From Aureicoccus marinus (lineage in GTDB: Bacteria; Bacteroidota; Bacteroidia; Flavobacteriales; Flavobacteriaceae): a DNA stretch of 64,000 nt. The notes under the pieces were generated by a model. The model did not search any database. It saw only the letters and a list, made by a program, of their open reading frames with translations, and had not been told where the DNA came from. Location of the stretch: assembly GCF_002954325.1 (NCBI RefSeq), contig NZ_MQVX01000001.1:2161383-2225382 (forward strand). The letters run 5' to 3'. The translations under genes and the position numbers were made by a program. Positions 1 to 64,000 of the stretch are shown here, one piece after another. Within the stretch, counting starts at the first letter, position 1; the number at the start of each line of letters is the position of its first letter.

Positions 1-2496
1 ACCTCTTCTACTCTACTTCCGCAGCAGGAAGTTCTGCTGCAAAAAGCCGAAGACTGGTTTTCTGATCAAGGCTGGAAGCCCTTTCCTTTTCAAAAAGAAA
101 CCTGGCGGGCCTATATGGAAGGTAAACACGGGCTATTGAACGCTCCGACTGGAAGCGGAAAAACCTATGCCCTTTGGTTCCCGATTCTCATGGAATGCCT
201 AAGGGTTTCCGGTTATTTGGACGAGAAGAAGAAAACCAGGCCTAAAAGAGGGCTGCGGGCCATCTGGATTACTCCACTTCGAGCCCTTTCCCAAGAAATA
301 TTTCAGTCTGCACAACGGATTATTCAGGATTTGGACTTGCCTCTTTCGGTAGGAATCCGAACGGGAGACACCTCCACCAAAGAACGGAGTCGACAGAAAC
401 GGCAGATGCCCGAATTGCTCATTACCACTCCGGAAAGCTTGCACCTTTTGCTTTCTTCCAAAAACTACCCCAAGACCTTTGCACTCTGCCAGGCCGTGGT
501 GGTCGATGAGTGGCACGAACTCATGGGAAGTAAGCGGGGCGTGCAAATGGAACTCGCGCTTTCGCGCTTAAAAACCCTTTCAGAAAACCTCCGAATTTGG
601 GGGATTTCGGCCACCATTGGCAACCTGGATTTGGCCCGGGAAGTCCTGTTGGGCCCCGGCTCTCCAGCGTTCGAAAACTCGGTAATGATCCGGGCCGATA
701 TCCAAAAGCGAATTGAGGTCAAGAGTCTCTTGCCCAAAACCATGGAGACTTTTCCTTGGCGAGGGCATTTGGGCTTGCATTTACTGGACGATGTTATTCC
801 CATCATCAAGTCCAGCAAGACGACCCTTCTGTTTACCAATACCCGGAGTCAATGCGAAATCTGGTTCCAAAAAATCCTAGAACGCTACCCGGAATTTGCG
901 GGCGAAATGGCCATGCACCACGGAAGCATCAACAAAGAAACCCGCCTTTGGGTGGAACAGGCCATCCGCAACGAAAGCCTTAAGGCCGTGGTCTGCACCT
1001 CCAGTTTGGATCTGGGAGTAGACTTTGCGCCGGTCGAAACCGTCATCCAAATAGGGGGTCCAAAAGGGGTAGCCCGATTTTTTCAGCGAGCGGGGCGTAG
1101 TGGCCACCGGCCTGGTCAGCCCAGCGTTATCTACTTTTTACCCACCCATGCCTTGGAACTGGTGGAAGCTTCTGCCCTGCATAAAGCCATCGAGAAAAAA
1201 GCCGTAGAAGACCGCATGCCTTATCTGATGAGTTATGATGTGCTTCTGCAATATTTGACCACCCTGGCTGTCTCAGACGGTTTTTATCCCAAAGAAATTT
1301 GGCCCGAAATCCGATCGACTTTCTGTTACCAAGGGCTGGATGAAGACCAGTGGCAATGGCTGCTGAATTTTATGGTTTTGGGCAGCCAAAGTCTGCGATC
1401 CTACGACGAGTACCGCAAGGTTGAAGTGGAGGAGGACGGACGATTCAAGGTGAACAACAAGGGCATCGCCATGCGCCACCGCTTCCAAATGGGAACCATT
1501 GTAGGAGACGCTAACCTGTCGGTACACTACCAAAGCGGAGGCTATATCGGCTCTATTGAAGAGTGGTTTGTCTCGGGCCTTAATCCGGGTGATGTCTTCA
1601 CTTTTGCAGGACGCAACCTGGAGTTCATACGCCTGAGAGGAATGAAAGTACAGGTACGCAACTCCAAAAAACGCACCTCCAAAGTTCCCAGTTGGATGGG
1701 CGGACGACTTACCCTGAGCGCCCAAATGTCTCAACTCCTTCGTGAAGAGTTGTACTCAGCCCGGCTCAGCAAAGCTGAACAAAGCCCTGAAATCCAGGCC
1801 TTGGATCCGGTTTTCGAACAGCAACGAAAAGAAAGCATCATCCCGTCGACCGACCATTTTTTGATGGAGTACTTCGAAACCCGTGAAGGTCACCACCACC
1901 TCTTTTACCCCTTTGAGGGTCGCTTTGTACACGAAGCCCTGGCCAGTTTATTGGCCTACCGCATCAGTCTAATGCGGCCGGTATCTTTTTCATTGGCCTT
2001 TAACGATTATGGTTTTGAGCTGCTGTCCGACCAGCCCGTTGATTTGCAGGAGATCATTGACAACAACCTGCTGACGACCGATCATATGCTGGAGGACCTA
2101 CAAAACAGTCTGAATTCGACCGAAATGGCACGTCGAAAGTTCAGAGACATCGCCGTCATCAGCGGCTTGGTGTTCACGGGCTATCCCGAAAAAGGGATCA
2201 AAATGAAGCATTTACAAAGCAGTTCCCAACTGCTCTTCGATGTCTTTAAAGATTACGAGGCTGACAATCTGCTGTATACCCAAGCCTACCGAGAAACCTT
2301 TGAACACCAGCTGGAAGAAGGTCGTCTACGTCTGGCCTTGAAGCGAATCGGCCGACAAGAGTTGGTGATCCGAAACTGCAGTCAAGCGACTCCTTTTTCC
2401 TTTCCGATTATCACCGACCGTCTGCGAGAAAAAATGTCATCCGAAAAGCTGGCAGACCGTATTCGTAAGATGACCAAAAAACTACAGGGCCGGTGA
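1..2496 (+). CDS. Lhr-like ligase-associated DEXH-box DNA helicase (5' end outside window)
   Basis: The reading frame is open to base 1 and is cut by the window edge. The ATG at 115 is internal, because the Q-motif-like FPFQKETW lies before it at about 91-114. Superfamily 2 motifs follow in order: APTGSGKT (I), TPLRAL (Ia), TTPESL (Ib), DEWH (II), SAT (III), TSSLDLGVD (V) and QRAGRSGHRPG (VI). A long Lhr-type C-terminal region follows. The family is the helicase of a bacterial DNA-repair cluster with an ATP-dependent ligase and an exonuclease, which would be expected upstream. The TGA overlaps the GTG start of the PdeM-like gene, which fits that operon. Function in ligase-linked repair is inferred from family and context. 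Confidence 0.92.
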   Translation, partial: TSSTLLPQQEVLLQKAEDWFSDQGWKPFPFQKETWRAYMEGKHGLLNAPTGSGKTYALWFPILMECLRVSGYLDEKKKTRPKRGLRAIWITPLRALSQEIFQSAQRIIQDLDLPLSVGIRTGDTSTKERSRQKRQMPELLITTPESLHLLLSSKNYPKTFALCQAVVVDEWHELMGSKRGVQMELALSRLKTLSENLRIWGISATIGNLDLAREVLLGPGSPAFENSVMIRADIQKRIEVKSLLPKTMETFPWRGHLGLHLLDDVIPIIKSSKTTLLFTNTRSQCEIWFQKILERYPEFAGEMAMHHGSINKETRLWVEQAIRNESLKAVVCTSSLDLGVDFAPVETVIQIGGPKGVARFFQRAGRSGHRPGQPSVIYFLPTHALELVEASALHKAIEKKAVEDRMPYLMSYDVLLQYLTTLAVSDGFYPKEIWPEIRSTFCYQGLDEDQWQWLLNFMVLGSQSLRSYDEYRKVEVEEDGRFKVNNKGIAMRHRFQMGTIVGDANLSVHYQSGGYIGSIEEWFVSGLNPGDVFTFAGRNLEFIRLRGMKVQVRNSKKRTSKVPSWMGGRLTLSAQMSQLLREELYSARLSKAEQSPEIQALDPVFEQQRKESIIPSTDHFLMEYFETREGHHHLFYPFEGRFVHEALASLLAYRISLMRPVSFSLAFNDYGFELLSDQPVDLQEIIDNNLLTTDHMLEDLQNSLNSTEMARRKFRDIAVISGLVFTGYPEKGIKMKHLQSSSQLLFDVFKDYEADNLLYTQAYRETFEHQLEEGRLRLALKRIGRQELVIRNCSQATPFSFPIITDRLREKMSSEKLADRIRKMTKKLQGR

Positions 2497-3125
2497 ACCA
2501 CCGTATTCAAATCGGCGGCCAGCAAATGCTGATGCACCCCAGTGGAGCTCTCTTTTGGGAAGAGCGATCTCTGCTGATGCTCAGTGATGTACACCTGGGC
2601 AAGATCTCGCATTTCAGAAAGTTTGGTGCAGCCATTCCCACTCAAGCTGTACAAGAAAACTTTATTCTCCTGCGTCGGCTTGTTGAAGAATTTCAGCCTT
2701 TTCAGATTGTCTTTCTGGGAGATCTCTTTCATTCTTCCCTTAATAAGGAGTGGGACCTTTTTGAACACTGGGTCCAAGCCACCCCTTCAGAATTGATTCT
2801 GGTCGCCGGGAACCACGATATCATCTCTCCACTCCGCTTCGAAAAAATAGGCCTTCACTATGTGGAAGATTGGGAACTAGGCCCTTTTTACCTAAGTCAT
2901 CACCCGACCGATACTTCAGAACACATCAACATCTGTGGTCACATCCATCCGGCCATCGTTCTACGAGGCAGCGGTAGGCAAAGTCTGCGCCTTCCTTGTT
3001 TCTTTCTGAAACCCAAACAGCTGATCCTACCCGCCTTGGGAGCCTTTACCGGGAGCCACAGTCTCAAACAGGGACCAAAAGACCGGGTTTTTGTTCTGGC
3101 CGAGGGAGAGGTAATTGCCCTATAA
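2493..3125 (+). CDS. pdeM: Ligase-associated metallophosphoesterase, PdeM-like
   Basis: This is a 210-residue calcineurin-like phosphoesterase with a complete metal-binding set: SDVHLGK (DxH), FLGDLFHS (GD), VAGNHD (GNHD), LSHHP and CGHIHP (GHxH). Length and motifs match the PdeM family that accompanies the Lhr-like helicase, ligase and exonuclease in bacterial end-repair operons. The chosen start is the GTG at 2493, which overlaps the helicase TGA and suggests translational coupling. An in-frame ATG at 2526 would remove the first beta strand. The protein has no signal peptide and is expected in the cytoplasm. It probably acts as a Mn-dependent nuclease or phosphodiesterase on DNA ends; that activity is inferred from the family. 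Confidence 0.88.
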   Translation: MNHRIQIGGQQMLMHPSGALFWEERSLLMLSDVHLGKISHFRKFGAAIPTQAVQENFILLRRLVEEFQPFQIVFLGDLFHSSLNKEWDLFEHWVQATPSELILVAGNHDIISPLRFEKIGLHYVEDWELGPFYLSHHPTDTSEHINICGHIHPAIVLRGSGRQSLRLPCFFLKPKQLILPALGAFTGSHSLKQGPKDRVFVLAEGEVIAL

Positions 3126-3131
3126 AGCCCC

Positions 3132-3139
3132 TATATTTG
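3132..3139 (+). promoter_or_regulatory. Bacteroidota -7 promoter box (TAnnTTTG) for mfd
   Basis: TATATTTG matches the Bacteroidota primary-sigma -7 consensus TAnnTTTG. It sits just after the PdeM stop and about 17 bases before the TTG proposed as the mfd start. No convincing -33 element is visible, so mfd may also be read through from the repair genes upstream. Confidence 0.5.
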
Positions 3140-3155
3140 CAAAAAATTCGATCCC

Positions 3156-6100
3156 TTGTCTGTCGATCTGATCACCCAGGCCTTTACGAATTCAACACCA
3201 ACTCAAGACCTTCTCAAGCTTCTAAGCCAAAAAGGAAGAGCGATCCCAAGCAGTGGTTTGGTGGGTTCTGGTGTGTCTTTTTGGCCAAAAGTATCTTTCA
3301 AAAACAGGAAGAGAGCATTCTCCTGATCTGCTCAGATAAGGAAGAAGCTGCCTACTACCTCAACGATTTGGAACAGTTGCTGCCCAAAGCGCAGGTCTTG
3401 TTCTATCCAGCGAGTTACCGACGGCCCTATGAAATCGAAGAGACCGACAACGCCAATGTCTTGTTGCGAGCAGAAGTCCTCAGTCGCTTGCAAAGCGCAA
3501 AAGAAAAGTTGTTGCTGGTCACCTATCCGGAAGCCCTACTCGAAAAGGTCATCACCCGGAAGGAGTTCGAAAAGAACCGGCTGAAACTTTCTGTAGGCGA
3601 CGCCCTGAGCCTCGACTTTTTGAACGAAACCCTCTTTGAATACCATTTCAAACGGGTAGACTTTGTCACCCAGCCAGGGGAATTTTCGGTACGAGGAGGA
3701 ATTGTCGATGTGTTCTCTTATTCCCACGACCTGCCCTACCGAATCGAGTTCTTTGGAGACGAGGTAGACAGTATGCGCACCTTTGATGTCGAGACCCAGT
3801 TATCCGAAGAAAAGGTCAAAAGCATCAGTCTGGTACCCAATGTAGAGAACAAGGTCAGCGGTGAGAGTCGTGAATCCTTTTTTAAGCACTTACCTTCAGA
3901 AACAGTACTGTGCGCCTTTCATTACGGCCAAATCCGGGCCAGCCTGAACGCCCTTTTTGTGAAGGCCGAAGAAGCTTTTGAAAAGCTGCAAAGTCCCATA
4001 GAGCACACCAAGCCTGCCGATCTCTTTTTGGATGGCCAAAGTGCCGAAAAGCAATGGGAAAGCTTTAGTCGGATCGAGTGGAAAAGCGAAGAACCCGAGA
4101 TTCAGTGGCAACAAAAACCACAACCCTCTTTCAATAAGCGTTTTGACCTGCTGCGATCCAACCTGATTGAAAACACAGAAGAGAGTCTGACCAACACCAT
4201 CAGTTGCGCCACTCCTCAACAGGCCCAGCGATTGGCCGATATATTTGCTGAAGGCAAAGGGGACGTGCCTTATTCCACCTTGGTGTGCCCGCTCTACGCC
4301 GGTTTTATTGATCAGCAAGCGGGCATTGCGCTCTACACCGACCACCAACTTTTTGAACGCTACCACAAGTTCAAACTGAAGAATGGCTATGCCAAACAAC
4401 AGGCCATCACCCTAAAAGAACTCAATAAATTGGAGATGGGGGATTTTGTCACCCACATCGACCACGGGATCGGAAAGTTCGGCGGCCTTCAGAAGATTGA
4501 GGTAGAAGGCAAGAAACAGGAGGCGATCAAGCTCATCTATGGGGATCGCGACATCCTGTATGTCAGCATCCACTCTATTCACAAGATCAGCAAGTACAAC
4601 GGCAAGGATGGCACTACTCCAAAATTGTTCAAATTAGGTTCTGCCGCCTGGAAAAAGCTCAAACAGAAAACCAAATCCAGGGTTAAGAAAATTGCTTTTA
4701 ACCTCATTCAGGTCTACGCCAAAAGACGTTTACGCAAAGGCTATCAATACGCCCCGGATTCCTATCTGCAACACGAACTGGAAGCCTCCTTTTTGTTTGA
4801 AGACACCCCGGATCAGGAAAAAGCCACCCTAGATGTCAAAAAAGACATGGAAAGTGAGCGGCCAATGGATCGTCTTATCTGTGGAGATGTTGGATTTGGA
4901 AAGACCGAAATCGCTATCCGTGCAGCCTTCAAAGCGGTAGATAACGGCAAGCAGGTTGCCGTGTTGGTCCCGACGACCATCTTGGCTTTTCAGCACGCCA
5001 ATACCTTCCGCAAGCGCATGGCTGATCTGCCTGTGCAAGTCGATTACCTGAACCGTTTTAGGACGTCCAAAGAGAAAAAAGACGTGCTAGAGCGTTTAGC
5101 CAATGGCCGCCTAGACATCCTTATCGGAACCCATCAATTGGTGAGCAAACAAGTTCAATTCAAGGATTTGGGCTTGCTCATCGTGGATGAGGAACAAAAA
5201 TTTGGGGTTGCCGTAAAGGACAAACTCAAATCTATCAAAGAAAATGTGGACGTGCTGACCTTGACCGCTACCCCTATTCCTAGAACCCTTCAATTCAGTT
5301 TGATGGCGGCCCGGGATCTTTCGGTCATCAATACCCCACCACCGAATCGTTTCCCCATTGACAGCCGGGTGATTCGCCTGCAAGAAGAGATCATCCGCGA
5401 TGGGGTCTCTTACGAGATTCAGCGGGGAGGTCAGGTCTTCTTTATCCACAACAGGGTAGAAAATATTCAGGAAGTGGCCGGGATGATCCAACGCCTGGTT
5501 CCAGACGCCAAAATCCGCGTAGGGCACGGGCAGATGGACGGGAAAAAATTGGAAGAATTGATGCTCGACTTTATGGCCGGACGCTTTGACGTCTTGGTTT
5601 CGACCACCATTGTCGAAAGCGGCTTGGATGTGAGCAATGCCAATACCATTTTTATTCACAACGCTCATCAGTTCGGATTAAGCGATCTGCATCAAATGCG
5701 CGGTCGTGTCGGGCGAAGCAACAAAAGAGCATTCTGTTACTTTATCACCCCGGGCTACGAATCCATGACGCCGGAAGCCCGTAAGCGTATTGAGGCCCTG
5801 GAACAGTTTACTGATCTGGGTAGCGGCTTCAATATCGCAATGAAGGATCTAGAAATTCGAGGGGCTGGTGACCTTTTGGGCGGGGAGCAAAGTGGTTTTA
5901 TCAATGAAATTGGTTTCGAAACCTACCAGAAAATCCTGAGCGAAGCCATTGAGGAACTCAAGGACAACGAATTCAAAGAACTCTACGAGGAAGTGGAGGG
6001 CAAAACCACCAAAGAGTTCGTCAAGGAAACCCAACTCGATACGGATTTTGAATTGCTCTTCCCGGATGACTACATCAACAATATCAGTGAGCGACTTACC

Positions 6101-6508
6101 CTGTACACCGACCTGAATGAGGTGAAAAACGATGAAGAATTGGAGGTCTACCGCCAAAAACTCATCGATCGTTTTGGTGCCCTTCCAGCTCCCGCAGAGG
6201 CCCTATTGGACTCCGTTAGAATAAAATGGTGGGCCACCTATTTGGGTCTGGAACGGGTCATTATGAAGAAAGGGAAACTTTTGGGTTACTTCTTGGCCGA
6301 TCAACAATCCGAATACTTTCAAAGTCCTCGCTTCACCAAAATTTTACAGTATGTGCAGGCCAATCCCCGTGCTCTTCAGCTCAAAGAAAAGCAGACCCGC
6401 AGCGGATTGCGTTTGCTTTTGGTGATTGACCAGGTACGTAGCGTTCAGGACGCCATAAGAGGGCTGAAACCTCTAGTCCCGGAAAAGGAGAAGGCTGTGA
6501 GCTCTTAG
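3156..6508 (+). CDS. mfd: Transcription-repair coupling factor Mfd (frameshift near 3280)
   Basis: Mfd removes stalled RNA polymerase at lesions and recruits UvrA. The UvrB-like N-terminus, the RNA-polymerase-interaction domain (HIDHGIGKF, near residue 430), the translocase motifs (GDVGFGKTE, DEEQKFG, TATPIPRT) and the TRCF C-terminal domain are all present. The first ~40 residues lie in a different frame from the rest. Reading from the TTG at 3156 gives GLVGSGVSF, and the other frame resumes with LAKSIFQ. Adding one T to the run at 3278-3282 joins them into about 1117 residues, normal for this family. An alternative start at 2996 in the second frame lies inside pdeM and gives unrelated N-terminal sequence. 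The 3' end shares TTAG with the convergent serine hydrolase. Confidence 0.9.
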
Positions 6509-7653
6509 CGTAAAGACTCGTACACCTTGGCCATAAACTCCCCCATTTTGGAGGGCTCCAACCAGCGGGTTACGATGACCAAATCATTCTTTTGATCCAC
6601 CACAATAAAATTGCCGCCGAATCCTGCTGCATAAAACAAGTGCTCGGGAACTCCTTTCCACTGACGTCTTCCTTCCTTATTCAACCACCAGAGGTAACCG
6701 TAACTTGGATTCGGCTGGGATGGGGTTAGGGCTTCAGCAATCCAGGATTCACTCAGTAGTTGTTGATCTTTCCATTTGCCTTGGTTCAAAAAGAGCATCC
6801 CAAAACGGGCCATATCTTCCGTATTGATAAAGATTCCTCCCCCGGAATGTCCTCCTCCGGTAACCGATTTCATCTGTCTTCCGTCAATGGTAGTCCAGGC
6901 ATCTTTGTAACCAAACCAGCGCCAGGTAGTCGATGCGCCAATTTTGTCCATGAGTTCTTCCTTCAACACCTGAGGCAGGGGTTTACGCCATACCTGGGTT
7001 AGAGAATAGGCCAGCACATTCACTCGCACATCGTTGTACTCCATAACCGTTCCCGGCTCTACTGGCTTGGTAAATCGCCAATCATCTGTACTGCCCTCAC
7101 GCGGTGGTCGGTCAGCCCAGTCCTTGATTCCCCAAAGAGTACCTGACCAGGCAGAGTTCTGTTGTAGAAGGTGCTTCCATTCGATCTTGGCATTGTGAGG
7201 TCCTTCAAAAGTACCATCCCATATTTGCTCCCCAACCTTGTTCGAGGTGCTGCTGATCAGGCCTTGGTCGACCGCCAATCCCGCGACGGTGGACAAGAAA
7301 CTTTTGGTAACGCTGAAGGTCATATCGACTCGTTTCAAATCACCCCATTGGGTAATAGTTCGACCCTTGTATAGGATAATGCCCGCAGGTCCTCCCCTCT
7401 TTTTTGTGGGGCCCAAAATTTGGTGGTAGGGCTCTTTCTCAAATCCTTTGAGAATGGCAATGCGCAAATCCCTTGAACCCGTGTATTCGTTCTGCTCGGC
7501 AAAGGAAACGGCTTTGACCAGGGCTTGGGTATCAAACTTCTTTTTGAGCTTTGTTTCGGCTTCCGGAAAGGATTGATTTCGATCAGGAAAGACCAGGTCC
7601 TGTGCCTGTAGTTGTAGAGTCGCCAGCAGCGCTAGCATCGCCATTAATCGCAT
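6505..7653 (-). CDS. Secreted serine hydrolase, class C beta-lactamase family
   Basis: A 382-residue protein with a Sec signal peptide (MRLMAMLALL...LQAQ) and the penicillin-binding-protein/class C fold signature: SVTK (SxxK nucleophile), YND (YxN) and a GGGHSGGG stretch in place of the KTG motif. It probably acts in the periplasm or outside the cell on peptide, ester or beta-lactam-like substrates. The family includes esterases and D-amino-acid peptidases, so resistance should not be assumed. The ATG at 7653 is preceded by TATCTTTC, a near match to the -7 box. The gene is alone on its strand and its stop interlocks with that of mfd. Confidence 0.82.
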   Translation of the reverse strand: MRLMAMLALLATLQLQAQDLVFPDRNQSFPEAETKLKKKFDTQALVKAVSFAEQNEYTGSRDLRIAILKGFEKEPYHQILGPTKKRGGPAGIILYKGRTITQWGDLKRVDMTFSVTKSFLSTVAGLAVDQGLISSTSNKVGEQIWDGTFEGPHNAKIEWKHLLQQNSAWSGTLWGIKDWADRPPREGSTDDWRFTKPVEPGTVMEYNDVRVNVLAYSLTQVWRKPLPQVLKEELMDKIGASTTWRWFGYKDAWTTIDGRQMKSVTGGGHSGGGIFINTEDMARFGMLFLNQGKWKDQQLLSESWIAEALTPSQPNPSYGYLWWLNKEGRRQWKGVPEHLFYAAGFGGNFIVVDQKNDLVIVTRWLEPSKMGEFMAKVYESLR

Positions 7654-7819
7654 ACTTTGAGTGCTTTGTGGAAAGATACGACGAAATCAACTGTAGGAAA
7701 AGATCAGCATAAAGAACAAAAGACCCCCTTTAAGCGAAAAATCCATGCGGTACATCGGTTTCCACTAGGGCTCCTTCAGATCAAGTTGTTCCTTAGGTAT
7801 AGTCCTAATACAATCCATT

Positions 7820-8410
7820 GTGTACAGAACAATCCTTTCGCTTCTCCTGTTTTGGCCACTTCTCGTCTTCGGACAGCGGGTAGAAATTCCCAAATGGCAT
7901 TCCGTACAAGAGACTTATTGGCAAATCAGTGTAGATTACCTCGCCATCGATGACTCCGGTCGCTTTATCAGTGACCCGGTCAATGTCGAAGATCATTGGC
8001 AAATCTTGCCTTATCCGAGTCGTATTGCTTTGAGTCGCCGTACCGGAAAAAATCTCTCTTTTCAAGTTCAAGGAGCCTATTCCGTGTATTCAGAAGGAAA
8101 GATTGTAGACGGAAGTGTACTCGACAACAACCGGAACTACTGGAGCATGGATGTCAATGCAGTCTTTCACTTCAACAATTTTCTGGGATGGGGACGATTT
8201 TTTGATCCCTATTTAGGCATTGGCACGGGCTTTACCCGAGCAAACAAAAAAAGTCAAGGCACTTTGAACACAGTTGCTGGAGCCCATTTTTGGATCTCAG
8301 ATCGCTGTGCCATCCTACTGAATTCTACCGGCAAATTTTCGATGGCCATTCAAGGAAACAACCACTTAGTTCACAGCGCCGGGCTGGTCTACCGTTTCGC
8401 CATAGAGTAA
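7820..8410 (+). CDS. Small secreted protein, probable outer-membrane beta-barrel
   Basis: I do not recognise a named family. The 196-residue product starts at a GTG (7820) with a clear signal peptide ending near VFGQ. It then has alternating hydrophobic/polar strands with many aromatic residues and ends in GLVYRFAIE, an aromatic-rich C-terminal strand typical of small OmpA- or OmpW-like barrels. Only about 165 residues remain after cleavage, enough for a small 8-strand barrel. Just one base separates its stop from that of the convergent DUF3352 gene. The barrel call is an inference from sequence pattern. Confidence 0.6.
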   Translation: MYRTILSLLLFWPLLVFGQRVEIPKWHSVQETYWQISVDYLAIDDSGRFISDPVNVEDHWQILPYPSRIALSRRTGKNLSFQVQGAYSVYSEGKIVDGSVLDNNRNYWSMDVNAVFHFNNFLGWGRFFDPYLGIGTGFTRANKKSQGTLNTVAGAHFWISDRCAILLNSTGKFSMAIQGNNHLVHSAGLVYRFAIE

Positions 8411-8411
8411 T

Positions 8412-10390
8412 TTAGAAACGCTTTTTACGCACCAACTCTCCTTCAGGGTTGTAGTACTTCCAAAGACCTATTTGTTTATCCTTGCGGTAGCGCCCTTTGA
8501 GTTTGAGGGTGCCATCCGGATAATAGGCCTCGTATCGGCCGTGCTTTTTGCCATCCTTCAGGTGCACTTTAAATCGCCTTTTACCGGAGGCGTATTTCTT
8601 TTCAAAAGACTTGGCATTCAGATCCGAAGGGTAAATCCTCGGCACATTAAAAACGGCATCGGTGAGTAGCTTGGCGCACTCGAAGCCGGTTGATCAAAGC
8701 GGAGCTGCTGTTGCCTAAACTGACTTTTCTTCTTGACTTCTGAAGCATCCTGGTAGTTGATTACCAAGGCGCTTTCAAAAAGATTTTCTTCCGGTAAAAG
8801 CTCAAATCCTACTTGTGGAAAGCAGATGATATAGTCCTTGTTTTTCTGCATCTGGGCCCGAGTCTCTTCATTGGCCAAAGCATACATATTCTCGTACAGT
8901 ATGGGCGTATTGACATAGGCAAAAACAGCCGACTCCTCCTCAAAATAAGTAATGAATTTTTGGTAGTCCTCCGAGGTATCCAGGGTCTCGATTTCGACGT
9001 AGGCATCGATAATTCCCTTTAGTGTATTGGGTTGATTGCTAAAGACCACATAATCATCGATGATGGTGTAATAGGGCTTGTCGAAATCGGCAAAGAGTTT
9101 CCCGAGAAAGAGTTTAAAAAACCCTTTGATGGACAAGAAGTGTATGCGGTGATCCCGGTAATCGATGGCCTTGAACTTGACCGGAGTCCGCTTTTTGATT
9201 TGCGATAAGATGAAACCGAGTTTCTTTTCGGCCAGTTCAACACTATCGGTCTTGATCACCAGGGCCAAATCATTCGTTCCTTTTTCGATGGTCGACTGAA
9301 TTTGTAAAACCCCGATTTCATTACCAATCCAACTGGCAAAGTCCTGTTCTACATCAATCTTGAGGAATTTCTCAATGTCTTTTACCCCTTTGTCGTAAAG
9401 CTCAAAAACAGCCGGATCTGCCTGTTTTAGCTCCTGAAAATTCTCGTGAAAAGTCGGGAAATCTTCAAATCCATAACTGAGATAAACGGCGGTTCTCTTG
9501 GGTGCAATTGAGGCGATTGTCCGCTTAGCAGTCCCTGATTTCTGAAGCGCTTTTAAATAGGTTTGGTTGTTTTCGGTAATGTTAGTAAACCCCCGAGCAC
9601 TGATGGTACTCGGATCGCTAAGATCAAAACGAAAGCCCGAAAACAAATAGTTTTCGGTCAAGTGCTTGATCGCCGGGGGAGGATTGGTAGCAAAACTCAG
9701 GGAGTAGTCATCCAGGTAATCATACTGGATGTAAAGGTGAATATCTTCGCTGGTGCCCAGCTCTCCTTTCACTTTTAAAAAATTCAGGTCCCGTCCTAGC
9801 GTTGGCGATTGGTACTGATCGATAGAGGCTTCTACCAAGGTGTGCGTATAACTCGCGATCATCTGATTCCGAACAAAGGAGAGGTAGAGAATATTACCGG
9901 TTTGTTTACTGAAAACCTCCAGAATTTCCTGATCGTTATAGGCTCTCTTACTGAGGGTAAAGTTGTCGTTTAAGATTGTTTCCAAATAGGTTTTCAGCAT
10001 TTTCAGCTTCGCGATTCGTTTGAGATCCACGGTGTAGAGAATGCCGTATTCGGACTGAGAGATCATGTGGATCGACAGATACAGAGATCGATCCCCAAAG
10101 AGATCAAAGAGGTTCTTCCGGTTGTTAAACACCGTGTCCATCTTTTGAATACCCTCGGTAATCTCACTGAAATAGGCATTTCGGTTCAAGTGCTTCCAGG
10201 CATCACTCCCGCGTATTTCTTGCCAATTTTCGACAGGCTGATCACTTTGGAGCACAAAAACGGCATCCTTGGGAATCAGATAAAGGGGCTGCAAATTGTT
10301 GGATGGGGATAAGACAAAAACGTACAACAGATAGGCAGCATAGGCCATAATAACCCCTAGCAGTACGAACAGGATTCTTTTTTTCGTCAT
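8412..10390 (-). CDS. DUF3352-type exported protein with C-terminal MORN-like repeats (frameshift near 8670)
   Basis: The first ~575 codons give a protein with one N-terminal membrane anchor (ILFVLLGVIMAYAAYLLYVF) and a long exported region resembling DUF3352 proteins of flavobacteria. That frame runs into non-homologous sequence and stops at 8618. A second frame resumes at about TDAVFNVPRIYPSDL and contains MORN/YwqK-like repeats (HGRYEAYYPDG, GLWKYYNPEGE), ending at 8412. Adding one base near 8671 (gcgccaagc to gcgccaaagc) fuses the two. Both parts belonging to one family is from memory of flavobacterial homologues. The function is unknown; the protein is probably anchored in the inner membrane with its bulk in the periplasm. 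Confidence 0.72.
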
Positions 10391-10456
10391 TTCGGTTCTC
10401 GTTGAATTCGAAGCGTATTCGTACTAAATGTAACGATGTTTCTTCAAAATTCTTGC

Positions 10457-11116
10457 TTAGAGATCCTTGAGACTCTTGATTGTAGTAAAGGCTTTATCGA
10501 CTTGATCTTCGCTCACCAAAATGGTAAATTCATTCGTGGTTGAAATGACCTCATACAAGGTAATTCCCTCCCAGGCCAGGCGCTGAAAAATAAAGTAATA
10601 GATCCCGGGAACGGACACATTCTCTGAGGGTAATTTTACGGTAACGGAGGAAAGATTCTCGGCCTTTTGGGTCCGTCTCTCTCCTTGAAAGAGGGCATCG
10701 ACCTTGGCATCCATACTGTTACTAATCACAATATTGATCTCGTTTACACCACGTGAAGAGGTATAAAAAACACTCTTCTCTCTGTTGACCTCTTCCAAGA
10801 GTTTCGCCTGCAAAGGCAAAATCGTTTCCGAAGCCAAAAAGGTGTAATCACTTAAGGAAGAGCGCACCGTGATTTCTCCAATACCCTTCAAGACCTTAAC
10901 AATGCGGTGGGTCGCACGAAATTCCAGGTTTTCAGAAAGTCGCTTGAGGGCCATGATGATTGCTCCGTCCCGGACGGTCTTGCCCATTTCTAGCTCGATC
11001 TCGGGCTTGATCTGCCGGCTGAGGGAAGTTAAATTAATAATCCCCTGCGCTAATGCAGTCTGCAGGAAGGGCTTGCGGTGAATAAAATGTTCAACAGCAG
11101 AAGAGATCGTTTTCAT
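10457..11116 (-). CDS. ACT-domain protein, aspartate-kinase C-terminus-like
   Basis: A 219-residue cytoplasmic protein whose C-terminal ~80 residues (VPGIYYFIFQRLAWEGITLYEV, then FTILVSEDQVDKAF) resemble an ACT ligand-binding domain. Homologues in flavobacteria are often annotated as aspartate kinase, but no kinase domain is present. The N-terminal half is helical and basic. The start is taken as the ATG at 11116 (MKTISSAVEHF), because five codons upstream to a TTG add nothing family-like. A regulatory role responding to a small ligand, perhaps an amino acid, is inferred only from the ACT fold. Confidence 0.65.
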   Translation of the reverse strand: MKTISSAVEHFIHRKPFLQTALAQGIINLTSLSRQIKPEIELEMGKTVRDGAIIMALKRLSENLEFRATHRIVKVLKGIGEITVRSSLSDYTFLASETILPLQAKLLEEVNREKSVFYTSSRGVNEINIVISNSMDAKVDALFQGERRTQKAENLSSVTVKLPSENVSVPGIYYFIFQRLAWEGITLYEVISTTNEFTILVSEDQVDKAFTTIKSLKDL

Positions 11117-11171
11117 CCTGTAAAAGTACAAAAAACAACAGGTTGTTATATAAAAAACACAGTGTTAATAT

Positions 11172-11519
11172 TTAGTAGAAACAATCCGGTTCATATTTCA
11201 AAATCAGGCCCGTTCCTCGCACTTCCAGGAACAACAGATCCAATCGAACTTCTATCGCCCAAGGGTGTTCCCTTAGGGACTGTCTAGCCGCTCTTCGAAG
11301 GCAGTTACGTTGGGTGTATTTAAGTTGCTGACTCTTTGATGCCAACGGACTTCCACTCGCCGTTTTTACTTCTACAAGAACCAAAGTCTTCCCGTCCCGA
11401 AATAACAGATCTACCTGACAGGGGCCATAACGCCTGTCACGACCGATAAAAGTGAGGCCCAAAAGCCGTAAAAACAGCTCGGCAATGCGCTCCCCTCCTG
11501 CCCCTAAATTTCGTGGTAT
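11172..11519 (-). CDS. yraN: YraN/UPF0102 family endonuclease-like protein with non-canonical ATA start
   Basis: The core matches the YraN family: a GxGGE-I-A helix (GAGGERIAELFL), then CQVDLLFRDG and LVLVEVKTA, equivalent to the restriction-endonuclease-like D...ExK site. In frame, the first usual start codon is a TTG at 11462, which would delete the first conserved helix. Homology begins about 19 codons earlier, at an ATA codon (11519-11517) followed by PRNLGAGGE, where family members normally have ATG. No ATG, GTG or TTG lies between that point and the upstream stop. From the ATA the product is 115 residues, the usual length. Either ATA is a real rare start or it is an ATG with a base change. 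Confidence 0.7.
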   Translation of the reverse strand: MPRNLGAGGERIAELFLRLLGLTFIGRDRRYGPCQVDLLFRDGKTLVLVEVKTASGSPLASKSQQLKYTQRNCLRRAARQSLREHPWAIEVRLDLLFLEVRGTGLILKYEPDCFY

Positions 11520-11631
11520 TACGATTTTTCCTACTCCATTTGCGCATTTTATCGAAAAAATATGCGATTCAGCGTCTAAAACGTTCTAATACTATAAATT
11601 GGGTATGCAATAAACCAGCACCGCCCAAACA

Positions 11632-11653
11632 CATAGTTAAAAGAGTAACTATG
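11632..11653. repeat. Perfect inverted repeat upstream of the DUF1800 gene
   Basis: CATAGTTA and TAACTATG form perfect 8-base arms around a 6-base spacer. The repeat lies 26 bases before the ATG of the DUF1800 gene. It could be a regulator-binding palindrome or a small stem-loop in the leader. Confidence 0.5.
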
Positions 11654-11678
11654 CTTGTATGTAATCAACCTACTGTCT

Positions 11679-13187
11679 ATGGAATTTTTTGTTAATTGTA
11701 ACACTTCCAGTCTGGCACTTCACACCGACTCACTTGAGTCCAGGCAGGTATCCCATTTGTACAGAAGAATTGGCTTCAGTGCCAACCAGGCGACGATTGA
11801 TGCTGGAACAGGCTCAAGTGCAGATGCCCTGGTCAATCAAATCATTGCGGACGCGCAGGCAGCAACGCCTATTGCTCCGCCTCTCTGGGCTGATTGGACC
11901 GTGGACGACTATCCTGAAGATGAGGACCTTCAACGCGCGGTATTCCGCGCACAATTAGAAGAGTTTGCAACCTCTTACGGGAATGCGATGTTGTCGAATG
12001 GACTTCTGGATCGTTTGAGTTTCTTTTGGAGCAACCATTTTGTTACCGAAAGAGATGTGTACAACTGTAATTCTTATTTGTATTACTACATCAATTGCCT
12101 ACAGCGCAATGCCTTGGGTAATTTCAAGACCTTTGTCAGTGAGGTTGGACTGACCAGCGCCATGCTGTATTACCTCGATGGTGCTTTCAACAACGGAAAC
12201 AATCCGAACGAAAACTACGCCCGAGAGCTTTTCGAACTCTTTACTTTGGGTGAGGGCAACGGTTATACCGAGGACGATATCATTGAAACCGCCCGAGCAC
12301 TTTCAGGATATACCGATCGCGGTGAAGTGGGATGTTCTCCCGTGAATTACAGAGCAGATCGCCACGATGCTGGAGAAAAGACAATATTGGGTCGTACCGG
12401 AACCTGGGGATACGACGATGTTATCGATATCCTTTTTGAAGAAAGGCCCAATGAAATAGCCACCTTTATTTGCACCAAGCTTTACGAGTTCTTTGTGCAC
12501 CCAGATTCTTCTGATGACGACGGCAATGCCGAAACGATTATCAGTGGAATGGCCGCTACCTTTATCGCCAATGACTTTGAGTTGGCGCCGGTAATGAGCC
12601 AGTTATTCAAGAGTCAACACTTCTTTGACGACGACGCTATCGGTGTCATTATCAAAAGCCCTTTTGACATATACCTCAACTTCATGAAGGAAACGAATTT
12701 TCCTTATGATGACAGTACCGTCCTCAACGTGATTGACGCTTGCCGCTTAATAGGGCAAACCATGTTCGACCCTGTGGATGTAGCCGGATGGCAAAGAGAC
12801 CGCCAGTGGATCAACACCAACTACATCATCGGTCGTTGGCTCACCATGGAGGTATTCTTGGAGCGTTATTACCAACTAAATCCCGAACTATTCAGGGACC
12901 TGGCTATGGAGGCTGTTGGGCCCGCAGATAGCAATACCAGTAATCCAGAAACCGTCGTCCGAGCATTGGTCGATAAATTTCTACCCAAAGGACTACTGAC
13001 TGAGCAAGATTTTCAGAACGCCGTCGATGCTTTTAAGATTGACGATGTCCCTGAAAACTATTACTCTCCCGATTATGTCGATGGAGGATTGAGTTTATGG
13101 ATGCTCGCTGTGAGTATGGAGTCACCCCTGATGGTGTACACCCTCATGAGGCATCTTAGTCGCGAACCTGAATTCCAACTCAAATAA
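11679..13187 (+). CDS. DUF1800 domain-containing protein
   Basis: The 502-residue product carries the DUF1800 signature around residues 165-200 (NYARELFELFTLGEG, then ALSGYTDRGE). The start is set at the ATG at 11679; a TTG eight codons upstream also exists. No convincing signal peptide follows this start, although DUF1800 proteins are generally thought to work outside the cytoplasm. Ten bases downstream lies a DUF1501 gene. The two families are almost always paired in Bacteroidota and Planctomycetes, and their products are expected to act together at the cell surface. The biochemical function is unknown. Confidence 0.85.
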   Translation: MEFFVNCNTSSLALHTDSLESRQVSHLYRRIGFSANQATIDAGTGSSADALVNQIIADAQAATPIAPPLWADWTVDDYPEDEDLQRAVFRAQLEEFATSYGNAMLSNGLLDRLSFFWSNHFVTERDVYNCNSYLYYYINCLQRNALGNFKTFVSEVGLTSAMLYYLDGAFNNGNNPNENYARELFELFTLGEGNGYTEDDIIETARALSGYTDRGEVGCSPVNYRADRHDAGEKTILGRTGTWGYDDVIDILFEERPNEIATFICTKLYEFFVHPDSSDDDGNAETIISGMAATFIANDFELAPVMSQLFKSQHFFDDDAIGVIIKSPFDIYLNFMKETNFPYDDSTVLNVIDACRLIGQTMFDPVDVAGWQRDRQWINTNYIIGRWLTMEVFLERYYQLNPELFRDLAMEAVGPADSNTSNPETVVRALVDKFLPKGLLTEQDFQNAVDAFKIDDVPENYYSPDYVDGGLSLWMLAVSMESPLMVYTLMRHLSREPEFQLK

Positions 13188-13197
13188 TCCTACTGCT

Positions 13198-14901
13198 ATG
13201 TGTGATACTCATCATACTTCTGAACCCCATAAAGGCCTCGAGCACGAAGGTCACCACCAAGAACATAAAGCCTGGAGCCGCCGCTCCTTTTTACAGGCCC
13301 TCGGAATCGCTGGTTCCGGATCCATGATGTTGAGCAACCAAATGCTCAGCGCATCCGCTCCTTCCCCACTGATGTCGGCCTTAGGAGATAGCGAAACCGA
13401 CAACATTCTCATCCTTGTTCGCCTCAATGGCGGAAACGACGGTTTGAGTACCGTCATTCCTATTGAGCAATACGATACCTATGCCAATGCCCGCCCGAAT
13501 ATCTATATTCCAGAGAGTAAGATCTTAAAACTGACGGATGATTTCGGGATCCCTACTTACATGAATTCCTTGGAACCCATGTGGGGCGAAGGCCAATTCA
13601 AAGCCGTTCACGGAGTCGGATACGAAAACCAGAGTTTATCTCACTTTACCGGATCTGATATCTACGCCAATACGGATTTGACCTCCACGGGTTTCAGCGG
13701 ATTGGATACCGGTTGGATGGGACGACATTTTGAAACTTGTTTCCCGGATTATCTGATTAATCCACCTGAATCCCCTGCGGCCATTCAAATCGGAAGTATC
13801 TCGAACTTGGTTTTCCAGGGAGAAGAAACGAATTACGCCTTCGTAACCAATAACATTGATCAACTGGAAGAAATCGCAGCCACAGGTACTTTTTACGACC
13901 TGAACCAGGCCATTTTTGACAGTTGCATGTACGGAGATCAGTTGCGCTTCCTTCGCGGAGTAGCGAATACAACCTATGAATACTCCGGCTTGATAAACGC
14001 AGCATATGAACGCGGACAAAACCAGGTCGAGTACCAAGACAATGGATTTGCCCGACAATTGGCTCTATTAGCACGTTTGATCAAAGGAAATCTAGGAACC
14101 AAAGTCTACATGATTTCTATGGGTGGTTTTGACACTCACGGAAATCAACCCCTGGCCCACGAACGCCTGATGTCTAATCTGACCATCGCCATCGAAGCCT
14201 TTTACCGAGACCTGGCCTTCACTGAACAAGACCGTCAGGTGCTCAGCATGACTTTTTCGGAATTCGGTCGCCGAATTTTCGAAAACGGATCCAATGGAAC
14301 GGACCACGGAAAAGCAGCACCAACGCTCTTCTTTGGATCGGGATTAAACGGCAGTGCCTTTGTCGGAGATCACCCGGATCTCGATGCACCGAACGGCCGA
14401 GGAAACCTGGAATACACCATGGATTTCAGGGACCTCTATGGCACCGTTCTGCACGAATGGCTCTGTGTTCCTAAGGTTCAAGTAGACCAACACTTGTTGG
14501 GCTATAATTTCAATCGTATTGATCTTGGGTTCAATTGCAGCGGCGAGCCCTTTGACGATATTGTATACAGCGATGATCCACCAGATTTGCCCGACACCCC
14601 ACCCAGCGACGGCACTGATCCGAATCCTGAGTTGGGCAATACCGTGGTTCACCAGCCTTATTACCCCTCGGACCAAAATCCCCATATCTATGTCCAGATG
14701 CCTTTTGCCGGGCACTTAGACATCCAGCTGTTCAATATCCTTGGTCAGCATGTGGGAACAGTCTTTAACGAAATGGTATTTGAAGGACCGATCGAAATCA
14801 ACATCAGAGAACGGGTACAAAACCGACTCTCGACCGGTAAATACATCTACCGTATTCAGGTTCAAGACCAAAAGATGAGTAAGTCTGTAATGATTATGTA
14901 G
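13198..14901 (+). CDS. DUF1501 protein with Tat signal and T9SS C-terminal sorting domain
   Basis: The protein starts with a His-rich leader, then a twin-arginine signal (SRRSFLQALGIAG, residues ~28-41) and the DUF1501 core, related to the alkaline-phosphatase/sulfatase superfamily (LVRLNGGNDGLSTV, GGFDTHGNQ, TFSEFGRR). After a Pro/Asp-rich linker (PPDLPDTPPSDG) the last ~80 residues look like a type A T9SS sorting domain (LFNILGQHVG, then LSTGKYIYRIQ). Use of both Tat export and the type IX system implies a protein folded in the cytoplasm before outer-membrane secretion. The upstream DUF1800 partner probably works with it. The substrate is unknown. Confidence 0.88.
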   Translation: MCDTHHTSEPHKGLEHEGHHQEHKAWSRRSFLQALGIAGSGSMMLSNQMLSASAPSPLMSALGDSETDNILILVRLNGGNDGLSTVIPIEQYDTYANARPNIYIPESKILKLTDDFGIPTYMNSLEPMWGEGQFKAVHGVGYENQSLSHFTGSDIYANTDLTSTGFSGLDTGWMGRHFETCFPDYLINPPESPAAIQIGSISNLVFQGEETNYAFVTNNIDQLEEIAATGTFYDLNQAIFDSCMYGDQLRFLRGVANTTYEYSGLINAAYERGQNQVEYQDNGFARQLALLARLIKGNLGTKVYMISMGGFDTHGNQPLAHERLMSNLTIAIEAFYRDLAFTEQDRQVLSMTFSEFGRRIFENGSNGTDHGKAAPTLFFGSGLNGSAFVGDHPDLDAPNGRGNLEYTMDFRDLYGTVLHEWLCVPKVQVDQHLLGYNFNRIDLGFNCSGEPFDDIVYSDDPPDLPDTPPSDGTDPNPELGNTVVHQPYYPSDQNPHIYVQMPFAGHLDIQLFNILGQHVGTVFNEMVFEGPIEINIRERVQNRLSTGKYIYRIQVQDQKMSKSVMIM

Positions 14902-14936
14902 GACCATCCTACATTGTGTAACCCCTGTGAAGCGTA

Positions 14937-14976
14937 CCTCCCCGCCCCAAATCGGTACTACTTCCGGGGGTTTTTT
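14937..14976 (+). terminator. Probable rho-independent terminator after the DUF1501 gene
   Basis: CCCCG (14940-14944) pairs with CGGGG (14965-14969), followed by six T residues. The loop is long, about 20 bases, so the hairpin is only moderately convincing. It lies 36 bases after the DUF1501 stop and before the metG promoter. Confidence 0.45.
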
Positions 14977-15035
14977 ATTTCTGAAACCTTCCGCTTATCA
15001 CCCCTGACAAAGGCCGGCATAAGCCTAGTATTGCG

Positions 15036-15043
15036 TATTTTTG
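15036..15043 (+). promoter_or_regulatory. Bacteroidota -7 promoter box for metG
   Basis: TATTTTTG matches TAnnTTTG and lies 45 bases upstream of the metG ATG chosen at 15089. Confidence 0.5.
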
Positions 15044-15088
15044 CCTGAAATTTATCTCGCTTTTTTCGCGATTCTACTCAGAAACTAC

Positions 15089-17152
15089 ATGGCAGCCCAA
15101 CATCCAAAACGCTATACCCTTACCGCCGCCCTTCCCTACACGAATGGGCCTATCCATATTGGCCACCTCGCTGGGGTTTATGTCCCTGGCGACATCTATG
15201 CTCGCTACTTGCGCGGTTTAGGGCGTGATGTTATTTATATCTGTGGTTCTGATGAACACGGGGTAGCCATCCCGATGAAGGCGAAAAAAGAAGGCGTTAG
15301 CCCACGAGAAATCATCGACAAATACCATCCACTGATTAAGGAATCCTTTGAAGAATTTGGTATTTCATTCGACCACTATTCGCGCACTTCCGCGCCTATA
15401 CATCACCAAACGGCATCTGAATTCTTTAAAAATCTGGACGACAAACAGGAATTCATTGAAGAAACAACAGAGCAGCTTTTTGATCAGGAGGCCAATCAGT
15501 TTTTAGCCGATCGCTTTGTGACGGGAACCTGCCCCAAGTGCGGTCATGAAGAGGCCTATGGAGACCAATGCGAAAACTGCGGATCCTCTTTGAACGCCAC
15601 CGAACTGATCAATCCAAAGTCTACCCTTACCGGAAGCAAACCCACGTTGAAAAAAACCAAACACTGGTTTTTGCCCTTAGACAAACACGAGGACTTTTTG
15701 CGGGAATGGATTCTAGAAGGACATAAAAAAGATTGGAAACCCAATGTATACGGCCAGTGTAAATCCTGGATCGAAGAAGGCTTAAGGCCCCGCGCGGTTA
15801 CCCGCGATCTCGATTGGGGTATTCCCGTTCCTCTAGCGGATGCCGAAGGGAAAGTACTTTATGTGTGGTTTGACGCCCCCATTGGCTACATCTCTTCGAC
15901 CAAAGAGTGGGCCCAAGAAAACGGAAAAGACTGGAAACCCTACTGGCTTGACCCAGAGACGGAATTGGTCCACTTCATCGGGAAAGACAACATTGTTTTT
16001 CACTGCATCATCTTTCCGAGTATGCTGAAAGCTCACGGGGATTATGTACTACCCAAAAATGTGCCAGCCAATGAGTTCCTCAATCTCGAGGGGCAAAAAC
16101 TTTCGACTTCGAAGAACTGGGCTGTTTGGTTACATGAGTACCTAGTGGACTTCCCAGGACAGCAAGATGCTTTGCGTTATGCCTTGACCGCCAATGCGCC
16201 CGAGTCCAAAGACAACGATTTTACCTGGAAAGATTTTCAAGCGCGCAACAACAACGAACTGGTGGCCATCTACGGCAACTTCGTCAATCGCGTAACCGTT
16301 TTGACCCACAAATACTACCAGGGCATAGTGCCACCCTCCAACGAGCTGAGTGAAAGCGATCAGCAAGTACTGAACGAAATCAGGAAGTATCCGGCAGAAC
16401 TCATGGATTCCCTGGACCGTTACCGTTTTAGAGAAGCGAGTCAGGTACTGATGAATTTGGCCCGATTAGGAAACAAATACCTGGCAGACGAAGAACCTTG
16501 GAAGTTGGTCAAGGAGAATCCGGAACGCACCCAAACCATCCTCTACGTAGCCCTCCAAGTGGCGGCTGCTTTGGGAGTGCTCTCGGAGCCTTTCCTTCCC
16601 TTTACAGCGCAAAAGCTGAAAACAATGCTGGATCTTTCTCCGGATTTCAATTGGGAATCGGTACAGCAGAATCAGGCCTTACTACCCTCCGGAAATCAGA
16701 TCAAAGAAAACCAATTGCTCTTCCAAAAAATAGAAGACAAAACGATCGAAGCCCAGCTTCAAAAACTAGAAAATACCCGTAAGATGAACGAAGCTTCTAC
16801 GACTAATCTCGAGGAACAAAAAGAAACCATCCAATTTGATGATTTTACCAAATTGGACATGCGGGTCGGTACGATTATTGAAGCAGAAAAAATGCCGAAG
16901 GCCGATAAATTATTGGTCTTAAAGGTCGATACCGGACTGGACACCAGAACCATTGTCTCGGGCATAGCTCAAAGCTTTAAACCCGAAGACATCGTCGGTC
17001 AACAGGTCACTGTTTTGATCAACCTAGCTCCTCGAAAGTTAAGAGGAGTCGAAAGCCAAGGGATGATTTTGATGACAGAAAATGCCGAAGGAAAGCTGGT
17101 CTTTGTTCAGCCTGCAGAAAACGATGTTGCCCCTGGCAAAACCATTTCATAA
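15089..17152 (+). CDS. metG: Methionyl-tRNA synthetase
   Basis: This enzyme charges tRNA(Met) with methionine. The 687-residue product begins at the ATG at 15089 ([20 protein letters not shown]); upstream in-frame codons do not resemble the family. HIGHLAG at ~22 is the class I HIGH motif and KLSTSKN at ~336 is the KMSKS loop in its Bacteroidota form. A zinc knuckle CPKCG...CENCG lies around 150-165. The last ~105 residues form the EMAP/OB-fold tRNA-binding domain ([11 protein letters not shown]), the longer dimeric form of the enzyme. Ferritin follows 11 bases after the stop and may be co-transcribed. Confidence 0.97.
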
Positions 17153-17163
17153 AACAGAACGCT

Positions 17164-17685
17164 ATGTTATCTAAAAACTTAGAAAAAGCACTTAACAAAC
17201 AAATCCGCATTGAAGCGGAATCGTCTCAGATATACCTGGCTATGGCCTCCTGGGCAGAAGTTCAAGGCCTTAGTGGTGTGGCTGGATTTATGTACGGCCA
17301 CTCGGACGAGGAACGCATGCACATGCTTAAATTGGTCAAGTACGTGAACGAGCGTGGAGGTCATGCGATCATTACGGATCTCAAAGAGCCCGCAAAAGAT
17401 TTTGGAACACTTCCTGAAGTATTTCAGAAACTTCTCGACCACGAAATTTTCGTTTCTCAAAGCATTAACGAGCTCGTTCAGGTGACCCTGGATGAAAAAG
17501 ACTACGCGACACATAATTTCCTGCAGTGGTATGTTGCCGAACAGATTGAGGAAGAAGCCTTAGCACGAACAGCTTTGGACAAAATCAACTTGATCGGGAA
17601 CGACAAAGGAGGTCTTTATCTCTTTGATCGCGATATTGAAAAACTCACTGTAGAAAGTGCCGCTACCGACGGCTCGGCCATGTAA
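17164..17685 (+). CDS. ftnA: Non-haem ferritin (FtnA-type)
   Basis: A 173-residue four-helix-bundle ferritin that oxidises and stores iron in the cytoplasm. Expected ferroxidase residues are seen: E in RIEAESSQIYL, E and H in SDEERMHM, and the later glutamates in AEQIEEEALARTALDKI. Length is typical of bacterial FtnA; it lacks the haem-binding features of bacterioferritin. The gene directly follows metG with a short gap and no visible terminator, so read-through from the metG promoter is likely. Confidence 0.93.
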   Translation: MLSKNLEKALNKQIRIEAESSQIYLAMASWAEVQGLSGVAGFMYGHSDEERMHMLKLVKYVNERGGHAIITDLKEPAKDFGTLPEVFQKLLDHEIFVSQSINELVQVTLDEKDYATHNFLQWYVAEQIEEEALARTALDKINLIGNDKGGLYLFDRDIEKLTVESAATDGSAM

Positions 17686-17714
17686 ATCAATTCCCCCCGC
17701 CTAAACCTTAAATT

Positions 17715-20078
17715 ATGCACATTGCATCTCGAAACGGGGGATTTCTCCTCTGCCTACTCTTGCTTTTTACGGGCTTGAGCCGGGGACAGTCCGTCATGGA
17801 CCTCCTCAAACAATTTGAATCCTATGTCGAATTACCGAGGGAAGTAGCTTTTGTTCACCTGAACAAGTCCGTCTATCTCGCTGGTGAACCTCTAGGATTT
17901 AAGGCGTACGTCTTGGATAAGGCCAGTATGGAACTCTCCGAAAAAACCACCAACCTCTATCTCACCATCAAAGACGAGAATGGAAAAACGGTCAAGAGTG
18001 ACTTACTGTGGGTACAAAAAGGTACCGCTGCTGGTGCCATCCAACTCGATAGTGTCTTTTCTCCAGGAGAATATACCCTTAGGGCATACACCAACTATAT
18101 GCTCAATTTTCAGGAAAGCAATCATTTTGAGCAATCCATTCTTGTGGTCGATCCTCAAACCAAGGTGGAAGAGAACAAACAGATTAGAAGTGAGATTATC
18201 GCTCATGTTTTACCGGAAGGTGGACATGCTCCAGTGGGAGTAGAAAGCGTTTTTGGTTTGGCCTTTAAAGATAGCCAAGGTTACGGTCTTGATGGAGTTA
18301 CCGGTCGGGTGCTTAACCAGGACAAACAAGAAGTCACCACCTTTAAGGTCAACGCCTTAGGCCTGGGTAAATTCATTCTCACCCCTCAAGCGGGCACCCA
18401 GTACCAGGTGGAATATACCTACGAAGGGCAAACCAGAAATTTACCCATTCCCAATATTCAGCCTACCGGCACCGGAATCAAGGTGCAGGAAATGAGGGAT
18501 GAAGTACTCGTTCGCTTGAGCTCCAGCAAAGAAATTTCTGAAGAGTACACCCTCACCATCCACAATGGAAGTAAAATCACTGGTGTACCTGTTCAGTTCA
18601 ACAAGAGTCGAGAAGCTGTTCTTGCTTTGATCAAGAAAGACCTTTTCCCGGGGGTAAACATCCTAACCGTATTTGACAGTAAAGGCAATCCTGTATTGGA
18701 AAGACTGTATTTTAACAACTACGGTTGGCAGAACCCAGAGACCGCCTTTGATATTCGCCCAGTACAAGGAAAAGACTCCTTAGACATTGATATTGCTTTG
18801 GCCGGCTACACAGCAACAGAAACCTCTTCCCTAAGTATAGCCATTCAACCCGCCACCAGCATTTCTTCCAATAGTCAACACACCCTGACTTCTTTCACTC
18901 ATCTGGCACCTCATCTGAAAACACCTGTTCAGAATGCCCAATACTATTTCAATGACCCTACACCCAAGAAATGGTATGAGCTCGATCTGGTCATGATGAT
19001 TCAGGGCTGGAGCGCCTACGATTGGAATACCATCGCCAACAAAACCCCAGAGGAACTCTTCACTTTTGAAAAAGGAATCAGCTTGGTCCTTACCGACAAC
19101 AACGATTCAGGACAAAAGTATTTTGTATACCCTCTGACCAATCACAAGTCTGCGATACTCAAGAATGATGAAGGTCAAAACATCATGAATTTGGATTACC
19201 TCTTTCCAATTCAAGACGAAAAAATCTCCATCTCCCAGGTTCAGACCAAAGGAGGCTTTACAAAGCCTGGGGTCTATTTGCAATTTAAACCCTCCGAAAT
19301 ACCCGAGGTAGCGCTAAACAAAACTTTCTTACTTCCAGACCTTTGGAACCGAAAAGCAAGCGATGAAGACCTGCCCTCTCTAGATATTTCAGCCTTTAAC
19401 AATGTCCGCCAGCTCGATGAAGTTGTTGTGACAGAATCCAAGGTTGAAAAACGACGTGAAAAAATCAGAAATGTCAGTGCCTTTGGAAACGTCGATTTCT
19501 TTGAACCCGATGATCCTAGAAGAAGTCAACTGCTTTCCACTTACCTCAGTACTCGTGGTTTTGTCGTTAACGAACTCAATGGTCGCTTTGAGATCTCTGC
19601 TCGTGTGCCCAACAGTCCAAATAATGCCACTCCGGCTATTCTATTGGACGACATCTTACTTACAGACTACAGCAATCTCTACCAGTTCCGTATGGATGTT
19701 GTTGACTATATCGTCGTCAATAAATCCGGTATCGGAGGTGGACTTCGCTTTGGAGGAGGAGTTATTAAAATCTATACGGACCCTGCGAAAGTCCTCACCA
19801 TTAAATCCAATGCCGAGGCGGTTAAATCATCCTATAGTATTCCGCTCACCTTTACGACCCCTCAAGAGTATTACGCTCCTCAATTTGAATCCTACAACAG
19901 TGCTTCTTTCTTGCGATATGGAACCCTGTTGTGGAGTCCTGAAATTGAATTGGATTCCGCTGGTAAGGCCCGTCTGCGCATCCCCAGATCAAACGTTTCA
20001 GAGATCAACATCGATTTGCAAGGCGTATTTAATGGTAGGCCCTACAGTCATCTATTAACTCTTCCACAAACGCCCTAG
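17715..20078 (+). CDS. Secreted macroglobulin-MG2-like protein with C-terminal TonB-plug-like domain
   Basis: A 787-residue product with a signal peptide (residues 1-25, ending GLSRGQS). Residues ~35-150 match an alpha-2-macroglobulin MG2-like strand domain (AFVHLNKSVYLAGEPLGFKAYV, then FSPGEYTLRAYTNYM). Near residue 565 LDEVVVTES starts a region resembling a TonB-dependent receptor plug (PAILLDDILL, GIGGGLRFGGGVIKIYTDP). There is no 22-strand barrel after it, so this is not a normal receptor. Homologues with this layout occur in flavobacteria. A role in envelope transport or as a partner of an outer-membrane receptor is an inference. The HDAC-like gene begins 6 bases after the stop. Confidence 0.72.
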   Translation: MHIASRNGGFLLCLLLLFTGLSRGQSVMDLLKQFESYVELPREVAFVHLNKSVYLAGEPLGFKAYVLDKASMELSEKTTNLYLTIKDENGKTVKSDLLWVQKGTAAGAIQLDSVFSPGEYTLRAYTNYMLNFQESNHFEQSILVVDPQTKVEENKQIRSEIIAHVLPEGGHAPVGVESVFGLAFKDSQGYGLDGVTGRVLNQDKQEVTTFKVNALGLGKFILTPQAGTQYQVEYTYEGQTRNLPIPNIQPTGTGIKVQEMRDEVLVRLSSSKEISEEYTLTIHNGSKITGVPVQFNKSREAVLALIKKDLFPGVNILTVFDSKGNPVLERLYFNNYGWQNPETAFDIRPVQGKDSLDIDIALAGYTATETSSLSIAIQPATSISSNSQHTLTSFTHLAPHLKTPVQNAQYYFNDPTPKKWYELDLVMMIQGWSAYDWNTIANKTPEELFTFEKGISLVLTDNNDSGQKYFVYPLTNHKSAILKNDEGQNIMNLDYLFPIQDEKISISQVQTKGGFTKPGVYLQFKPSEIPEVALNKTFLLPDLWNRKASDEDLPSLDISAFNNVRQLDEVVVTESKVEKRREKIRNVSAFGNVDFFEPDDPRRSQLLSTYLSTRGFVVNELNGRFEISARVPNSPNNATPAILLDDILLTDYSNLYQFRMDVVDYIVVNKSGIGGGLRFGGGVIKIYTDPAKVLTIKSNAEAVKSSYSIPLTFTTPQEYYAPQFESYNSASFLRYGTLLWSPEIELDSAGKARLRIPRSNVSEINIDLQGVFNGRPYSHLLTLPQTP

Positions 20079-20084
20079 GTTCTA

Positions 20085-20987
20085 TTGCTGAAAATAGCAC
20101 ATCATCCGATCTACCGACTACCGCTTCCAGAGGGACACCGATTTCCGATGGAGAAGTACGATCTTATCCCGGAACAGTTGCTCTATGAAGGCATATGTGA
20201 AACCGAAAATTTCTTCCGTCCGGAGAAACCGGTACTTCAAACGGTTTTACCGGCACATGACCTTTCTTATGTTGAGAAGCTTGTTGCAGAAGAACTAAAG
20301 CCCAGCGAGGTTCGCAAAATTGGTTTCCCTTTGAGCTCCCATCTCATTGAAAGAGAATTCATCATAGCCGATGGTACCATTAAAGGATGTGAATTTGCCC
20401 TTCAACACGGTGTTGCCATGAATATTGCCGGAGGCACCCACCATGCCTTCCGAGGGCACGGTGAAGCCTTCTGCCTATTGAATGATCAAGCTATAGCGGC
20501 TTACCATCTTCTCAATGAGAAAGACTTAAGCAGAATTTTGGTTATCGATCTTGATGTTCATCAGGGCAATGGCACTGCCGAAATCTTCCAGGATGACGAG
20601 CGGGTATACACCTTTTCGATGCACGGCCAAGCCAATTACCCCTTTAGGAAAGAAGTTTCGGACTGGGATATCCCTTTAGAAAAAGGCACACCTGATAAAA
20701 CCTACCTCGATATCCTAGAAAAAGCCCTCCATAAGCTATTCACAGAATGCGACCCCCAATTCGTTTTTTATTTATGTGGGGTGGATGTTCTGGAAACCGA
20801 TAAACTGGGCACTCTAGGAATGACCATGGAAGGTTGCGAAAAGCGAGACGAAATGGTTCTCAAAGCATGCCACGAGGCTGGAATTCCTGTCCAATGCAGT
20901 ATGGGGGGAGGGTACTCCCCCGAAATCAAACACATTGTTCGTGCCCACTGCAATACGTATCGACTTGCACAGGAAATCTATTTCTAG
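20085..20987 (+). CDS. Histone-deacetylase-family (acetoin-utilisation-like) hydrolase
   Basis: A 300-residue cytoplasmic zinc amidohydrolase. The family motifs are present: GGTHHAFRGHGEAFC (catalytic His pair), VIDLDVHQGNGT (Asp and His zinc ligands) and CGVDVLETDKLGTLGMT (the last Asp ligand region). Bacterial members deacetylate small molecules, polyamines or proteins; the substrate here is unknown. The start is TTG at 20085, the only start codon that keeps the first strand (KIAHHPIY). The gene lies 6 bases behind the MG2/plug gene and probably shares its transcript. Its TAG interlocks with the ssb stop on the opposite strand (CTAG). Confidence 0.85.
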   Translation: MLKIAHHPIYRLPLPEGHRFPMEKYDLIPEQLLYEGICETENFFRPEKPVLQTVLPAHDLSYVEKLVAEELKPSEVRKIGFPLSSHLIEREFIIADGTIKGCEFALQHGVAMNIAGGTHHAFRGHGEAFCLLNDQAIAAYHLLNEKDLSRILVIDLDVHQGNGTAEIFQDDERVYTFSMHGQANYPFRKEVSDWDIPLEKGTPDKTYLDILEKALHKLFTECDPQFVFYLCGVDVLETDKLGTLGMTMEGCEKRDEMVLKACHEAGIPVQCSMGGGYSPEIKHIVRAHCNTYRLAQEIYF

Positions 20988-21355
20988 ATTTCAGTTTCAT
21001 CCAAAACACTGGCCTGTTCTAAGGCGACTGTTGACCTCCCTAGGAGTAGCAATTCGTCACATCGGATCTCGGTAAAGTAACGTTTCTCATCCTTATCTGT
21101 TAGATAGGAACGAGTCATTAACTTCCCTTCAACACCAACCTCTTTTCCTTTAAACAGATAAGACTCCGCTAAATCAGCCAAGCGCCCCCAGGCAACGACC
21201 TGATGCCATTGAGTGTCGGTTTGCTTTTCGCCTTCGCCATTGCGATAGACTTCATTTGTGGCCATAGAAAACTTTGCCCTTTTTGACCCATTCTCATAAG
21301 TAACCACCTCCGGATCTGCCCCTAGATTTCCAATTAACTGCACCTTGTTTCTCAT
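20984..21355 (-). CDS. ssb: Single-stranded DNA-binding protein, short form
   Basis: A 123-residue OB-fold SSB with the usual N-terminus (MRNKVQLIGNLGADPEV) and core (WHQVVAWGRLADLAESYLFKGKEVGVEGKL). It ends SVLDETEI and lacks both the long disordered linker and the acidic DDDIPF-type tip through which the main SSB recruits repair proteins. It is therefore probably an accessory paralogue rather than the replicative SSB, or acts without partner recruitment. The upstream region holds 20-base-spaced direct repeats. Confidence 0.9.
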   Translation of the reverse strand: MRNKVQLIGNLGADPEVVTYENGSKRAKFSMATNEVYRNGEGEKQTDTQWHQVVAWGRLADLAESYLFKGKEVGVEGKLMTRSYLTDKDEKRYFTEIRCDELLLLGRSTVALEQASVLDETEI

Positions 21356-21442
21356 ACTATTTACTCTGTTTTAATTAAAAGCGTTTCACTCGCTAAATAC
21401 AAGACAAACCTCCGGAAACAACGCTGAACAATCGTCCATAAA

Positions 21443-21470
21443 ACACTTAAATACATTTATTTACACTTAA
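21443..21470. repeat. Direct repeat ACACTTAA, spaced 20 bases, upstream of ssb
   Basis: ACACTTAA occurs at 21443-21450 and 21463-21470, a centre spacing of 20 bases (about two helical turns), in an AT-rich stretch about 90-115 bases upstream of the ssb ATG. It could be a dimeric regulator site. AT-rich chance repetition is possible. Confidence 0.35.
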
Positions 21471-21578
21471 TAGTATTTAGAAATGAATAGCCCGAATAAA
21501 AAGAAATGGTAGCCCTACGCGCCCTCATCATATTGACCAATTCAGAAGAGCCTACTTCATAATTGCAGTGAGGCGGTA

Positions 21579-21598
21579 CATCTTTGCCCCTAAAGATG
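21579..21598 (+). repeat. Inverted repeat just before the zinc-ribbon gene start
   Basis: CATCTTT and AAAGATG form perfect 7-base arms around a 6-base spacer, ending 7 bases before the ATG at 21606. A transcript would place the purine-rich ribosome-binding region (aaagatgaagagg) partly in this stem. Confidence 0.45.
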
Positions 21599-21605
21599 AA
21601 GAGGC

Positions 21606-21983
21606 ATGAATCAAAGACGGTGTGAAGAATGCAATTCCCCGCTTAAGGGCCGGTCTGATAAAAGGTTTTGTGGGGACTATTGCCGCAATACGTACCACAA
21701 TCGAAAACACCAAAAAAGGAATAGGGTTCGTTATGCAACGCACCAGAAACTGCAGAGAAACAGGCAAATACTAAAGGAAATACTCGGATCCAAAGCACGC
21801 AGAGTAATCGGACGTGAACAGCTTATACAACTGGGATTTGATTTTGGTTTCCTGACCGAAATACTCCGACTGACCCGTGGTCAAAACTATTATTACATCT
21901 ACGATGTAGGCTACCGTCTACTTGAAGCCAATCGGCTTCTTATCGTTCACAAAGACAAACGGCCTTTGGCTATTTCCAGTTGA
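21606..21983 (+). CDS. Small zinc-ribbon protein (DUF2116-like N-terminus), function unknown
   Basis: A 125-residue basic cytoplasmic protein. CEEC and CGDYC in the first 30 residues form a four-cysteine zinc ribbon (CxxC...CxxxC), followed by a strongly basic helix (HNRKHQKRNRVRY). The C-terminal part has a Tyr-rich segment (GQNYYYIYDVGYRLLE). It resembles the widespread small Bacteroidota protein whose zinc ribbon is annotated DUF2116-like, probably binding nucleic acid. The start has a good purine-rich site but lies next to a hairpin. The 3' end overlaps the convergent CBS gene by 14 bases. Confidence 0.75.
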   Translation: MNQRRCEECNSPLKGRSDKRFCGDYCRNTYHNRKHQKRNRVRYATHQKLQRNRQILKEILGSKARRVIGREQLIQLGFDFGFLTEILRLTRGQNYYYIYDVGYRLLEANRLLIVHKDKRPLAISS

Positions 21984-22440
21984 CTCCGCTGAGTTTTAGG
22001 GCAGCGATGACAATATCCTTGCGGGATATTTGACCCACCATAATGTCATTTTTCATGACCGGTAGTCGGCGGCGGTTATTCTTGATAAAGCGCTCGGCCG
22101 CATCAAAAATACTCATGTCATGAGGGATGGTTTCCACCTCTTTGGACATGTAACTATCTACACGTTTATCCAGAATAGGCTGGTTGAAATAGCGACTTTC
22201 GGAAATTTGCTTCAAACAATCGGCTTCCGAGATAATTCCGACCAAAAAACCGGCATCATCTACTACAGGACCACCGGAAATATGATGTTTCGCAAAGGCT
22301 TCCATCACCTCTAGAATCGATTGATCCGGCAAAAAGGTCACCAATTTGGTTGTCATATAATCTGACACCAAAATGGGTGCTTCTATGGTGGTCTTCGGCT
22401 CGGCTTTGGCTCTGGCTCCTTGAAAACTCTTGATTCCCAT
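21970..22440 (-). CDS. CBS-domain pair protein
   Basis: A 156-residue cytoplasmic protein made of two CBS motifs forming one Bateman module: residues ~28-85 (VSDYMTTKLVTFLPDQSILE, then ISGGPVVDDAGFLVGIISEAD) and ~95-150 (VDSYMSKEVETIPHD, then RRLPVMKNDIMVGQISRKDI). Such modules bind adenosine nucleotides and sense energy state or act as stand-alone regulators. No catalytic or membrane domain is attached. The gene is monocistronic. Confidence 0.9.
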   Translation of the reverse strand: MGIKSFQGARAKAEPKTTIEAPILVSDYMTTKLVTFLPDQSILEVMEAFAKHHISGGPVVDDAGFLVGIISEADCLKQISESRYFNQPILDKRVDSYMSKEVETIPHDMSIFDAAERFIKNNRRRLPVMKNDIMVGQISRKDIVIAALKLSGVNWK

Positions 22441-22547
22441 AATCTTACTTGTTGAAGGTTTCTTTCTAATTTAATGATTTTTTGTTAAATCTTTATTTTT
22501 AACTTGTAATTGCGATCCAAATCACGCAACAGGCCCCCAATCCTTAT

Positions 22548-24839
22548 ATGAAATATCCAAGATTGCTTTCATTACTCTTGCTCACTTTAGCTGTAGCCTG
22601 GAGTTTTTGGTCTTTATTGCCTTCTTATGAGCCGGATGCAGATGCTGACCCAAGCGTTTTTTCGACAGATCGGGCCTTTGCTCATGTAAAAAATATGGGG
22701 CAAAAACCCCATGGGGTGGGGTATTCTGCGCACAAAGAGGTCCGGCAATACATCGTGGACGAATTAAAGGAACTCCTCTTAGATGTTCAGTTTCAGGAGG
22801 GGTACACTGCAGGAGACTGGGGCAATCTTTCGAGGGCGACCAATATTCTCGCTCGAATTCCCGGTACAGATCCCTATGGCAAAGCCCTGGTTCTCATGTC
22901 TCATTACGACAGCAGCCCCCATTCATCTTTCGGAGCCAGCGATGCTGGCAGCGGGGTAGCAACCATTCTGGAAGGAGTGCGTGCTTACACAAGTGGAGAA
23001 ACAAAGAACAAAAACGACATCATTGTTTTAATCACCGACGCCGAAGAATTGGGTCTAAATGGAGCTGCTCTTTTTGTTCAACAGCACGAATGGGCTAAAG
23101 AAGTAGGACTGGTTTTGAATTTCGAAGCGCGAGGTAGTGGCGGGCCTAGTTATATGCTTATCGAAACCAATCGCGGGAACGCCGAGCTGATCAAAGGGTT
23201 TCAAAAAGCGGGAGTGAGCTACCCTGTTGCCAATTCCCTCGCCTACAGTATCTACAAATTACTCCCCAACGACACCGATTTAACGGTTTTTAGAGAACAA
23301 GGCGATATTGAAGGATTCAACTTTGCTTTTATCGATGATCATTTTGACTACCACACCGCTCTGGACAGACCGGACAGATTAGATCTCCCGACGCTCAAAC
23401 ACCAGGGGGAATACCTCATGCCTCTTTTACAACACTACGCCCAGGCCGACCTGACGGCTCTAAAGAGTCTAAATGATTCTGTTTACTTCAACATGCCCTA
23501 CTACCGGATGCTGAGCTACCCCTATGAGATGATATGGCCTCTTTTCATTGGAGCCTGTTTGGTTTTTATCAGCATTCTGATCATTGGTCTTCGCAAAGAA
23601 AAGTTGAGTGTAAAAGGCATGCTCAAAGGATTTTTTCCGCTTTTAGGGATCCTATTGGTTAATGGCTTGGCTGGTTATTTCGCCTGGCCGGTCATCACCT
23701 ATTGGTACCCTGAACTTGGGAATAATTTGCACGGCTTTCCATATAACGGGCACGGCTACATCTATACTTTGGCCTTTTTCTCGTTATCGATTTGTTTTTT
23801 CTTTTACAACCGATTCTACGCCCACCGCACGGCAGATTTAATCGCCGCCCCCCTGTTTCTATGGCTTCTTATTACCGGGCTATTGAGTCACTACCTCGCC
23901 GGTGCCAGCTTTTTTATCGTCCCCATTTACGGGCTGCTGGCCGCTTGGATGATCTCTATGGATGATCAGCACCCGAATACCTTTGTGTTGCTCTTGCTCT
24001 CGTTACCGGCCATCTTGATTTGCACTCCTTTTGTGGTCATGTTTCCTGTCGGTTTGGGTCTCAAGATGTTGATCGCTTGTAGCCTTTTGGTGAGTTTACT
24101 TTTTCTGTTTGCCTTGCCTCTTTTGCACAAGACTCAGTACATGACCCGCTTAGCGGTTCTCTTTCTTTTCGTGGCCATAAGCCTGGCTGTCAAGACGCAC
24201 ATCGATAGTGACCAAAGTCCGGAAAGACCTCTTCCGACCAGTCTGCTTTATGTAGAAGACGCCAATAAAGACAAGGCCTATTGGGCTTCTTACGATGCAG
24301 TACTCTCGGAGTGGAATGCTCCCTTTCTTGAAAAAGAGAGTTCACGAGCTGAAGTTGAACTGAACAACATCAGCAGCAAATACGGAACTTCCTTTAATCA
24401 TTTGGTCCCTGTAGAGTCTGCTAAAAGACTAAGGCTTTCAGCTCCTAAAATTCGGATCGATAAAGACACCCTTATAGGAGACACCCGCTATCTGGACCTT
24501 TGTATTTCGCCCACCCGAAATGTCAATCGCCTCGAGGTATACACCAACGAAGTCGGTCTTAAGAAGGCAATCATCAAGGGGGTCAAGCTGAAGGATTATT
24601 ACCTAGAAAACCGCCAGACGGATCGACTCTTTACCCACTTCATCAGTGACAACGAGGACACCGAAATCCAACTGGAATGGCCAGAAGGACAAGAACTGGA
24701 ACTCACCCTTTACGAAGCCAGTACCGATCTGGTCAATTACCCAGGTTCCGGCGTTTCGGTCCGTCCAGAAATCGAAATCCCCATGCCCTTTGTCCTGAAT
24801 GACGCCCTGCTATGGACCAAAACCTACCGTTTTGAATGA
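22548..24839 (+). CDS. M28-family membrane metallopeptidase
   Basis: A 763-residue protein with an N-terminal membrane anchor (residues 5-23), a periplasmic M28 zinc peptidase domain and a C-terminal block of about 6-7 transmembrane helices (~325-540), followed by a soluble tail. Metal-site motifs are present: MSHYDSS (~119), SDAGSG (~132), TDAEELG (~165), then FEARGSGG and HFDYHTALD. The layout resembles ER-metallopeptidase-1-like proteins of Bacteroidota. It is expected to cleave peptides as an aminopeptidase. It overlaps the next gene by 8 bases, suggesting coupling. Confidence 0.88.
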   Translation: MKYPRLLSLLLLTLAVAWSFWSLLPSYEPDADADPSVFSTDRAFAHVKNMGQKPHGVGYSAHKEVRQYIVDELKELLLDVQFQEGYTAGDWGNLSRATNILARIPGTDPYGKALVLMSHYDSSPHSSFGASDAGSGVATILEGVRAYTSGETKNKNDIIVLITDAEELGLNGAALFVQQHEWAKEVGLVLNFEARGSGGPSYMLIETNRGNAELIKGFQKAGVSYPVANSLAYSIYKLLPNDTDLTVFREQGDIEGFNFAFIDDHFDYHTALDRPDRLDLPTLKHQGEYLMPLLQHYAQADLTALKSLNDSVYFNMPYYRMLSYPYEMIWPLFIGACLVFISILIIGLRKEKLSVKGMLKGFFPLLGILLVNGLAGYFAWPVITYWYPELGNNLHGFPYNGHGYIYTLAFFSLSICFFFYNRFYAHRTADLIAAPLFLWLLITGLLSHYLAGASFFIVPIYGLLAAWMISMDDQHPNTFVLLLLSLPAILICTPFVVMFPVGLGLKMLIACSLLVSLLFLFALPLLHKTQYMTRLAVLFLFVAISLAVKTHIDSDQSPERPLPTSLLYVEDANKDKAYWASYDAVLSEWNAPFLEKESSRAEVELNNISSKYGTSFNHLVPVESAKRLRLSAPKIRIDKDTLIGDTRYLDLCISPTRNVNRLEVYTNEVGLKKAIIKGVKLKDYYLENRQTDRLFTHFISDNEDTEIQLEWPEGQELELTLYEASTDLVNYPGSGVSVRPEIEIPMPFVLNDALLWTKTYRFE

Positions 24840-25662
24840 TCAAAAAGATCCCGGACTGGCCATTCTCGGAAGTGGTTGGCTTGGCTTAGCTCTAGGAAAA
24901 TATCTAGTTGGCAAAGGCTATCGGGTAAATGGAAGTACTCAGTCCAGTCTGCGCTTTCCGCAACTGCAGGAAGCCGGTCTACACCCTTTTGAAATCGCCT
25001 TAGACGAGGAGGGCGTTCAAGGAAATCTCCGCGGCTTTTTGGAAGGCATGCATACCCTGTTAATCGCTGTCGCTCCTGGCCTTAGAAAAGATCCTACTTT
25101 GCGGTATGACCTCCGCATCGCCCAACTCATCAAAGAGCTGAAAGACCATGATCTGCATAGGGTACTTTTTATCAGCAGCACTTCCGTCTATGGAACAGAC
25201 ATTCCCAGAGAAAACCGGACCCACTTGGACGAAAAAAGCGAAGTAAATCCACAGACGGAACCTGGTCGCCAATTGGTCCAAGCAGAAAAATTACTGCTGT
25301 CCGCACCCCATTTGGAAACGACAATACTACGCCCAGGAGGATTGTTGGGGAGCGATCGTCATCCGATCACCCGCCTGAGTGGAAGAACAAACCTCCGTGG
25401 GGGAGGCAGGCCCGTAAATCTTATTCAGCGAAAGGAGTGTATTGAGATCATCTTTCAATGCCTTCAAAACGAGTGGAAAGATGAAGTCATCAATTTGGTT
25501 CACCCCAACCACCCGACCAAGAAAGAATACTACACACAGGAAGCGCTAAACCGCCAGATTCCCCCTCCGGAATACCTGGATGAAAAACGAGAGGGCCTGG
25601 CGGTAGAACCCGAAGTTCTTCGCGGCAAAGGCTACTCCTTCCAATTCCCAATCGAATCTTAG
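24832..25662 (+). CDS. NAD(P)-binding SDR/epimerase-like oxidoreductase (YeeZ-like)
   Basis: An ~276-residue Rossmann protein. The dinucleotide-binding loop is GSGWLG near the N-terminus, and FISSTSVYG with downstream ILRPGGLLG follows the extended SDR pattern. It resembles the YeeZ-type atypical epimerase/dehydratase family; the substrate is unknown. The start is taken at TTG 24832, overlapping the peptidase stop. An upstream ATG at 24799 would add 11 residues of out-of-frame peptidase sequence before the first strand. It is probably co-transcribed with the M28 peptidase, though no functional link is obvious. Confidence 0.8.
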   Translation: MNDQKDPGLAILGSGWLGLALGKYLVGKGYRVNGSTQSSLRFPQLQEAGLHPFEIALDEEGVQGNLRGFLEGMHTLLIAVAPGLRKDPTLRYDLRIAQLIKELKDHDLHRVLFISSTSVYGTDIPRENRTHLDEKSEVNPQTEPGRQLVQAEKLLLSAPHLETTILRPGGLLGSDRHPITRLSGRTNLRGGGRPVNLIQRKECIEIIFQCLQNEWKDEVINLVHPNHPTKKEYYTQEALNRQIPPPEYLDEKREGLAVEPEVLRGKGYSFQFPIES

Positions 25663-25704
25663 GCCCCTTTCGTCGAGAAATCCGCTCTAAGCGGGAAATT
25701 TTAC

Positions 25705-25712
25705 TACTTTTG
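25705..25712 (+). promoter_or_regulatory. Bacteroidota -7 promoter box for the TPR protein gene
   Basis: TACTTTTG matches TAnnTTTG and lies 19 bases before the ATG at 25732. A short GC stem (CCGCT...AGCGG, 25682-25694) just upstream may end the preceding transcript. Confidence 0.55.
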
Positions 25713-25731
25713 CGGCTCTAAATTCATCGGA

Positions 25732-26424
25732 ATGAAAAAGTTACTTCCCCTGTTTTTTGTTTTAGCAATCAGCTTTACTCAGGCTCAAGACAAGAGCGCT
25801 TTGGCCGCTCATTTTGAAGCCTATTACCAAGCCATGAAAAGTCAAGGCGATGTCAATGGCGTGATCAATTCCCTTACCCACTTGAACGTGCTTAGTCCGT
25901 CTCAAGAGCGCATCGACACCCTCGGATACATCTACATGAACAGTGGACAACACGAGCAAGCTTTGAGAACAGTAGGAATTGAAAACGATGACAAGGCCAG
26001 TGACTTGGCTGTTCAGGTAAAGGCAGTTTCTCTGAAAGCCATCAACCAACCTAAACGCGCACAGGAACAATTCGAAATCTTGTTCTCGCGCAACGCCAAT
26101 GCCTACTTGGCCTATGAGTTAGCCGATTTGATGATTCAAAATGGTGACAACACCAAAGCAGCCGAGAAGATTGAGTACGGTTTAGCCAACGCTCCTGCCG
26201 ATATGAAGTATGCCTTTTTTGAAAGACAACAACCGTATGAGGTATCGATTAAGGCGGCCTTCTTGCACCTTAAAGGTCTCTTGACCTACAACAACGCTCC
26301 GGACAAAATTGATGATGCCTTGGCCTTGGTTAACCAAGCATTGCAAATGGAACCCAAGTTCAACTTGGCCAGTCTAAGTCGTCAAGCTCTTGAAAGTCGC
26401 AAAGCGGAAGCCAACAAGCAGTAG
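25732..26424 (+). CDS. Exported tetratricopeptide-like protein
   Basis: A 230-residue protein with a clean signal peptide (MKKLLPLFFVLAISFTQAQ) and a helical repeat body of TPR type (SGQHEQALRTVGIEN, then PKRAQEQFEILFSRN and ALALVNQALQMEPKFNLA). It has no lipobox and is expected in the periplasm as a scaffold or binding protein. It is preceded by a well placed promoter and ends 5 bases before the convergent SnoaL-like gene. No specific partner can be inferred. Confidence 0.78.
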   Translation: MKKLLPLFFVLAISFTQAQDKSALAAHFEAYYQAMKSQGDVNGVINSLTHLNVLSPSQERIDTLGYIYMNSGQHEQALRTVGIENDDKASDLAVQVKAVSLKAINQPKRAQEQFEILFSRNANAYLAYELADLMIQNGDNTKAAEKIEYGLANAPADMKYAFFERQQPYEVSIKAAFLHLKGLLTYNNAPDKIDDALALVNQALQMEPKFNLASLSRQALESRKAEANKQ

Positions 26425-26429
26425 AATAG

Positions 26430-26938
26430 TTAGCGCATTTTCCTGCGGTCAGCAATAAAGGTGCTGTCGCGTTTTTGCTTTAGAGCGGTGAGCTCACTGA
26501 CGTTGTCATTGGGAACATCAATCGAAAGAACGTAGTGTTTGATATGCCACTTTCCTCTCTTTTTGATCAAATACCCGAACCTCTGCAGATACCCATTTGA
26601 GTTGACAGTAACTCATCAAACCAGGCCACACCACCCTTTTTTTGCACATAAATGTTGCGGTCTATTGCGGTAAAGCTCCAGGCTCTTCCACAATCAAAAT
26701 AGGGCTTGGCAAAATCCTGAAACTCCTTTTTGGTCCAGTTCTCCGTAGCGTCGGTTCCGATGAAAATACTTTCTTCCGCCATAGCTCCAAAGTAGCCTTC
26801 ATAATTTGCATCTGCAGCATCTTTGTGCCAATGGTCAAGCAGTTGATTCAGAACTTCTTTGTCTTTATCCTGCGCCTGAATCAGGGCCAGCGAAAACAAA
26901 GCGACCAACAGAGTTCGGTGTTTTTGGAATTGCTTCAT
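26430..26938 (-). CDS. Exported SnoaL/NTF2-like protein (frameshift near 26575)
   Basis: The first ~120 codons give a signal peptide (HRTLLVALFSLALIQAQ) and an NTF2-like fold (LDHWHKDAADANYEGYF, WTKKEFQDFAKPYF, GGVAWFDELLSTQMGICRGSG). That frame stops at 26567. The next frame continues without a break in homology: YLIKKRGKWHIKHYVLS, then IDVPNDNVSELTALK, ending at TAA 26430-26432. Adding one G to the run GGG (CCC at 26574-26576 on the plus strand) joins them into about 169 residues. The family usually binds small molecules or acts as a hydrolase/isomerase fold; the function is unknown. The start overlaps the upstream lipoprotein stop (ATGA). Confidence 0.75.
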
Positions 26939-27480
26939 GGTGTTGGGTTTTCTTCTTCGATTTCTGGTGCCAATAAGGCCCGCTCCATCACAGAATCCAA
27001 GGGAGATCTGAGGAGCACATTCATTTGATTTCGCCACGAATTTCGTGCGCGGTAAATCGCAGCCATACTGCTGTCGGTTGGGGTTTCATCTTGCAAAGCC
27101 GCCTTGAGTTGCATCAAATGAGTCCGAATGACCTTCTGCCGTGATTCGATGGGCAATACCTGAAAAGCCTTAGGGGGGCTTGACGCATCAAGAGTGTCTT
27201 GCTTGGATAATAAATCCTCGACCGCTAGTAGGAGGTCTTCTTTGGTTGTCGCTCTCTCCATAAAGCCAAAACTGCGTTCCCAATCCTGATACTCTTTCCA
27301 GGGTGCAACCAACTGAGTTGCTTGATCATCCAACTCCTGCAAAGAAGGCAGATTGGTGTAATTCAAAACAGTGTCTTTTTTGACTTCAGCCTTCTCCTCC
27401 GCGGCTTGCTTCTCCTTTTTACAGGAAAAGCCTAGTAGCAAGAACAGAACCAAGGTCATTGTACGTGAAGTGAATCGCAT
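26935..27480 (-). CDS. Putative lipoprotein, function unknown
   Basis: A 181-residue product whose signal peptide ends in a lipobox (LLGFSCKK, Cys ~20). The mature part is helical, acidic and rich in Glu/Lys, with no recognised domain. The gene overlaps the SnoaL-like gene by 4 bases (ATGA), so the two are probably translated together and may act in the same envelope process. It is divergent from the threonine dehydrogenase gene. Confidence 0.7.
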   Translation of the reverse strand: MRFTSRTMTLVLFLLLGFSCKKEKQAAEEKAEVKKDTVLNYTNLPSLQELDDQATQLVAPWKEYQDWERSFGFMERATTKEDLLLAVEDLLSKQDTLDASSPPKAFQVLPIESRQKVIRTHLMQLKAALQDETPTDSSMAAIYRARNSWRNQMNVLLRSPLDSVMERALLAPEIEEENPTP

Positions 27481-27509
27481 GCAAAAGGGCTTATTGGGTA
27501 AAGATAGGT

Positions 27510-27517
27510 TATCTTTG
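27510..27517 (+). promoter_or_regulatory. Bacteroidota -7 promoter box for the threonine dehydrogenase gene
   Basis: TATCTTTG matches TAnnTTTG and lies 26 bases before the GTG start at 27544, within the divergent intergenic region shared with the lipoprotein gene. Confidence 0.55.
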
Positions 27518-27543
27518 CGGCAAATATTTCGAATACCAAGGGC

Positions 27544-28479
27544 GTGTCCAAAAGCATTTTAATTATCGGGGCCTGTGGGCAAATAGGCACCGAACTCACC
27601 ACAACTCTTCGCGCCCAGCACGGGGCTTCCAACGTTATTGCAACTGATATCCGACCGGCACCGGAAGGCTTGTTAGGCGACGGTCCTTTTGAGGTACTCA
27701 ATGCCATGGACGGTCAAGCCCTCAAGAAGATCGTAGACCAATACCAAGTCGGAACCATTTACCATATGGCAGCTCTCCTCAGTGCGAAGGCTGAAGGGCA
27801 ACCAGAACTCGCTTGGGACCTCAACATGACTTCTCTGTTCCACGCACTTAACCTGGCCAAAGAAGGGCATATTGACAAGATTTTCTGGCCCAGCAGCATC
27901 GCTGTCTTTGGTCCAACAACACCGAAGGAACAAACTCCTCAACAAACCGTTACTGAGCCAACTACGGTATACGGAATCAGTAAGCTGGCTGGAGAAGGCT
28001 GGTGTTCTTACTACCAAAAACGCTATGGGGTGGATGTTCGAACGGTGCGCTACCCTGGCCTCATCAGTTGGAAAACCATTCCCGGTGGTGGAACAACCGA
28101 CTATGCAATTGCCATCTACCAAGACGCCCTGGCCAAAGGTCATTACAATTGCTTTTTGCAGGAAGACACCCGAATGCCCATGATGTATATGGAGGACGCC
28201 GTTAGAGGAACCATTGAACTCATGGAGAGTGATAACCTGGACAACTACAAGGCCTACAATCTCGGAGCGATCAGTTTTACACCGAAAGAACAGGCAGAAA
28301 GTATCCGAAAGTATCTTCCAGGATTTACCATGGAGGCCACCCCCGACTTTCGTCAGGCTATTGCTGATACCTGGCCCCAAAGCGTAGATGATTCTCAAGC
28401 GCGTGAAGATTGGCAGTGGAATCACCGCTATGACCTGGACGACATCACTAAGGTTATGCTACAAAATCTGAAGAAGTAA
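27544..28479 (+). CDS. tdh: L-threonine 3-dehydrogenase, SDR type
   Basis: This enzyme oxidises L-threonine to 2-amino-3-oxobutyrate with NAD. The 311-residue extended-SDR protein has the NAD loop GACGQIG (residues 8-14), an SSIAVFG strand and the catalytic YGISK (YxxxK). RYPGLISW and TTDYAIAIY match the family found in flavobacteria such as Flavobacterium frigidimaris, distinct from zinc-dependent E. coli Tdh. The start is GTG at 27544 behind a clear promoter. No kbl gene (the next pathway step) lies in this window. Confidence 0.92.
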   Translation: MSKSILIIGACGQIGTELTTTLRAQHGASNVIATDIRPAPEGLLGDGPFEVLNAMDGQALKKIVDQYQVGTIYHMAALLSAKAEGQPELAWDLNMTSLFHALNLAKEGHIDKIFWPSSIAVFGPTTPKEQTPQQTVTEPTTVYGISKLAGEGWCSYYQKRYGVDVRTVRYPGLISWKTIPGGGTTDYAIAIYQDALAKGHYNCFLQEDTRMPMMYMEDAVRGTIELMESDNLDNYKAYNLGAISFTPKEQAESIRKYLPGFTMEATPDFRQAIADTWPQSVDDSQAREDWQWNHRYDLDDITKVMLQNLKK

Positions 28480-28482
28480 TCC

Positions 28483-29879
28483 TTATTCCTGAACGGCTTC
28501 TACCGCTGGCAAACTGAATTTTAGTTTCTTTTCAATGGCCCGAATCATCAGGTGAGCAATATCCAATCCAGTGGCATTTTCAATCCCCTCCAGTCCTGGT
28601 GAAGAATTCACTTCAAGCAAGAGAGGTCCGCGGTTAGAACGAATAATGTCCACCCCGGCAACGACCAGGTTCATGGCTTTGGCTGCCCGCACAGCTAACT
28701 TGCGTTCTTCGGGTTTAATCCGAATTTTCGAAGCCTGACCTCCCATGTGCAAATTGGAACGGAACTCTCCTTTTCCGGCTCGGCGTTCAATCGATGCCAC
28801 AACCTTTCCATCTATGACAAAACAACGGATATCAGAACCGTTGGCTTCCTTGATGAACTCCTGAACCAAAATATTGGTTTTGAGACTCTTGAATGCGTTG
28901 ATTACACTTTCTGCTGCTTTATTAGTTTCCGCCAAAACAACGCCCTTCCCCTGAGTACTTTCCAATAGTTTCAAGATTAGAGGAGCTCCGTTGACCATCC
29001 GAATAAGGTCCTTGGTATCGATGGGGGATTTTGCAAAGCCCGTCGTGGGGATGTGCAAATCGTTCTTGGCAAAGATCTGCGAAGCATACAGTTTATCTCG
29101 TGACTTGGAAATCGCATCGGCGCTGTTCTGGCAATAGACCCCAAGGGTATCGAACTGCCTCAGCATGGCACAGCCATAAAAGGTAACCGCCGGCTTTATA
29201 CGTGGAATAACAGCGTCAAACTTATTGAGCACATTTCCTCCCCGGTAGCGCACCTCCGGCTCTGTAGTATCCAACTTCATATAGGAATGCTCTACATTCA
29301 AAAACACCATTTCGTGCCCCCTAGCCAAACCAGCCTCCATCAAACGCTTATTACTGTACAAAAGCGGGTTACTGGCCAATACAGCAATCCGCAAACCCGT
29401 CTTATCGGGCATATAGGATTTATAGAGTTCGTCTAAGCGGTCATCGGTGATATCTCCTTGTAAAAAACTCTGGGAGGGATCCACCAAAAAACGGGCATTC
29501 AAGGCTTCACGACCCAGCAGCATACGGTACTCCATGGTATCACGATTGGCAGGGTAAGTTCCAAATCAAAGCTGTGCTTTCCTACGGTCACCTCTGTTCG
29601 AATCACCAAGCGCTCCTCGGAAACCCCGGAGGAACTCTTCACCATTCGACGGTCCACCAAGGGCGCCTCACAAATCAGTTTGACACTACGGTTATCTTGA
29701 ATGGGATTCAATTCAAACCGAACCCATTCTTCCTGATTTCGACGAATGATCTTCGCGTTTTGGGATTGAATAGAAGAGGTACGTGCACCCGAATCAATCC
29801 GGGCCTTTACGGCGGGTATCCCCAATTGTTCAAAGGAACACCACTCTTCACTACCGACTAAGGATAAGGACTCACTCAT
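28483..29879 (-). CDS. rimK: RimK-type glutamate ligase fused to a RimB-like aspartic/zinc protease domain (frameshift near 29550)
   Basis: The 5' part (residues 1-~112) is a RimB/DUF785-like domain with an aspartic-protease-like site ([10 protein letters not shown]). The 3' part is an ATP-grasp RimK ligase with [29 protein letters not shown] and [14 protein letters not shown]. The first frame reads DLELTL, then stops; the second continues [13 protein letters not shown]. One missing base at about 29550 (ctgcc for ctggcc) restores a single ~465-residue protein. In flavobacteria these two domains usually form one polypeptide. RimK adds glutamates to ribosomal protein S6 or related acceptors. 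The fused domain may remove or remodel them. Confidence 0.85.
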
Positions 29880-29901
29880 AGAGAATATTTGAAGTCCTAA
29901 T

Positions 29902-30243
29902 TTAGCTATCCTCCTCCAATAGTTTTACACTTTTTTTACGGCTAATTTCAAGTAAGGAATCGAGGACTTCTCCATCCTCCGTTTCTTCCAACATCCACTG
30001 CAGGGCAGCCGTATCTTCTTGTACTCCCGATAAAGAATGGGTGGTGTATTGTTCTTCGACCAAGACCAAATAGTTTCGGTCTCCCTGGCAAAAGTCAACC
30101 GCTAGGCCTTTCTTATTCGGTCCCAAGGAAATTCGCTTGATTAGATGGGAAGGGAAACCCTCTTTAAAATCTGACTCGAAGACTTTTCTTAAATGTGGAG
30201 ATAGCTGCCGAAAACGCAGCAACAGGCTTTTCTTTTTTCTCAT
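29902..30243 (-). CDS. Conserved-looking hypothetical protein
   Basis: A 113-residue cytoplasmic protein that I cannot assign. It has a very basic N-terminus (MRKKKSLLLRFRQLS) and an acidic C-terminal half (LEETEDGEVLDSLLE), with no signal peptide. It sits 22 bases upstream of the rimK fusion on the same strand, so co-transcription is likely. Codon use looks like its neighbours and there is no rival long frame opposite. Confidence 0.5.
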   Translation of the reverse strand: MRKKKSLLLRFRQLSPHLRKVFESDFKEGFPSHLIKRISLGPNKKGLAVDFCQGDRNYLVLVEEQYTTHSLSGVQEDTAALQWMLEETEDGEVLDSLLEISRKKSVKLLEEDS

Positions 30244-30304
30244 ATTTCGGGTTTTGATTCCCTCAAATCAACAGCCCGAAAACGCAATGCCCTTGCAGCG
30301 AAAT

Positions 30305-30727
30305 TTACCCGACATCTGATTTACCCCCCCGCTTTTGAAGCAATCGTATATGGCGAATTTCCACCCCTTTATCCAGTGGCTTCAACATATCATACATATT
30401 GAGGGCTACCAGGCTAGCCCCGTGCATGGCTTCCACTTCCACCCCGGTTTTATAGAAGGTTTTCACCTCAATTTCAATGCGGATTTCCAGGTTCTTGGTC
30501 TCGTATCGAATGGCGGTAAATTCAATGGGCAGAGGGTGGCAATCAGGCAATAACTCCGCCGTCTTTTTAACACCGAGCAGACCGGCAGCACGGCTCATTT
30601 CAAATACATCCCCTTTGGGCACCTCTCCATTCGCAATGGCTTGCATGGTCTCGGGAGAGCTCACCTGGACAATCGCCTCAGCGATGGCCATACGGTGGGT
30701 GTTTTGTTTTTGTGTTATATCAACCAT
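30305..30727 (-). CDS. moaC: Cyclic pyranopterin monophosphate synthase
   Basis: This enzyme converts the MoaA product to cyclic pyranopterin monophosphate, the first step of molybdenum cofactor synthesis. The 140-residue product carries the family motifs KGDVFEMSRAAGLLGVKKT, PDCHPLPIE and KTGVEVEAMHGASLVALNMYDMLK, including the catalytic Lys/His region. It is short at the N-terminus compared with E. coli MoaC but normal for Bacteroidota. It lies one base behind moaE on the same strand, so the two are an operon. moaA, moaB, moaD and moeA are not in the window. Confidence 0.95.
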   Translation of the reverse strand: MVDITQKQNTHRMAIAEAIVQVSSPETMQAIANGEVPKGDVFEMSRAAGLLGVKKTAELLPDCHPLPIEFTAIRYETKNLEIRIEIEVKTFYKTGVEVEAMHGASLVALNMYDMLKPLDKGVEIRHIRLLQKRGGKSDVG

Positions 30728-30728
30728 C

Positions 30729-31166
30729 TTACTGATTTACTTTCCAAGTGGAGGAGGCATCACTCCAAACTTCTTTACCAAACACAGGCAATTCGGCCTT
30801 GAGTGCTTCAACAGCCTGATTCAAACCAACAAAAACTTCTTTGCGGTGAGGGGCAGAAGCGAAAACAAAGAGGCAGATTTCTCCGGCCTTTACCTCTCCC
30901 AGGCTGTGGTATATCTGCAGCGAACTCAATCCGTGATCGGCAACCGCTTTTTCCGCGATTTCGTGTGCCTTTTTATTGGCCATCTCCTCGTAAGCCGTAT
31001 AAACTATAGCCCCCACTTTTTTACCCTCCTTTTCATCGGCTCGAACCTGGCCTAAAAAGATATCATGGCCTCCAACCCTGATTTGGGATTGCAGTTCTGT
31101 GATGCATTTTGCGATGAATTCAGGAGAGATGGCTCCATTTTGAAATATGGATGTTTGGGTACTCAT
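30729..31166 (-). CDS. moaE: Molybdopterin synthase catalytic subunit
   Basis: MoaE forms the large subunit of molybdopterin synthase with MoaD and adds the dithiolene sulfurs. The 145-residue product shows GHDIFLGQVRADEKEGKKV, AIVYTAYEEMA, HSLGEVKAGE and SAPHRKEVFVG, the last matching the family's catalytic HR loop. It is the promoter-proximal gene of a moaE-moaC pair with 1-base spacing. The cofactor serves molybdoenzymes not seen here. Confidence 0.95.
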   Translation of the reverse strand: MSTQTSIFQNGAISPEFIAKCITELQSQIRVGGHDIFLGQVRADEKEGKKVGAIVYTAYEEMANKKAHEIAEKAVADHGLSSLQIYHSLGEVKAGEICLFVFASAPHRKEVFVGLNQAVEALKAELPVFGKEVWSDASSTWKVNQ

Positions 31167-31253
31167 TTACACGGGATTGGCTTGTAAATGTACGGAACAG
31201 AAAAGATTAAAAATCACTACATTGTCTTAAACATCCTTTAAAAATAGACTCCA

Positions 31254-31730
31254 ATGGGTAAGTTCAAAACCGAAATCAAGTGGGGGATCATCTTTGTTTT
31301 GACCACTCTGATCTGGAATTTCCTGGAAAAGTCTTTGGGCTTTCATGGAGAAAATATCGCCCAGCATGCTGTAGTCTCTAACTTCTTTATGATTCCAGCT
31401 TTCTTTATCTATGTTTTAGGGATTAGAGAAAAACGAGAGAAAGACTTGGGAGGAACCATGACTTTTAAACAAGGTTTTATCGCTGGAATGATTATCACCT
31501 TGGTCGTGACCGTTTTCACACCCCTGACCCAGTACCTCGTTTCCACAGTGATTACGCCCGATTACTTTCAGAATAAGATTGACTACTCTGTTGAAATCGA
31601 AACGTATACGCAGGAAGAGGCCGAGAATGTTTTTAACCTCCAGAGTTATATGGTTCAGAGTACCCTCTTGGCTCCTGCAATTGGTGCTGTTACTTCTCTG
31701 CTTATAGCCCTTTTTATGAAAAAAAGCTAA
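31254..31730 (+). CDS. DUF4199 family membrane protein
   Basis: A 158-residue inner-membrane protein with four predicted helices: residues ~9-26, ~40-58, ~77-98 and ~133-153. The sequence FKTEIKWGIIFVL and the FxQGFIAGMIIT segment follow the DUF4199 pattern common in Bacteroidota. The function is unknown. It is 7 bases upstream of an M20-like hydrolase gene on the same strand and probably shares its transcript. Confidence 0.82.
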   Translation: MGKFKTEIKWGIIFVLTTLIWNFLEKSLGFHGENIAQHAVVSNFFMIPAFFIYVLGIREKREKDLGGTMTFKQGFIAGMIITLVVTVFTPLTQYLVSTVITPDYFQNKIDYSVEIETYTQEEAENVFNLQSYMVQSTLLAPAIGAVTSLLIALFMKKS

Positions 31731-31737
31731 TTCTATT

Positions 31738-33246
31738 TTGAAAAGAATCTTCACACTACTCGGACTGCTTTTATGCAACAGCCATCTGCTGTTCGCCCAG
31801 CAAACACCAGCTAAATTCGTCTCTAAAGGAATTGAATCCCTGCCTATGTTTAGGGAATTACTCGCTTTGGCGAACGACGCTCATTTTCCGACAGATATCG
31901 AAAAGAACATCCAGTGGTGTGAAGAAGCTTTTGCTAAGAGAGGATTTACAAGTCAACGCCTGCAAACCCCAACCGTTCCCCTGCTCTTAGCCGAACGCAA
32001 AAGCAAAAAGAAAAACGCTAAAACCGTCCTGATCTATTTGCAGGTCGATGGGCAACCAGTGGCACCTCCCTTCTGGAACCAGAAGAACCCTTACAAAGCA
32101 GAATTAATGGAGCAAGATGCGGAGGGGAATTGGGCTCCAATTTCCTGGGAACGCATAGGCCAAAATCCCGATCCGGACTGGCGAATTTTTGCCCGATCAG
32201 CTTCGGACGCCAAGGGACCAGTAGCCGCCTATTTGACAGCCCTGGATATGATTGCAGATGAAAAGAAAAAGATTCCTTTTCACATGAAAGTAATTCTGGA
32301 CTTTGAAGAAGAATTGGGATCGCCACAGTTGCCGAAAGCAGTCGTTGAAAACCGGGAGGCTTTGGCTGCCGACATGCTGGTCATCTTTGATGGGCCCCGG
32401 CATTTGAAAAACGAACCCACCCTTACCTTTGGAGCACGAGGTATTTCGACCCTGACCCTGACCCTGTATGGGCCTATCCGGCCACAGCACAGCGGTCATT
32501 ACGGGAACTATGTACCCAATCCTGCACTACGCCTTTCTCAATTACTCGCCAGCATGAAAGACGAAGAAGGCCGAGTAACCATTCCAGGCTATTACGACGG
32601 GATTTCTTTGGATTCCGATACCAAAGCCATCCTGCAGGCCGTGCCAGACGACGAAGAAAACATCCGTAAAAAAATGGGAATAGCGGCCACAGACCGAGTG
32701 GCGAATACCTACCAAGAATCTATACAGTACCCTTCCCTTAACATCAGAGGACTGTCTTCGGGTTGGGTAGGATCCGAAAAAAGGACCATTATCCCTTCTT
32801 CAGCCACCGCTGAGATTGACATGAGACTGGTTATTGAGAGTGAGCCTGAGCGACTTATTCAGCTGGTAAAAGACCACATAAAAAATGAAGGGTTCACCTT
32901 GCTTGATCGCCCTCCCACCGAAGAAGAAAGAGAACAAAAAAGCCGATTGATCCAAGTAGAATCAACGACTTCCTATTTGGCTTATCGCACCGAAATGGAC
33001 TCTGAAATTGGGGTATGGCTGACTAGGGCCCTGACCAAATCATTCGGAAAATCCCCTATTCGACAGCGCACCTCAGGAGGAAGTATTCCGATTTCTCCCT
33101 TTGTCAACGAATTGGGAATTCCCGCCGTAACGGTACCTACAGTAAACCGAGACAACAACCAGCACAGTCCAAACGAGAACATTCGCTTGGGGAACTACTT
33201 TGATGGAATCCGCACGATTTATGGAATCTTAACCGAAAAAATTTAG
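31738..33246 (+). CDS. Secreted M20-family metallohydrolase with an altered first metal ligand
   Basis: A 502-residue protein with a signal peptide (ending LLFAQQT) and the M20 peptidase fold with lid domain. Motifs: SDAKGP (~158), DFEEELGSP (~193) and a late TSGGSIPISPF. Where M20 enzymes have GHxDVxP, this protein reads LQVDGQP (~102), so the first zinc-binding His appears to be Gln. The rest of the site is kept, so activity may persist with changed metal use. Homologues with the same motif occur in Bacteroidota as I recall. The start is TTG at 31738. The stop shares TTAG with the anti-sigma-like gene. Confidence 0.83.
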   Translation: MKRIFTLLGLLLCNSHLLFAQQTPAKFVSKGIESLPMFRELLALANDAHFPTDIEKNIQWCEEAFAKRGFTSQRLQTPTVPLLLAERKSKKKNAKTVLIYLQVDGQPVAPPFWNQKNPYKAELMEQDAEGNWAPISWERIGQNPDPDWRIFARSASDAKGPVAAYLTALDMIADEKKKIPFHMKVILDFEEELGSPQLPKAVVENREALAADMLVIFDGPRHLKNEPTLTFGARGISTLTLTLYGPIRPQHSGHYGNYVPNPALRLSQLLASMKDEEGRVTIPGYYDGISLDSDTKAILQAVPDDEENIRKKMGIAATDRVANTYQESIQYPSLNIRGLSSGWVGSEKRTIIPSSATAEIDMRLVIESEPERLIQLVKDHIKNEGFTLLDRPPTEEEREQKSRLIQVESTTSYLAYRTEMDSEIGVWLTRALTKSFGKSPIRQRTSGGSIPISPFVNELGIPAVTVPTVNRDNNQHSPNENIRLGNYFDGIRTIYGILTEKI

Positions 33247-33965
33247 GGCAATTGTTCTAGGAGTTCCTGAGCCTCTTTCTTTTTGAAAGTTCCGGGATGC
33301 TCCACCACACGCTTAAAAGCATCTTTCGCTGCTTCGGTCTCTTTATTTTTAAGAAGAACAAGTCCGTAATACCAATGAGTCTCAGCTTTAAATTCATTCT
33401 GAGGAAATTCCTCCATCAACTCCTTTAAAACCGATTCGGCTTTCTGATTTTGTTCTGTATTTAATAGAGTCATAGCCCAATAGAACTGAATTGAATCACT
33501 TGGATTTTGCTTGAGCAACTCTTCAAATAAGACACTAGCGCCTTGGTAATCTTCCCTATCGTATTTTGAAAAGGCTCTTTGAAGGATGGAATCCGGTGAG
33601 TCCTGGCCCCGAGTAGTAGGCACTAAGACATTGGGATAAGGGTCAAAATAATCCTGGTAAAGGTCTTCGCCTGGTGCCCATTGGTAAACCGCAAAAATAC
33701 CGAATAGAATAGCTACTACAGCCGCAGCTTTCCACCACACAGGTTCGCTTTTTGAAGCTACCGAGCTAAGGGTTGTGAGTTGTTTCTTGAGCTCTTCCCC
33801 TTCCTGGACGATCAAAACCTCAGCAAGGCTCTTGTACTCCTGGTACTCCTGGGCAAAATCTTCTTCAGCTGCAATACGCGCAGCAAAAGCCTGCTCTTCT
33901 TCGTCTGAGAGAAGAGATAACATCCGCTTGTGAAATAGCTCGGTATTGTCGTCCTGCTTATTCAT
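33243..33965 (-). CDS. Membrane anti-sigma-like protein with TPR periplasmic domain
   Basis: A 240-residue protein: a cytoplasmic N-terminus rich in acidic residues (~1-75), one transmembrane helix (AAAVVAILFGIFAVYQWA, ~80-97) and a C-terminal TPR-like region (SKYDREDYQGASVLFEELLKQ, then AETHWYYGLVLLKNKETEAA). It overlaps the upstream sigma factor by 8 bases, the usual layout for a sigma/anti-sigma pair. The TPR part probably senses or docks an envelope protein and releases the sigma factor. This role is inferred from context and topology. Confidence 0.72.
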   Translation of the reverse strand: MNKQDDNTELFHKRMLSLLSDEEEQAFAARIAAEEDFAQEYQEYKSLAEVLIVQEGEELKKQLTTLSSVASKSEPVWWKAAAVVAILFGIFAVYQWAPGEDLYQDYFDPYPNVLVPTTRGQDSPDSILQRAFSKYDREDYQGASVLFEELLKQNPSDSIQFYWAMTLLNTEQNQKAESVLKELMEEFPQNEFKAETHWYYGLVLLKNKETEAAKDAFKRVVEHPGTFKKKEAQELLEQLP

Positions 33966-34491
33966 GGATCAGGCTTTTCAGTTTCTTTAAACACCTCGAC
34001 CGAGAACTCTTGATCGTGTTAATGTCTTTGTAGTCGGTCATTTTTTTAATCTCTTTATCGGTCAACCCCCGGTAGTAATGCAAGCGCAGTAATTGCCTGC
34101 AGCTGTCACTTAATCGTTCGAAGGCTTTTTTTAGGGCCAATTGCTCTTCACTCAAATTCTCCTTCTCAATTTGATAAATTGCCTCCTTGGGTTCGATCTC
34201 TTCTCGCGAAACCAGTTGAGGTCCTCGAAAATGAGCAGCTGCTTTGTTCTTGCCTATTGCGAATAAATAGGTCTTTATACTGCTGCTTTCCAGTTCCAAT
34301 TGCTTGAGCACAAAATTCTGAAACAAGGACACCACAGTATCCTGATAGAGGTCTTCGAGTTGATCCCTAACAATTACTCGATCCGAGAGGTAGGCCACAA
34401 AAGCATCCTTGTATTGGATATACACTTGTTCCAGGGCCTTTCGATCGCCATCTCTAAGCCTTTTTTGAAGTTGTGCTTCTTTCTTTTCCAT
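33958..34491 (-). CDS. ECF-type RNA polymerase sigma factor
   Basis: A 177-residue sigma-70-family protein. Region 2 (LEQVYIQYKDAFVAYL, then DQLEDLYQDTVVSLFQNF) and region 4 (FERLSDSCRQLLRLHYYRGLTDKEIKKM) are clear; there is no region 1 or 3, typical of ECF factors. It is followed by the overlapping anti-sigma-like gene and is divergent from the DUF4412-like gene 100 bases away. Its regulon probably includes the adjacent envelope genes, but no binding site could be identified with confidence. Confidence 0.88.
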   Translation of the reverse strand: MEKKEAQLQKRLRDGDRKALEQVYIQYKDAFVAYLSDRVIVRDQLEDLYQDTVVSLFQNFVLKQLELESSSIKTYLFAIGKNKAAAHFRGPQLVSREEIEPKEAIYQIEKENLSEEQLALKKAFERLSDSCRQLLRLHYYRGLTDKEIKKMTDYKDINTIKSSRSRCLKKLKSLIHE

Positions 34492-34597
34492 TAGTCAGGT
34501 GAAATCTACAAAGGTTAACAGCCATTTCAAAAAATTGATTGCCTTGTTAACCTTTCTTCTTTTTCTGCAACCAAGAGGAAAATCAATTAGAATACTT

Positions 34598-35941
34598 ATG
34601 AAATCATTAAAATTCCTAACACTTCTTATCTGTCTCTTGGGGGCCTTCCAACACACAGAGGCCCAGTTTTTGAAAAAACTGAAGAAAAAGGTCAAAAAAA
34701 CAGCCGAAGAGACTATCGAGCGCAAAGCCGAAGACAAAACGGCGGAAACCACCGAAAAAACCATTGACGGACTCTTTAAAAAGAAGAAGAAAAAGAAGAA
34801 AAAATCAAAAAAAGGTGGACAGGATCAGCAAGAAGGTTCAGATACCAAGTCCTATGGTAGTGCCAATTTAACAGGCCCTAATCACGGACCAGTAGAAATC
34901 TTTCAGGTAGCTCAACCAAAAGTCGAAGTAAATGCCGGTGCAGGATCTACTCGAATTAGTGCCTGGTGGAACACCCACGGTACAGACACCTACGATATGT
35001 TTGACCTTCGGGTCAACCAGGTAATTGATGAGAAGACCACCTTTCCTTTAACCTTATCGGTTCCCGGAGACGCAGAACTCAAGATTTACTACGACGCTCT
35101 TTTAGGAGCTTATCTTTCACAAGACGATTGGCAGCGAAGTGAAGACCCTAATTTTGAATTGGTCCACGAAAACCCACCTATCAACGGAACAGTGACCCTT
35201 CAGGCCATTGACCAAAATAGTATAGCCTTTGAATTTTCTGGGGGAGGTTTTAGCGGAACCATTGCGGTCAGTGAGCCGATCTGGTCTGAGGTAAAAGATC
35301 AAAAACAAGCCTCACCAAAACCGAAAAAAGAAGAAGCCGAACAGGTTTTGACTTTAAAAGACGGAGAACCTGGGCTTTACGAGTTCAACTATGAAATTGC
35401 CACAGTAATTACCAGTACGGATGGAGAAGTATACCCGATCTCCTACCTAATCAACGATCAAACCAACTACTTTGGGATGATGGTTGATATGAGTCAATTT
35501 GAGGATGGTGAGGTACAAGGGTCATCGGTGATTGTCATGCAAAAAGACCAAACCCGTGTTTTTGTAGACACTCCTATGATGAAGATTCAATTGAATCAAA
35601 GCATGGGTGATCAAGGAAAGAACCCCGTTCCAGAAATGGACCAATACAACTTCTCGAAACCCATCAAAACAGGAAGCTCTCGCGTTATCGCCGGCTACAC
35701 TTGTCAAGAATACCTAATCGAGCACGAACAAGGTACTCTTACATTTTGGGCGGCTCCAGAGTTGCACATACCCAACTGGATGTTTGGCAGTCAAAGTGTC
35801 GTTGAACAAACCGGAGTTCTTGGATTTGTCTTGGCCTTTTCTGCTACTGATCAAAATGGTACAACAAAAAGTGAAGTAAAATCCATCAATGAGAACTATT
35901 CTTTGAAGATCGATGCTTCGGAGTACAAAAAGATGTTTTAA
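34598..35941 (+). CDS. Secreted DUF4412-like protein with Lys-rich segment
   Basis: A 447-residue protein starting at ATG 34598 with a signal peptide (LLICLLGAFQHTEAQ). A long basic stretch (KKLKKKVKKTAEE, then a run of nine Lys near residue 65) follows, then a large beta-rich region and a C-terminal DUF4412-like domain (SSRVIAGYTCQEYLIEHEQGT, FWAAPELHIP). An earlier start at 34499 would place a second hydrophobic segment before the real signal peptide. DUF4412 proteins are envelope proteins of unknown function. The gene heads a co-directional cluster and faces the sigma factor gene. Confidence 0.72.
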   Translation: MKSLKFLTLLICLLGAFQHTEAQFLKKLKKKVKKTAEETIERKAEDKTAETTEKTIDGLFKKKKKKKKKSKKGGQDQQEGSDTKSYGSANLTGPNHGPVEIFQVAQPKVEVNAGAGSTRISAWWNTHGTDTYDMFDLRVNQVIDEKTTFPLTLSVPGDAELKIYYDALLGAYLSQDDWQRSEDPNFELVHENPPINGTVTLQAIDQNSIAFEFSGGGFSGTIAVSEPIWSEVKDQKQASPKPKKEEAEQVLTLKDGEPGLYEFNYEIATVITSTDGEVYPISYLINDQTNYFGMMVDMSQFEDGEVQGSSVIVMQKDQTRVFVDTPMMKIQLNQSMGDQGKNPVPEMDQYNFSKPIKTGSSRVIAGYTCQEYLIEHEQGTLTFWAAPELHIPNWMFGSQSVVEQTGVLGFVLAFSATDQNGTTKSEVKSINENYSLKIDASEYKKMF

Positions 35942-35952
35942 CAAGCAGAGTT

Positions 35953-36597
35953 ATGAAATCTAAATACCCTTATACCCTATTGATTTTGATCCTCCTATTG
36001 ACGACAATTTCTTGCACCGGAGACCGCAAGAGTCTGGTAAGGCAGGACCTGGAAGACACCTCTTTTGTCAATAAAAACTTCAAAGGAAACCTGGTGGACT
36101 TTGACGAGAAAATGAGTGCTTGTGATCAAATTACTGCCAACGAAATTTCATCGCTCTACGGTTTTTCCGCAGTAGATGTTGTTATACAAGACGCCTCAAA
36201 ACTCAATTTAAAAAACAACAGCAAGCCGAGCTGTATGTTCTACATCAAATCCGGTGCGTCTGATTTTGAATGGCTGAGAGGTTCGATCAGCGTAGAGCGA
36301 GAAATTGCTAAAGACGAGTACATGGGCGATATAGCCGAAGCGGTTGGTTCTGGTGAAAATTGGAAAGAAGCCTGGTCGCTTAAAAAGTCGATGTACAAAT
36401 CTTCCGAGTGGGTACCAGGATTAGGATTAGCCGCGATCTGGAACAAGAATAAAACAACCCTTGAGATCAAATTTGACGGCTATACCCTCGTGGTTAACCC
36501 TATTAAAAATGTATTGAACAAAGAAGAGGTCGCCCACAACCGCGACTATAAAAAAATGGCCTTGGGGCTTGCGCGAGCAGGTGGCTATATCAACTAA
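35953..36597 (+). CDS. Putative lipoprotein
   Basis: A 214-residue product with a lipobox signal peptide (LLLTTISCTG, Cys ~21). The mature part begins with acidic/basic helices and has a Cys pair region (KMSACDQITANE, KPSCMFYIKS). I do not recognise a family. It shares the pattern Asp/Cys-x-x-Ile/Leu-x-A/N-E near its start with the next lipoprotein (NTSLCANIPAEL), and both have a mid-protein Cys, so the two may be distant paralogues. It lies 11 bases behind the DUF4412-like gene in the sigma-factor-linked cluster. Confidence 0.68.
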   Translation: MKSKYPYTLLILILLLTTISCTGDRKSLVRQDLEDTSFVNKNFKGNLVDFDEKMSACDQITANEISSLYGFSAVDVVIQDASKLNLKNNSKPSCMFYIKSGASDFEWLRGSISVEREIAKDEYMGDIAEAVGSGENWKEAWSLKKSMYKSSEWVPGLGLAAIWNKNKTTLEIKFDGYTLVVNPIKNVLNKEEVAHNRDYKKMALGLARAGGYIN

Positions 36598-36611
36598 CCC
36601 CTAAGTATTCT

Positions 36612-36650
36612 AAGAACCCTTCTAGGCCCGGTTTTTTCTGGGCCAAGGGA
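36612..36650. terminator. Possible hairpin terminator between two lipoprotein genes
   Basis: CCCTT plus GGCCC pair with GGGCC plus AAGGG around a T-rich loop (GGTTTTTTCT). There is no T-tract after the stem, so it may be a processing or attenuation site rather than a complete terminator. Confidence 0.35.
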
Positions 36651-36679
36651 TCTTCATTAGCGAAATAAACACGAACACA

Positions 36680-37240
36680 ATGAAAGATATTTTACAATCG
36701 ACTACTTACGCTCTTATGCTGTTGCTATTTTGCTGTTGCATGGGTGGTACACATGAACAAGAGGCTTCAACGGAAGAGGAGGAGGTGCCATTGTTTCAAG
36801 AAAATATGGCCAATAAAGTTGCGGAAATGAACACCAGTCTATGTGCTAACATTCCAGCTGAACTTATTATGAGTTACCATCCTTATGGCAAGCAAATCGA
36901 AACCGAGAAGATGAAGGGGTCTGGCCTGGACAGGGGATGCCTCATCAAAGTCCGCTATGGCAAAAAAGAGCACAATTTTGTACAAGGCCAAGTTCAGGCT
37001 TGGGCGGTCAAAACCAGCAACCCCTTCTTTCAGTACAAACCGGAGAGAAATCCCAGTGCGTATCAGAAGGTCGATGGTCTGGGAGAGAAAGCAGTTTATT
37101 TGGCCTACCAACGACAACTCCTGGTTCTCAAAGAAAGAGTCATGTACTCCATGGTTCCTCCAAGCACCGGAAAACTAAGTGATAATGGAAAAGAAATTAA
37201 AGATTTGGCCATAGCAATGGCTAAACACTACAAGTTGTAG
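36680..37240 (+). CDS. Putative lipoprotein
   Basis: A 186-residue product with a hydrophobic, Cys-rich signal segment (LMLLLFCCCMGG), probably lipidated at one of the cysteines. The mature part has LCANIPAELIMSYHP near residue 55 and DRGCLIKVRYGKK near 90, echoing the preceding lipoprotein (the Cys positions and a YG-K pattern). No family is recognised. It belongs to the same co-directional envelope cluster facing the sigma/anti-sigma pair. Confidence 0.66.
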   Translation: MKDILQSTTYALMLLLFCCCMGGTHEQEASTEEEEVPLFQENMANKVAEMNTSLCANIPAELIMSYHPYGKQIETEKMKGSGLDRGCLIKVRYGKKEHNFVQGQVQAWAVKTSNPFFQYKPERNPSAYQKVDGLGEKAVYLAYQRQLLVLKERVMYSMVPPSTGKLSDNGKEIKDLAIAMAKHYKL

Positions 37241-37257
37241 CGGTCTTGATTTTGCCT

Positions 37258-38067
37258 ATGAAACCATTTTCTCTATTTCTATTCGTCTTGCTTACAGGGC
37301 TGTTTGCTTGTAATAAAAAGCAGTCAAACATCCCTTCCAAGGTCAGTGAGGATTCGCCGGTCACTAGAGAAGTCCCGGTACCGATCGATTCTTCAGCAAC
37401 CCTAAGCAATACCTACCGGGAAGAAAATTGGAAGCCCCAAGATGGACAATTCTATTTTTCAGAATCCTACCATTTTGAGCTAATAACCCCAGAAACCGAA
37501 GCTCCAAAGGAGTTCGGTTTTTACCTCGACCCCGAAAGTGGCAGCATCTTGTTAGAAAAGTACCTAACGGGATTTCAGGACGAGATGACCGATTGGTTAA
37601 TCCTTCGTCCAAACGGCCTTGTTTTACAGGGTTTTACCGATGAGTTTGGGAAAAAGAAATTGCTCGTACACCATCTACATAAGCACCATTATTACACCCA
37701 AACAAGGCCTTATGCGCAAGCAGACTTCGAAGCCTTTTGGACCAAGAAGGAGGAGACCAAAGAGTTTGGCCCCAATAAATACTACCAGAAAAGTCACCGA
37801 GGAGTCCACTACCAACGGCAATACCCCAAGACTGAGGAAAAGGCAGACCTGTATTTGGCCAAGACCCGCTTGGCCACCCATGAATTGTATTATATCGATC
37901 GACTACTTCCCGAACTGGGAATGCCCTACCGCACGGACTATGGCGAAGTGCTCGATCAAGGTATTCTCGTGCTTAAAGAAGTCTACGCCCAGCCCAATGG
38001 TCAACCCCTCGGCTTTCAGCTAAAGGAGATCATGGCCAGTGAATACCATATTCAATTGCCTGAGTAA
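37258..38067 (+). CDS. Putative lipoprotein
   Basis: A 269-residue product starting at ATG 37258 with a lipobox signal (VLLTGLFACNKK). The mature protein is rich in aromatic and charged residues (HKHHYYTQTRPY, PNKYYQKSHRGVHYQRQYP) with no recognised domain. An alternative start four codons upstream (TTG 37246) is less likely. The gene lies 20 bases before the VWA lipoprotein gene and is probably co-transcribed with it. Confidence 0.66.
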   Translation: MKPFSLFLFVLLTGLFACNKKQSNIPSKVSEDSPVTREVPVPIDSSATLSNTYREENWKPQDGQFYFSESYHFELITPETEAPKEFGFYLDPESGSILLEKYLTGFQDEMTDWLILRPNGLVLQGFTDEFGKKKLLVHHLHKHHYYTQTRPYAQADFEAFWTKKEETKEFGPNKYYQKSHRGVHYQRQYPKTEEKADLYLAKTRLATHELYYIDRLLPELGMPYRTDYGEVLDQGILVLKEVYAQPNGQPLGFQLKEIMASEYHIQLPE

Positions 38068-38087
38068 GCCCCAATAAGGTAAATGAG

Positions 38088-41000
38088 ATGACCCCTACCC
38101 ACTTTGATAAAGACCGAAGAAAATTTCTAGTACAAATGGTACTCGGCAGCATGGCCGCCAGCTTGCCCCTCAGCTTACTGGAATCCTGTAAAAAGGACCA
38201 ACTGCCCTTGATTGAAGGAAGCGGAATGGTTCCCTTTAAAATCTGGGAGGAACTCCTCATCGCACTCGAAAGCAGCCCGGATTTTCACCCTGGAAGGATC
38301 CGGCGTTTGGTCAAGGCTAAAGATCCGGAAGCCCTATTTAATTATGTCCGTGACGAAATCGTATTGATTCCTTCTTCACCTGATTTAAGGTATGAAGGAA
38401 AAGCCATGAAACATGGAATTCCAGGGGTAATGCGAACCGGAAAGGCTACCCTACGTGAAAAAGCAGAACTCCTTACCCAACTCTTTCAGGAGATTGGAAT
38501 GGAGGCAGAAGTAATCATGGAGTCTTGTGATTTAACCGAAGAGCAATTAATCGATTGCTACTTGCGGGATTACGAAACCGATTTTGCCCCCAATATCAGT
38601 GATGCCCAATTTGAACGCTGGTTTGATCAGTTGGAAGTCTCCGATGAAAAAGTCGACTTGCACGAAGAAATTGACCAAGAAGCGGCTAAACTCAGTAAGG
38701 ACATTTTAAAAAATGTGGCCTGGGAAGACCAGGTAGAAAAACAGAAGATTCGCTGGGCTGAAAGTCAGGTAGCGACTGTCAAATTCAAGCAAGATGGGCA
38801 AGAAAAGTATGCTCACTTACTTGATCCTAAGGTCGATTTTGGCCAATTGCGCAATCCATCGGCAAAAACCTACAGTGGTGGACTTACTTCCATCAGCAAA
38901 GATAAGATCAAGCTTGAATTGATCGGAAGACATTCCCGTGACCCTCGTGAAAAAATTTCTCTTTTGAAAGGAGAATGGGAATTGCTCGATTTACTGGGGA
39001 AACAAGTGAACATTGCTTTTCTGAAAGACTTAACGATTAGCGAAATATCGACAAAAAGTATCAACCAAATTTCTTTTTTCACTCCCTCCTTCTCTTTACA
39101 AGGGGTAGATGCGGAAAGGTCTTTCTTGGAAGAAAATTCATTTCTGGGCGAGCCGATTACGATCGAAGGGGATCAAATAGCAATCAATCCTGAAAAAGGC
39201 CCCACCTTGGAGGAGATTCTCAAGAACGCACCTTCGGCTACAGTAAGTGATGTGGCCTCGCTTGAATGCAAAGCCAAAGCCTTCAGCTTTCCAAGAGTCC
39301 GTCTCGAAGTTTTTGCCAAGGATAAAACGGGGAAGCCGGTTGAAGGTTTACAAACGACGGATTTTCTGGTAAAAGAGGATGGTCAAACGGTCCAGGCAAT
39401 CCTCAGAAACAACCAGTTAAAACCAAAAATCCTCATTCTTTCAGATTCTTCCTTAAGCATGCCCCATACGTACCGAGGTACTTATATGAAGGCCTTCAAC
39501 ACCCGTTTGGAAGAGGGGGTTCGCCAAAAATATCCTGCCGCCGAGGTAAAGTTCTGGTCAACAACGAGTGCATTGTATTCTTCCTTATTGAAGGCATCTC
39601 AAGAAAATGTAGATCTTATTCTCTATTGTACGGATGGGCATAACTCGGACAAACTCAATGAGGAAGACGCGGTTATCTATGCGACCGGAGCACCGGCTCT
39701 GATTCTCGATGTAGAAGAGAACCAATCCGAAAGCTTTGGACATATGGCCCGCTTAACGGGCGGAGAAGTCCTTCCGGCCAAAGATCAGGAGGTCGTTCTG
39801 CAGCGCCTCATTGCTTATGTAGAACAAATGGAAATTCCACCCTACATCTTGGAATTCAACAGCAGCTCTCGATCGGAGCACATGGCGAAGGTCGAATTGC
39901 AAAAATCCTCCTTAACAGCGGAGGCACCTTATGAATTTGGCGCTGCGCACCCTGCAGAAGGTGGGCTGATATCCCTGCACCTGAAGGTCAGCATGGGCTA
40001 CAGATACTCCTGGACCAAGGTGTTGGCCGGAGCCGACGAGATTCAAATCGAGAAATTGGTTTACAACAAACGCGGCCTGAAAAAGAGTTTCCGAGAAATG
40101 AGAAATGAAGTACGGGGCTTTTTACTCGGCGGAGCTCAATTGTATATAGAATCGGAAGGCCCCACGATGGCGACAGCGCTCACGGATGTCTTGAAGGCCC
40201 AACTGAGCAATCGGAAATGGGGAGAAGCCTTTATGTCTGGTCAATTGAAGGAGGCCAAGGAAGAGTTTGAGAAAGGAAGCGCTAAGCTTTCGGGCTCCAT
40301 GCTTTCCTTACTTACCCAGCCCAAAGATACAAACCCCAGCAAGGGACTAACCTTTGTCGCTGGATATCGTTTTGCCCTGGTAAAAACCCTTTGGCCCGTA
40401 GAAGATCAGGCAGGGAGTAACAGCTATGATTACTTTCTTTCTTCGAATTACAGAACCTTGGGCAAAGACCCCAAAGAAGAGTTCAAAAAAACGGCAGCCA
40501 TCACTGCCCAGCTCGCCTTACGAGAACACATTCTCTTCAAAAACTCCACCTATTCTTCACTTGAAAAGTCTTCTTTAATATCCAATATTGGTTTGAATGA
40601 AATCGAGGACAAAGAGAAAGCCCAGAGTTTACAAAAAAGGATTTCCACCTCTGGAATGCGGAAGCGTCTCTTCCCGAATAAGCAATACACGGTATTCGAT
40701 CAAAACCTAAGCTCCTTAGCTTACTGGCAGATAAACCCCAAAAGCGGGGAACTCTACGGGATGCTTTTCGACGGAACCGGAGGGGGTAAAAACCCCATCC
40801 CGATGGATCCTCAATTCGAAGAGGGTATGTCGATCATGATGAATATTGTGGGTATTCTGGAACGTATTGTAACCATCGCATCAGCGGGTAGGGCAACCAT
40901 GTTTGCTAATCCTGCCGCGGGAGTTTCCCTGGCCATTGTAGCCAAATACGGTGTTACCCTGGCTAAAATCTACGGTATTGTCACCCAAACCATTGTGGTC

Positions 41001-41174
41001 ATGGATACCGCTGGTATGGACGATCGGATTAAAAGAGAATTGCAGATTCTAGCCTGTGAAGTTTATAAGGAGATTGTTTTCGCCATGTTTGGGAATGCCG
41101 GAGCCGTATTTGCCGGATTGGAATCCCTCATCGGGATGATGTCCAATTCAAAAAGTCCTTTTAGTTGTGGTTAA
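38088..41174 (+). CDS. Large Tat-type lipoprotein with transglutaminase-like and VWA domains
   Basis: A 1028-residue protein. The N-terminus DRRKFLVQMV...LLESCKK combines a twin-arginine motif with a lipobox. Residues ~60-160 resemble a transglutaminase-like fold (TGKATLREKAELLTQLFQEIGMEAEVI), but the usual catalytic Cys position is not Cys. A carboxypeptidase/VWFA-leader-like segment follows (TGKPVEGLQTTDFLVKEDGQ), then a VWA domain with MIDAS DSSLS (~454) and TDG (~517). The last ~110 residues are unusually hydrophobic and Gly/Ala-rich. I know no protein with this exact layout. It overlaps the CHAT protease gene tail-to-tail by 14 bases, at the end of the sigma-linked cluster. Confidence 0.7.
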   Translation: MTPTHFDKDRRKFLVQMVLGSMAASLPLSLLESCKKDQLPLIEGSGMVPFKIWEELLIALESSPDFHPGRIRRLVKAKDPEALFNYVRDEIVLIPSSPDLRYEGKAMKHGIPGVMRTGKATLREKAELLTQLFQEIGMEAEVIMESCDLTEEQLIDCYLRDYETDFAPNISDAQFERWFDQLEVSDEKVDLHEEIDQEAAKLSKDILKNVAWEDQVEKQKIRWAESQVATVKFKQDGQEKYAHLLDPKVDFGQLRNPSAKTYSGGLTSISKDKIKLELIGRHSRDPREKISLLKGEWELLDLLGKQVNIAFLKDLTISEISTKSINQISFFTPSFSLQGVDAERSFLEENSFLGEPITIEGDQIAINPEKGPTLEEILKNAPSATVSDVASLECKAKAFSFPRVRLEVFAKDKTGKPVEGLQTTDFLVKEDGQTVQAILRNNQLKPKILILSDSSLSMPHTYRGTYMKAFNTRLEEGVRQKYPAAEVKFWSTTSALYSSLLKASQENVDLILYCTDGHNSDKLNEEDAVIYATGAPALILDVEENQSESFGHMARLTGGEVLPAKDQEVVLQRLIAYVEQMEIPPYILEFNSSSRSEHMAKVELQKSSLTAEAPYEFGAAHPAEGGLISLHLKVSMGYRYSWTKVLAGADEIQIEKLVYNKRGLKKSFREMRNEVRGFLLGGAQLYIESEGPTMATALTDVLKAQLSNRKWGEAFMSGQLKEAKEEFEKGSAKLSGSMLSLLTQPKDTNPSKGLTFVAGYRFALVKTLWPVEDQAGSNSYDYFLSSNYRTLGKDPKEEFKKTAAITAQLALREHILFKNSTYSSLEKSSLISNIGLNEIEDKEKAQSLQKRISTSGMRKRLFPNKQYTVFDQNLSSLAYWQINPKSGELYGMLFDGTGGGKNPIPMDPQFEEGMSIMMNIVGILERIVTIASAGRATMFANPAAGVSLAIVAKYGVTLAKIYGIVTQTIVVMDTAGMDDRIKRELQILACEVYKEIVFAMFGNAGAVFAGLESLIGMMSNSKSPFSCG

Positions 41175-44100
41175 GTCGAAATAAGGACCGAACGGGATGA
41201 CCTACTGCCTTTCTGAGTTCTGGGTTTATGTATAATAAAACCACAAACAACAGTAGAGGAAAAAAAGCGACTATCCACCAGTAGTTGGTACCCTTGAGGT
41301 CAATGGGAGCTGTATCCCCCAACAAAACAACCCCAGCCCAATAATAGGGGTGTTTTAATCGGGAATTATCCGTACTTTTTAGGTATTCCAGCTTTGCTTT
41401 TCGCAAAGCTTCACCCTTGCTAAGTCCATCTTTGAGACCCCGGTAAAAATTCACCATGATCTCCGAAGTATTTTTGTCGGGAATCTCCCAAAGACTCGCG
41501 ACTAAACTAGGTACTCCGGCATAGGTAAAGGCACGAGAAGCATTGACCAGACCTTCTCCTCTGACCAGTTCGCCAGAACCCGTATTACAGGCACTAAGTA
41601 CTGCCAAATCAGCATTTAAACGCAAATTGTAAAGCTCAGACACATAAAGTTCACTGGTGCCATCCTGGTCAGGTGCAAAAATTAAGCTAGAGAATTCCCC
41701 ATCGATATTATTAATCGTAGAATGCATCGCCAAATGCAAAACTTGGTAATCCATGGCTTTTGTTTTGAACTTGCCAATATTTGCTTGATCTCCGATAAAC
41801 ACCTCAGAGGGGAATAGATCTGCAATGGTTTCGGCTTCATAGCTGGCCCCCACAAGTGCCCCATAACTCCCGCGATTAAGGATATTAACAGATTCATCAT
41901 AATATTTTGGTGCAAAGACCCCGATGAGTCTTTTATCAGAAGGACTTGCCCTTCTCTGTTCCTTCCACAAAAGAAGGGAAGGGGTATAACTCATTTCAAG
42001 ATGCTCCACCAGATAGTCTCCATTTGAGTCAACCAAGGCTTCAAAAGGCAAGAAATAAAGGGGACCATCCGGGATAACGACCAATTGATTAAGACTTTCT
42101 TTCTCCAAAAGGTCCTGAAGTAAGATTCCGAAGACCTCCGCGGCTTTTTGGTTATACCCACCCAGACCTGGGTTTCGGAGCCTCTCCAAAAGGGGGGCTA
42201 GCTGATCCTCCACTTGCTCTTTAGTCGTAAGTTGCCGCAACTGAATACCAGAACGAGTCAGCAAAAAAGCATATAAATTCTGATCGCCTAGGACGTATTG
42301 GATAATTCCTTGACCCTCTTGCAAAGAGCTAATCACCTCTTTTAAATTAAAAGATTGGGATCTTTGGGCAAAGTAGGCCGGATACTTCTGGGCATACCAT
42401 TTTTCAAGCTCTTCCAGGTCAGACTCTACTGTGGACATCTGGGCTTTGAATAAGGCAATCTTTTCTTCGTCCTTAATCTGATTTAAATAGAGCTGTTTTT
42501 TGATGAAATAGAGCTCCGAGCGCAGCCCATCTTCTCGTTTGAGAAGAGAATCAGGAATATTGAGGTTCTTTCTTTGTTGGCTCCCCAAAAAACGCTTCCA
42601 GACGGTTTTGGATTGGTTTTTTATAACTCTTTCTATTCCTGATTCCAGTTGGTCCTGACCGGCCCCCAGATTGGCGCGCAAGAGCTGTTCATGTAAACGG
42701 GTTACCGTCTGGTATTTTTGGTCGTTAAAAGGAAGATGACTAAAGCTTCCTCAAAAATATCGGCCGCCAAAAGTGATATATTCTTTCCTTTTTCATTAGA
42801 CTTTTCTACCTCCTTAAGCTTAGGCATGGTCTGATAACGGTCGCTGGCTTCAATCAAAAAATCCAAAACAGATTGACTCCTATAAGGTTTGATATCGTCA
42901 AATTCGATCTTGTCTAAGGCTACGCGCTGACTTGTATCCCGAAGCATGAGGTGAATCGCTGCCTTGTAAGAGTCATCGACAGCAGAATATTCCTCCCTCC
43001 TATGCTGTATCCCAGCCAGCTTGTCGTAAAAGTGAATAAGACTATAGCTGTCTTTCCTTGTCCGCGCATAATCCATCCAAGAATTGGTGAGTTCCAAAGC
43101 TTTTCCCGTCTCTGATTTATTCAAGTGATAATCGATCAGCAGTAACTTATCTCCTAAGATAAATTGAGTCACATCTCCTTCTTTGGTAACCGTTAGAATT
43201 TTTTGGGTATACCTCACTGCTTCTTCTGGATCCTTGTTTTTCAACAAATCCGCCATCCTGCGGAGGTTGGCCATGTGATAATTCCGGACAAAGTCAAAAA
43301 AATAAGGCAAGTCCCTAGGATTATTGGCCGGGTCTTCTTTGTCAAAATTTTCAATAAAATCAAGGGATTTTTGAGTAAAGTCAATCGCTGAAGCCGTATC
43401 CTTCTTCATCAAAGCCAAACGAGCCTGATTGTACCACAAACCCATCTGGGTTCGACCCTTAAATGTTTCATTAAACCAGTACTTTTCTATACTCTCTTTG
43501 TTTTCATTTACCAGTTGCTTGGCTTTTAAGATGTACTGTTCGGCCCTTTTGTAATCTCCATGTTGGCTGTACCAGACCGACATCGCTCCGAGTGCAATAT
43601 TTAGGTAACTGCGGTCCTTTTCTTCCGGCATCCCTTCCCAGCGACGGACCACATTCTTATAACAGTCCAGTTCTAACCAGTAGTAGCCCAAGTGATCAAA
43701 GGTATTGGCCAATTGGTGCTCCTGAATAGCCGCTAATTTGTTGAACTCACCCTGATAAGCGATATTATTGGCAATCGCCTCCCTTTTGACTTCGATTCCT
43801 TTTCGACTCTCTCCTTTATTAGCGAGCGCATTCCCTTTTTCGAACAAAGAAATAGAAATGGATTTGTGATGAGGACCAAGGGCTTCCTTCAAACTCTTGA
43901 CCGCCAGATCAGAATAGAGCAAAACGGAATCTTGCTCGTGCTCATAGGCCCAATACTGTTGTGCGTTCAAATAGAGCTGTCCCATTAGGCGCGCTTTATC
44001 GGCACCAGCTTGATTGGCCCACTTCCGCCCTTGTTTGGCCAGTTCTATCCCCTTTTTATAGTCCCGATTTTCAGCCGCAATCATTCCCTGAGCTCCTAAA

Positions 44101-44327
44101 ATTTTGGCTTCAAGGACTGGATTCACCTCTGTACTCTTCTCTTTTTCAACCAAGAAAAATTCCAAGGCTTCCTTTAGTCCCTTGTGTCCTGAGTATAAAT
44201 AGGAATCGAAGTAAATGGAATCAGCGTCCTCCAGGCGCTCGACGAGAATTTTGGGGTCTTCTTGGGCCCTACTAAAAGCAGATGCAAGCACCAAAAGAAA
44301 GAGGGTACAGGTCGTCCGAATGGGCAT
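41161..44327 (-). CDS. Exported, membrane-anchored TPR-CHAT protease (frameshift near 42743)
   Basis: The 5' frame encodes a signal peptide (LFLLVLASAFSRAQ) and TPR repeats, and stops at 42702. The 3' frame encodes the rest of the repeats and a CHAT (caspase/separase-like) domain with catalytic His in LHLAMHST and Cys in VLSACNTGSGE, plus the downstream GVPSLVASLWEIPD. A transmembrane helix (WWIVAFFPLLLFVVLLY) lies near the end. Adding one base in the AAA at 42742-42744 (plus strand) joins EEAF to SHLPFNDQKYQ and gives ~1055 residues. The protease should sit in the periplasm, anchored at its C-terminus. Its substrate is unknown. Confidence 0.85.
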
Positions 44328-44370
44328 TCTGTGTGATTTTGGTCAGTGTCTTCCAAATTAAGGATTAATC

Positions 44371-44404
44371 CGAAAAAAAGGGGCGCTGAGCTCCCCCTTT
44401 TTCG
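44371..44404 (-). terminator. Strong rho-independent terminator after the PD40 lipoprotein gene
   Basis: On the minus strand, GGGGGAGCTCAGCGCCCC forms a GC stem followed by seven T residues, with an A-tract before it. It lies ~80 bases after the PD40 gene stop and before the CHAT gene start, so the two are separate units. The reverse orientation also has a T-run, so it may work both ways. Confidence 0.7.
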
Positions 44405-44481
44405 TATTATAAGACTACAAACACTCTTGACTCCAGTTATACGGAACCACTTATCATAGGGTTCATCTTTCCTCTCAGCGC

Positions 44482-45645
44482 TTAATTTTGAACTGTAATT
44501 TTTATCCTGTCCTCGGTCCTATTCAAAAAATCATCTTCCGCGCTAATAATCAGTTCAAAATCCCCGGGCTGAGTTGGGGTTCCTGACAACTTCATCCTTT
44601 CACGATCAAATTCCAACCAGTCCAGTTGATGGGGACGAATACGTAAGGCCAATTCTTTGTCATCTATGTCTTTAAAATAATCTGCCGGAATTTGTATTTC
44701 AAATTGCTCATCGACTTGCAATGTCTTGGGAGAAAGCGGGTTGTAAATAAAGGGCTTAAATACTTTGGAAGTATTTACCCAATAAATGTCCGATTCAGAT
44801 AAGTTGAATTCATCTATTTCTAAGCGAGTAAAAAACAGAAAATTATGGTCGGAACTAACAAATGGTCTTCTTTCCCAATCGCCGGTATTAATCGATGCAT
44901 CCAATGATCTTGGCTTTGTCCAATTTCCATTGGAATCTCTGTAACTAATAAAAAGATCTGGAGGGTTGTCATTGGCTACATACCTGCTCAAGACCATATA
45001 ACGCTCATCAGGCGAAATAAAAACACTCTCTTCATCTCGCTCCGTTGATACAGAATCAATACGTTCAGCAGTTAAATACTTGCCGTTATCTAGTCTTGAA
45101 AAATAGATATCAGCCAAGCCATTTCCATCTCGGTTAGATGAAAAATAAATAGTGCCATCCGAGGTAAAAGAAGCTGACGATTCCCTGGCCAATGAACTAA
45201 TCGGGGCCTCTATTTTTGTTGAAATACCCCATTGATCATTTTCCTTATCCATGACCCAGATATCGGTAAGGTAAAAATCTGTTTTGGAGCTACTTTGTGC
45301 AAATAATAGGGAGTTTCCGTCCGGCGAAAAATAGGGAAGAAACGCGCTCTTGTCTATTAAAGGTTCAAAAACAAGAGGGTCAACCCAATTGTTATCAGCC
45401 CATTCAGAATGAAAGAGTGTACCACTAAAATCGTCCTCATTCAGCACTCCAAATATCAATTGCTGGTTGTCCGGGCTGAATGAAATTCCGTGCTCCAACC
45501 TACCTTCTTTAGAAATAATATCGGGGGCAAAGACTACAGGAATGGAATCGGGAAAATGCTGTCCAAAAACATCAGTCACTTGAGCTGATTGCTTACAGCT
45601 CATCAGTGCAAGAAATAGAACGAAGGAGAGATAATTTTTAATCAT
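44482..45645 (-). CDS. PD40-type beta-propeller lipoprotein with C-terminal Ig-like domain
   Basis: A 387-residue product starting at ATG 45645 with a lipobox (LALMSCKQ). It has repeated PD40/TolB-like blades: FSPDNQQLIFGV, FSPDGNSLLFAQ, FTSDGTIYFSSNRDG and ISPDERYMVLSRY. The last ~90 residues look like a cadherin/He_PIG-type Ig domain (PADYFKDIDDKELALRIRP, then LSGTPTQPGDFELIISAED). Such proteins bind ligands or partners at the outer membrane. It is upstream of the CHAT gene on the same strand but separated by a strong terminator. Confidence 0.82.
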   Translation of the reverse strand: MIKNYLSFVLFLALMSCKQSAQVTDVFGQHFPDSIPVVFAPDIISKEGRLEHGISFSPDNQQLIFGVLNEDDFSGTLFHSEWADNNWVDPLVFEPLIDKSAFLPYFSPDGNSLLFAQSSSKTDFYLTDIWVMDKENDQWGISTKIEAPISSLARESSASFTSDGTIYFSSNRDGNGLADIYFSRLDNGKYLTAERIDSVSTERDEESVFISPDERYMVLSRYVANDNPPDLFISYRDSNGNWTKPRSLDASINTGDWERRPFVSSDHNFLFFTRLEIDEFNLSESDIYWVNTSKVFKPFIYNPLSPKTLQVDEQFEIQIPADYFKDIDDKELALRIRPHQLDWLEFDRERMKLSGTPTQPGDFELIISAEDDFLNRTEDRIKITVQN

Positions 45646-45648
45646 GAA

Positions 45649-45745
45649 GTGCAATTTACGGTAGTATTCGGCTTGCACCGGCAAGATTGAACTCGGTTCT
45701 TCTTTTGGACCTCATGTTGAAAATGCAGGCCATTGGCTACGCCAA
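45649..45745 (-). repeat. Degenerate tandem copy of the tRNA-Arg locus (tRNA pseudogene)
   Basis: The sequence GTGCAAT.TACG.TA.TATTCGGC.TGC.C (45649-45677) recurs almost unchanged at 45800-45829, immediately 3' of the intact tRNA-Arg. After it, CCGGCAAGA.T.GAACT matches the tRNA T-arm and CCATTG..CTAC matches the D-arm, but no cloverleaf or anticodon arm forms. It looks like one arm of an old ~151-base tandem duplication. It overlaps the likely promoter region of the PD40 gene. Confidence 0.6.
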
Positions 45746-45756
45746 GCACCACTATA

Positions 45757-45792
45757 AACGAAAAAAGAAACCTTTGGCTCCCTTTTTTCGTT
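45757..45792 (-). terminator. Terminator hairpin downstream of tRNA-Arg
   Basis: AACGAAAAAAG pairs with CTTTTTTCGTT around a 15-base loop, 45 bases past the 3' end of tRNA-Arg on the minus strand. The arms are AT-rich, so stability is modest, but the T-rich arm fits a terminator. Confidence 0.5.
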
Positions 45793-45836
45793 TTTCTCGT
45801 GCAATGTACGCTACTATTCGGCCTGCGCTTATTTTG

Positions 45837-45908
45837 TAGCCCCGGCAAGAATCGAACTTGCATCAAAAGTTTAGGAAACTTCTATTCTATCCATTGAACT
45901 ACAGGGCT
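45837..45908 (-). tRNA. tRNA-Arg (anticodon CCT)
   Basis: A 72-base cloverleaf on the minus strand. The acceptor AGCCCTG pairs with CGGGGCT (one G-T), discriminator A. The D-arm contains GTTCAATGGATAGAAT. The anticodon stem GAAGT/ACTTT holds the loop TTCCTAA, anticodon CCT. The T-arm is GCAAG-TTCGATT-CTTGC. No 3' CCA is encoded. It reads the rare AGG codon. A decayed tandem copy lies just downstream. Confidence 0.93.
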
Positions 45909-45931
45909 GAATGAAGTTTCTAAAAATACGC

Positions 45932-46138
45932 TTATTGCTTAACCTTATGGGTACTTACACCTGCTAAGGTATAAAGGGGACAAAAAGCGAAGAGGCTGCT
46001 CAGAATATACACCCCAGCCAAACCCAATAAAATGTATAACAATGTACCTCAAATGATACCTGTGTAGTCTAAAACAGTGATAGCAATCACAATTAACAGC
46101 CGAATGGCACGGTCCAAATTGCCCATGTTCCTTTTCAT
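45932..46138 (-). pseudogene. DUF2892/YgaP-like membrane protein gene interrupted by in-frame TGA
   Basis: Reading from ATG 46138 gives MKRNMGNLDRAIRLLIVIAI...TGII, then TGA (46051-46049), then GTLLYILLGLAGVYILSSL and FAFCPLYTLAGVST before TAA at 45932. The whole matches the ~65-residue DUF2892 inner-membrane family with two helices and the FCPLY ending. The TGA stands where a Ser (TCA) would fit. Either the gene is recently inactivated or the base is miscalled. Its start overlaps the stop of the small upstream ORF (ATGA). Confidence 0.72.
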
Positions 46139-46233
46139 GTCGGATGATTTAGAAGTTCAAAATGCTGTAAGACCAGAACGGCAGATGCAACAAGGGCCAA
46201 GCAGCCTATGCAGACCAAAAAAATTTTAAACAT
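46135..46233 (-). CDS. Small single-helix membrane protein (32 residues)
   Basis: ATG 46233 opens a 32-codon frame: a hydrophobic helix (FLVCIGCLALVASAVLVL) with a short charged end (QHFELLNHPT). Its TGA overlaps the ATG of the DUF2892-like gene, a coupling that supports real translation. The function is unknown; it may be a partner or leader peptide for the DUF2892 protein. Short length keeps confidence low. Confidence 0.45.
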   Translation of the reverse strand: MFKIFLVCIGCLALVASAVLVLQHFELLNHPT

Positions 46234-46332
46234 CTTAAAAAGGCATTCTGAATTCACGAATGCAAATTAAATGGAATTTAGGCTAAAAACGTAGCCTAAA
46301 ATACACAAACCCAAAAAAAGAAAGCTGAACTT

Positions 46333-46340
46333 TATCTTTG
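46333..46340 (+). promoter_or_regulatory. Bacteroidota -7 promoter box for the desaturase-like gene
   Basis: TATCTTTG matches TAnnTTTG and ends 11 bases before the ATG at 46352, implying a very short leader. Confidence 0.6.
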
Positions 46341-46351
46341 CTATAAGTGCT

Positions 46352-47233
46352 ATGGAAATTCAACAACTTGCAGAACTGTTTTGGGGAAGTGTCGAAAACC
46401 AGGCTTCCTATACCTGGAAGTCAATTCTCGGCCAGGTACCCTGGTACCAGAATTACTTCTATGGTCTTATCCTGATTTCATTACTGGTTTGGGCCGCAGA
46501 AATTCTATTTCCCTGGAGAAAGGAACAGAAAGTGCTTCGAAAAGATTTCTTTTTGGATGGATTCTACATGTTTTTCAATTTCTTTCTGTTCTCCATTGCC
46601 ATCAGTGGCTTTTACAAGCTCCTCGGATACTTCTTTTCAGAAATGGGAATCCGTTCGACTTCCCTGGCACTCCTGCCCTTGAAAGAATGGCCCCCTGTCG
46701 TGCAACTCCTCGTCTTCTTTGTACTCCTCGATTTTGTGCAATGGCTTACCCATGTACTTCTACACCGAATTGAATTTTTATGGCGTTTTCATCAGGTCCA
46801 TCACAGCGTAAAAGAAATGGGATTTGCCGCTCATTTGCGCTACCACTGGATGGAAAATGTCCTATACAAGCCCTTAAAAACTCTTGGAGTAATGCTATTA
46901 GGAGGATTTGAGCCCGAGCAGGCCTATATCGTTCACTTTGCAGCCATAACCATTGGCCACCTCAACCACGCCAACATCAAATTGGATTGGGGGCCCTTAC
47001 GCTATGTATTAAACAACCCGGTAATGCATTTGTACCACCATGCGTACGAACTGCCCAAAGGTCGTTTTGGAGTCAATTTTGGCATCAGCCTAAGTTTATG
47101 GGACTATCTTTTTGGCACCCACCACATTCCAGAAACCAGCGGAAAAGTAGCCTTGGGCTTTCCTGGAGACCACCAAATGCCTACAGGTTTCTGGGGGCAA
47201 CTTCGCCATGGATTTAGAAGAAAAAAAACCTAA
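46352..47233 (+). CDS. Sterol desaturase / fatty acid hydroxylase family membrane protein
   Basis: A 293-residue integral membrane di-iron enzyme. Hydrophobic helices lie around residues 30-45, 68-90 and 112-135. The eight-His pattern of the family is visible: HVLLH (~133), FHQVHHS (~146), HLNHANIK and HLYHHAYE. Such enzymes hydroxylate or desaturate lipids using O2; the substrate here is unknown and may be a hopanoid, carotenoid or fatty acid. The promoter is immediately upstream. Its stop interlocks (CTAA) with the rhodanese gene on the other strand. Confidence 0.9.
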   Translation: MEIQQLAELFWGSVENQASYTWKSILGQVPWYQNYFYGLILISLLVWAAEILFPWRKEQKVLRKDFFLDGFYMFFNFFLFSIAISGFYKLLGYFFSEMGIRSTSLALLPLKEWPPVVQLLVFFVLLDFVQWLTHVLLHRIEFLWRFHQVHHSVKEMGFAAHLRYHWMENVLYKPLKTLGVMLLGGFEPEQAYIVHFAAITIGHLNHANIKLDWGPLRYVLNNPVMHLYHHAYELPKGRFGVNFGISLSLWDYLFGTHHIPETSGKVALGFPGDHQMPTGFWGQLRHGFRRKKT

Positions 47234-47616
47234 CGGTACCAGTCGCTGTAACCGCCTTTATAATCCAAAACCTGTGTAAATCCTAAAGACAGAAGTATTC
47301 CCGCTGCCTTATTCGATCTAAAACCGGATTGACAATAAAGAATGACCGGCTTGTCTTTGTCCAGATGCTCCAACTGTTCCGAAAATTCTTCTGAGCGAAT
47401 ATCCAAATTCAGGGCTCCTGGAATCGCGCCCCGATTAAACTCTTCCGGCGTGCGCACATCCAAAAGTTTAGCACTCCCCTCTTCCACCTGTCGAAGTAAG
47501 GAGGAGACTTTTTCCTTGTTGACAATCTGAGCTTCTGCACCTGCCGATTGACAGCATACCAAACTCACTTGCATAAACAGCAATAGCACAATAAAGCGCT
47601 TCAATAAAGAGTGCAT
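47230..47616 (-). CDS. Exported rhodanese-like protein
   Basis: A 128-residue product starting at ATG 47616 with a signal segment ending in VSLVCCQSAG, possibly a lipobox. The rhodanese fold follows: LLDVRTPEEFNRGAIPGALN and the active-site loop YCQSGFRSNKAA with catalytic Cys present. It probably handles sulfane sulfur or redox chemistry in the periplasm. A longer frame from 47685 lacks a signal-like start. It is divergent from the DUF3109 gene. Confidence 0.85.
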   Translation of the reverse strand: MHSLLKRFIVLLLFMQVSLVCCQSAGAEAQIVNKEKVSSLLRQVEEGSAKLLDVRTPEEFNRGAIPGALNLDIRSEEFSEQLEHLDKDKPVILYCQSGFRSNKAAGILLSLGFTQVLDYKGGYSDWYR

Positions 47617-47673
47617 AAAAATTAGTTTAAGACTTGAAATTAGGGATTCTTTCTGAGCTCTGTAAAGCTTCGC

Positions 47674-47681
47674 TATTTTTG
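47674..47681 (+). promoter_or_regulatory. Bacteroidota -7 promoter box for the DUF3109 gene
   Basis: TATTTTTG matches TAnnTTTG and lies 14 bases before the GTG start at 47696. Confidence 0.55.
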
Positions 47682-47695
47682 CCAAAACGAAAAAG

Positions 47696-48274
47696 GTGAT
47701 TCAAATCGATAAAACCCTGGTTTCGGAAGATCTCATTGACCAGGCCTTTGTTTGTGATCTCAGTCGATGCAAAGGCGCCTGTTGTGTGCAAGGAGCCTAT
47801 GGAGCCCCTCTGGAAGAGGAAGAAACCAAAAAACTAGAGGAGATTGCGGAAGCTGTACGCCCCTTTCTGAACGAAAAGGGTTTGAAGGCTTTGGATGAGC
47901 AAGGGCCTTATGTCAAGGGCGTTGATGGAGACTGGGAAACACCCCTAGTCAATGGAGAGGAATGTGCCTACACCATATTCGACGAAAAAGGAACCGCTCT
48001 ATGCGGAATCGAAAAAGCCCATCAAGCAGGTGCCATTGATTGGCTTAAACCTGTTTCTTGTCATTTATACCCGGTCCGGGTAACCCAATACTCCAGTTTT
48101 GCGGCCGTCAATTATCATCGCTGGGATATCTGCGATCCGGCTTGTCAACTCGGTGACGAGCTCCAAATGCCGATCTATAAATTTGTCAAAAAAGCATTGA
48201 TTCGTCGGTTTGGAGAACAGTGGTACGCAGAGTTGGAAGAAGCCGCTGAGGCTTTTAAGCTAAAGGGATCCTAA
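47696..48274 (+). CDS. DUF3109 family cysteine-rich protein
   Basis: A 192-residue cytoplasmic protein with the DUF3109 cysteine set: CDLSRCKGACC near residue 20, ECAYTIF and CGIEKAH in the middle, then CHLYPVRV and CDPACQLG. The cysteines suggest an iron-sulfur or zinc site, as in the related YkgJ-type zinc/iron-chelating family. The start is GTG at 47696 behind a promoter. The function is unknown. The 3' end overlaps the convergent histidine kinase gene by 20 bases. Confidence 0.9.
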   Translation: MIQIDKTLVSEDLIDQAFVCDLSRCKGACCVQGAYGAPLEEEETKKLEEIAEAVRPFLNEKGLKALDEQGPYVKGVDGDWETPLVNGEECAYTIFDEKGTALCGIEKAHQAGAIDWLKPVSCHLYPVRVTQYSSFAAVNYHRWDICDPACQLGDELQMPIYKFVKKALIRRFGEQWYAELEEAAEAFKLKGS

Positions 48275-49895
48275 GAACAACTTCGGTTCCGGAAGACTCC
48301 CCTGATTCCGTTTTCAAATCAATAAATTCCAATTCGAAGTCCTTTTCGTAATTCCGGGCAAAATGATGCAGGCGTTCCCGCGTATTTGTCAATCCAACGG
48401 AATTGCGCTTATGGGTACGTTTAACCTTCTTTTGCTCCGCTCTCTCCCGGCCTATCCCATTATCGGTGATGCTGATACGCATCCGCACATCTGATTCTTT
48501 CTCTACATGAATCCAAATCTTCTTTTCGCCATCCTTATCGGAAAGCCCATGCCAGATTGCATTTTCTAAAAAGGGCTGCATCAATAGCGAAGGGACTTTG
48601 ATCAATTCCGTATTCAGGTTGGGATCAACCTGTATATTGACATCAATATCATTCGAAAAACGCATGTTTTCAATCTTGAGATAGAGATCTATGGTTTCTA
48701 ATTCTTCCGCTAAACTCGTCTCTCTTCGACTGGATCCATCGAGGATCTTACGCATCAATTTGGCAAATTTATTGAGGTAACGTACCGCCTTCTCCTTCTC
48801 GTTAACAATGATGAATTGTTTAATGGAATTCAAGGAATTAAAAATGAAATGAGGATTCATCTGGCTCCTCAACATACTCTGTTCCAGACTTAAAACCCGC
48901 TTTTCGTTGTTTGAAAGGTACTGCCTATAGATATTGAGAAGGACCATGGCCAAAAGACCCATGATTAAAATCCCTCCAATAACCAAGGTTCTGTTTCTTT
49001 TGGCTTGTAAATCATCTACCTGGAGTTTCATCATGGTATAGGAATAGTCCTGTACCGTTTCACCCAGAACACCCATACTGGAATCCGCCAGTACCACTTG
49101 AAGACTATCGTATTTGGCTGTATAGCTTTCGGTTAAATCAACTGTCCCTTGGTATTTCTCGATATCAATAAGAATTCCATAAACCTCCAAACGAGATTTT
49201 AGGCTGAGCTGTTCAAACCGCAGCATGTCGTAGGCCTTGTAAGAGGCGTCTTGGTAACGCTTCTGCTTCGCATAAATTCGCAGTTCCAACAAATCCATCT
49301 TTTCCTTGAACTGATCAAGGTTTTCAATCTCCCTTTGAATGGCCTTGAGTTTCAGAAGTGCTTCCGCGCTGCGGTTCAATTCCAAAAGGCTATAGCCTTC
49401 CGCCAAAGTGGCCTCCGCCCAGAGGTATTTCTCTTCTTCTTTTTTTCGATCAAATACCGTTGTCAACTCACTAAAAACTTCCTGTCGTACACTCGAACTC
49501 AAACGGCTGTTTATTTGAGAACAGTGGAGCTTTATCCTGTTCCAGGTCAGCGGATCGGAGACCGAATCGAAGGCCTTCATGGCACCCATAAAGTAAGTCT
49601 CAGCCATCTGATTAAGGCCCAGGTTCTTGAATTGAAGCCCAATGGCTGTTCTAGCATAAATTAAGCCCGGTTCGTAGTTCTTCTTGGAGGCTTCTTGCAA
49701 TAGAATATCCATTCGAGGCAAGTCGGATTGGTAAGGATACATAATCTCGTCAATCTCGCTTTGCTTTTTAGGCCTTTCAACACATAAATTGTATACGAGT
49801 TTTGCGTACTCTTCCTCACTAATTTCCTGATTGCGCTGCGAATAAAGCACACCGACAAAGCCAAGAAAAAGTAAAAGGATAAAGTTCTGACGCAT
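48255..49895 (-). CDS. LytS-type sensor histidine kinase with TPR-like sensor region
   Basis: A 546-residue protein with a signal anchor at the N-terminus, a helical TPR-like periplasmic region (~30-290), one transmembrane helix (VIGGILIMGLLAMVLLNIY, ~302-320), then the His_kinase domain with MNPHFIFNSLNS (His ~347) and an HATPase (FLENAIWHGL, ITDNGIG, GLTNTRERL). This is the usual Bacteroidota partner for a LytTR regulator, which lies 7 bases upstream in the same operon. The signal sensed is unknown. Confidence 0.9.
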   Translation of the reverse strand: MRQNFILLLFLGFVGVLYSQRNQEISEEEYAKLVYNLCVERPKKQSEIDEIMYPYQSDLPRMDILLQEASKKNYEPGLIYARTAIGLQFKNLGLNQMAETYFMGAMKAFDSVSDPLTWNRIKLHCSQINSRLSSSVRQEVFSELTTVFDRKKEEEKYLWAEATLAEGYSLLELNRSAEALLKLKAIQREIENLDQFKEKMDLLELRIYAKQKRYQDASYKAYDMLRFEQLSLKSRLEVYGILIDIEKYQGTVDLTESYTAKYDSLQVVLADSSMGVLGETVQDYSYTMMKLQVDDLQAKRNRTLVIGGILIMGLLAMVLLNIYRQYLSNNEKRVLSLEQSMLRSQMNPHFIFNSLNSIKQFIIVNEKEKAVRYLNKFAKLMRKILDGSSRRETSLAEELETIDLYLKIENMRFSNDIDVNIQVDPNLNTELIKVPSLLMQPFLENAIWHGLSDKDGEKKIWIHVEKESDVRMRISITDNGIGRERAEQKKVKRTHKRNSVGLTNTRERLHHFARNYEKDFELEFIDLKTESGESSGTEVVLRIPLA

Positions 49896-49902
49896 ACAAG
49901 GC

Positions 49903-50640
49903 TTAGATTAAATCGAGGAAGTCAGATTTCTTCTGGCGAGATACGGGAATCTTCTTCCCGCTCTGTAAGATAACATATCCATCTGATTTGAGGTATTCCT
50001 TGATCTGGCCCAAATTGACCACATAGGAGTTATGTACTCTGAAGAAACTTCGTTCTGGAAGCATCTGATTGACTTCCTTGAGCTTTTTTGACAGGACTAT
50101 TTTTTGATTCTCTGCCAAGAACAAGGTCGTATAGTTCCCGTCTGATTCGGCATAATGAATTTGATCAGCCTCTAAAAATAAGAGACGGCCATCGGTTTGA
50201 ATGGTGACCTTTTGACCCAAAGCACTGCGGTTAACTTCCAAAAGTAACTCCTCCAGCTGTTCCGAAATCTTATTCTTTTTATGAAAACGAGTGAGCTTAT
50301 CAAGGGTGTCCTTTAGATCATCACCGTCTATAGGCTTGAGCAGATAATCTATAGCCTCATTCTTCAAAGCCTGGAGAGCATACTGGTTGTAAGCAGTGGT
50401 GATGACAACCGGAAAAGAACGCTCTCCCAATTCCCGAATAAAGGTAAAGCCATCCATACGGGGCATTTCAATATCCAAAAAGAGGCAATCGGGCTGTTGA
50501 GTTCTCATGAATTCCAGTGCACGATCGGCCTCCGTAAAAGTCTGCATCACCTGTATTTGATCGGGAAATTGTTCCAATTCCCAAGTCAAACTCTCAAGAG
50601 CATTGGGTTCATCGTCTACTAAAATTGCGCGCAGGGCCAT
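49903..50640 (-). CDS. LytTR-family response regulator
   Basis: A 245-residue response regulator. The receiver domain (1-120) has acidic residues VDDEP, the phospho-acceptor Asp in FLDIEMPRMDGF, the switch TTAYNQYA and Lys in LLKPID. The LytTR DNA-binding domain (~140-245) contains DQIHYAESDGNYTTLFL and RVHNSYVVNLGQIKE. It is the promoter-proximal gene of a two-gene operon with the kinase. Target sites are normally paired LytTR boxes, which I could not place. Confidence 0.93.
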   Translation of the reverse strand: MALRAILVDDEPNALESLTWELEQFPDQIQVMQTFTEADRALEFMRTQQPDCLFLDIEMPRMDGFTFIRELGERSFPVVITTAYNQYALQALKNEAIDYLLKPIDGDDLKDTLDKLTRFHKKNKISEQLEELLLEVNRSALGQKVTIQTDGRLLFLEADQIHYAESDGNYTTLFLAENQKIVLSKKLKEVNQMLPERSFFRVHNSYVVNLGQIKEYLKSDGYVILQSGKKIPVSRQKKSDFLDLI

Positions 50641-50672
50641 CTACATTCAAGTTTAAAATAAATGTAGTCGAT

Positions 50673-50870
50673 TTAGATCAATACGAAAACTTCCTTGTGT
50701 TGAGGGAAGATTAATTGGTATAATCCGTCCGAAAGCCTCTGTTTTTGGACAGTTTGAAGGAAATCAGCACCTCTGAACTCCAATTGTAAAGATTTTCTGT
50801 CCAGATATACATAGATTCCGAATTCCACAGGCCTGACCAATAAATTCGTACAACGAAATAATGAATTCAC
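50673..50870 (-). CDS. Doubtful small ORF between the LytTR operon and the dehydrogenase genes
   Basis: A 65-codon frame from a GTG (50870) to 50673 upstream of the LytTR gene. It encodes a strand-rich peptide (EFGIYVYLDRKSLQLEFRG, then LSDGLYQLIFPQ) with no signal peptide. The pattern faintly resembles the end of a surface sorting domain, so it could be a gene remnant. Nothing else supports it strongly. Confidence 0.25.
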   Translation of the reverse strand: MNSLFRCTNLLVRPVEFGIYVYLDRKSLQLEFRGADFLQTVQKQRLSDGLYQLIFPQHKEVFVLI

Positions 50871-51269
50871 CTGCCGGTTTACTTATAAACCCATCGCAAA
50901 AATTAGAAAGCGGGCGTCTGCGAAGGAACAGTTGTCATTAGGATTTTAGGTTTCGGGGGGAACTATCTGAATGAATAAGAAGCTGGACCGGAAAGACGCC
51001 CGTTTTCTTTTTCCCCCTCCCCTTACTTTTTGAAGTGGGTCTTTAGCATGCTGTACGAAAGCAAAGCGAAGTAAATCCCGAGAAAGATGATGTATTTTTC
51101 CATGGCCAGTCGATTAAGGGCGCTGGTCTATCTTCTTGTGCGGTAAAGCTGAAGCAAGAGCCGGCTTAGGATTACCAGTAGCATATGTAGAAAAGTAATT
51201 TGGGTTAAAAGTCTAACGTAAAAGACTCGCGATATCTTGTCTTTCAGCTTGTTAATCTTTTTTTAAACC
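50871..51269. other. Intergenic region with little visible content
   Basis: About 400 bases upstream of the LytTR operon and downstream of the dehydrogenase terminator. It contains pyrimidine-rich runs near 51003-51030 and one possible 26-codon ORF (51023-51103, minus), listed separately. I see no RNA gene, repeat or transposase remnant. Confidence 0.4.
51023..51103 (-). CDS. Possible 26-residue single-helix membrane peptide
   Basis: ATG 51103 opens a 26-codon frame with a hydrophobic helix (YIIFLGIYFALLSYSML) followed by a basic tail (KTHFKK). This is the layout of small bacterial membrane peptides. No strong ribosome-binding site or coupling is visible, so it may be chance. Confidence 0.3.
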   Translation of the reverse strand: MEKYIIFLGIYFALLSYSMLKTHFKK

Positions 51270-51304
51270 AAAAAAACTCCCCCATCCCGATGGATAGAGG
51301 AGTT
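51270..51304 (-). terminator. Rho-independent terminator of the GMC dehydrogenase operon
   Basis: On the minus strand, AACTCCTCTATCC pairs with GGGATGGGGGAGTT (some G-T pairs) around a tiny loop, followed by seven T residues. It lies 21 bases after the subunit 3 stop at 51326 and is one of the clearest terminators in the window. Confidence 0.8.
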
Positions 51305-51325
51305 CAAATCTTTAGAATGTCTTGT

Positions 51326-52012
51326 CTACAACGACCAGGCCTTCCCGCCCGTTAGCTCATCGACATCTCCACAGGCGATGTACCCACCAGGAATAGGATC
51401 GTAAGCCAGTACTTCTTTGGCAATGGTCGGATGGTTCTTAAAGCCCCAAGTAGCCAAATCCCGGATAGAAGTCGCAAACAGGTAGCGAGATACTTCTGCA
51501 TCCATGCTCGGATCAGGCCCAGGCTCTTGCCCTAATACCTTGGCCATCTTTTGTTGGTACTTGGCTTTTGAATAAGCCTTATACATGTCTTTATGTGCCT
51601 TTTCTGTGGCTTCATCGAGCTTGGCTAGGTGTTTCCCCATAAAGGATTCCAGAGCCTCGTCTTTAACGTCTGCAAAGCTTTCTACTCCAGTCTCAGCAAA
51701 GAGGGCCTCTTTAAAATGCCCCATAATCATGCGAGTAAATGCTTGATCTTCTTCCTCTGATACTTCGGTCCAAAAGGTGTCGATGAATTGGTGGATTCCC
51801 AATTCTGTTGCACTTGGTGTGTCCGTTTTCGGCAAGATCATATCGACCATACGCGCCACTCCTCGGCCTTCATCATCACTTAAAAAAGTGGGCGCCCAAC
51901 CCTCGAAAGGGTCTTTGCCTTGACAACTCTGTAGGATACTGAATGCGGCTGGTGCTGCCATCGCATAGCCCAACCCAGCACCCATATGCTTTAATACGGT
52001 TCTTCTTTTCAT
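51326..52012 (-). CDS. Gluconate 2-dehydrogenase subunit 3 family protein (GMC partner subunit)
   Basis: A 228-residue product with a twin-arginine-type leader (MKRRTVLKHMGAGLGYA) and a lipobox-like LQSCQG. The body matches the gluconate 2-dehydrogenase subunit 3 family (ARMVDMILPKTDTPSATELGIHQFID). These small subunits pair with a GMC flavoprotein, help its Tat export and electron transfer. It follows the GMC gene with a 1-base overlap and ends at a strong terminator. Together they should form a periplasmic sugar or glycoside dehydrogenase, such as a glucoside 3-dehydrogenase. Confidence 0.88.
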   Translation of the reverse strand: MKRRTVLKHMGAGLGYAMAAPAAFSILQSCQGKDPFEGWAPTFLSDDEGRGVARMVDMILPKTDTPSATELGIHQFIDTFWTEVSEEEDQAFTRMIMGHFKEALFAETGVESFADVKDEALESFMGKHLAKLDEATEKAHKDMYKAYSKAKYQQKMAKVLGQEPGPDPSMDAEVSRYLFATSIRDLATWGFKNHPTIAKEVLAYDPIPGGYIACGDVDELTGGKAWSL

Positions 52013-53730
52013 TACAAGTTTCCTTTTTTGAGTTCAGCGGCAGCGTGATTGGCTGCTCTGGCAGTAAACGCCATATACGTTAACGACGGGTTGACACAAC
52101 TCGCAGAAGTCATAAAGGCACCATCGGTAACATAGACGTTTTTAACCGCGTGTAATTGGTTGTGTGCATTGACCACGGAAGTCTTTGGGTCTCTTCCCAT
52201 ACGGGCCGTTCCCATTTCGTGAATTCCCAATCCGATCGCGTAGGTGCGGTCATAAGGTTCAATATCACGAGCTCCAGATTTCTCCAGCATAGCAACCGCT
52301 TGGTCCTGCATATCTTTACGCATTTCCAACTCGTTTTCCTTGATTTCGGCATCAAAAGTTACCGTAGGTAAGCCCCACTGGTCCTTCTTGTCGTAATCCA
52401 GCATCATCTTGTTTTCGTGGTAAGGTAAAATCTCCCCAAAAGCGAGCATATTCATGTTCCAACCCCCAGGCTTCAAAATACCGTCTTTGTAGTTTGAACC
52501 GTAAGCTGCTTCCGCAACAAGGTCTTCGTAGTCTCCACGACCAGCTCCCCCTTGATACCCATATCCACGCTTGAAGTTCGGCATATCGCTGCTTCCTCCA
52601 AGGTTTCTAAATCGAGGAATATAGATCCCGTTCGGCTTGCGCCCTTTGTAGTATTTATCGTCAAAGCCATCCATTTTACCACGGGCCCCCACCAAGAAGT
52701 GGTGATCCATGATATTGTGTCCGAGCTCTCCTGAATCGTTCCCCATTCCGTTCGGGAAGCGGTCCGACTTGGATTGCATCAAAATCGAGGTAGAGGCTAC
52801 TGCAGAAGCGCAGAGAAAGACCACCTTGGCTTTGAATTCGTATTCTTCTTTGGTTTCGCGGTCAATTACTTTTACACCGGTCGCCTTCTGCGTATCGGCA
52901 TCATACATGATTTCATGTACAATTGAATCCACACGCAGAGTCATATTCCCGGTATCGACAGCGGCCGGAAGGGTCGAAGACAAACTGCTGAAGTATCCTC
53001 CAAAAGGACATCCTCGAATACAGCGGTTACGGTATTGGCAACGTCCGCGCCCGTCTCCTTTAAATTGTTTATCACTGGTAATGTGCGCGACACGTCCGGC
53101 GGTAATCACACGACCCCCCATTTTTTCGGCCACTTGTTCCCGCACGTGTTGCTCCACACAATTGAGCTCCATCATGGGTTCGAACTTGCCGTCAGGAAGT
53201 TGGGGTAGACCAAGCATTTCGCCCGCAACGCCAATGTAGGACTCCACCTTGTCGTACCAAGGCGCAATATCCTTGTAGCGAACAGGCCAATCAATTGCCC
53301 AATTCTCTTTCGCGTTTGCTGCAAAGTCAATTTCGCTCCAGCGGTAGCTGTGGCGACCCCACATGATGGAACGTCCACCTACGTGGTATCCTCGCATCCA
53401 ATCAAAGCGCTTTACTTCGTTGTACGGATGGTCCAGGTCATTGACGAACCAGAAGTTGTGAGGGGCTTTTGTGGTATAGCCCGTTCGGGATTGCTTTTGT
53501 TGCTTGGCCATATCCTCAGCAGACAACTCTCCGTTGTTAGGAAAATCCCAGCTGTCTTTGTAGGCCGTTGGATAGTCTTTGCGGTGTTCTTTCATGGGCC
53601 CTCTTTCCAGAACCAAGGTCTTTAAACCGTTCTCGCAGAGTTCTTTGGCAGCCCATCCTCCGCTAATCCCAGTACCCACTACGATCGCGTCGTAGCTCTC
53701 CTGTTCATCGTTATAAAAAAATTTGCTCAT
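52012..53730 (-). CDS. GMC-family FAD oxidoreductase, probable glycoside 3-dehydrogenase large subunit
   Basis: A 572-residue flavoprotein. The FAD-binding loop is VVGTGISGG (~17-25). A Cys cluster CQYRNRCIRGCPFGG lies near residue 235, HEMGTARMG near 503 carries the catalytic His and SCVNPSLTY the paired Asn/His-type position. This is the subclass that pairs with a subunit 3 protein, encoded immediately downstream. It has no signal of its own and probably crosses by Tat with the partner. With DUF1080 proteins nearby, oxidation of a sugar C3 hydroxyl to a 3-keto-glycoside is the best inference. No cytochrome c subunit is adjacent. Confidence 0.9.
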   Translation of the reverse strand: MSKFFYNDEQESYDAIVVGTGISGGWAAKELCENGLKTLVLERGPMKEHRKDYPTAYKDSWDFPNNGELSAEDMAKQQKQSRTGYTTKAPHNFWFVNDLDHPYNEVKRFDWMRGYHVGGRSIMWGRHSYRWSEIDFAANAKENWAIDWPVRYKDIAPWYDKVESYIGVAGEMLGLPQLPDGKFEPMMELNCVEQHVREQVAEKMGGRVITAGRVAHITSDKQFKGDGRGRCQYRNRCIRGCPFGGYFSSLSSTLPAAVDTGNMTLRVDSIVHEIMYDADTQKATGVKVIDRETKEEYEFKAKVVFLCASAVASTSILMQSKSDRFPNGMGNDSGELGHNIMDHHFLVGARGKMDGFDDKYYKGRKPNGIYIPRFRNLGGSSDMPNFKRGYGYQGGAGRGDYEDLVAEAAYGSNYKDGILKPGGWNMNMLAFGEILPYHENKMMLDYDKKDQWGLPTVTFDAEIKENELEMRKDMQDQAVAMLEKSGARDIEPYDRTYAIGLGIHEMGTARMGRDPKTSVVNAHNQLHAVKNVYVTDGAFMTSASCVNPSLTYMAFTARAANHAAAELKKGNL

Positions 53731-53766
53731 GCAATGCGCTTTGATTAATTCCTAAAAGTATTAAAA

Positions 53767-53822
53767 GTAGAATAAATTTTCTACATTTATTCGCGTCAGA
53801 AGTTGACGATATTGTAGAATAA
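53767..53822. promoter_or_regulatory. Repeated GTAGAATAA element in the divergent promoter region
   Basis: GTAGAATAA occurs at 53767-53775 and 53814-53822 in the 137-base gap between the divergent GMC and TIM-barrel genes. The first copy is also half of an inverted repeat, GTAGAA-TAAATT-TTCTAC (53767-53784). This may be the operator for coordinated control of both arms of the sugar locus. No regulator gene is adjacent. Confidence 0.4.
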
Positions 53823-53867
53823 CGTCACTTCCATTCCTTAGAATATACTGCTTCGAAATTTATAGCT

Positions 53868-54878
53868 ATGCTGCGACGTCACTTCCTGGGCAAGAGTGCT
53901 CAAGCTTCTGTTGGTTTAGGTCTACTCGGTCTTACCGCTTGTAAAAACGATTCCAAAAAAACGCCAGAAGAGACCGATGGCAACGCGAACAACCAAGCCC
54001 AAGGGGAGGAAGAACTCTTCCAATGGTCCTTGGCCCAATGGTCCATCAACCGCATGATTCGCGAAGAAGGGCTCGACCCCTATTCCTTTGCCGAAAAAGC
54101 CGCTGGTTGGGGCTTTACTGGCCTCGAATACGTGAGCGGTCTGTACTATCCGGAACTAGAAAAGAGCAATTTCTCAACCGAAGCCATGGAGGCCTTTGTC
54201 TCTAGATCGCTTGAGGAAAGTAAAAAATACGGCCTTCAAAACCTGCTCATCATGATCGATGGGCAAGGAGATTTGGCCGCCAATTCTGAAGAGGAACGCA
54301 ACAGTGCGGTCGAAAACCACTACAAATGGGTGGATGCAGCCGCGGCCTTAGGATGCCACTCCATCCGCGTCAACCTCAACGGTGTACAAGAAGAAGCGAC
54401 TTGGAAAGAAGCCTCTATCGCAGGACTCAAAGCCCTGTGTAGCTACGCCGCACCAAAAAACATCAACGTCCTGGTGGAAAATCACGGAGGACTTTCTTCT
54501 AAAGCCAGTTTGCTTGCCGAAGTCATGAAAGAAGTTGCAATGGACAATTGCGGAACGCTGCCTGATTTCGGAAACTTCTGTGTCCGACGCCGCGATGGGG
54601 ACTACTACGAATCTCCCTGCGTCGAAGAGTACGATATTTACCAGGGAATCGATGAACTCATGCCTTATGCCAAGGCGGTAAGCGCCAAGTCTTATGATTT
54701 TGACGAAGAAGGCAAAGAGACGAAAATCGATTTTTACCGGGTAATGGACATTGTTAAAAGCGCTGGATACAAGGGATTTGTGGGAGTGGAATACGAAGGA
54801 AACCGTTTAAGTGAGGAAGACGGAATCATTGCCACCAAAAAATTGTTAATTAGCGCTGCAAAAAACCTAAAGGCCTAA
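53868..54878 (+). CDS. Exported TIM-barrel sugar isomerase/epimerase-like protein
   Basis: A 336-residue xylose-isomerase-like TIM barrel with an export signal combining Arg-Arg (MLRRHFLGKSA) and a lipobox (LLGLTACKN). Barrel signatures: WGFTGLEYVSG, LIMIDGQGDLA, INVLVENHGG and GTLPDFGNF. Metal ligands are the expected Glu/Asp/His. In the 3-keto-glycoside pathway, members of this fold hydrate 2-hydroxy-3-keto-glucal or isomerise keto-sugars. It heads the plus-strand arm opposite the GMC dehydrogenase. Its precise reaction is inferred from context. Confidence 0.82.
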   Translation: MLRRHFLGKSAQASVGLGLLGLTACKNDSKKTPEETDGNANNQAQGEEELFQWSLAQWSINRMIREEGLDPYSFAEKAAGWGFTGLEYVSGLYYPELEKSNFSTEAMEAFVSRSLEESKKYGLQNLLIMIDGQGDLAANSEEERNSAVENHYKWVDAAAALGCHSIRVNLNGVQEEATWKEASIAGLKALCSYAAPKNINVLVENHGGLSSKASLLAEVMKEVAMDNCGTLPDFGNFCVRRRDGDYYESPCVEEYDIYQGIDELMPYAKAVSAKSYDFDEEGKETKIDFYRVMDIVKSAGYKGFVGVEYEGNRLSEEDGIIATKKLLISAAKNLKA

Positions 54879-54888
54879 GCGGTACTCT

Positions 54889-55332
54889 ATGAAGCAGTTT
54901 TTTCAAGAGCTTTTGGACTACAATTACTATTGTAACAAAGCCATTATGGAACAGTTAATCGCCCTGGATAGCATGCCAGAGCAAAGCCATAAACTGTTCA
55001 GTCATATCCTCAATGCTCATCACATCTGGAACCACCGAATTTTAGAAACTCCTTCTGAATTCGAGGTTTGGCAGTTGCACGATGCCAAAGAGTGGGAAGA
55101 GATGCACTACGACAACCAAAGAACAACCTTCGAAATCATCTCGGGCCGAGACGAATTCGATCAGCGGGTGGATTATACGAGCACAGAAGGCCGCACCTTC
55201 AGCAACAGTATGAGTGATATCTTATTTCACATCACCAATCACTCAACCCACCACCGCGGACAAATCATGACCGAACTCCGGGCCCTTGGGCATACCCCCC
55301 AACCCCTGGATTACATATTCTACAAACGATAA
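54889..55332 (+). CDS. DinB-family protein
   Basis: A 147-residue four-helix DinB/YfiT-like protein. The three metal-binding His positions are seen in LNAHHIWNHRIL (~43-50) and ITNHSTHHRGQ (~124). The family includes thiol-dependent S-transferases and uncharacterised metalloproteins. It sits inside the sugar operon, 10 bases after the TIM-barrel gene and 14 before the transporter, so it is probably co-expressed, though its role there is unclear. Confidence 0.85.
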   Translation: MKQFFQELLDYNYYCNKAIMEQLIALDSMPEQSHKLFSHILNAHHIWNHRILETPSEFEVWQLHDAKEWEEMHYDNQRTTFEIISGRDEFDQRVDYTSTEGRTFSNSMSDILFHITNHSTHHRGQIMTELRALGHTPQPLDYIFYKR

Positions 55333-55346
55333 ACAAACCGGACCTT

Positions 55347-56576
55347 ATGAAATCAACGACCAAAATTCAGCTTTCCCTGATGATGTTCCTCGAATTCTTT
55401 ATTTGGGGAGGATGGTTCGTCACCATGGGAACCTACCTAACGCAAACTTTGGGAACCGATGGTGCTGAAACCGCTTTGGCCTACAGTAGTCAATCCTGGG
55501 GAGCTATCATTGCTCCTTTTATTATTGGACTCATTGCCGATCGCTTTTTTAATGCCGAACGCATACTAGGTGTTCTTCATTTGATCGGTGCTGGCTTGAT
55601 GTACCAGCTGTACAATGCACCTGATTTCGACGCCTTTTTGCCCTATGTGATGGGCTATATGATCGCCTATATGCCAACACTGGCTTTGGTGAATTCGGTT
55701 TCCTTCAATCAAATGACGGATCCGGCTAAACAGTTCTCTTTTATCCGTGTTTTTGGCACCATCGGTTGGATTGTGGCTGGACTGGCCATCAGCTATGTCT
55801 TCCTCTGGGACAGTGCAGATCAAATCGCAGAAGGAGCACTAAAAAACACCTTCTTGATGACCGGTGTTGCTTCAGCCTTTTTAGGGCTTTTTAGTTTCAC
55901 ACTTCCCAAGACACCACCAAAGGTTAGTAAGGATGAAAAAATTAAAATTGGAGATATCATTGGATTGGATGCTCTTAAACTCCTGAAGGATCGCAACTTC
56001 TTAGTCTTCTTCCTGGCCTCCATTCTCATTTGTATTCCCTTGGCTTTCTACTACCAACACGCCAATCAATTCTTAACAGAAATCAATGTAGAAGGTGCTA
56101 CCGGTAAGATGACTATTGGACAAGCCTCAGAGGTCTTCTTCATGTTGCTTTTGCCCTTTTTCTTTAAACGCTTTGGCTTTAAAAACACCATCCTAGTCGG
56201 GATGTTGGCCTGGGCTGTACGCTATTTACTTTTTGCTTACGGAGACTCCGGAGAACTCGCCTTTATGTTGATTGTCGGTATCGCCCTGCACGGGATCTGT
56301 TATGACTTTTTCTTTGTCAGTGGACAGATCTATACCGATTCCAAAGCAGGTGAACGCTACAAGAGCGCCGCTCAAGGCCTGATTACTTTAGCCACTTACG
56401 GTGTAGGTATGCTTGTCGGATTCTGGGTCGCCGGAAAAATCACCGACCATTACTTGGTTTCTGAGAACGTACACGACTGGCGGAGTATCTGGACGGCACC
56501 CGCCATCTTTGCTGCCGGTGTGATGGTCCTTTTTGCCTTAGTTTTCAAAAGCGAAAAAATCGAATACAAATCCTAA
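55347..56576 (+). CDS. NupG-like major facilitator transporter
   Basis: A 409-residue inner-membrane transporter with about 12 helices. The N-terminus LMMFLEFFIWGGWFVTMG and the segments FNQMTDPAKQFSFIRVFGTIGW and ASEVFFMLLLPFFFKRFG match the nucleoside:H+ symporter (NupG/XapB) family. In Bacteroidota such transporters are common in sugar clusters and may carry sugars or keto-sugars. The position between the periplasmic and cytoplasmic enzymes of this locus suggests it imports the pathway intermediate. Confidence 0.9.
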   Translation: MKSTTKIQLSLMMFLEFFIWGGWFVTMGTYLTQTLGTDGAETALAYSSQSWGAIIAPFIIGLIADRFFNAERILGVLHLIGAGLMYQLYNAPDFDAFLPYVMGYMIAYMPTLALVNSVSFNQMTDPAKQFSFIRVFGTIGWIVAGLAISYVFLWDSADQIAEGALKNTFLMTGVASAFLGLFSFTLPKTPPKVSKDEKIKIGDIIGLDALKLLKDRNFLVFFLASILICIPLAFYYQHANQFLTEINVEGATGKMTIGQASEVFFMLLLPFFFKRFGFKNTILVGMLAWAVRYLLFAYGDSGELAFMLIVGIALHGICYDFFFVSGQIYTDSKAGERYKSAAQGLITLATYGVGMLVGFWVAGKITDHYLVSENVHDWRSIWTAPAIFAAGVMVLFALVFKSEKIEYKS

Positions 56577-56585
56577 ATCCATCCC

Positions 56586-57728
56586 ATGCCTAAAAAAATC
56601 AGACTGGGGATCGTCGGCGGTGGCGGAGACTCTCTTATCGGAGTTTTACACCGTGTGGCTTCCTTTATCAACGACAACTATGTAATCACTTCGGCTGTTT
56701 TTGCACCTGAGTTTGAAAAGAGCATCGAGTTCGCGGAAGAAATCGACATCCCGACGGATCGGATTTACAAGGATTTTGATACCATGATCGCGGAAGAGAT
56801 GAAGCTGCCGGAAGATCAGCGCATGCAGGTTTGCAGCGTGTTGACTCCGAACTTCCTCCACTTCCCCATGGCCAAAAAGCTATTGGAAAACGGTTTTCAC
56901 GTGATTTGCGAAAAACCAATGACCACCAATTACGATGAAGCCACTACTCTTCGGGACACCTGGAAAAAGGCAGGAACCGTCTTTGCGGTGACCCACACCT
57001 ATACGGGCTATCCCATGGTGCGCCAAATGCGCGAAATGATAAAAGCCGGAGAACTGGGACCCATCCACAAAGTGGACGCGAGTTACTACCAAGGCTGGAT
57101 CAACCCCATCATCCACGACGCCGAAAAAAGAGCCAATACCTGGCGATTAGACCCAGCCAAAGCAGGAATCAGTTCCTGTATGGGAGATATTGGGGTGCAC
57201 GCCTTCAACATGATCGAGTTTACCACAGGCCTATCGATTCAATCGGTGCTCTGTGATTTCAACTACCTCTACGACGATAATGCCATGGATGTGGACGGCA
57301 CGGTATTAATCCGTATGGCCAAGCATGTCAAAGGAGTTATTCGCGCCAGCCAAGTGGCTACAGGCGAAGAAAATGGCCTGACCATCAAGATTTACGGTTC
57401 CAAAGGAGCCCTTAAATGGGAACAGGAAAACCCGAACTTCCTCTACTACATGCAGGAAGACAAGCCTCTACAGGTACTTAAACCCGGGCATGCTTACAAC
57501 TCGGAGCTTTCTTTGGACGGCACCAAACTCCCTCCAGGTCACCCGGAAGGGATCTTCGATGCCATGGCCAATATCTATTTGGGTGTTGCTCGTGCAATTC
57601 GCGGTGAAGAATACAACGACGGGGAATTTCCGACTATGCGGGACGGGGTGCGCGGCCTGAACTTTATCGAGGCCAGCGTCTTTTCTCACCAAAGAGGAAA
57701 TGTTTGGATCCCGCTGGATCCAGCCTAG
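56586..57728 (+). CDS. Gfo/Idh/MocA-family oxidoreductase
   Basis: A 380-residue cytoplasmic NAD(P)-dependent oxidoreductase. The N-terminal Rossmann loop is GIVGGGGDSL, then CSVLTPNFLH and the substrate-site motif CEKPMTTN (catalytic EKP). Near residue 190, the family Asp/His pair lies in CMGDIGVHAFNMIEF. In the 3-keto pathway such an enzyme reduces 3-keto-glucose to glucose or re-oxidises the sugar inside the cell. The gene lies 10 bases after the transporter, and its stop interlocks with the ASCH gene (CTAG). Confidence 0.9.
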   Translation: MPKKIRLGIVGGGGDSLIGVLHRVASFINDNYVITSAVFAPEFEKSIEFAEEIDIPTDRIYKDFDTMIAEEMKLPEDQRMQVCSVLTPNFLHFPMAKKLLENGFHVICEKPMTTNYDEATTLRDTWKKAGTVFAVTHTYTGYPMVRQMREMIKAGELGPIHKVDASYYQGWINPIIHDAEKRANTWRLDPAKAGISSCMGDIGVHAFNMIEFTTGLSIQSVLCDFNYLYDDNAMDVDGTVLIRMAKHVKGVIRASQVATGEENGLTIKIYGSKGALKWEQENPNFLYYMQEDKPLQVLKPGHAYNSELSLDGTKLPPGHPEGIFDAMANIYLGVARAIRGEEYNDGEFPTMRDGVRGLNFIEASVFSHQRGNVWIPLDPA

Positions 57729-58189
57729 TGCGGGTAAAGCTTTTCGAAGCGTTCAAAGACCACCATCATCGGCACCTTAGGGATTCTGCCATGCTTTGCT
57801 AATTGACGAGCCCAAATTTGCCATTGGGTTTTTCGCCAGTGCTTCAGACTTTTATCGCCTTCTCCCTCTAATCGGGCATGTTCTTCGTGTATCGAAAAGA
57901 GCGGTAAAAACTTCATGGAAGTGGTCTGTAGAACATATTGCGCATGGCCTTCCCAATCGGTTGCGATGGCAATACTGCCGATATGCGGGTATTCCTCTTT
58001 TTCGAGTTGAAGCTTGAGTAAGGCTTGTGAATAGGCTCTTTTGGTCCCTTGACCTAAGCGATCAACGGCACTATTGGCCGCCTCTTCTGTATCGTAAAAA
58101 TGAAATATTCGCTTGGGACGTGCGGTGCGATATGCAGGATACTTTGCCACAAATTCTTTCCAAAGGGCTTCTGCCGACTGATTTTTCAT
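57725..58189 (-). CDS. ASCH-domain protein
   Basis: A 154-residue cytoplasmic protein. TKRAYSQALL (near residue 48; the family has GTKR-A/T-S) and SIAIATDWEGHAQYVLQTTSMKFLP and EGEGDKSLKHWRKTQW match the ASCH fold, a PUA-like RNA-binding domain found with or near RNA-modifying or nucleotide-processing proteins. It is on the opposite strand from the sugar operon and interrupts it. No functional link to the sugar genes is evident. Confidence 0.82.
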   Translation of the reverse strand: MKNQSAEALWKEFVAKYPAYRTARPKRIFHFYDTEEAANSAVDRLGQGTKRAYSQALLKLQLEKEEYPHIGSIAIATDWEGHAQYVLQTTSMKFLPLFSIHEEHARLEGEGDKSLKHWRKTQWQIWARQLAKHGRIPKVPMMVVFERFEKLYPH

Positions 58190-58314
58190 GACCTATGGGG
58201 GGTTTTGTTTTTCTCCTTTTTGTTGTACTTTTCCTTCTCGCTATAGAGCCTTCCAAGCTAATGTAGACGTTAAATTCCATAGATTTCAATATAATCGACA
58301 AGCCGTCAATTTCC

Positions 58315-59367
58315 ATGAAGACCATCAAAGGACCGGCCGTATTTCTGGCACAATTCATCGACCAACAACCTCCGTTTAACAGTTTAGATGGGCTCTGCCA
58401 ATGGGCAGCCGATCTGGGGTACAAAGGCATTCAGATCCCTACCTGGGAATCATTTTTGATCGATTTAGATCAAGCAGCCGGAAGCCAGATGTACTGTGAC
58501 GACCTCAAGGGGAAAATCAACTCCTACGGACTAGAAATCACCGAACTTTCCACCCACTTACAAGGGCAATTGGTTGCCGTGCATCCCGCTTACGACGTGA
58601 TGTTTGACAATTTTGCACCTGATGCCTACAAGAACAATCCGAAGGCCCGTACAGAGTGGGCCGTAGATACGGTTAAGAAGGCGGCAACGGCGAGTAGAAG
58701 ATTAGGACTCAATGCCCACGCTACTTTTTCAGGAGCTCTGCTTTGGCATACCGCACACCCTTGGCCACAACGACCTCCGGGACTGGTCGAAATGGGCTTT
58801 GAAGAATTGGCCAAACGCTGGATGCCCATCCTGAATCATTTTGACGAAGAAGGTGTAGATGTGTGCTACGAAATCCACCCCGGGGAAGACCTCCACGACG
58901 GAGATACTTTTGAGCGCTTTTTGGAAGCGACCGGCAATCACAAGCGTGTGAACATTCTTTACGACCCAAGCCACTTTGTTCTTCAACAACTCGACTATAT
59001 CGAATACATCGATCACTACCACTCCTTTATCAAGGCTTTCCACGTAAAGGATTCAGAATTTAACCCAACCGGTAAAAAAGGAGCCTTTGGTGGGTACAAC
59101 GATTGGGGAGACCGCGCTGGACGCTACCGTTCGCCCGGTGATGGGCAGGTCGATTTTAAGACGATCTTTTCTAAACTGACCCAATACGGCTGTGATGTGT
59201 GGGCCGTCATGGAGTGGGAATGCTGCATCAAGAGTCCGGAACAAGGCGCGCGAGAAGGAGCCAAATTCATCTCGGATCACATCATCGAAGCCACCGAGAA
59301 GACTTTTGACGACTTCGCCGGCTCTGCGACCGACCCAGAAAAGCTGAAGAAAATCCTCGGGTTATGA
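58315..59367 (+). CDS. Cytoplasmic TIM-barrel sugar isomerase/epimerase-like protein
   Basis: A 350-residue xylose-isomerase-like barrel without signal peptide. Signatures: DLGYKGIQIPTWE, LNAHATFSGALLW, CYEIHPGEDLHDG, NILYDPSHFVLQ and AFHVKDSEF; the Glu, Asp, His and Glu metal ligands are in these segments. It overlaps the first DUF1080 gene by 4 bases, so both are translated together. It may be the second isomerase/hydratase step of keto-sugar processing, acting in the cytoplasm in contrast to the lipid-anchored paralogue upstream. Confidence 0.85.
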   Translation: MKTIKGPAVFLAQFIDQQPPFNSLDGLCQWAADLGYKGIQIPTWESFLIDLDQAAGSQMYCDDLKGKINSYGLEITELSTHLQGQLVAVHPAYDVMFDNFAPDAYKNNPKARTEWAVDTVKKAATASRRLGLNAHATFSGALLWHTAHPWPQRPPGLVEMGFEELAKRWMPILNHFDEEGVDVCYEIHPGEDLHDGDTFERFLEATGNHKRVNILYDPSHFVLQQLDYIEYIDHYHSFIKAFHVKDSEFNPTGKKGAFGGYNDWGDRAGRYRSPGDGQVDFKTIFSKLTQYGCDVWAVMEWECCIKSPEQGAREGAKFISDHIIEATEKTFDDFAGSATDPEKLKKILGL

Positions 59368-60104
59368 AAACACAGTTCTTAAGCACCCTTTTTGCACTAT
59401 CCTTATTGGTTGTTTCCTGTAAAAAGCAAAACGAAAAACAAGAAGAAAACCCCACCGACACCAAAATAGAGGTGGCCGAATTCCGGGAGCTCTTTGACGG
59501 AGAGAATTTTACCGGCTGGAGACTCTACAGAGGAGACGAACCTGGCAAGGCCTGGAAAATTGAAGAAGGGGCCCTGGTATTTTACCCCCCGACTGAACGA
59601 CCACAAGGCGAAAGCTACAACCTGGTTTCGGAAGAAGAATTCACCAATTTCGAACTCAGTCTGGAGTGGAAAATCCAGAAAAACGGCAACAGTGGCATCT
59701 TTTGGGGTGTCTACGAGTCAGAAGAATTTGGCCAGCCCTATCAGACCGGGCCGGAGATTCAGGTTCTGGATAACCAAGGACATCCGGATGCACTAAATGG
59801 AGAAGATCGGCAGGCAGGAGCCCTGTACGATATGGTACCCCCTTCTGAAGACCACACCAATGCCGCCGGAGAGTGGAACGAATGCATTTTACATGTCAAC
59901 CACGAAACCGGACAGGGATGGGTAAAGATGAACGGAAAGTTGATCGTTACCTTTCCGGTAAAGGGCGACGGATGGGATAATCTGGTAAAAGAATCGAAAT
60001 TTGCGGACTGGAAAGGCTTTGGAGACTACCCCAAAGGGCGTCTGGGCTTGCAAGACCACGGAGATACCGTTGCCTACAGAAAAATTAAAATTAAAGAATT
60101 ATAA
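59364..60104 (+). CDS. DUF1080 (3-keto-disaccharide hydrolase-like) lipoprotein 1
   Basis: A 246-residue lipoprotein (LLVVSCKK, Cys ~19) with the DUF1080 concanavalin-like jelly roll. Motifs: FDGENFTGWRLYRG, ISLEWKIQ-like FELSLEWKIQKNGNSGIFW, GPEIQVLDNQGHPD, WNECILHV and LGLQDHGDTVAYRKIKI. DUF1080 proteins cleave 3-keto-glycosides by elimination or hydrolysis, which matches the dehydrogenase in this locus. It overlaps the TIM-barrel gene and is followed one base later by a second DUF1080 gene. Confidence 0.9.
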   Translation: MKTQFLSTLFALSLLVVSCKKQNEKQEENPTDTKIEVAEFRELFDGENFTGWRLYRGDEPGKAWKIEEGALVFYPPTERPQGESYNLVSEEEFTNFELSLEWKIQKNGNSGIFWGVYESEEFGQPYQTGPEIQVLDNQGHPDALNGEDRQAGALYDMVPPSEDHTNAAGEWNECILHVNHETGQGWVKMNGKLIVTFPVKGDGWDNLVKESKFADWKGFGDYPKGRLGLQDHGDTVAYRKIKIKEL

Positions 60105-60105
60105 C

Positions 60106-60909
60106 ATGAAATACCAACTCCTGCTTCTGCTGGCCGTGGTTTTTATCGGCTGTCAAAACAAGACAGAAGAAGAAGCTCCAACAGCAGATCAATCCACTGA
60201 TACCACCGAAATGTCATCAGAAAAAGAACCAACCAAACCCGAAGAAACGGAACTGTACCAACCGGTTCCACCTCGTGTAGTGCCTGGCGTAGCCGGGGCA
60301 CCACCTAGCGATGCCATTGTCCTTTTTGACGGGACTAATTTTGACGCTTGGGAGAGCGCAGTCGACAGTTCTGCCGTGCAATGGCATCTCAACGGAGACG
60401 GCAGCATGACCGTCAAAGACAAAACTGGTGACATTCAAACCAAGCAGAGCTTCGGAAGTGTTCAGCTCCATATTGAATGGCGTTCTCCTGCAGAAATCCA
60501 GGGCGAGAATCAAAGCCGGGCAAACAGCGGGGTCTTTTTACAAAGCCGCTACGAAGTTCAGGTGCTTGACAACAACGATAACCCGACCTATGTCAACGGC
60601 CAAGTCGGATCCATCTACAAACAATCCATTCCCATGGCCATGGCTTCTGTCCCTTCAGGGCAATGGAACACCTACGACATCATTTTTCACGCACCTGAGT
60701 TTGACGAGGCCGGTGAGCGCACCAAGGCAGGAACCATCACGGTCATCCACAACGGTGTTCTGATTCAGGATCATTTTGTACTGGAAGGAACCACCGAATA
60801 CATCGGCTGGCCAAAAAATATTGCGCACGGGAAGGCACCGCTTAAACTGCAGGATCATCAAGACAACAGTCGGGTGAGTTACCGCAACATCTGGGTACGC
60901 GAACTATGA
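60106..60909 (+). CDS. DUF1080 (3-keto-disaccharide hydrolase-like) lipoprotein 2
   Basis: A 267-residue lipoprotein starting at ATG 60106 (lipobox VVFIGCQN). A Thr/Glu/Pro-rich linker (~20-60) precedes the DUF1080 domain: LFDGTNFDAWES, LHIEWRSPAEIQ, NSGVFLQSRYEVQVLDN and LKLQDHQDNSRVSYRNIWV. It is a divergent paralogue of the gene just upstream. The two may split substrate classes or split the lyase and hydratase steps. It overlaps yicC by 4 bases, which couples the sugar operon to housekeeping genes. Confidence 0.9.
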   Translation: MKYQLLLLLAVVFIGCQNKTEEEAPTADQSTDTTEMSSEKEPTKPEETELYQPVPPRVVPGVAGAPPSDAIVLFDGTNFDAWESAVDSSAVQWHLNGDGSMTVKDKTGDIQTKQSFGSVQLHIEWRSPAEIQGENQSRANSGVFLQSRYEVQVLDNNDNPTYVNGQVGSIYKQSIPMAMASVPSGQWNTYDIIFHAPEFDEAGERTKAGTITVIHNGVLIQDHFVLEGTTEYIGWPKNIAHGKAPLKLQDHQDNSRVSYRNIWVREL

Positions 60910-61763
60910 TTCAATCAATGACCGGATTTGGCAAGGAGGTTCTCCAATTGCCGCAAAAGAAAATTACCCTGGAGCTCAAATCGCTCAACAGCAAAAACCT
61001 CGACTTAAACGCCCGCTTGCCCTTGCTGTATCGCGAAAAAGAGATGGAGATGCGCAAAATGCTCTCAGAAGAGCTCTCTCGGGGTAAAATTGACTTTAAC
61101 CTACAAGTAGAGCTGAACGGGACGGAAGTGTCTACAGAGATCAATAAACCACTTGTAGAGGCTTATATGGGTCAACTCCGCACCATAGCCTCCGGAGATG
61201 AACTCAAATTGATGGAACTGGCACTACGTTTACCCGACACCTTGAAGTCAGACAAAGACGAAATAGATCCCGAGGAGTACGGTCAAATTCTGGAGGGACT
61301 CAAGCGTGTAATCAGAAAGTTGCAGGATTTTCGTCAAAAAGAAGGAGCCGCCTTGGAAGCCGACTTCCAAAAACGGATCAACACTCTGGAAACGCTATTG
61401 GAAGAAGTAAAATCCCTGGATACCGAACGCATCGACAGTATTCGAACCCGGCTTGAAAAAGCGGTAAGTGATCTGCATACCGAGGTCGATGCCAATCGCT
61501 TCGAACAGGAATTGATTTACTACCTCGAGAAGTACGACATCACGGAAGAAAAGGTACGTTTGGCCAACCACCTGAAGTACTTTTCCAAAACCATGGAAAC
61601 CGAAAAGGCCGGAGGAAAAAAGCTGGGCTTTATCTGCCAGGAAATCGGTCGAGAGATCAATACCATTGGATCCAAGGCCAACTTCGCTCCCATGCAGAAG
61701 TGCGTGGTACAAATGAAGGACGAATTAGAAAAGATTAAAGAGCAAATGCTCAATGTATTATGA
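60906..61763 (+). CDS. yicC: YicC-family endoribonuclease
   Basis: A 285-residue cytoplasmic protein. N-terminus MIQSMTGFGKEV and SLNSKNLDLNARLP match YicC_N, and KEGAALEADFQKRI with the C-terminal EIGREINTIGSKAN match the DUF1732 domain. YicC is a stress-linked RNase in E. coli. It overlaps gmk by 4 bases, the usual yicC-gmk-nadD order in Bacteroidota. Confidence 0.93.
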   Translation: MIQSMTGFGKEVLQLPQKKITLELKSLNSKNLDLNARLPLLYREKEMEMRKMLSEELSRGKIDFNLQVELNGTEVSTEINKPLVEAYMGQLRTIASGDELKLMELALRLPDTLKSDKDEIDPEEYGQILEGLKRVIRKLQDFRQKEGAALEADFQKRINTLETLLEEVKSLDTERIDSIRTRLEKAVSDLHTEVDANRFEQELIYYLEKYDITEEKVRLANHLKYFSKTMETEKAGGKKLGFICQEIGREINTIGSKANFAPMQKCVVQMKDELEKIKEQMLNVL

Positions 61764-62338
61764 GTAAAACAACGGGCAAATTGCTGATTTTTTCTGCTCC
61801 CTCTGGTAGTGGAAAGACAACCATCGTCCAGCACTTGCTTCGCCAGAGCGAACTCAATCTCGCCTTTTCTGTTTCGGCTACCACCCGCGAAAAACGGGAA
61901 GGCGAAACCGATGGTGTCAATTACTACTACCTGAGTCCGGACACCTTTAAAGAAAAGATCCAGACCAAGGAGTTCCTTGAATGGGAAGAGGTTTACCCTC
62001 TGCATTTTTACGGTACACTGCGCTCAGAAGTAGAGCGTCTTTGGGAAGAAGGGAAGCACGTTATTTTTGACATTGATGTCGCCGGTGGGCTTCGTCTGAA
62101 AGAACATTTTCCCGAGCGCACGCTCTCTGTCTTTGTTCAGCCGCCGAGCATGGACACCCTTCGAGAGCGCTTGGAAGGGCGATCCACCGAGTCCGCCGAG
62201 AAGATTGAAATGCGACTCGCCAAAGCGGCCCAGGAACTCGAGACCGCCCCTCAATTCGATTATCTTTTGCTCAATGAGGACTTGGAAGTGGCTCTAAAAG
62301 AGGCCTATTTGGTCGTCGAGCAATTCCTAAATTCTTAA
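61760..62338 (+). CDS. gmk: Guanylate kinase
   Basis: This enzyme phosphorylates GMP to GDP. The 192-residue product has the P-loop APSGSGKTT (residues ~11-19), the GMP-binding SATTREKREGE...VNYYY region and IFDIDVAGGLRLKE. Length is normal. It starts within the yicC stop and is followed 10 bases later by nadD. Confidence 0.96.
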   Translation: MSKTTGKLLIFSAPSGSGKTTIVQHLLRQSELNLAFSVSATTREKREGETDGVNYYYLSPDTFKEKIQTKEFLEWEEVYPLHFYGTLRSEVERLWEEGKHVIFDIDVAGGLRLKEHFPERTLSVFVQPPSMDTLRERLEGRSTESAEKIEMRLAKAAQELETAPQFDYLLLNEDLEVALKEAYLVVEQFLNS

Positions 62339-62348
62339 AATAGTCAGG

Positions 62349-62933
62349 ATGAAAAAGGTGGGCTTATTTTTCGGAACCTTCAACCCCTTACACATCGGCC
62401 ATTTGATCTTGGCCAACCACTTGGTACAGGAAACAGATTTGGAAGAAGTCTGGTTTGTCATCACACCCCAAAGCCCTTTCAAAAAGAAAAGTAGCCTTTT
62501 GGACAACCACCACCGGTACCAAATGGTCTTTGAAGCGGTGGAGGAGTTTCCGCACCTCAAGCCCAGCAAGATCGAGTTCGATCTACCCCAGCCCAACTAC
62601 ACCATCAACACCCTGGTCCACCTCGAAGAAAAATACCCGAAAGGCTATTCTTTTCAGCTCATCATGGGAGAAGACAACCTCAAAAGCTTCCGTAAATGGA
62701 AGAACTATGAAGAAATTCTGGCCCGCTACGAATTGTTGGTTTACCCGCGTCTGTCGGAAGGTGTTGTGCCCGAAGACCTACAAGATCACCCGGCAATCCA
62801 CCGTATAGAGGCTCCCATTATTGAAATCTCATCGACCCTGGTAAGGCGCATGCACAAAGAAGGAAAAGACGTTCGGCCCATGCTGCCAGCTGCTGTTTGG
62901 AAGTTTATGGACGAGATGAATTTTTACCGCTAG
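62349..62933 (+). CDS. nadD: Nicotinate-nucleotide adenylyltransferase
   Basis: NadD makes deamido-NAD from nicotinate mononucleotide. The 194-residue product has the nucleotidyltransferase motif FFGTFNPLHIGHL (residues ~8-20), FVITPQSPFKKK, LIMGEDNLKSFRKW and the C-terminal ISSTLVRRM. It is the last gene of the yicC-gmk-nadD unit and overlaps the convergent DUF6503-like gene by 29 bases. Confidence 0.95.
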   Translation: MKKVGLFFGTFNPLHIGHLILANHLVQETDLEEVWFVITPQSPFKKKSSLLDNHHRYQMVFEAVEEFPHLKPSKIEFDLPQPNYTINTLVHLEEKYPKGYSFQLIMGEDNLKSFRKWKNYEEILARYELLVYPRLSEGVVPEDLQDHPAIHRIEAPIIEISSTLVRRMHKEGKDVRPMLPAAVWKFMDEMNFYR

Positions 62934-63195
62934 TTATTACTCCCTCGTTTGGAATCAAAAGGTCACTACCGAGGAACTTGTCATCACTGTTATAATACCA
63001 ATCGCGTTTTTTAGGCATCTGAATGCCCTTGATGTCCTCTAAGCCCGAAAGAAGAATGTACTCTCCGTCGTTCTTGCTTTCGTCGTGGTAAGCAATCGCT
63101 TTTTCTAAGAGCTCCTCTCCGGTTATTTCTTGGGCGTTTAGACTTAACAGACCGGCAATGGAGTAGAAAAGGACTCCCAATAGACCTGCTTTCAT
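62905..63195 (-). pseudogene. DUF6503-like exported protein with probable large internal deletion
   Basis: A 96-codon frame with a signal peptide (ending LSLNAQE), then ITGEELLEKAIAYHDES directly followed by NDGEYILLSGLEDIKG and KKRDWYYNSDDKFLGSD. In the DUF6503 family of flavobacteria as I recall it (~240 residues), the first piece is the N-terminus and the rest the C-terminus, with about 130-150 residues between. Both ends carry a similar HD-E/P motif, a possible junction. The call rests on memory of the family. It may instead be a naturally short protein. Confidence 0.55.
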
Positions 63196-63240
63196 AAAAA
63201 GGGTTTTGATTATAAGGTAGTCGAAAAGGAGGAAGGTGAG

Positions 63241-64000
63241 TTATTCGTCCTCGGGCTTATCGATACGGATAGGCTCCACTGTGCTGTCGTGCTCACTGTA
63301 GTACAATTCCAACAAATCCATGGCCGCCTCAATCATGTCCTTGCTTTCGCCCAGTAAGGAGAAGTAGAGGGTGGTGTTTTTCGGGCTGGATTCCTCCGTA
63401 CGCGTCCGCGCAACCTGCTGCTCAATTTTTTCTTCAATCGCCTTCAGGTACTCTTCCTTTTTGTTCAACATGGGCAGAATGCGATCAAAAGACTTGGATT
63501 CGAAGATGGAAGAAGTATCGTGAAAAAGGGTCTCCAGCATCTGATCCAGCTCCTGGAGGTCCTTGATTTGGTTGTACTTGAGCTTTTTGTGGTTGTTGAG
63601 TACGTGGGTATGACCCAACTTAGCGATGTACTCCAAAGACTGCGCAAAATCCTGCAAGTACCCCAAAAGGTTAATGTAAAAATTACTCGCTGGCTCCACG
63701 CTGGCTTCGTCCAGGTTCTTGATAAAATAGAATAACTGATCTTTTAAACCGTCAATTTCTTTGGTGAGCTTAACCACGTCTTTGTTCGCCTTTTTCAGCT
63801 CTTCCAAATCGTGTTTCGCCAAGCCATCCACCGCGGCAGTATAAATGCGGTTACTCCGCTTGATCACCTTCGAAATGGTCTTCGCACTTTCTTCAATAAC
63901 CCCCTGAATCGAACCACTCTCGGCACGTCTGAGCTTGTCTTCCGCCACGTTGTCCTGGCGACTCTTCTTGTGCTTGATGAAGTTTCTTCCCAAAAGAACG
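63241..64000 (-). CDS. Inorganic phosphate transporter (PiT family), C-terminal PhoU-like part
   Basis: The frame is open to the right window edge, so the 5' end and the transmembrane part are missing. The visible ~250 residues are helical and charged, with LTKEIDGLKDQLFYFIKNLDEASVEPASNFYINLLGYLQD, matching the PhoU-like cytoplasmic tail of flavobacterial PiT transporters. A TTG at 63993 is not the true start. The transporter takes up phosphate. It is upstream of the DUF6503-like gene on the same strand. Confidence 0.82.
   Translation of the reverse strand, partial: VLLGRNFIKHKKSRQDNVAEDKLRRAESGSIQGVIEESAKTISKVIKRSNRIYTAAVDGLAKHDLEELKKANKDVVKLTKEIDGLKDQLFYFIKNLDEASVEPASNFYINLLGYLQDFAQSLEYIAKLGHTHVLNNHKKLKYNQIKDLQELDQMLETLFHDTSSIFESKSFDRILPMLNKKEEYLKAIEEKIEQQVARTRTEESSPKNTTLYFSLLGESKDMIEAAMDLLELYYSEHDSTVEPIRIDKPEDE

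What the first reader, a model, noticed from the sequence alone, without database searches (positions are those of the whole stretch)
38088..44327. Tail-to-tail pair: Tat-VWA lipoprotein and exported TPR-CHAT protease
The TPR-CHAT protein has a signal peptide, His and Cys catalytic motifs (HLAMHS, LSACNTG) and a C-terminal membrane helix, so the protease should work in the periplasm. Known TPR-CHAT proteases are mostly cytoplasmic (for example the Cas7-11-associated one). The neighbour is a large lipoprotein with an inactive-looking transglutaminase fold, a VWA domain and a very hydrophobic C-terminus. Their stops overlap by 14 bases. A cleaved-partner relationship is a testable inference, not shown by the sequence.
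Basis: partly seen in the sequence, partly recalled or inferred. Interest (0 to 1): 0.72.

Follow-up and report, generated by a model that had tools for sequence, protein, structure and literature searches.

The report
Exported CHAT protease with sigma switch

Summary
The two genes exist, with the stated features and a 14-base stop overlap. However, the TPR-CHAT gene is split by a one-base indel into two ORFs, whereas homologues are one ORF. VWA homologues are rare (17 of 397 Flavobacteriaceae genomes); 14 of these also carry CHAT, and in 5 the two genes lie within about 10 kb. The much stronger partners of CHAT were outside the given coordinates: an ECF sigma factor (33958-34491) and a single-pass TPR protein (33243-33965), here called ASG (putative anti-sigma factor). 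ASG and CHAT co-occur in 156 of 397 genomes, against 7 and 15 with only one of them. Immediately outside the membrane helix, ASG carries a near-invariant Arg (or Met, or Lys). Over 94 ASG-CHAT pairs this residue co-varies with one CHAT position near the active site (R with D 75, M with E 14). About half of the ASGs without a nearby CHAT have lost it. A shared promoter-like motif lies upstream of the sigma gene and of VWA operons, once in trans. Best reading: CHAT is the extracytoplasmic (site-1-like) protease for the anti-sigma factor, and the lipoprotein/VWA operon is output. No cleavage is shown; no paper describing this triad was found.

The parts
33243..33965 (-). ASG: 240-aa single-pass protein, N-terminal about 75 aa cytoplasmic, TM about residues 76-97, extracytoplasmic TPRs; putative anti-sigma factor and proposed CHAT substrate
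   Evidence: TPR Pfam hits; TM; only full-length ASG in the genome; gene overlaps the sigma gene by 8 bases
33606..33611 (-). candidate cleavage site R119-G120 in the juxtamembrane linker of ASG
   Evidence: 4th most conserved of the ASG columns; R/M/K co-varies with CHAT position 402; often lost where no CHAT is nearby
33958..34491 (-). ECF-type sigma factor (177 aa)
   Evidence: TIGR02937 above cut-off, 2.4e-15
34490..34519 (-). promoter-like motif GTTAACCTT-N14-GACTAAT abutting the sigma start codon
   Evidence: best PWM hit of the window (17.7), PWM trained outside the window and VWA loci; the pattern matches once in the 3.05-Mb genome, here
34546..34574 (+). divergent promoter-like site: exact GTTAACCTT, N13, imperfect CAACCAA, 23 nt before the ATG at 34598
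   Evidence: read; below the PWM threshold; spacing as in relatives
34598..35941 (+). DUF4412-family exported protein, first gene of the divergent operon (ORF opens at 34499; ATG at 34598 more likely)
   Evidence: PF14371; the same family is first in the VWA operons of L082 and L083
35953..36597 (+). putative lipoprotein
   Evidence: lipobox-like N-terminus; no Pfam hit
36680..37240 (+). putative lipoprotein
   Evidence: lipobox-like N-terminus
37246..38067 (+). putative lipoprotein (273 aa)
   Evidence: lipobox-like N-terminus
38088..41174 (+). VWA lipoprotein (1028 aa): Tat-like signal with lipobox, TGase-superfamily fold, VWA domain (residues 444-582), helical C-terminus
41161..44327 (-). 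TPR-CHAT protease gene, split: TPR half 42702-44327 with signal peptide, CHAT half 41161-42681 with C-terminal TM
42745..42753 (-). site of the one-base indel that splits the gene (intact homologues exist)
   Evidence: frames and tblastn with L127
41722..41724 (-). catalytic His (H320 of the CHAT half)
   Evidence: conserved in all CHATs with that column aligned
41587..41589 (-). catalytic Cys (C365 of the CHAT half)
41476..41478 (-). D402 of the CHAT half (SLWEIPD), candidate determinant of the P1 specificity
   Evidence: co-variation with ASG residue 119

Best explanation
The window carries an envelope-signalling module: ECF sigma factor, single-pass TPR anti-sigma factor, and a membrane-tethered exported TPR-CHAT protease. 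At rest the anti-sigma factor holds the sigma factor at the inner membrane. A signal, perhaps sensed through the two TPR domains, activates CHAT, which cuts the anti-sigma factor after R119, just outside the membrane (a site-1-type cut). Further proteolysis frees the sigma factor, which transcribes its own operon and the divergent DUF4412/lipoprotein/VWA operon from a GTTWACC-N15/16-CAYTAAW promoter. VWA is an output gene. Shown: gene linkage, genome co-occurrence, residue co-variation, loss of the site in several CHAT-less ASGs, shared motif. Inferred: anti-sigma activity, cleavage, activation, further proteolysis and promoter activity.
For: Of 56 CHAT genes with neighbourhood in hand, 52 have ASG and 48 have sigma plus ASG in the same stretch, often abutting CHAT. 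In 397 genomes: both 156, ASG only 7, CHAT only 15, neither 219. The own genome has one full-length ASG and one CHAT. ASG residue 119 is R/M/K in 93 of 94 pairs; R-D 75, M-E 14, K with D 2, E 1, G 1, H-D 1. On the CHAT tree position 402 changes 3 times, each with a change at residue 119. In 10 ASGs without a nearby CHAT the site is kept in 5 while nearly all TPR columns are kept in 10. Two ASGs without a local CHAT match an unpaired CHAT elsewhere in their genome (G027 M/E; G082 R/D). Catalytic His and Cys are kept in all CHATs aligned there. Topology places both proteins outside the inner membrane. Motif: EM score 468 against 309-318 shuffled; upstream of VWA operons in L082 and L083 and directly upstream of VWA in Spongiivirga L039/G256, where CHAT lies on other contigs; 5 of 6 matches in that genome are at VWA or the CHAT locus.
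Against: No cleavage, binding or expression data. ASG has no recognised anti-sigma domain. Met-Glu pairs form one clade, so they are essentially one event. Position 402 is one helical turn from the separase residue that binds P1 Arg (equivalent to K670 of Sb TPR-CHAT, PMC9729208), not the same column. Some ASGs without a nearby CHAT keep R, M or K (L217, L218, L158, L285, L287, L288, L295). Craspases cut non-conserved sites (PMC11106740), so CHAT proteases need not read P1. The -10-like half of the VWA-operon motif in this window is poor. The window's own CHAT is frameshifted as read.
Confidence: 0.62

Rival explanations
1. CHAT cleaves the VWA lipoprotein, activating or shedding it; the sigma/anti-sigma pair merely regulates both genes.
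For: Adjacent here, cis within about 10 kb in 5 genomes, both predicted to be outside the cytoplasm.
Against: VWA occurs in 17 of 397 genomes and 3 of these lack CHAT; most CHAT genomes lack VWA. VWA operons elsewhere sit beside HTCS-type hybrid regulators (L035, L036) or other genes, as expected of an output under exchangeable regulators.
Confidence: 0.1
2. The conserved Arg/Met of ASG is a docking or structural residue: CHAT binds and controls the anti-sigma factor without cutting it.
For: Linkage, co-variation and loss without CHAT would look the same; Craspase recognition is largely structural (PMC11106740).
Against: His and Cys kept in all CHATs with those columns; the R/K/M set followed by G/S/D/E in a juxtamembrane linker resembles a scissile site.
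Confidence: 0.17
3. The triad is a defence or regulated-cell-death device like Craspase: CHAT cuts the anti-sigma factor on infection and the VWA/lipoproteins are effectors.
For: Same logic as Csx29-Csx30-CASP-sigma (PMC10028731).
Against: No PADLOC hit for any part tested; protease lies outside the cytoplasm; operon encodes lipoproteins; no defence-island signal looked for beyond this.
Confidence: 0.08
4. Accidental adjacency of unrelated genes.
For: VWA and CHAT are on different contigs or far apart in many genomes.
Against: Cis clustering P = 2e-6 under a simple Poisson estimate; conserved VWA-operon/sigma/ASG order in L082, L083, L126, L090, L091.
Confidence: 0.03

Closest known systems
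Craspase: Csx29 (TPR-CHAT) - Csx30 - CASP-sigma (RpoE) of type III-E CRISPR (PMC10028731, PMC9729208, PMC11106740)
   Same: TPR-CHAT protease, a protein that inhibits an ECF sigma factor as substrate, sigma factor encoded in the same locus; profile match to Csx29 at 1e-7
   Different: Here the protease is exported and membrane-tethered, the inhibitor is a single-pass membrane protein with TPRs, no Cas7-11 was seen, the candidate cut site is conserved (R/K/M) and chromosomal copies are common
DegS/RseP-RseA-sigmaE and RsiW-sigmaW (regulated proteolysis of anti-sigma factors; from the discussion in PMC10028731)
   Same: Single-pass anti-sigma topology with a proposed first cut outside the membrane
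   Different: Proposed site-1 protease is a clan CD separase-like cysteine protease instead of DegS
Eukaryotic separase
   Same: CHAT is its closest bacterial relative (PMC9729208); P1 Arg preference proposed here
   Different: Acidic residue one helical turn from separase D2151; TPR domain, export signal and TM helix
HTCS-type hybrid two-component regulators
   Same: Lie beside VWA operons in other Flavobacteriaceae (L035, L036)
   Different: Different sensor-regulator; they replace the sigma module there

Membership tests
CHAT protease (PF12770) | domain match and His/Cys dyad | tested here: met
   1e-60; HLAMHS and LSACNTG; dyad conserved in relatives. Gene interrupted in this genome
Craspase / type III-E signalling | TPR-CHAT together with an ECF sigma factor and its inhibitor in one locus | tested here: met
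   (inhibitor role inferred)
Craspase / type III-E signalling | Cas7-11 (gRAMP), CRISPR array and Csx30 homologue | not tested
   No dedicated search for Cas7-11 or Csx30; none among the Pfam-scanned neighbours
Membrane anti-sigma factor | encoded next to its ECF sigma gene, single TM, short cytoplasmic N-terminus | tested here: met
Membrane anti-sigma factor | recognised anti-sigma domain sequence | tested here: inconclusive
   No convincing Pfam, NCBIfam or PDB match (DUF3379 weak in 3 of 15)
Membrane anti-sigma factor | binds and inhibits the sigma factor | not testable with these tools
   needs biochemistry
Site-1-type protease of an anti-sigma factor | cuts the extracytoplasmic juxtamembrane linker | not testable with these tools
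   Indirect support only:
VWA domain protein | VWA fold with MIDAS DxSxS | tested here: met
Transglutaminase superfamily (VWA N-terminus) | fold | tested here: met
   Z 10.2 LapG, 9.7 TglA, 8.2 TGase; sequence support weak
Transglutaminase superfamily (VWA N-terminus) | catalytic Cys conserved | tested here: inconclusive
   In A6 the expected site reads TPREKA/TLREKA with no invariant Cys; His207 and Asp210 are invariant

The most novel reading that the evidence does not exclude
A phylum-wide envelope-signalling class in Bacteroidota uses separase-family (CHAT) proteases as site-1 proteases whose P1 specificity co-evolves with their membrane anti-sigma factors, and the CRISPR Craspase arm (Csx29-Csx30-CASP-sigma) is a captured, cytoplasmic relative of this older sigma-control system.
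Probability: 0.3. Interest if true: 0.85.

Novelty: new variant of a known kind. Interest (0 to 1): 0.7.

Why it matters
About two fifths of the Flavobacteriaceae genomes sampled carry these CHAT proteases. If the mechanism holds, it gives them a substrate, a cut site and a readout, explains why they are exported, and supplies a chromosomal counterpart to the Craspase sigma switch. It also gives a simple rule (R with D, M with E) for matching proteases to substrates.

Tried and rejected
VWA as obligate CHAT partner: rejected by the distribution. My first idea that D402 is the separase S1 Asp itself: corrected after PMC9729208 (separase D2151 corresponds to Trp+8, D402 is Trp+4). Full-length CHAT profile against PDB gave only TPR hits among the rows shown; the CHAT-only profile gave Csx29. 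Anti-sigma domain searches gave nothing convincing. PADLOC: no hits for the four proteins tested. Literature searches found only the Craspase paper linking a CHAT domain to an ECF sigma factor; the ECF reclassification paper I tried is not held, so prior mention of this gene context cannot be excluded. Other frameshifts in the window: ORF pairs that looked split were distinct genes. A promoter motif for the more distant sigma class was weak (301 against 266-280).

Full report
What is there. The window lies in a Flavobacteriaceae genome (3.05 Mb, 87% complete, with named relatives). VWA ORF 38088-41174 and the CHAT gene are real and their stops overlap by 14 bases. The CHAT gene, however, is two ORFs (TPR half 44327-42702, CHAT half 42681-41161) in different frames. 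The nearest homologue (L127, 45% identical) aligns continuously across the break, so a one-base indel lies near 42745-42753. Both halves are otherwise intact and keep their motifs. I saw no second frameshift among the window ORFs I checked, so this is either a recent mutation or an assembly error.

Domains. Residues 444-582 of the VWA protein model as a VWA domain (Z 13.5, rmsd 2.6, 136 aligned; whole model pLDDT 63.5). Residues 37-312 model as a transglutaminase-superfamily fold (pLDDT 74; Z 10.2 to LapG, 9.7 to TglA, 8.2 to a TGase; Foldseek alone weak). The family alignment shows no conserved Cys at the expected nucleophile, agreeing with 'inactive-looking'. The C-terminus is helical in the model but low in confidence and only moderately hydrophobic.

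Co-occurrence test. VWA homologues (about 34% identical) occur in 17 of 397 family genomes. Fourteen also have CHAT, against 157 of the other 380 (Fisher p = 0.002). In five the two lie within about 10 kb (0.2 expected). In two more, the Dive100 bin L041 and G369, VWA sits by sigma and ASG and no CHAT is in the stretch in hand. So the pairing is not accidental, but it is loose: G029, G282 and G354 have VWA and no CHAT. In other genomes VWA operons sit next to HTCS-type hybrid regulators.

The stronger association. Gene neighbourhoods of 56 CHAT genes show that 52 have a single-pass TPR protein (ASG), 48 of them with a detected ECF sigma gene, in the same stretch; CHAT often abuts ASG, convergent or in tandem. 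Across 397 genomes both are present in 156, ASG alone in 7, CHAT alone in 15, neither in 219 (p = 3e-82; genomes are related, so this overstates independence). At phylum level ASG occurs in 45 of 395 genomes across several families and classes. In the window the sigma gene (33958-34491) and ASG (33243-33965) lie 7 kb from CHAT, with the divergent DUF4412/lipoprotein/VWA operon in between. The genome has one CHAT and one full-length ASG. In L082, L083, L126, L090 and L091 the VWA operon is likewise divergent from the sigma gene, with CHAT beyond ASG where the contig reaches it.

Candidate cut site. ASG residue 119 lies in the linker between the TM helix (about 76-97) and the TPRs, and is one of the four most conserved columns. 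Over 94 ASG-CHAT pairs it is R (75), M (14), K (4) or H (1). It matches CHAT position 402 in the SLWxxxD segment: every R and H with D, every M with E, and K with D, D, E, G. M-E is one clade (support 0.99), but on the CHAT tree position 402 changes three times and each change goes with a change at residue 119. ASGs without a nearby CHAT form a natural control: of 10, only 5 keep R/M/K (two of these by an ambiguous alignment), while nearly all TPR columns are kept in 10 of 10. One of them (G386) sits beside a CHAT remnant and carries Ile. Two further ASGs without a local CHAT match an unpaired CHAT elsewhere in the same genome (G027, G082). Exceptions that keep the residue without a nearby CHAT are L217, L218 and L158, and in other families L285, L287, L288 and L295 (CHAT elsewhere in those genomes not tested). 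Caution: the separase residue that binds P1 Arg corresponds to K670 of Sb TPR-CHAT (PMC9729208), which by the alignment is four residues further along than position 402.

Promoter motif. An unsupervised search upstream of sigma genes gave GTTWACC-N15/16-CAYTAAW (score 468 against 309-318 in shuffles). A matrix trained without the window and the VWA loci finds it as the best site of the window, abutting the sigma start (34490-34519, minus); the exact pattern matches once in the genome (reversed-pattern control also 1). It lies upstream of the VWA operon's first gene in L082 and L083. In Spongiivirga (L039/G256) it lies 50 nt upstream of VWA although CHAT is on other contigs; five of six matches in that genome are at VWA or the CHAT locus C15. 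In the window the divergent operon has an exact GTTAACCTT (34546-34554) at the right distance but a poor second half.

Mechanism. The best reading is site-1-type proteolysis of a membrane anti-sigma factor by an exported, tethered separase-like protease, with the lipoprotein/VWA operon as output. Shown: associations, co-variation, motif. Inferred: anti-sigma activity, cleavage, trigger, further proteolysis, promoter function.

Comparison. The closest known logic is Csx29-Csx30-CASP-sigma (PMC10028731), where a TPR-CHAT cuts a sigma inhibitor. The CHAT profile matches Csx29 (1e-7). Differences are export, membrane tether, membrane inhibitor, and a conserved candidate site where Craspases cut non-conserved ones (PMC11106740). 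No held paper describes this triad, though the held library is partial. I call it a new variant of a known kind (protease-controlled anti-sigma factors).

Noticed in passing
window 42745-42753: One-base indel splits the only CHAT gene of this genome; real mutation or assembly error not resolved.
   Followed up: partly
L221 (G386:C38) 7800-9470: Sigma gene, ASG and CHAT all look decayed together (sigma 123 aa, CHAT remnant 113 aa) and the ASG site residue is Ile: a module being lost.
   Followed up: partly
L219, L220, L157: ASG kept without a detected sigma gene or CHAT nearby and with the R/M site lost or ambiguous; these TPR proteins may have acquired another role.
   Followed up: no
L107 and L130: Two CHAT genes in tandem served by one sigma/ASG pair.
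   Followed up: no
L137, L123, L143, L115, L120, L134: A different motif (about CCTTATA-N17-TTGTTAC) upstream of the more distant sigma class; weak over the whole class but strikingly similar in these six.
   Followed up: no
L032, L033, L035, L036, L086: VWA operons next to HTCS-type hybrid regulators instead of the sigma module.
   Followed up: partly
G256:C12:580638-580667: A sixth exact promoter-motif match in the Spongiivirga genome, not inspected; a possible further regulon member.
   Followed up: no
window 59364-60909: Two tandem 3-keto-disaccharide hydrolase domain ORFs (PF06439) overlapping by about 100 bases as opened; probably tandem paralogues.
   Followed up: no
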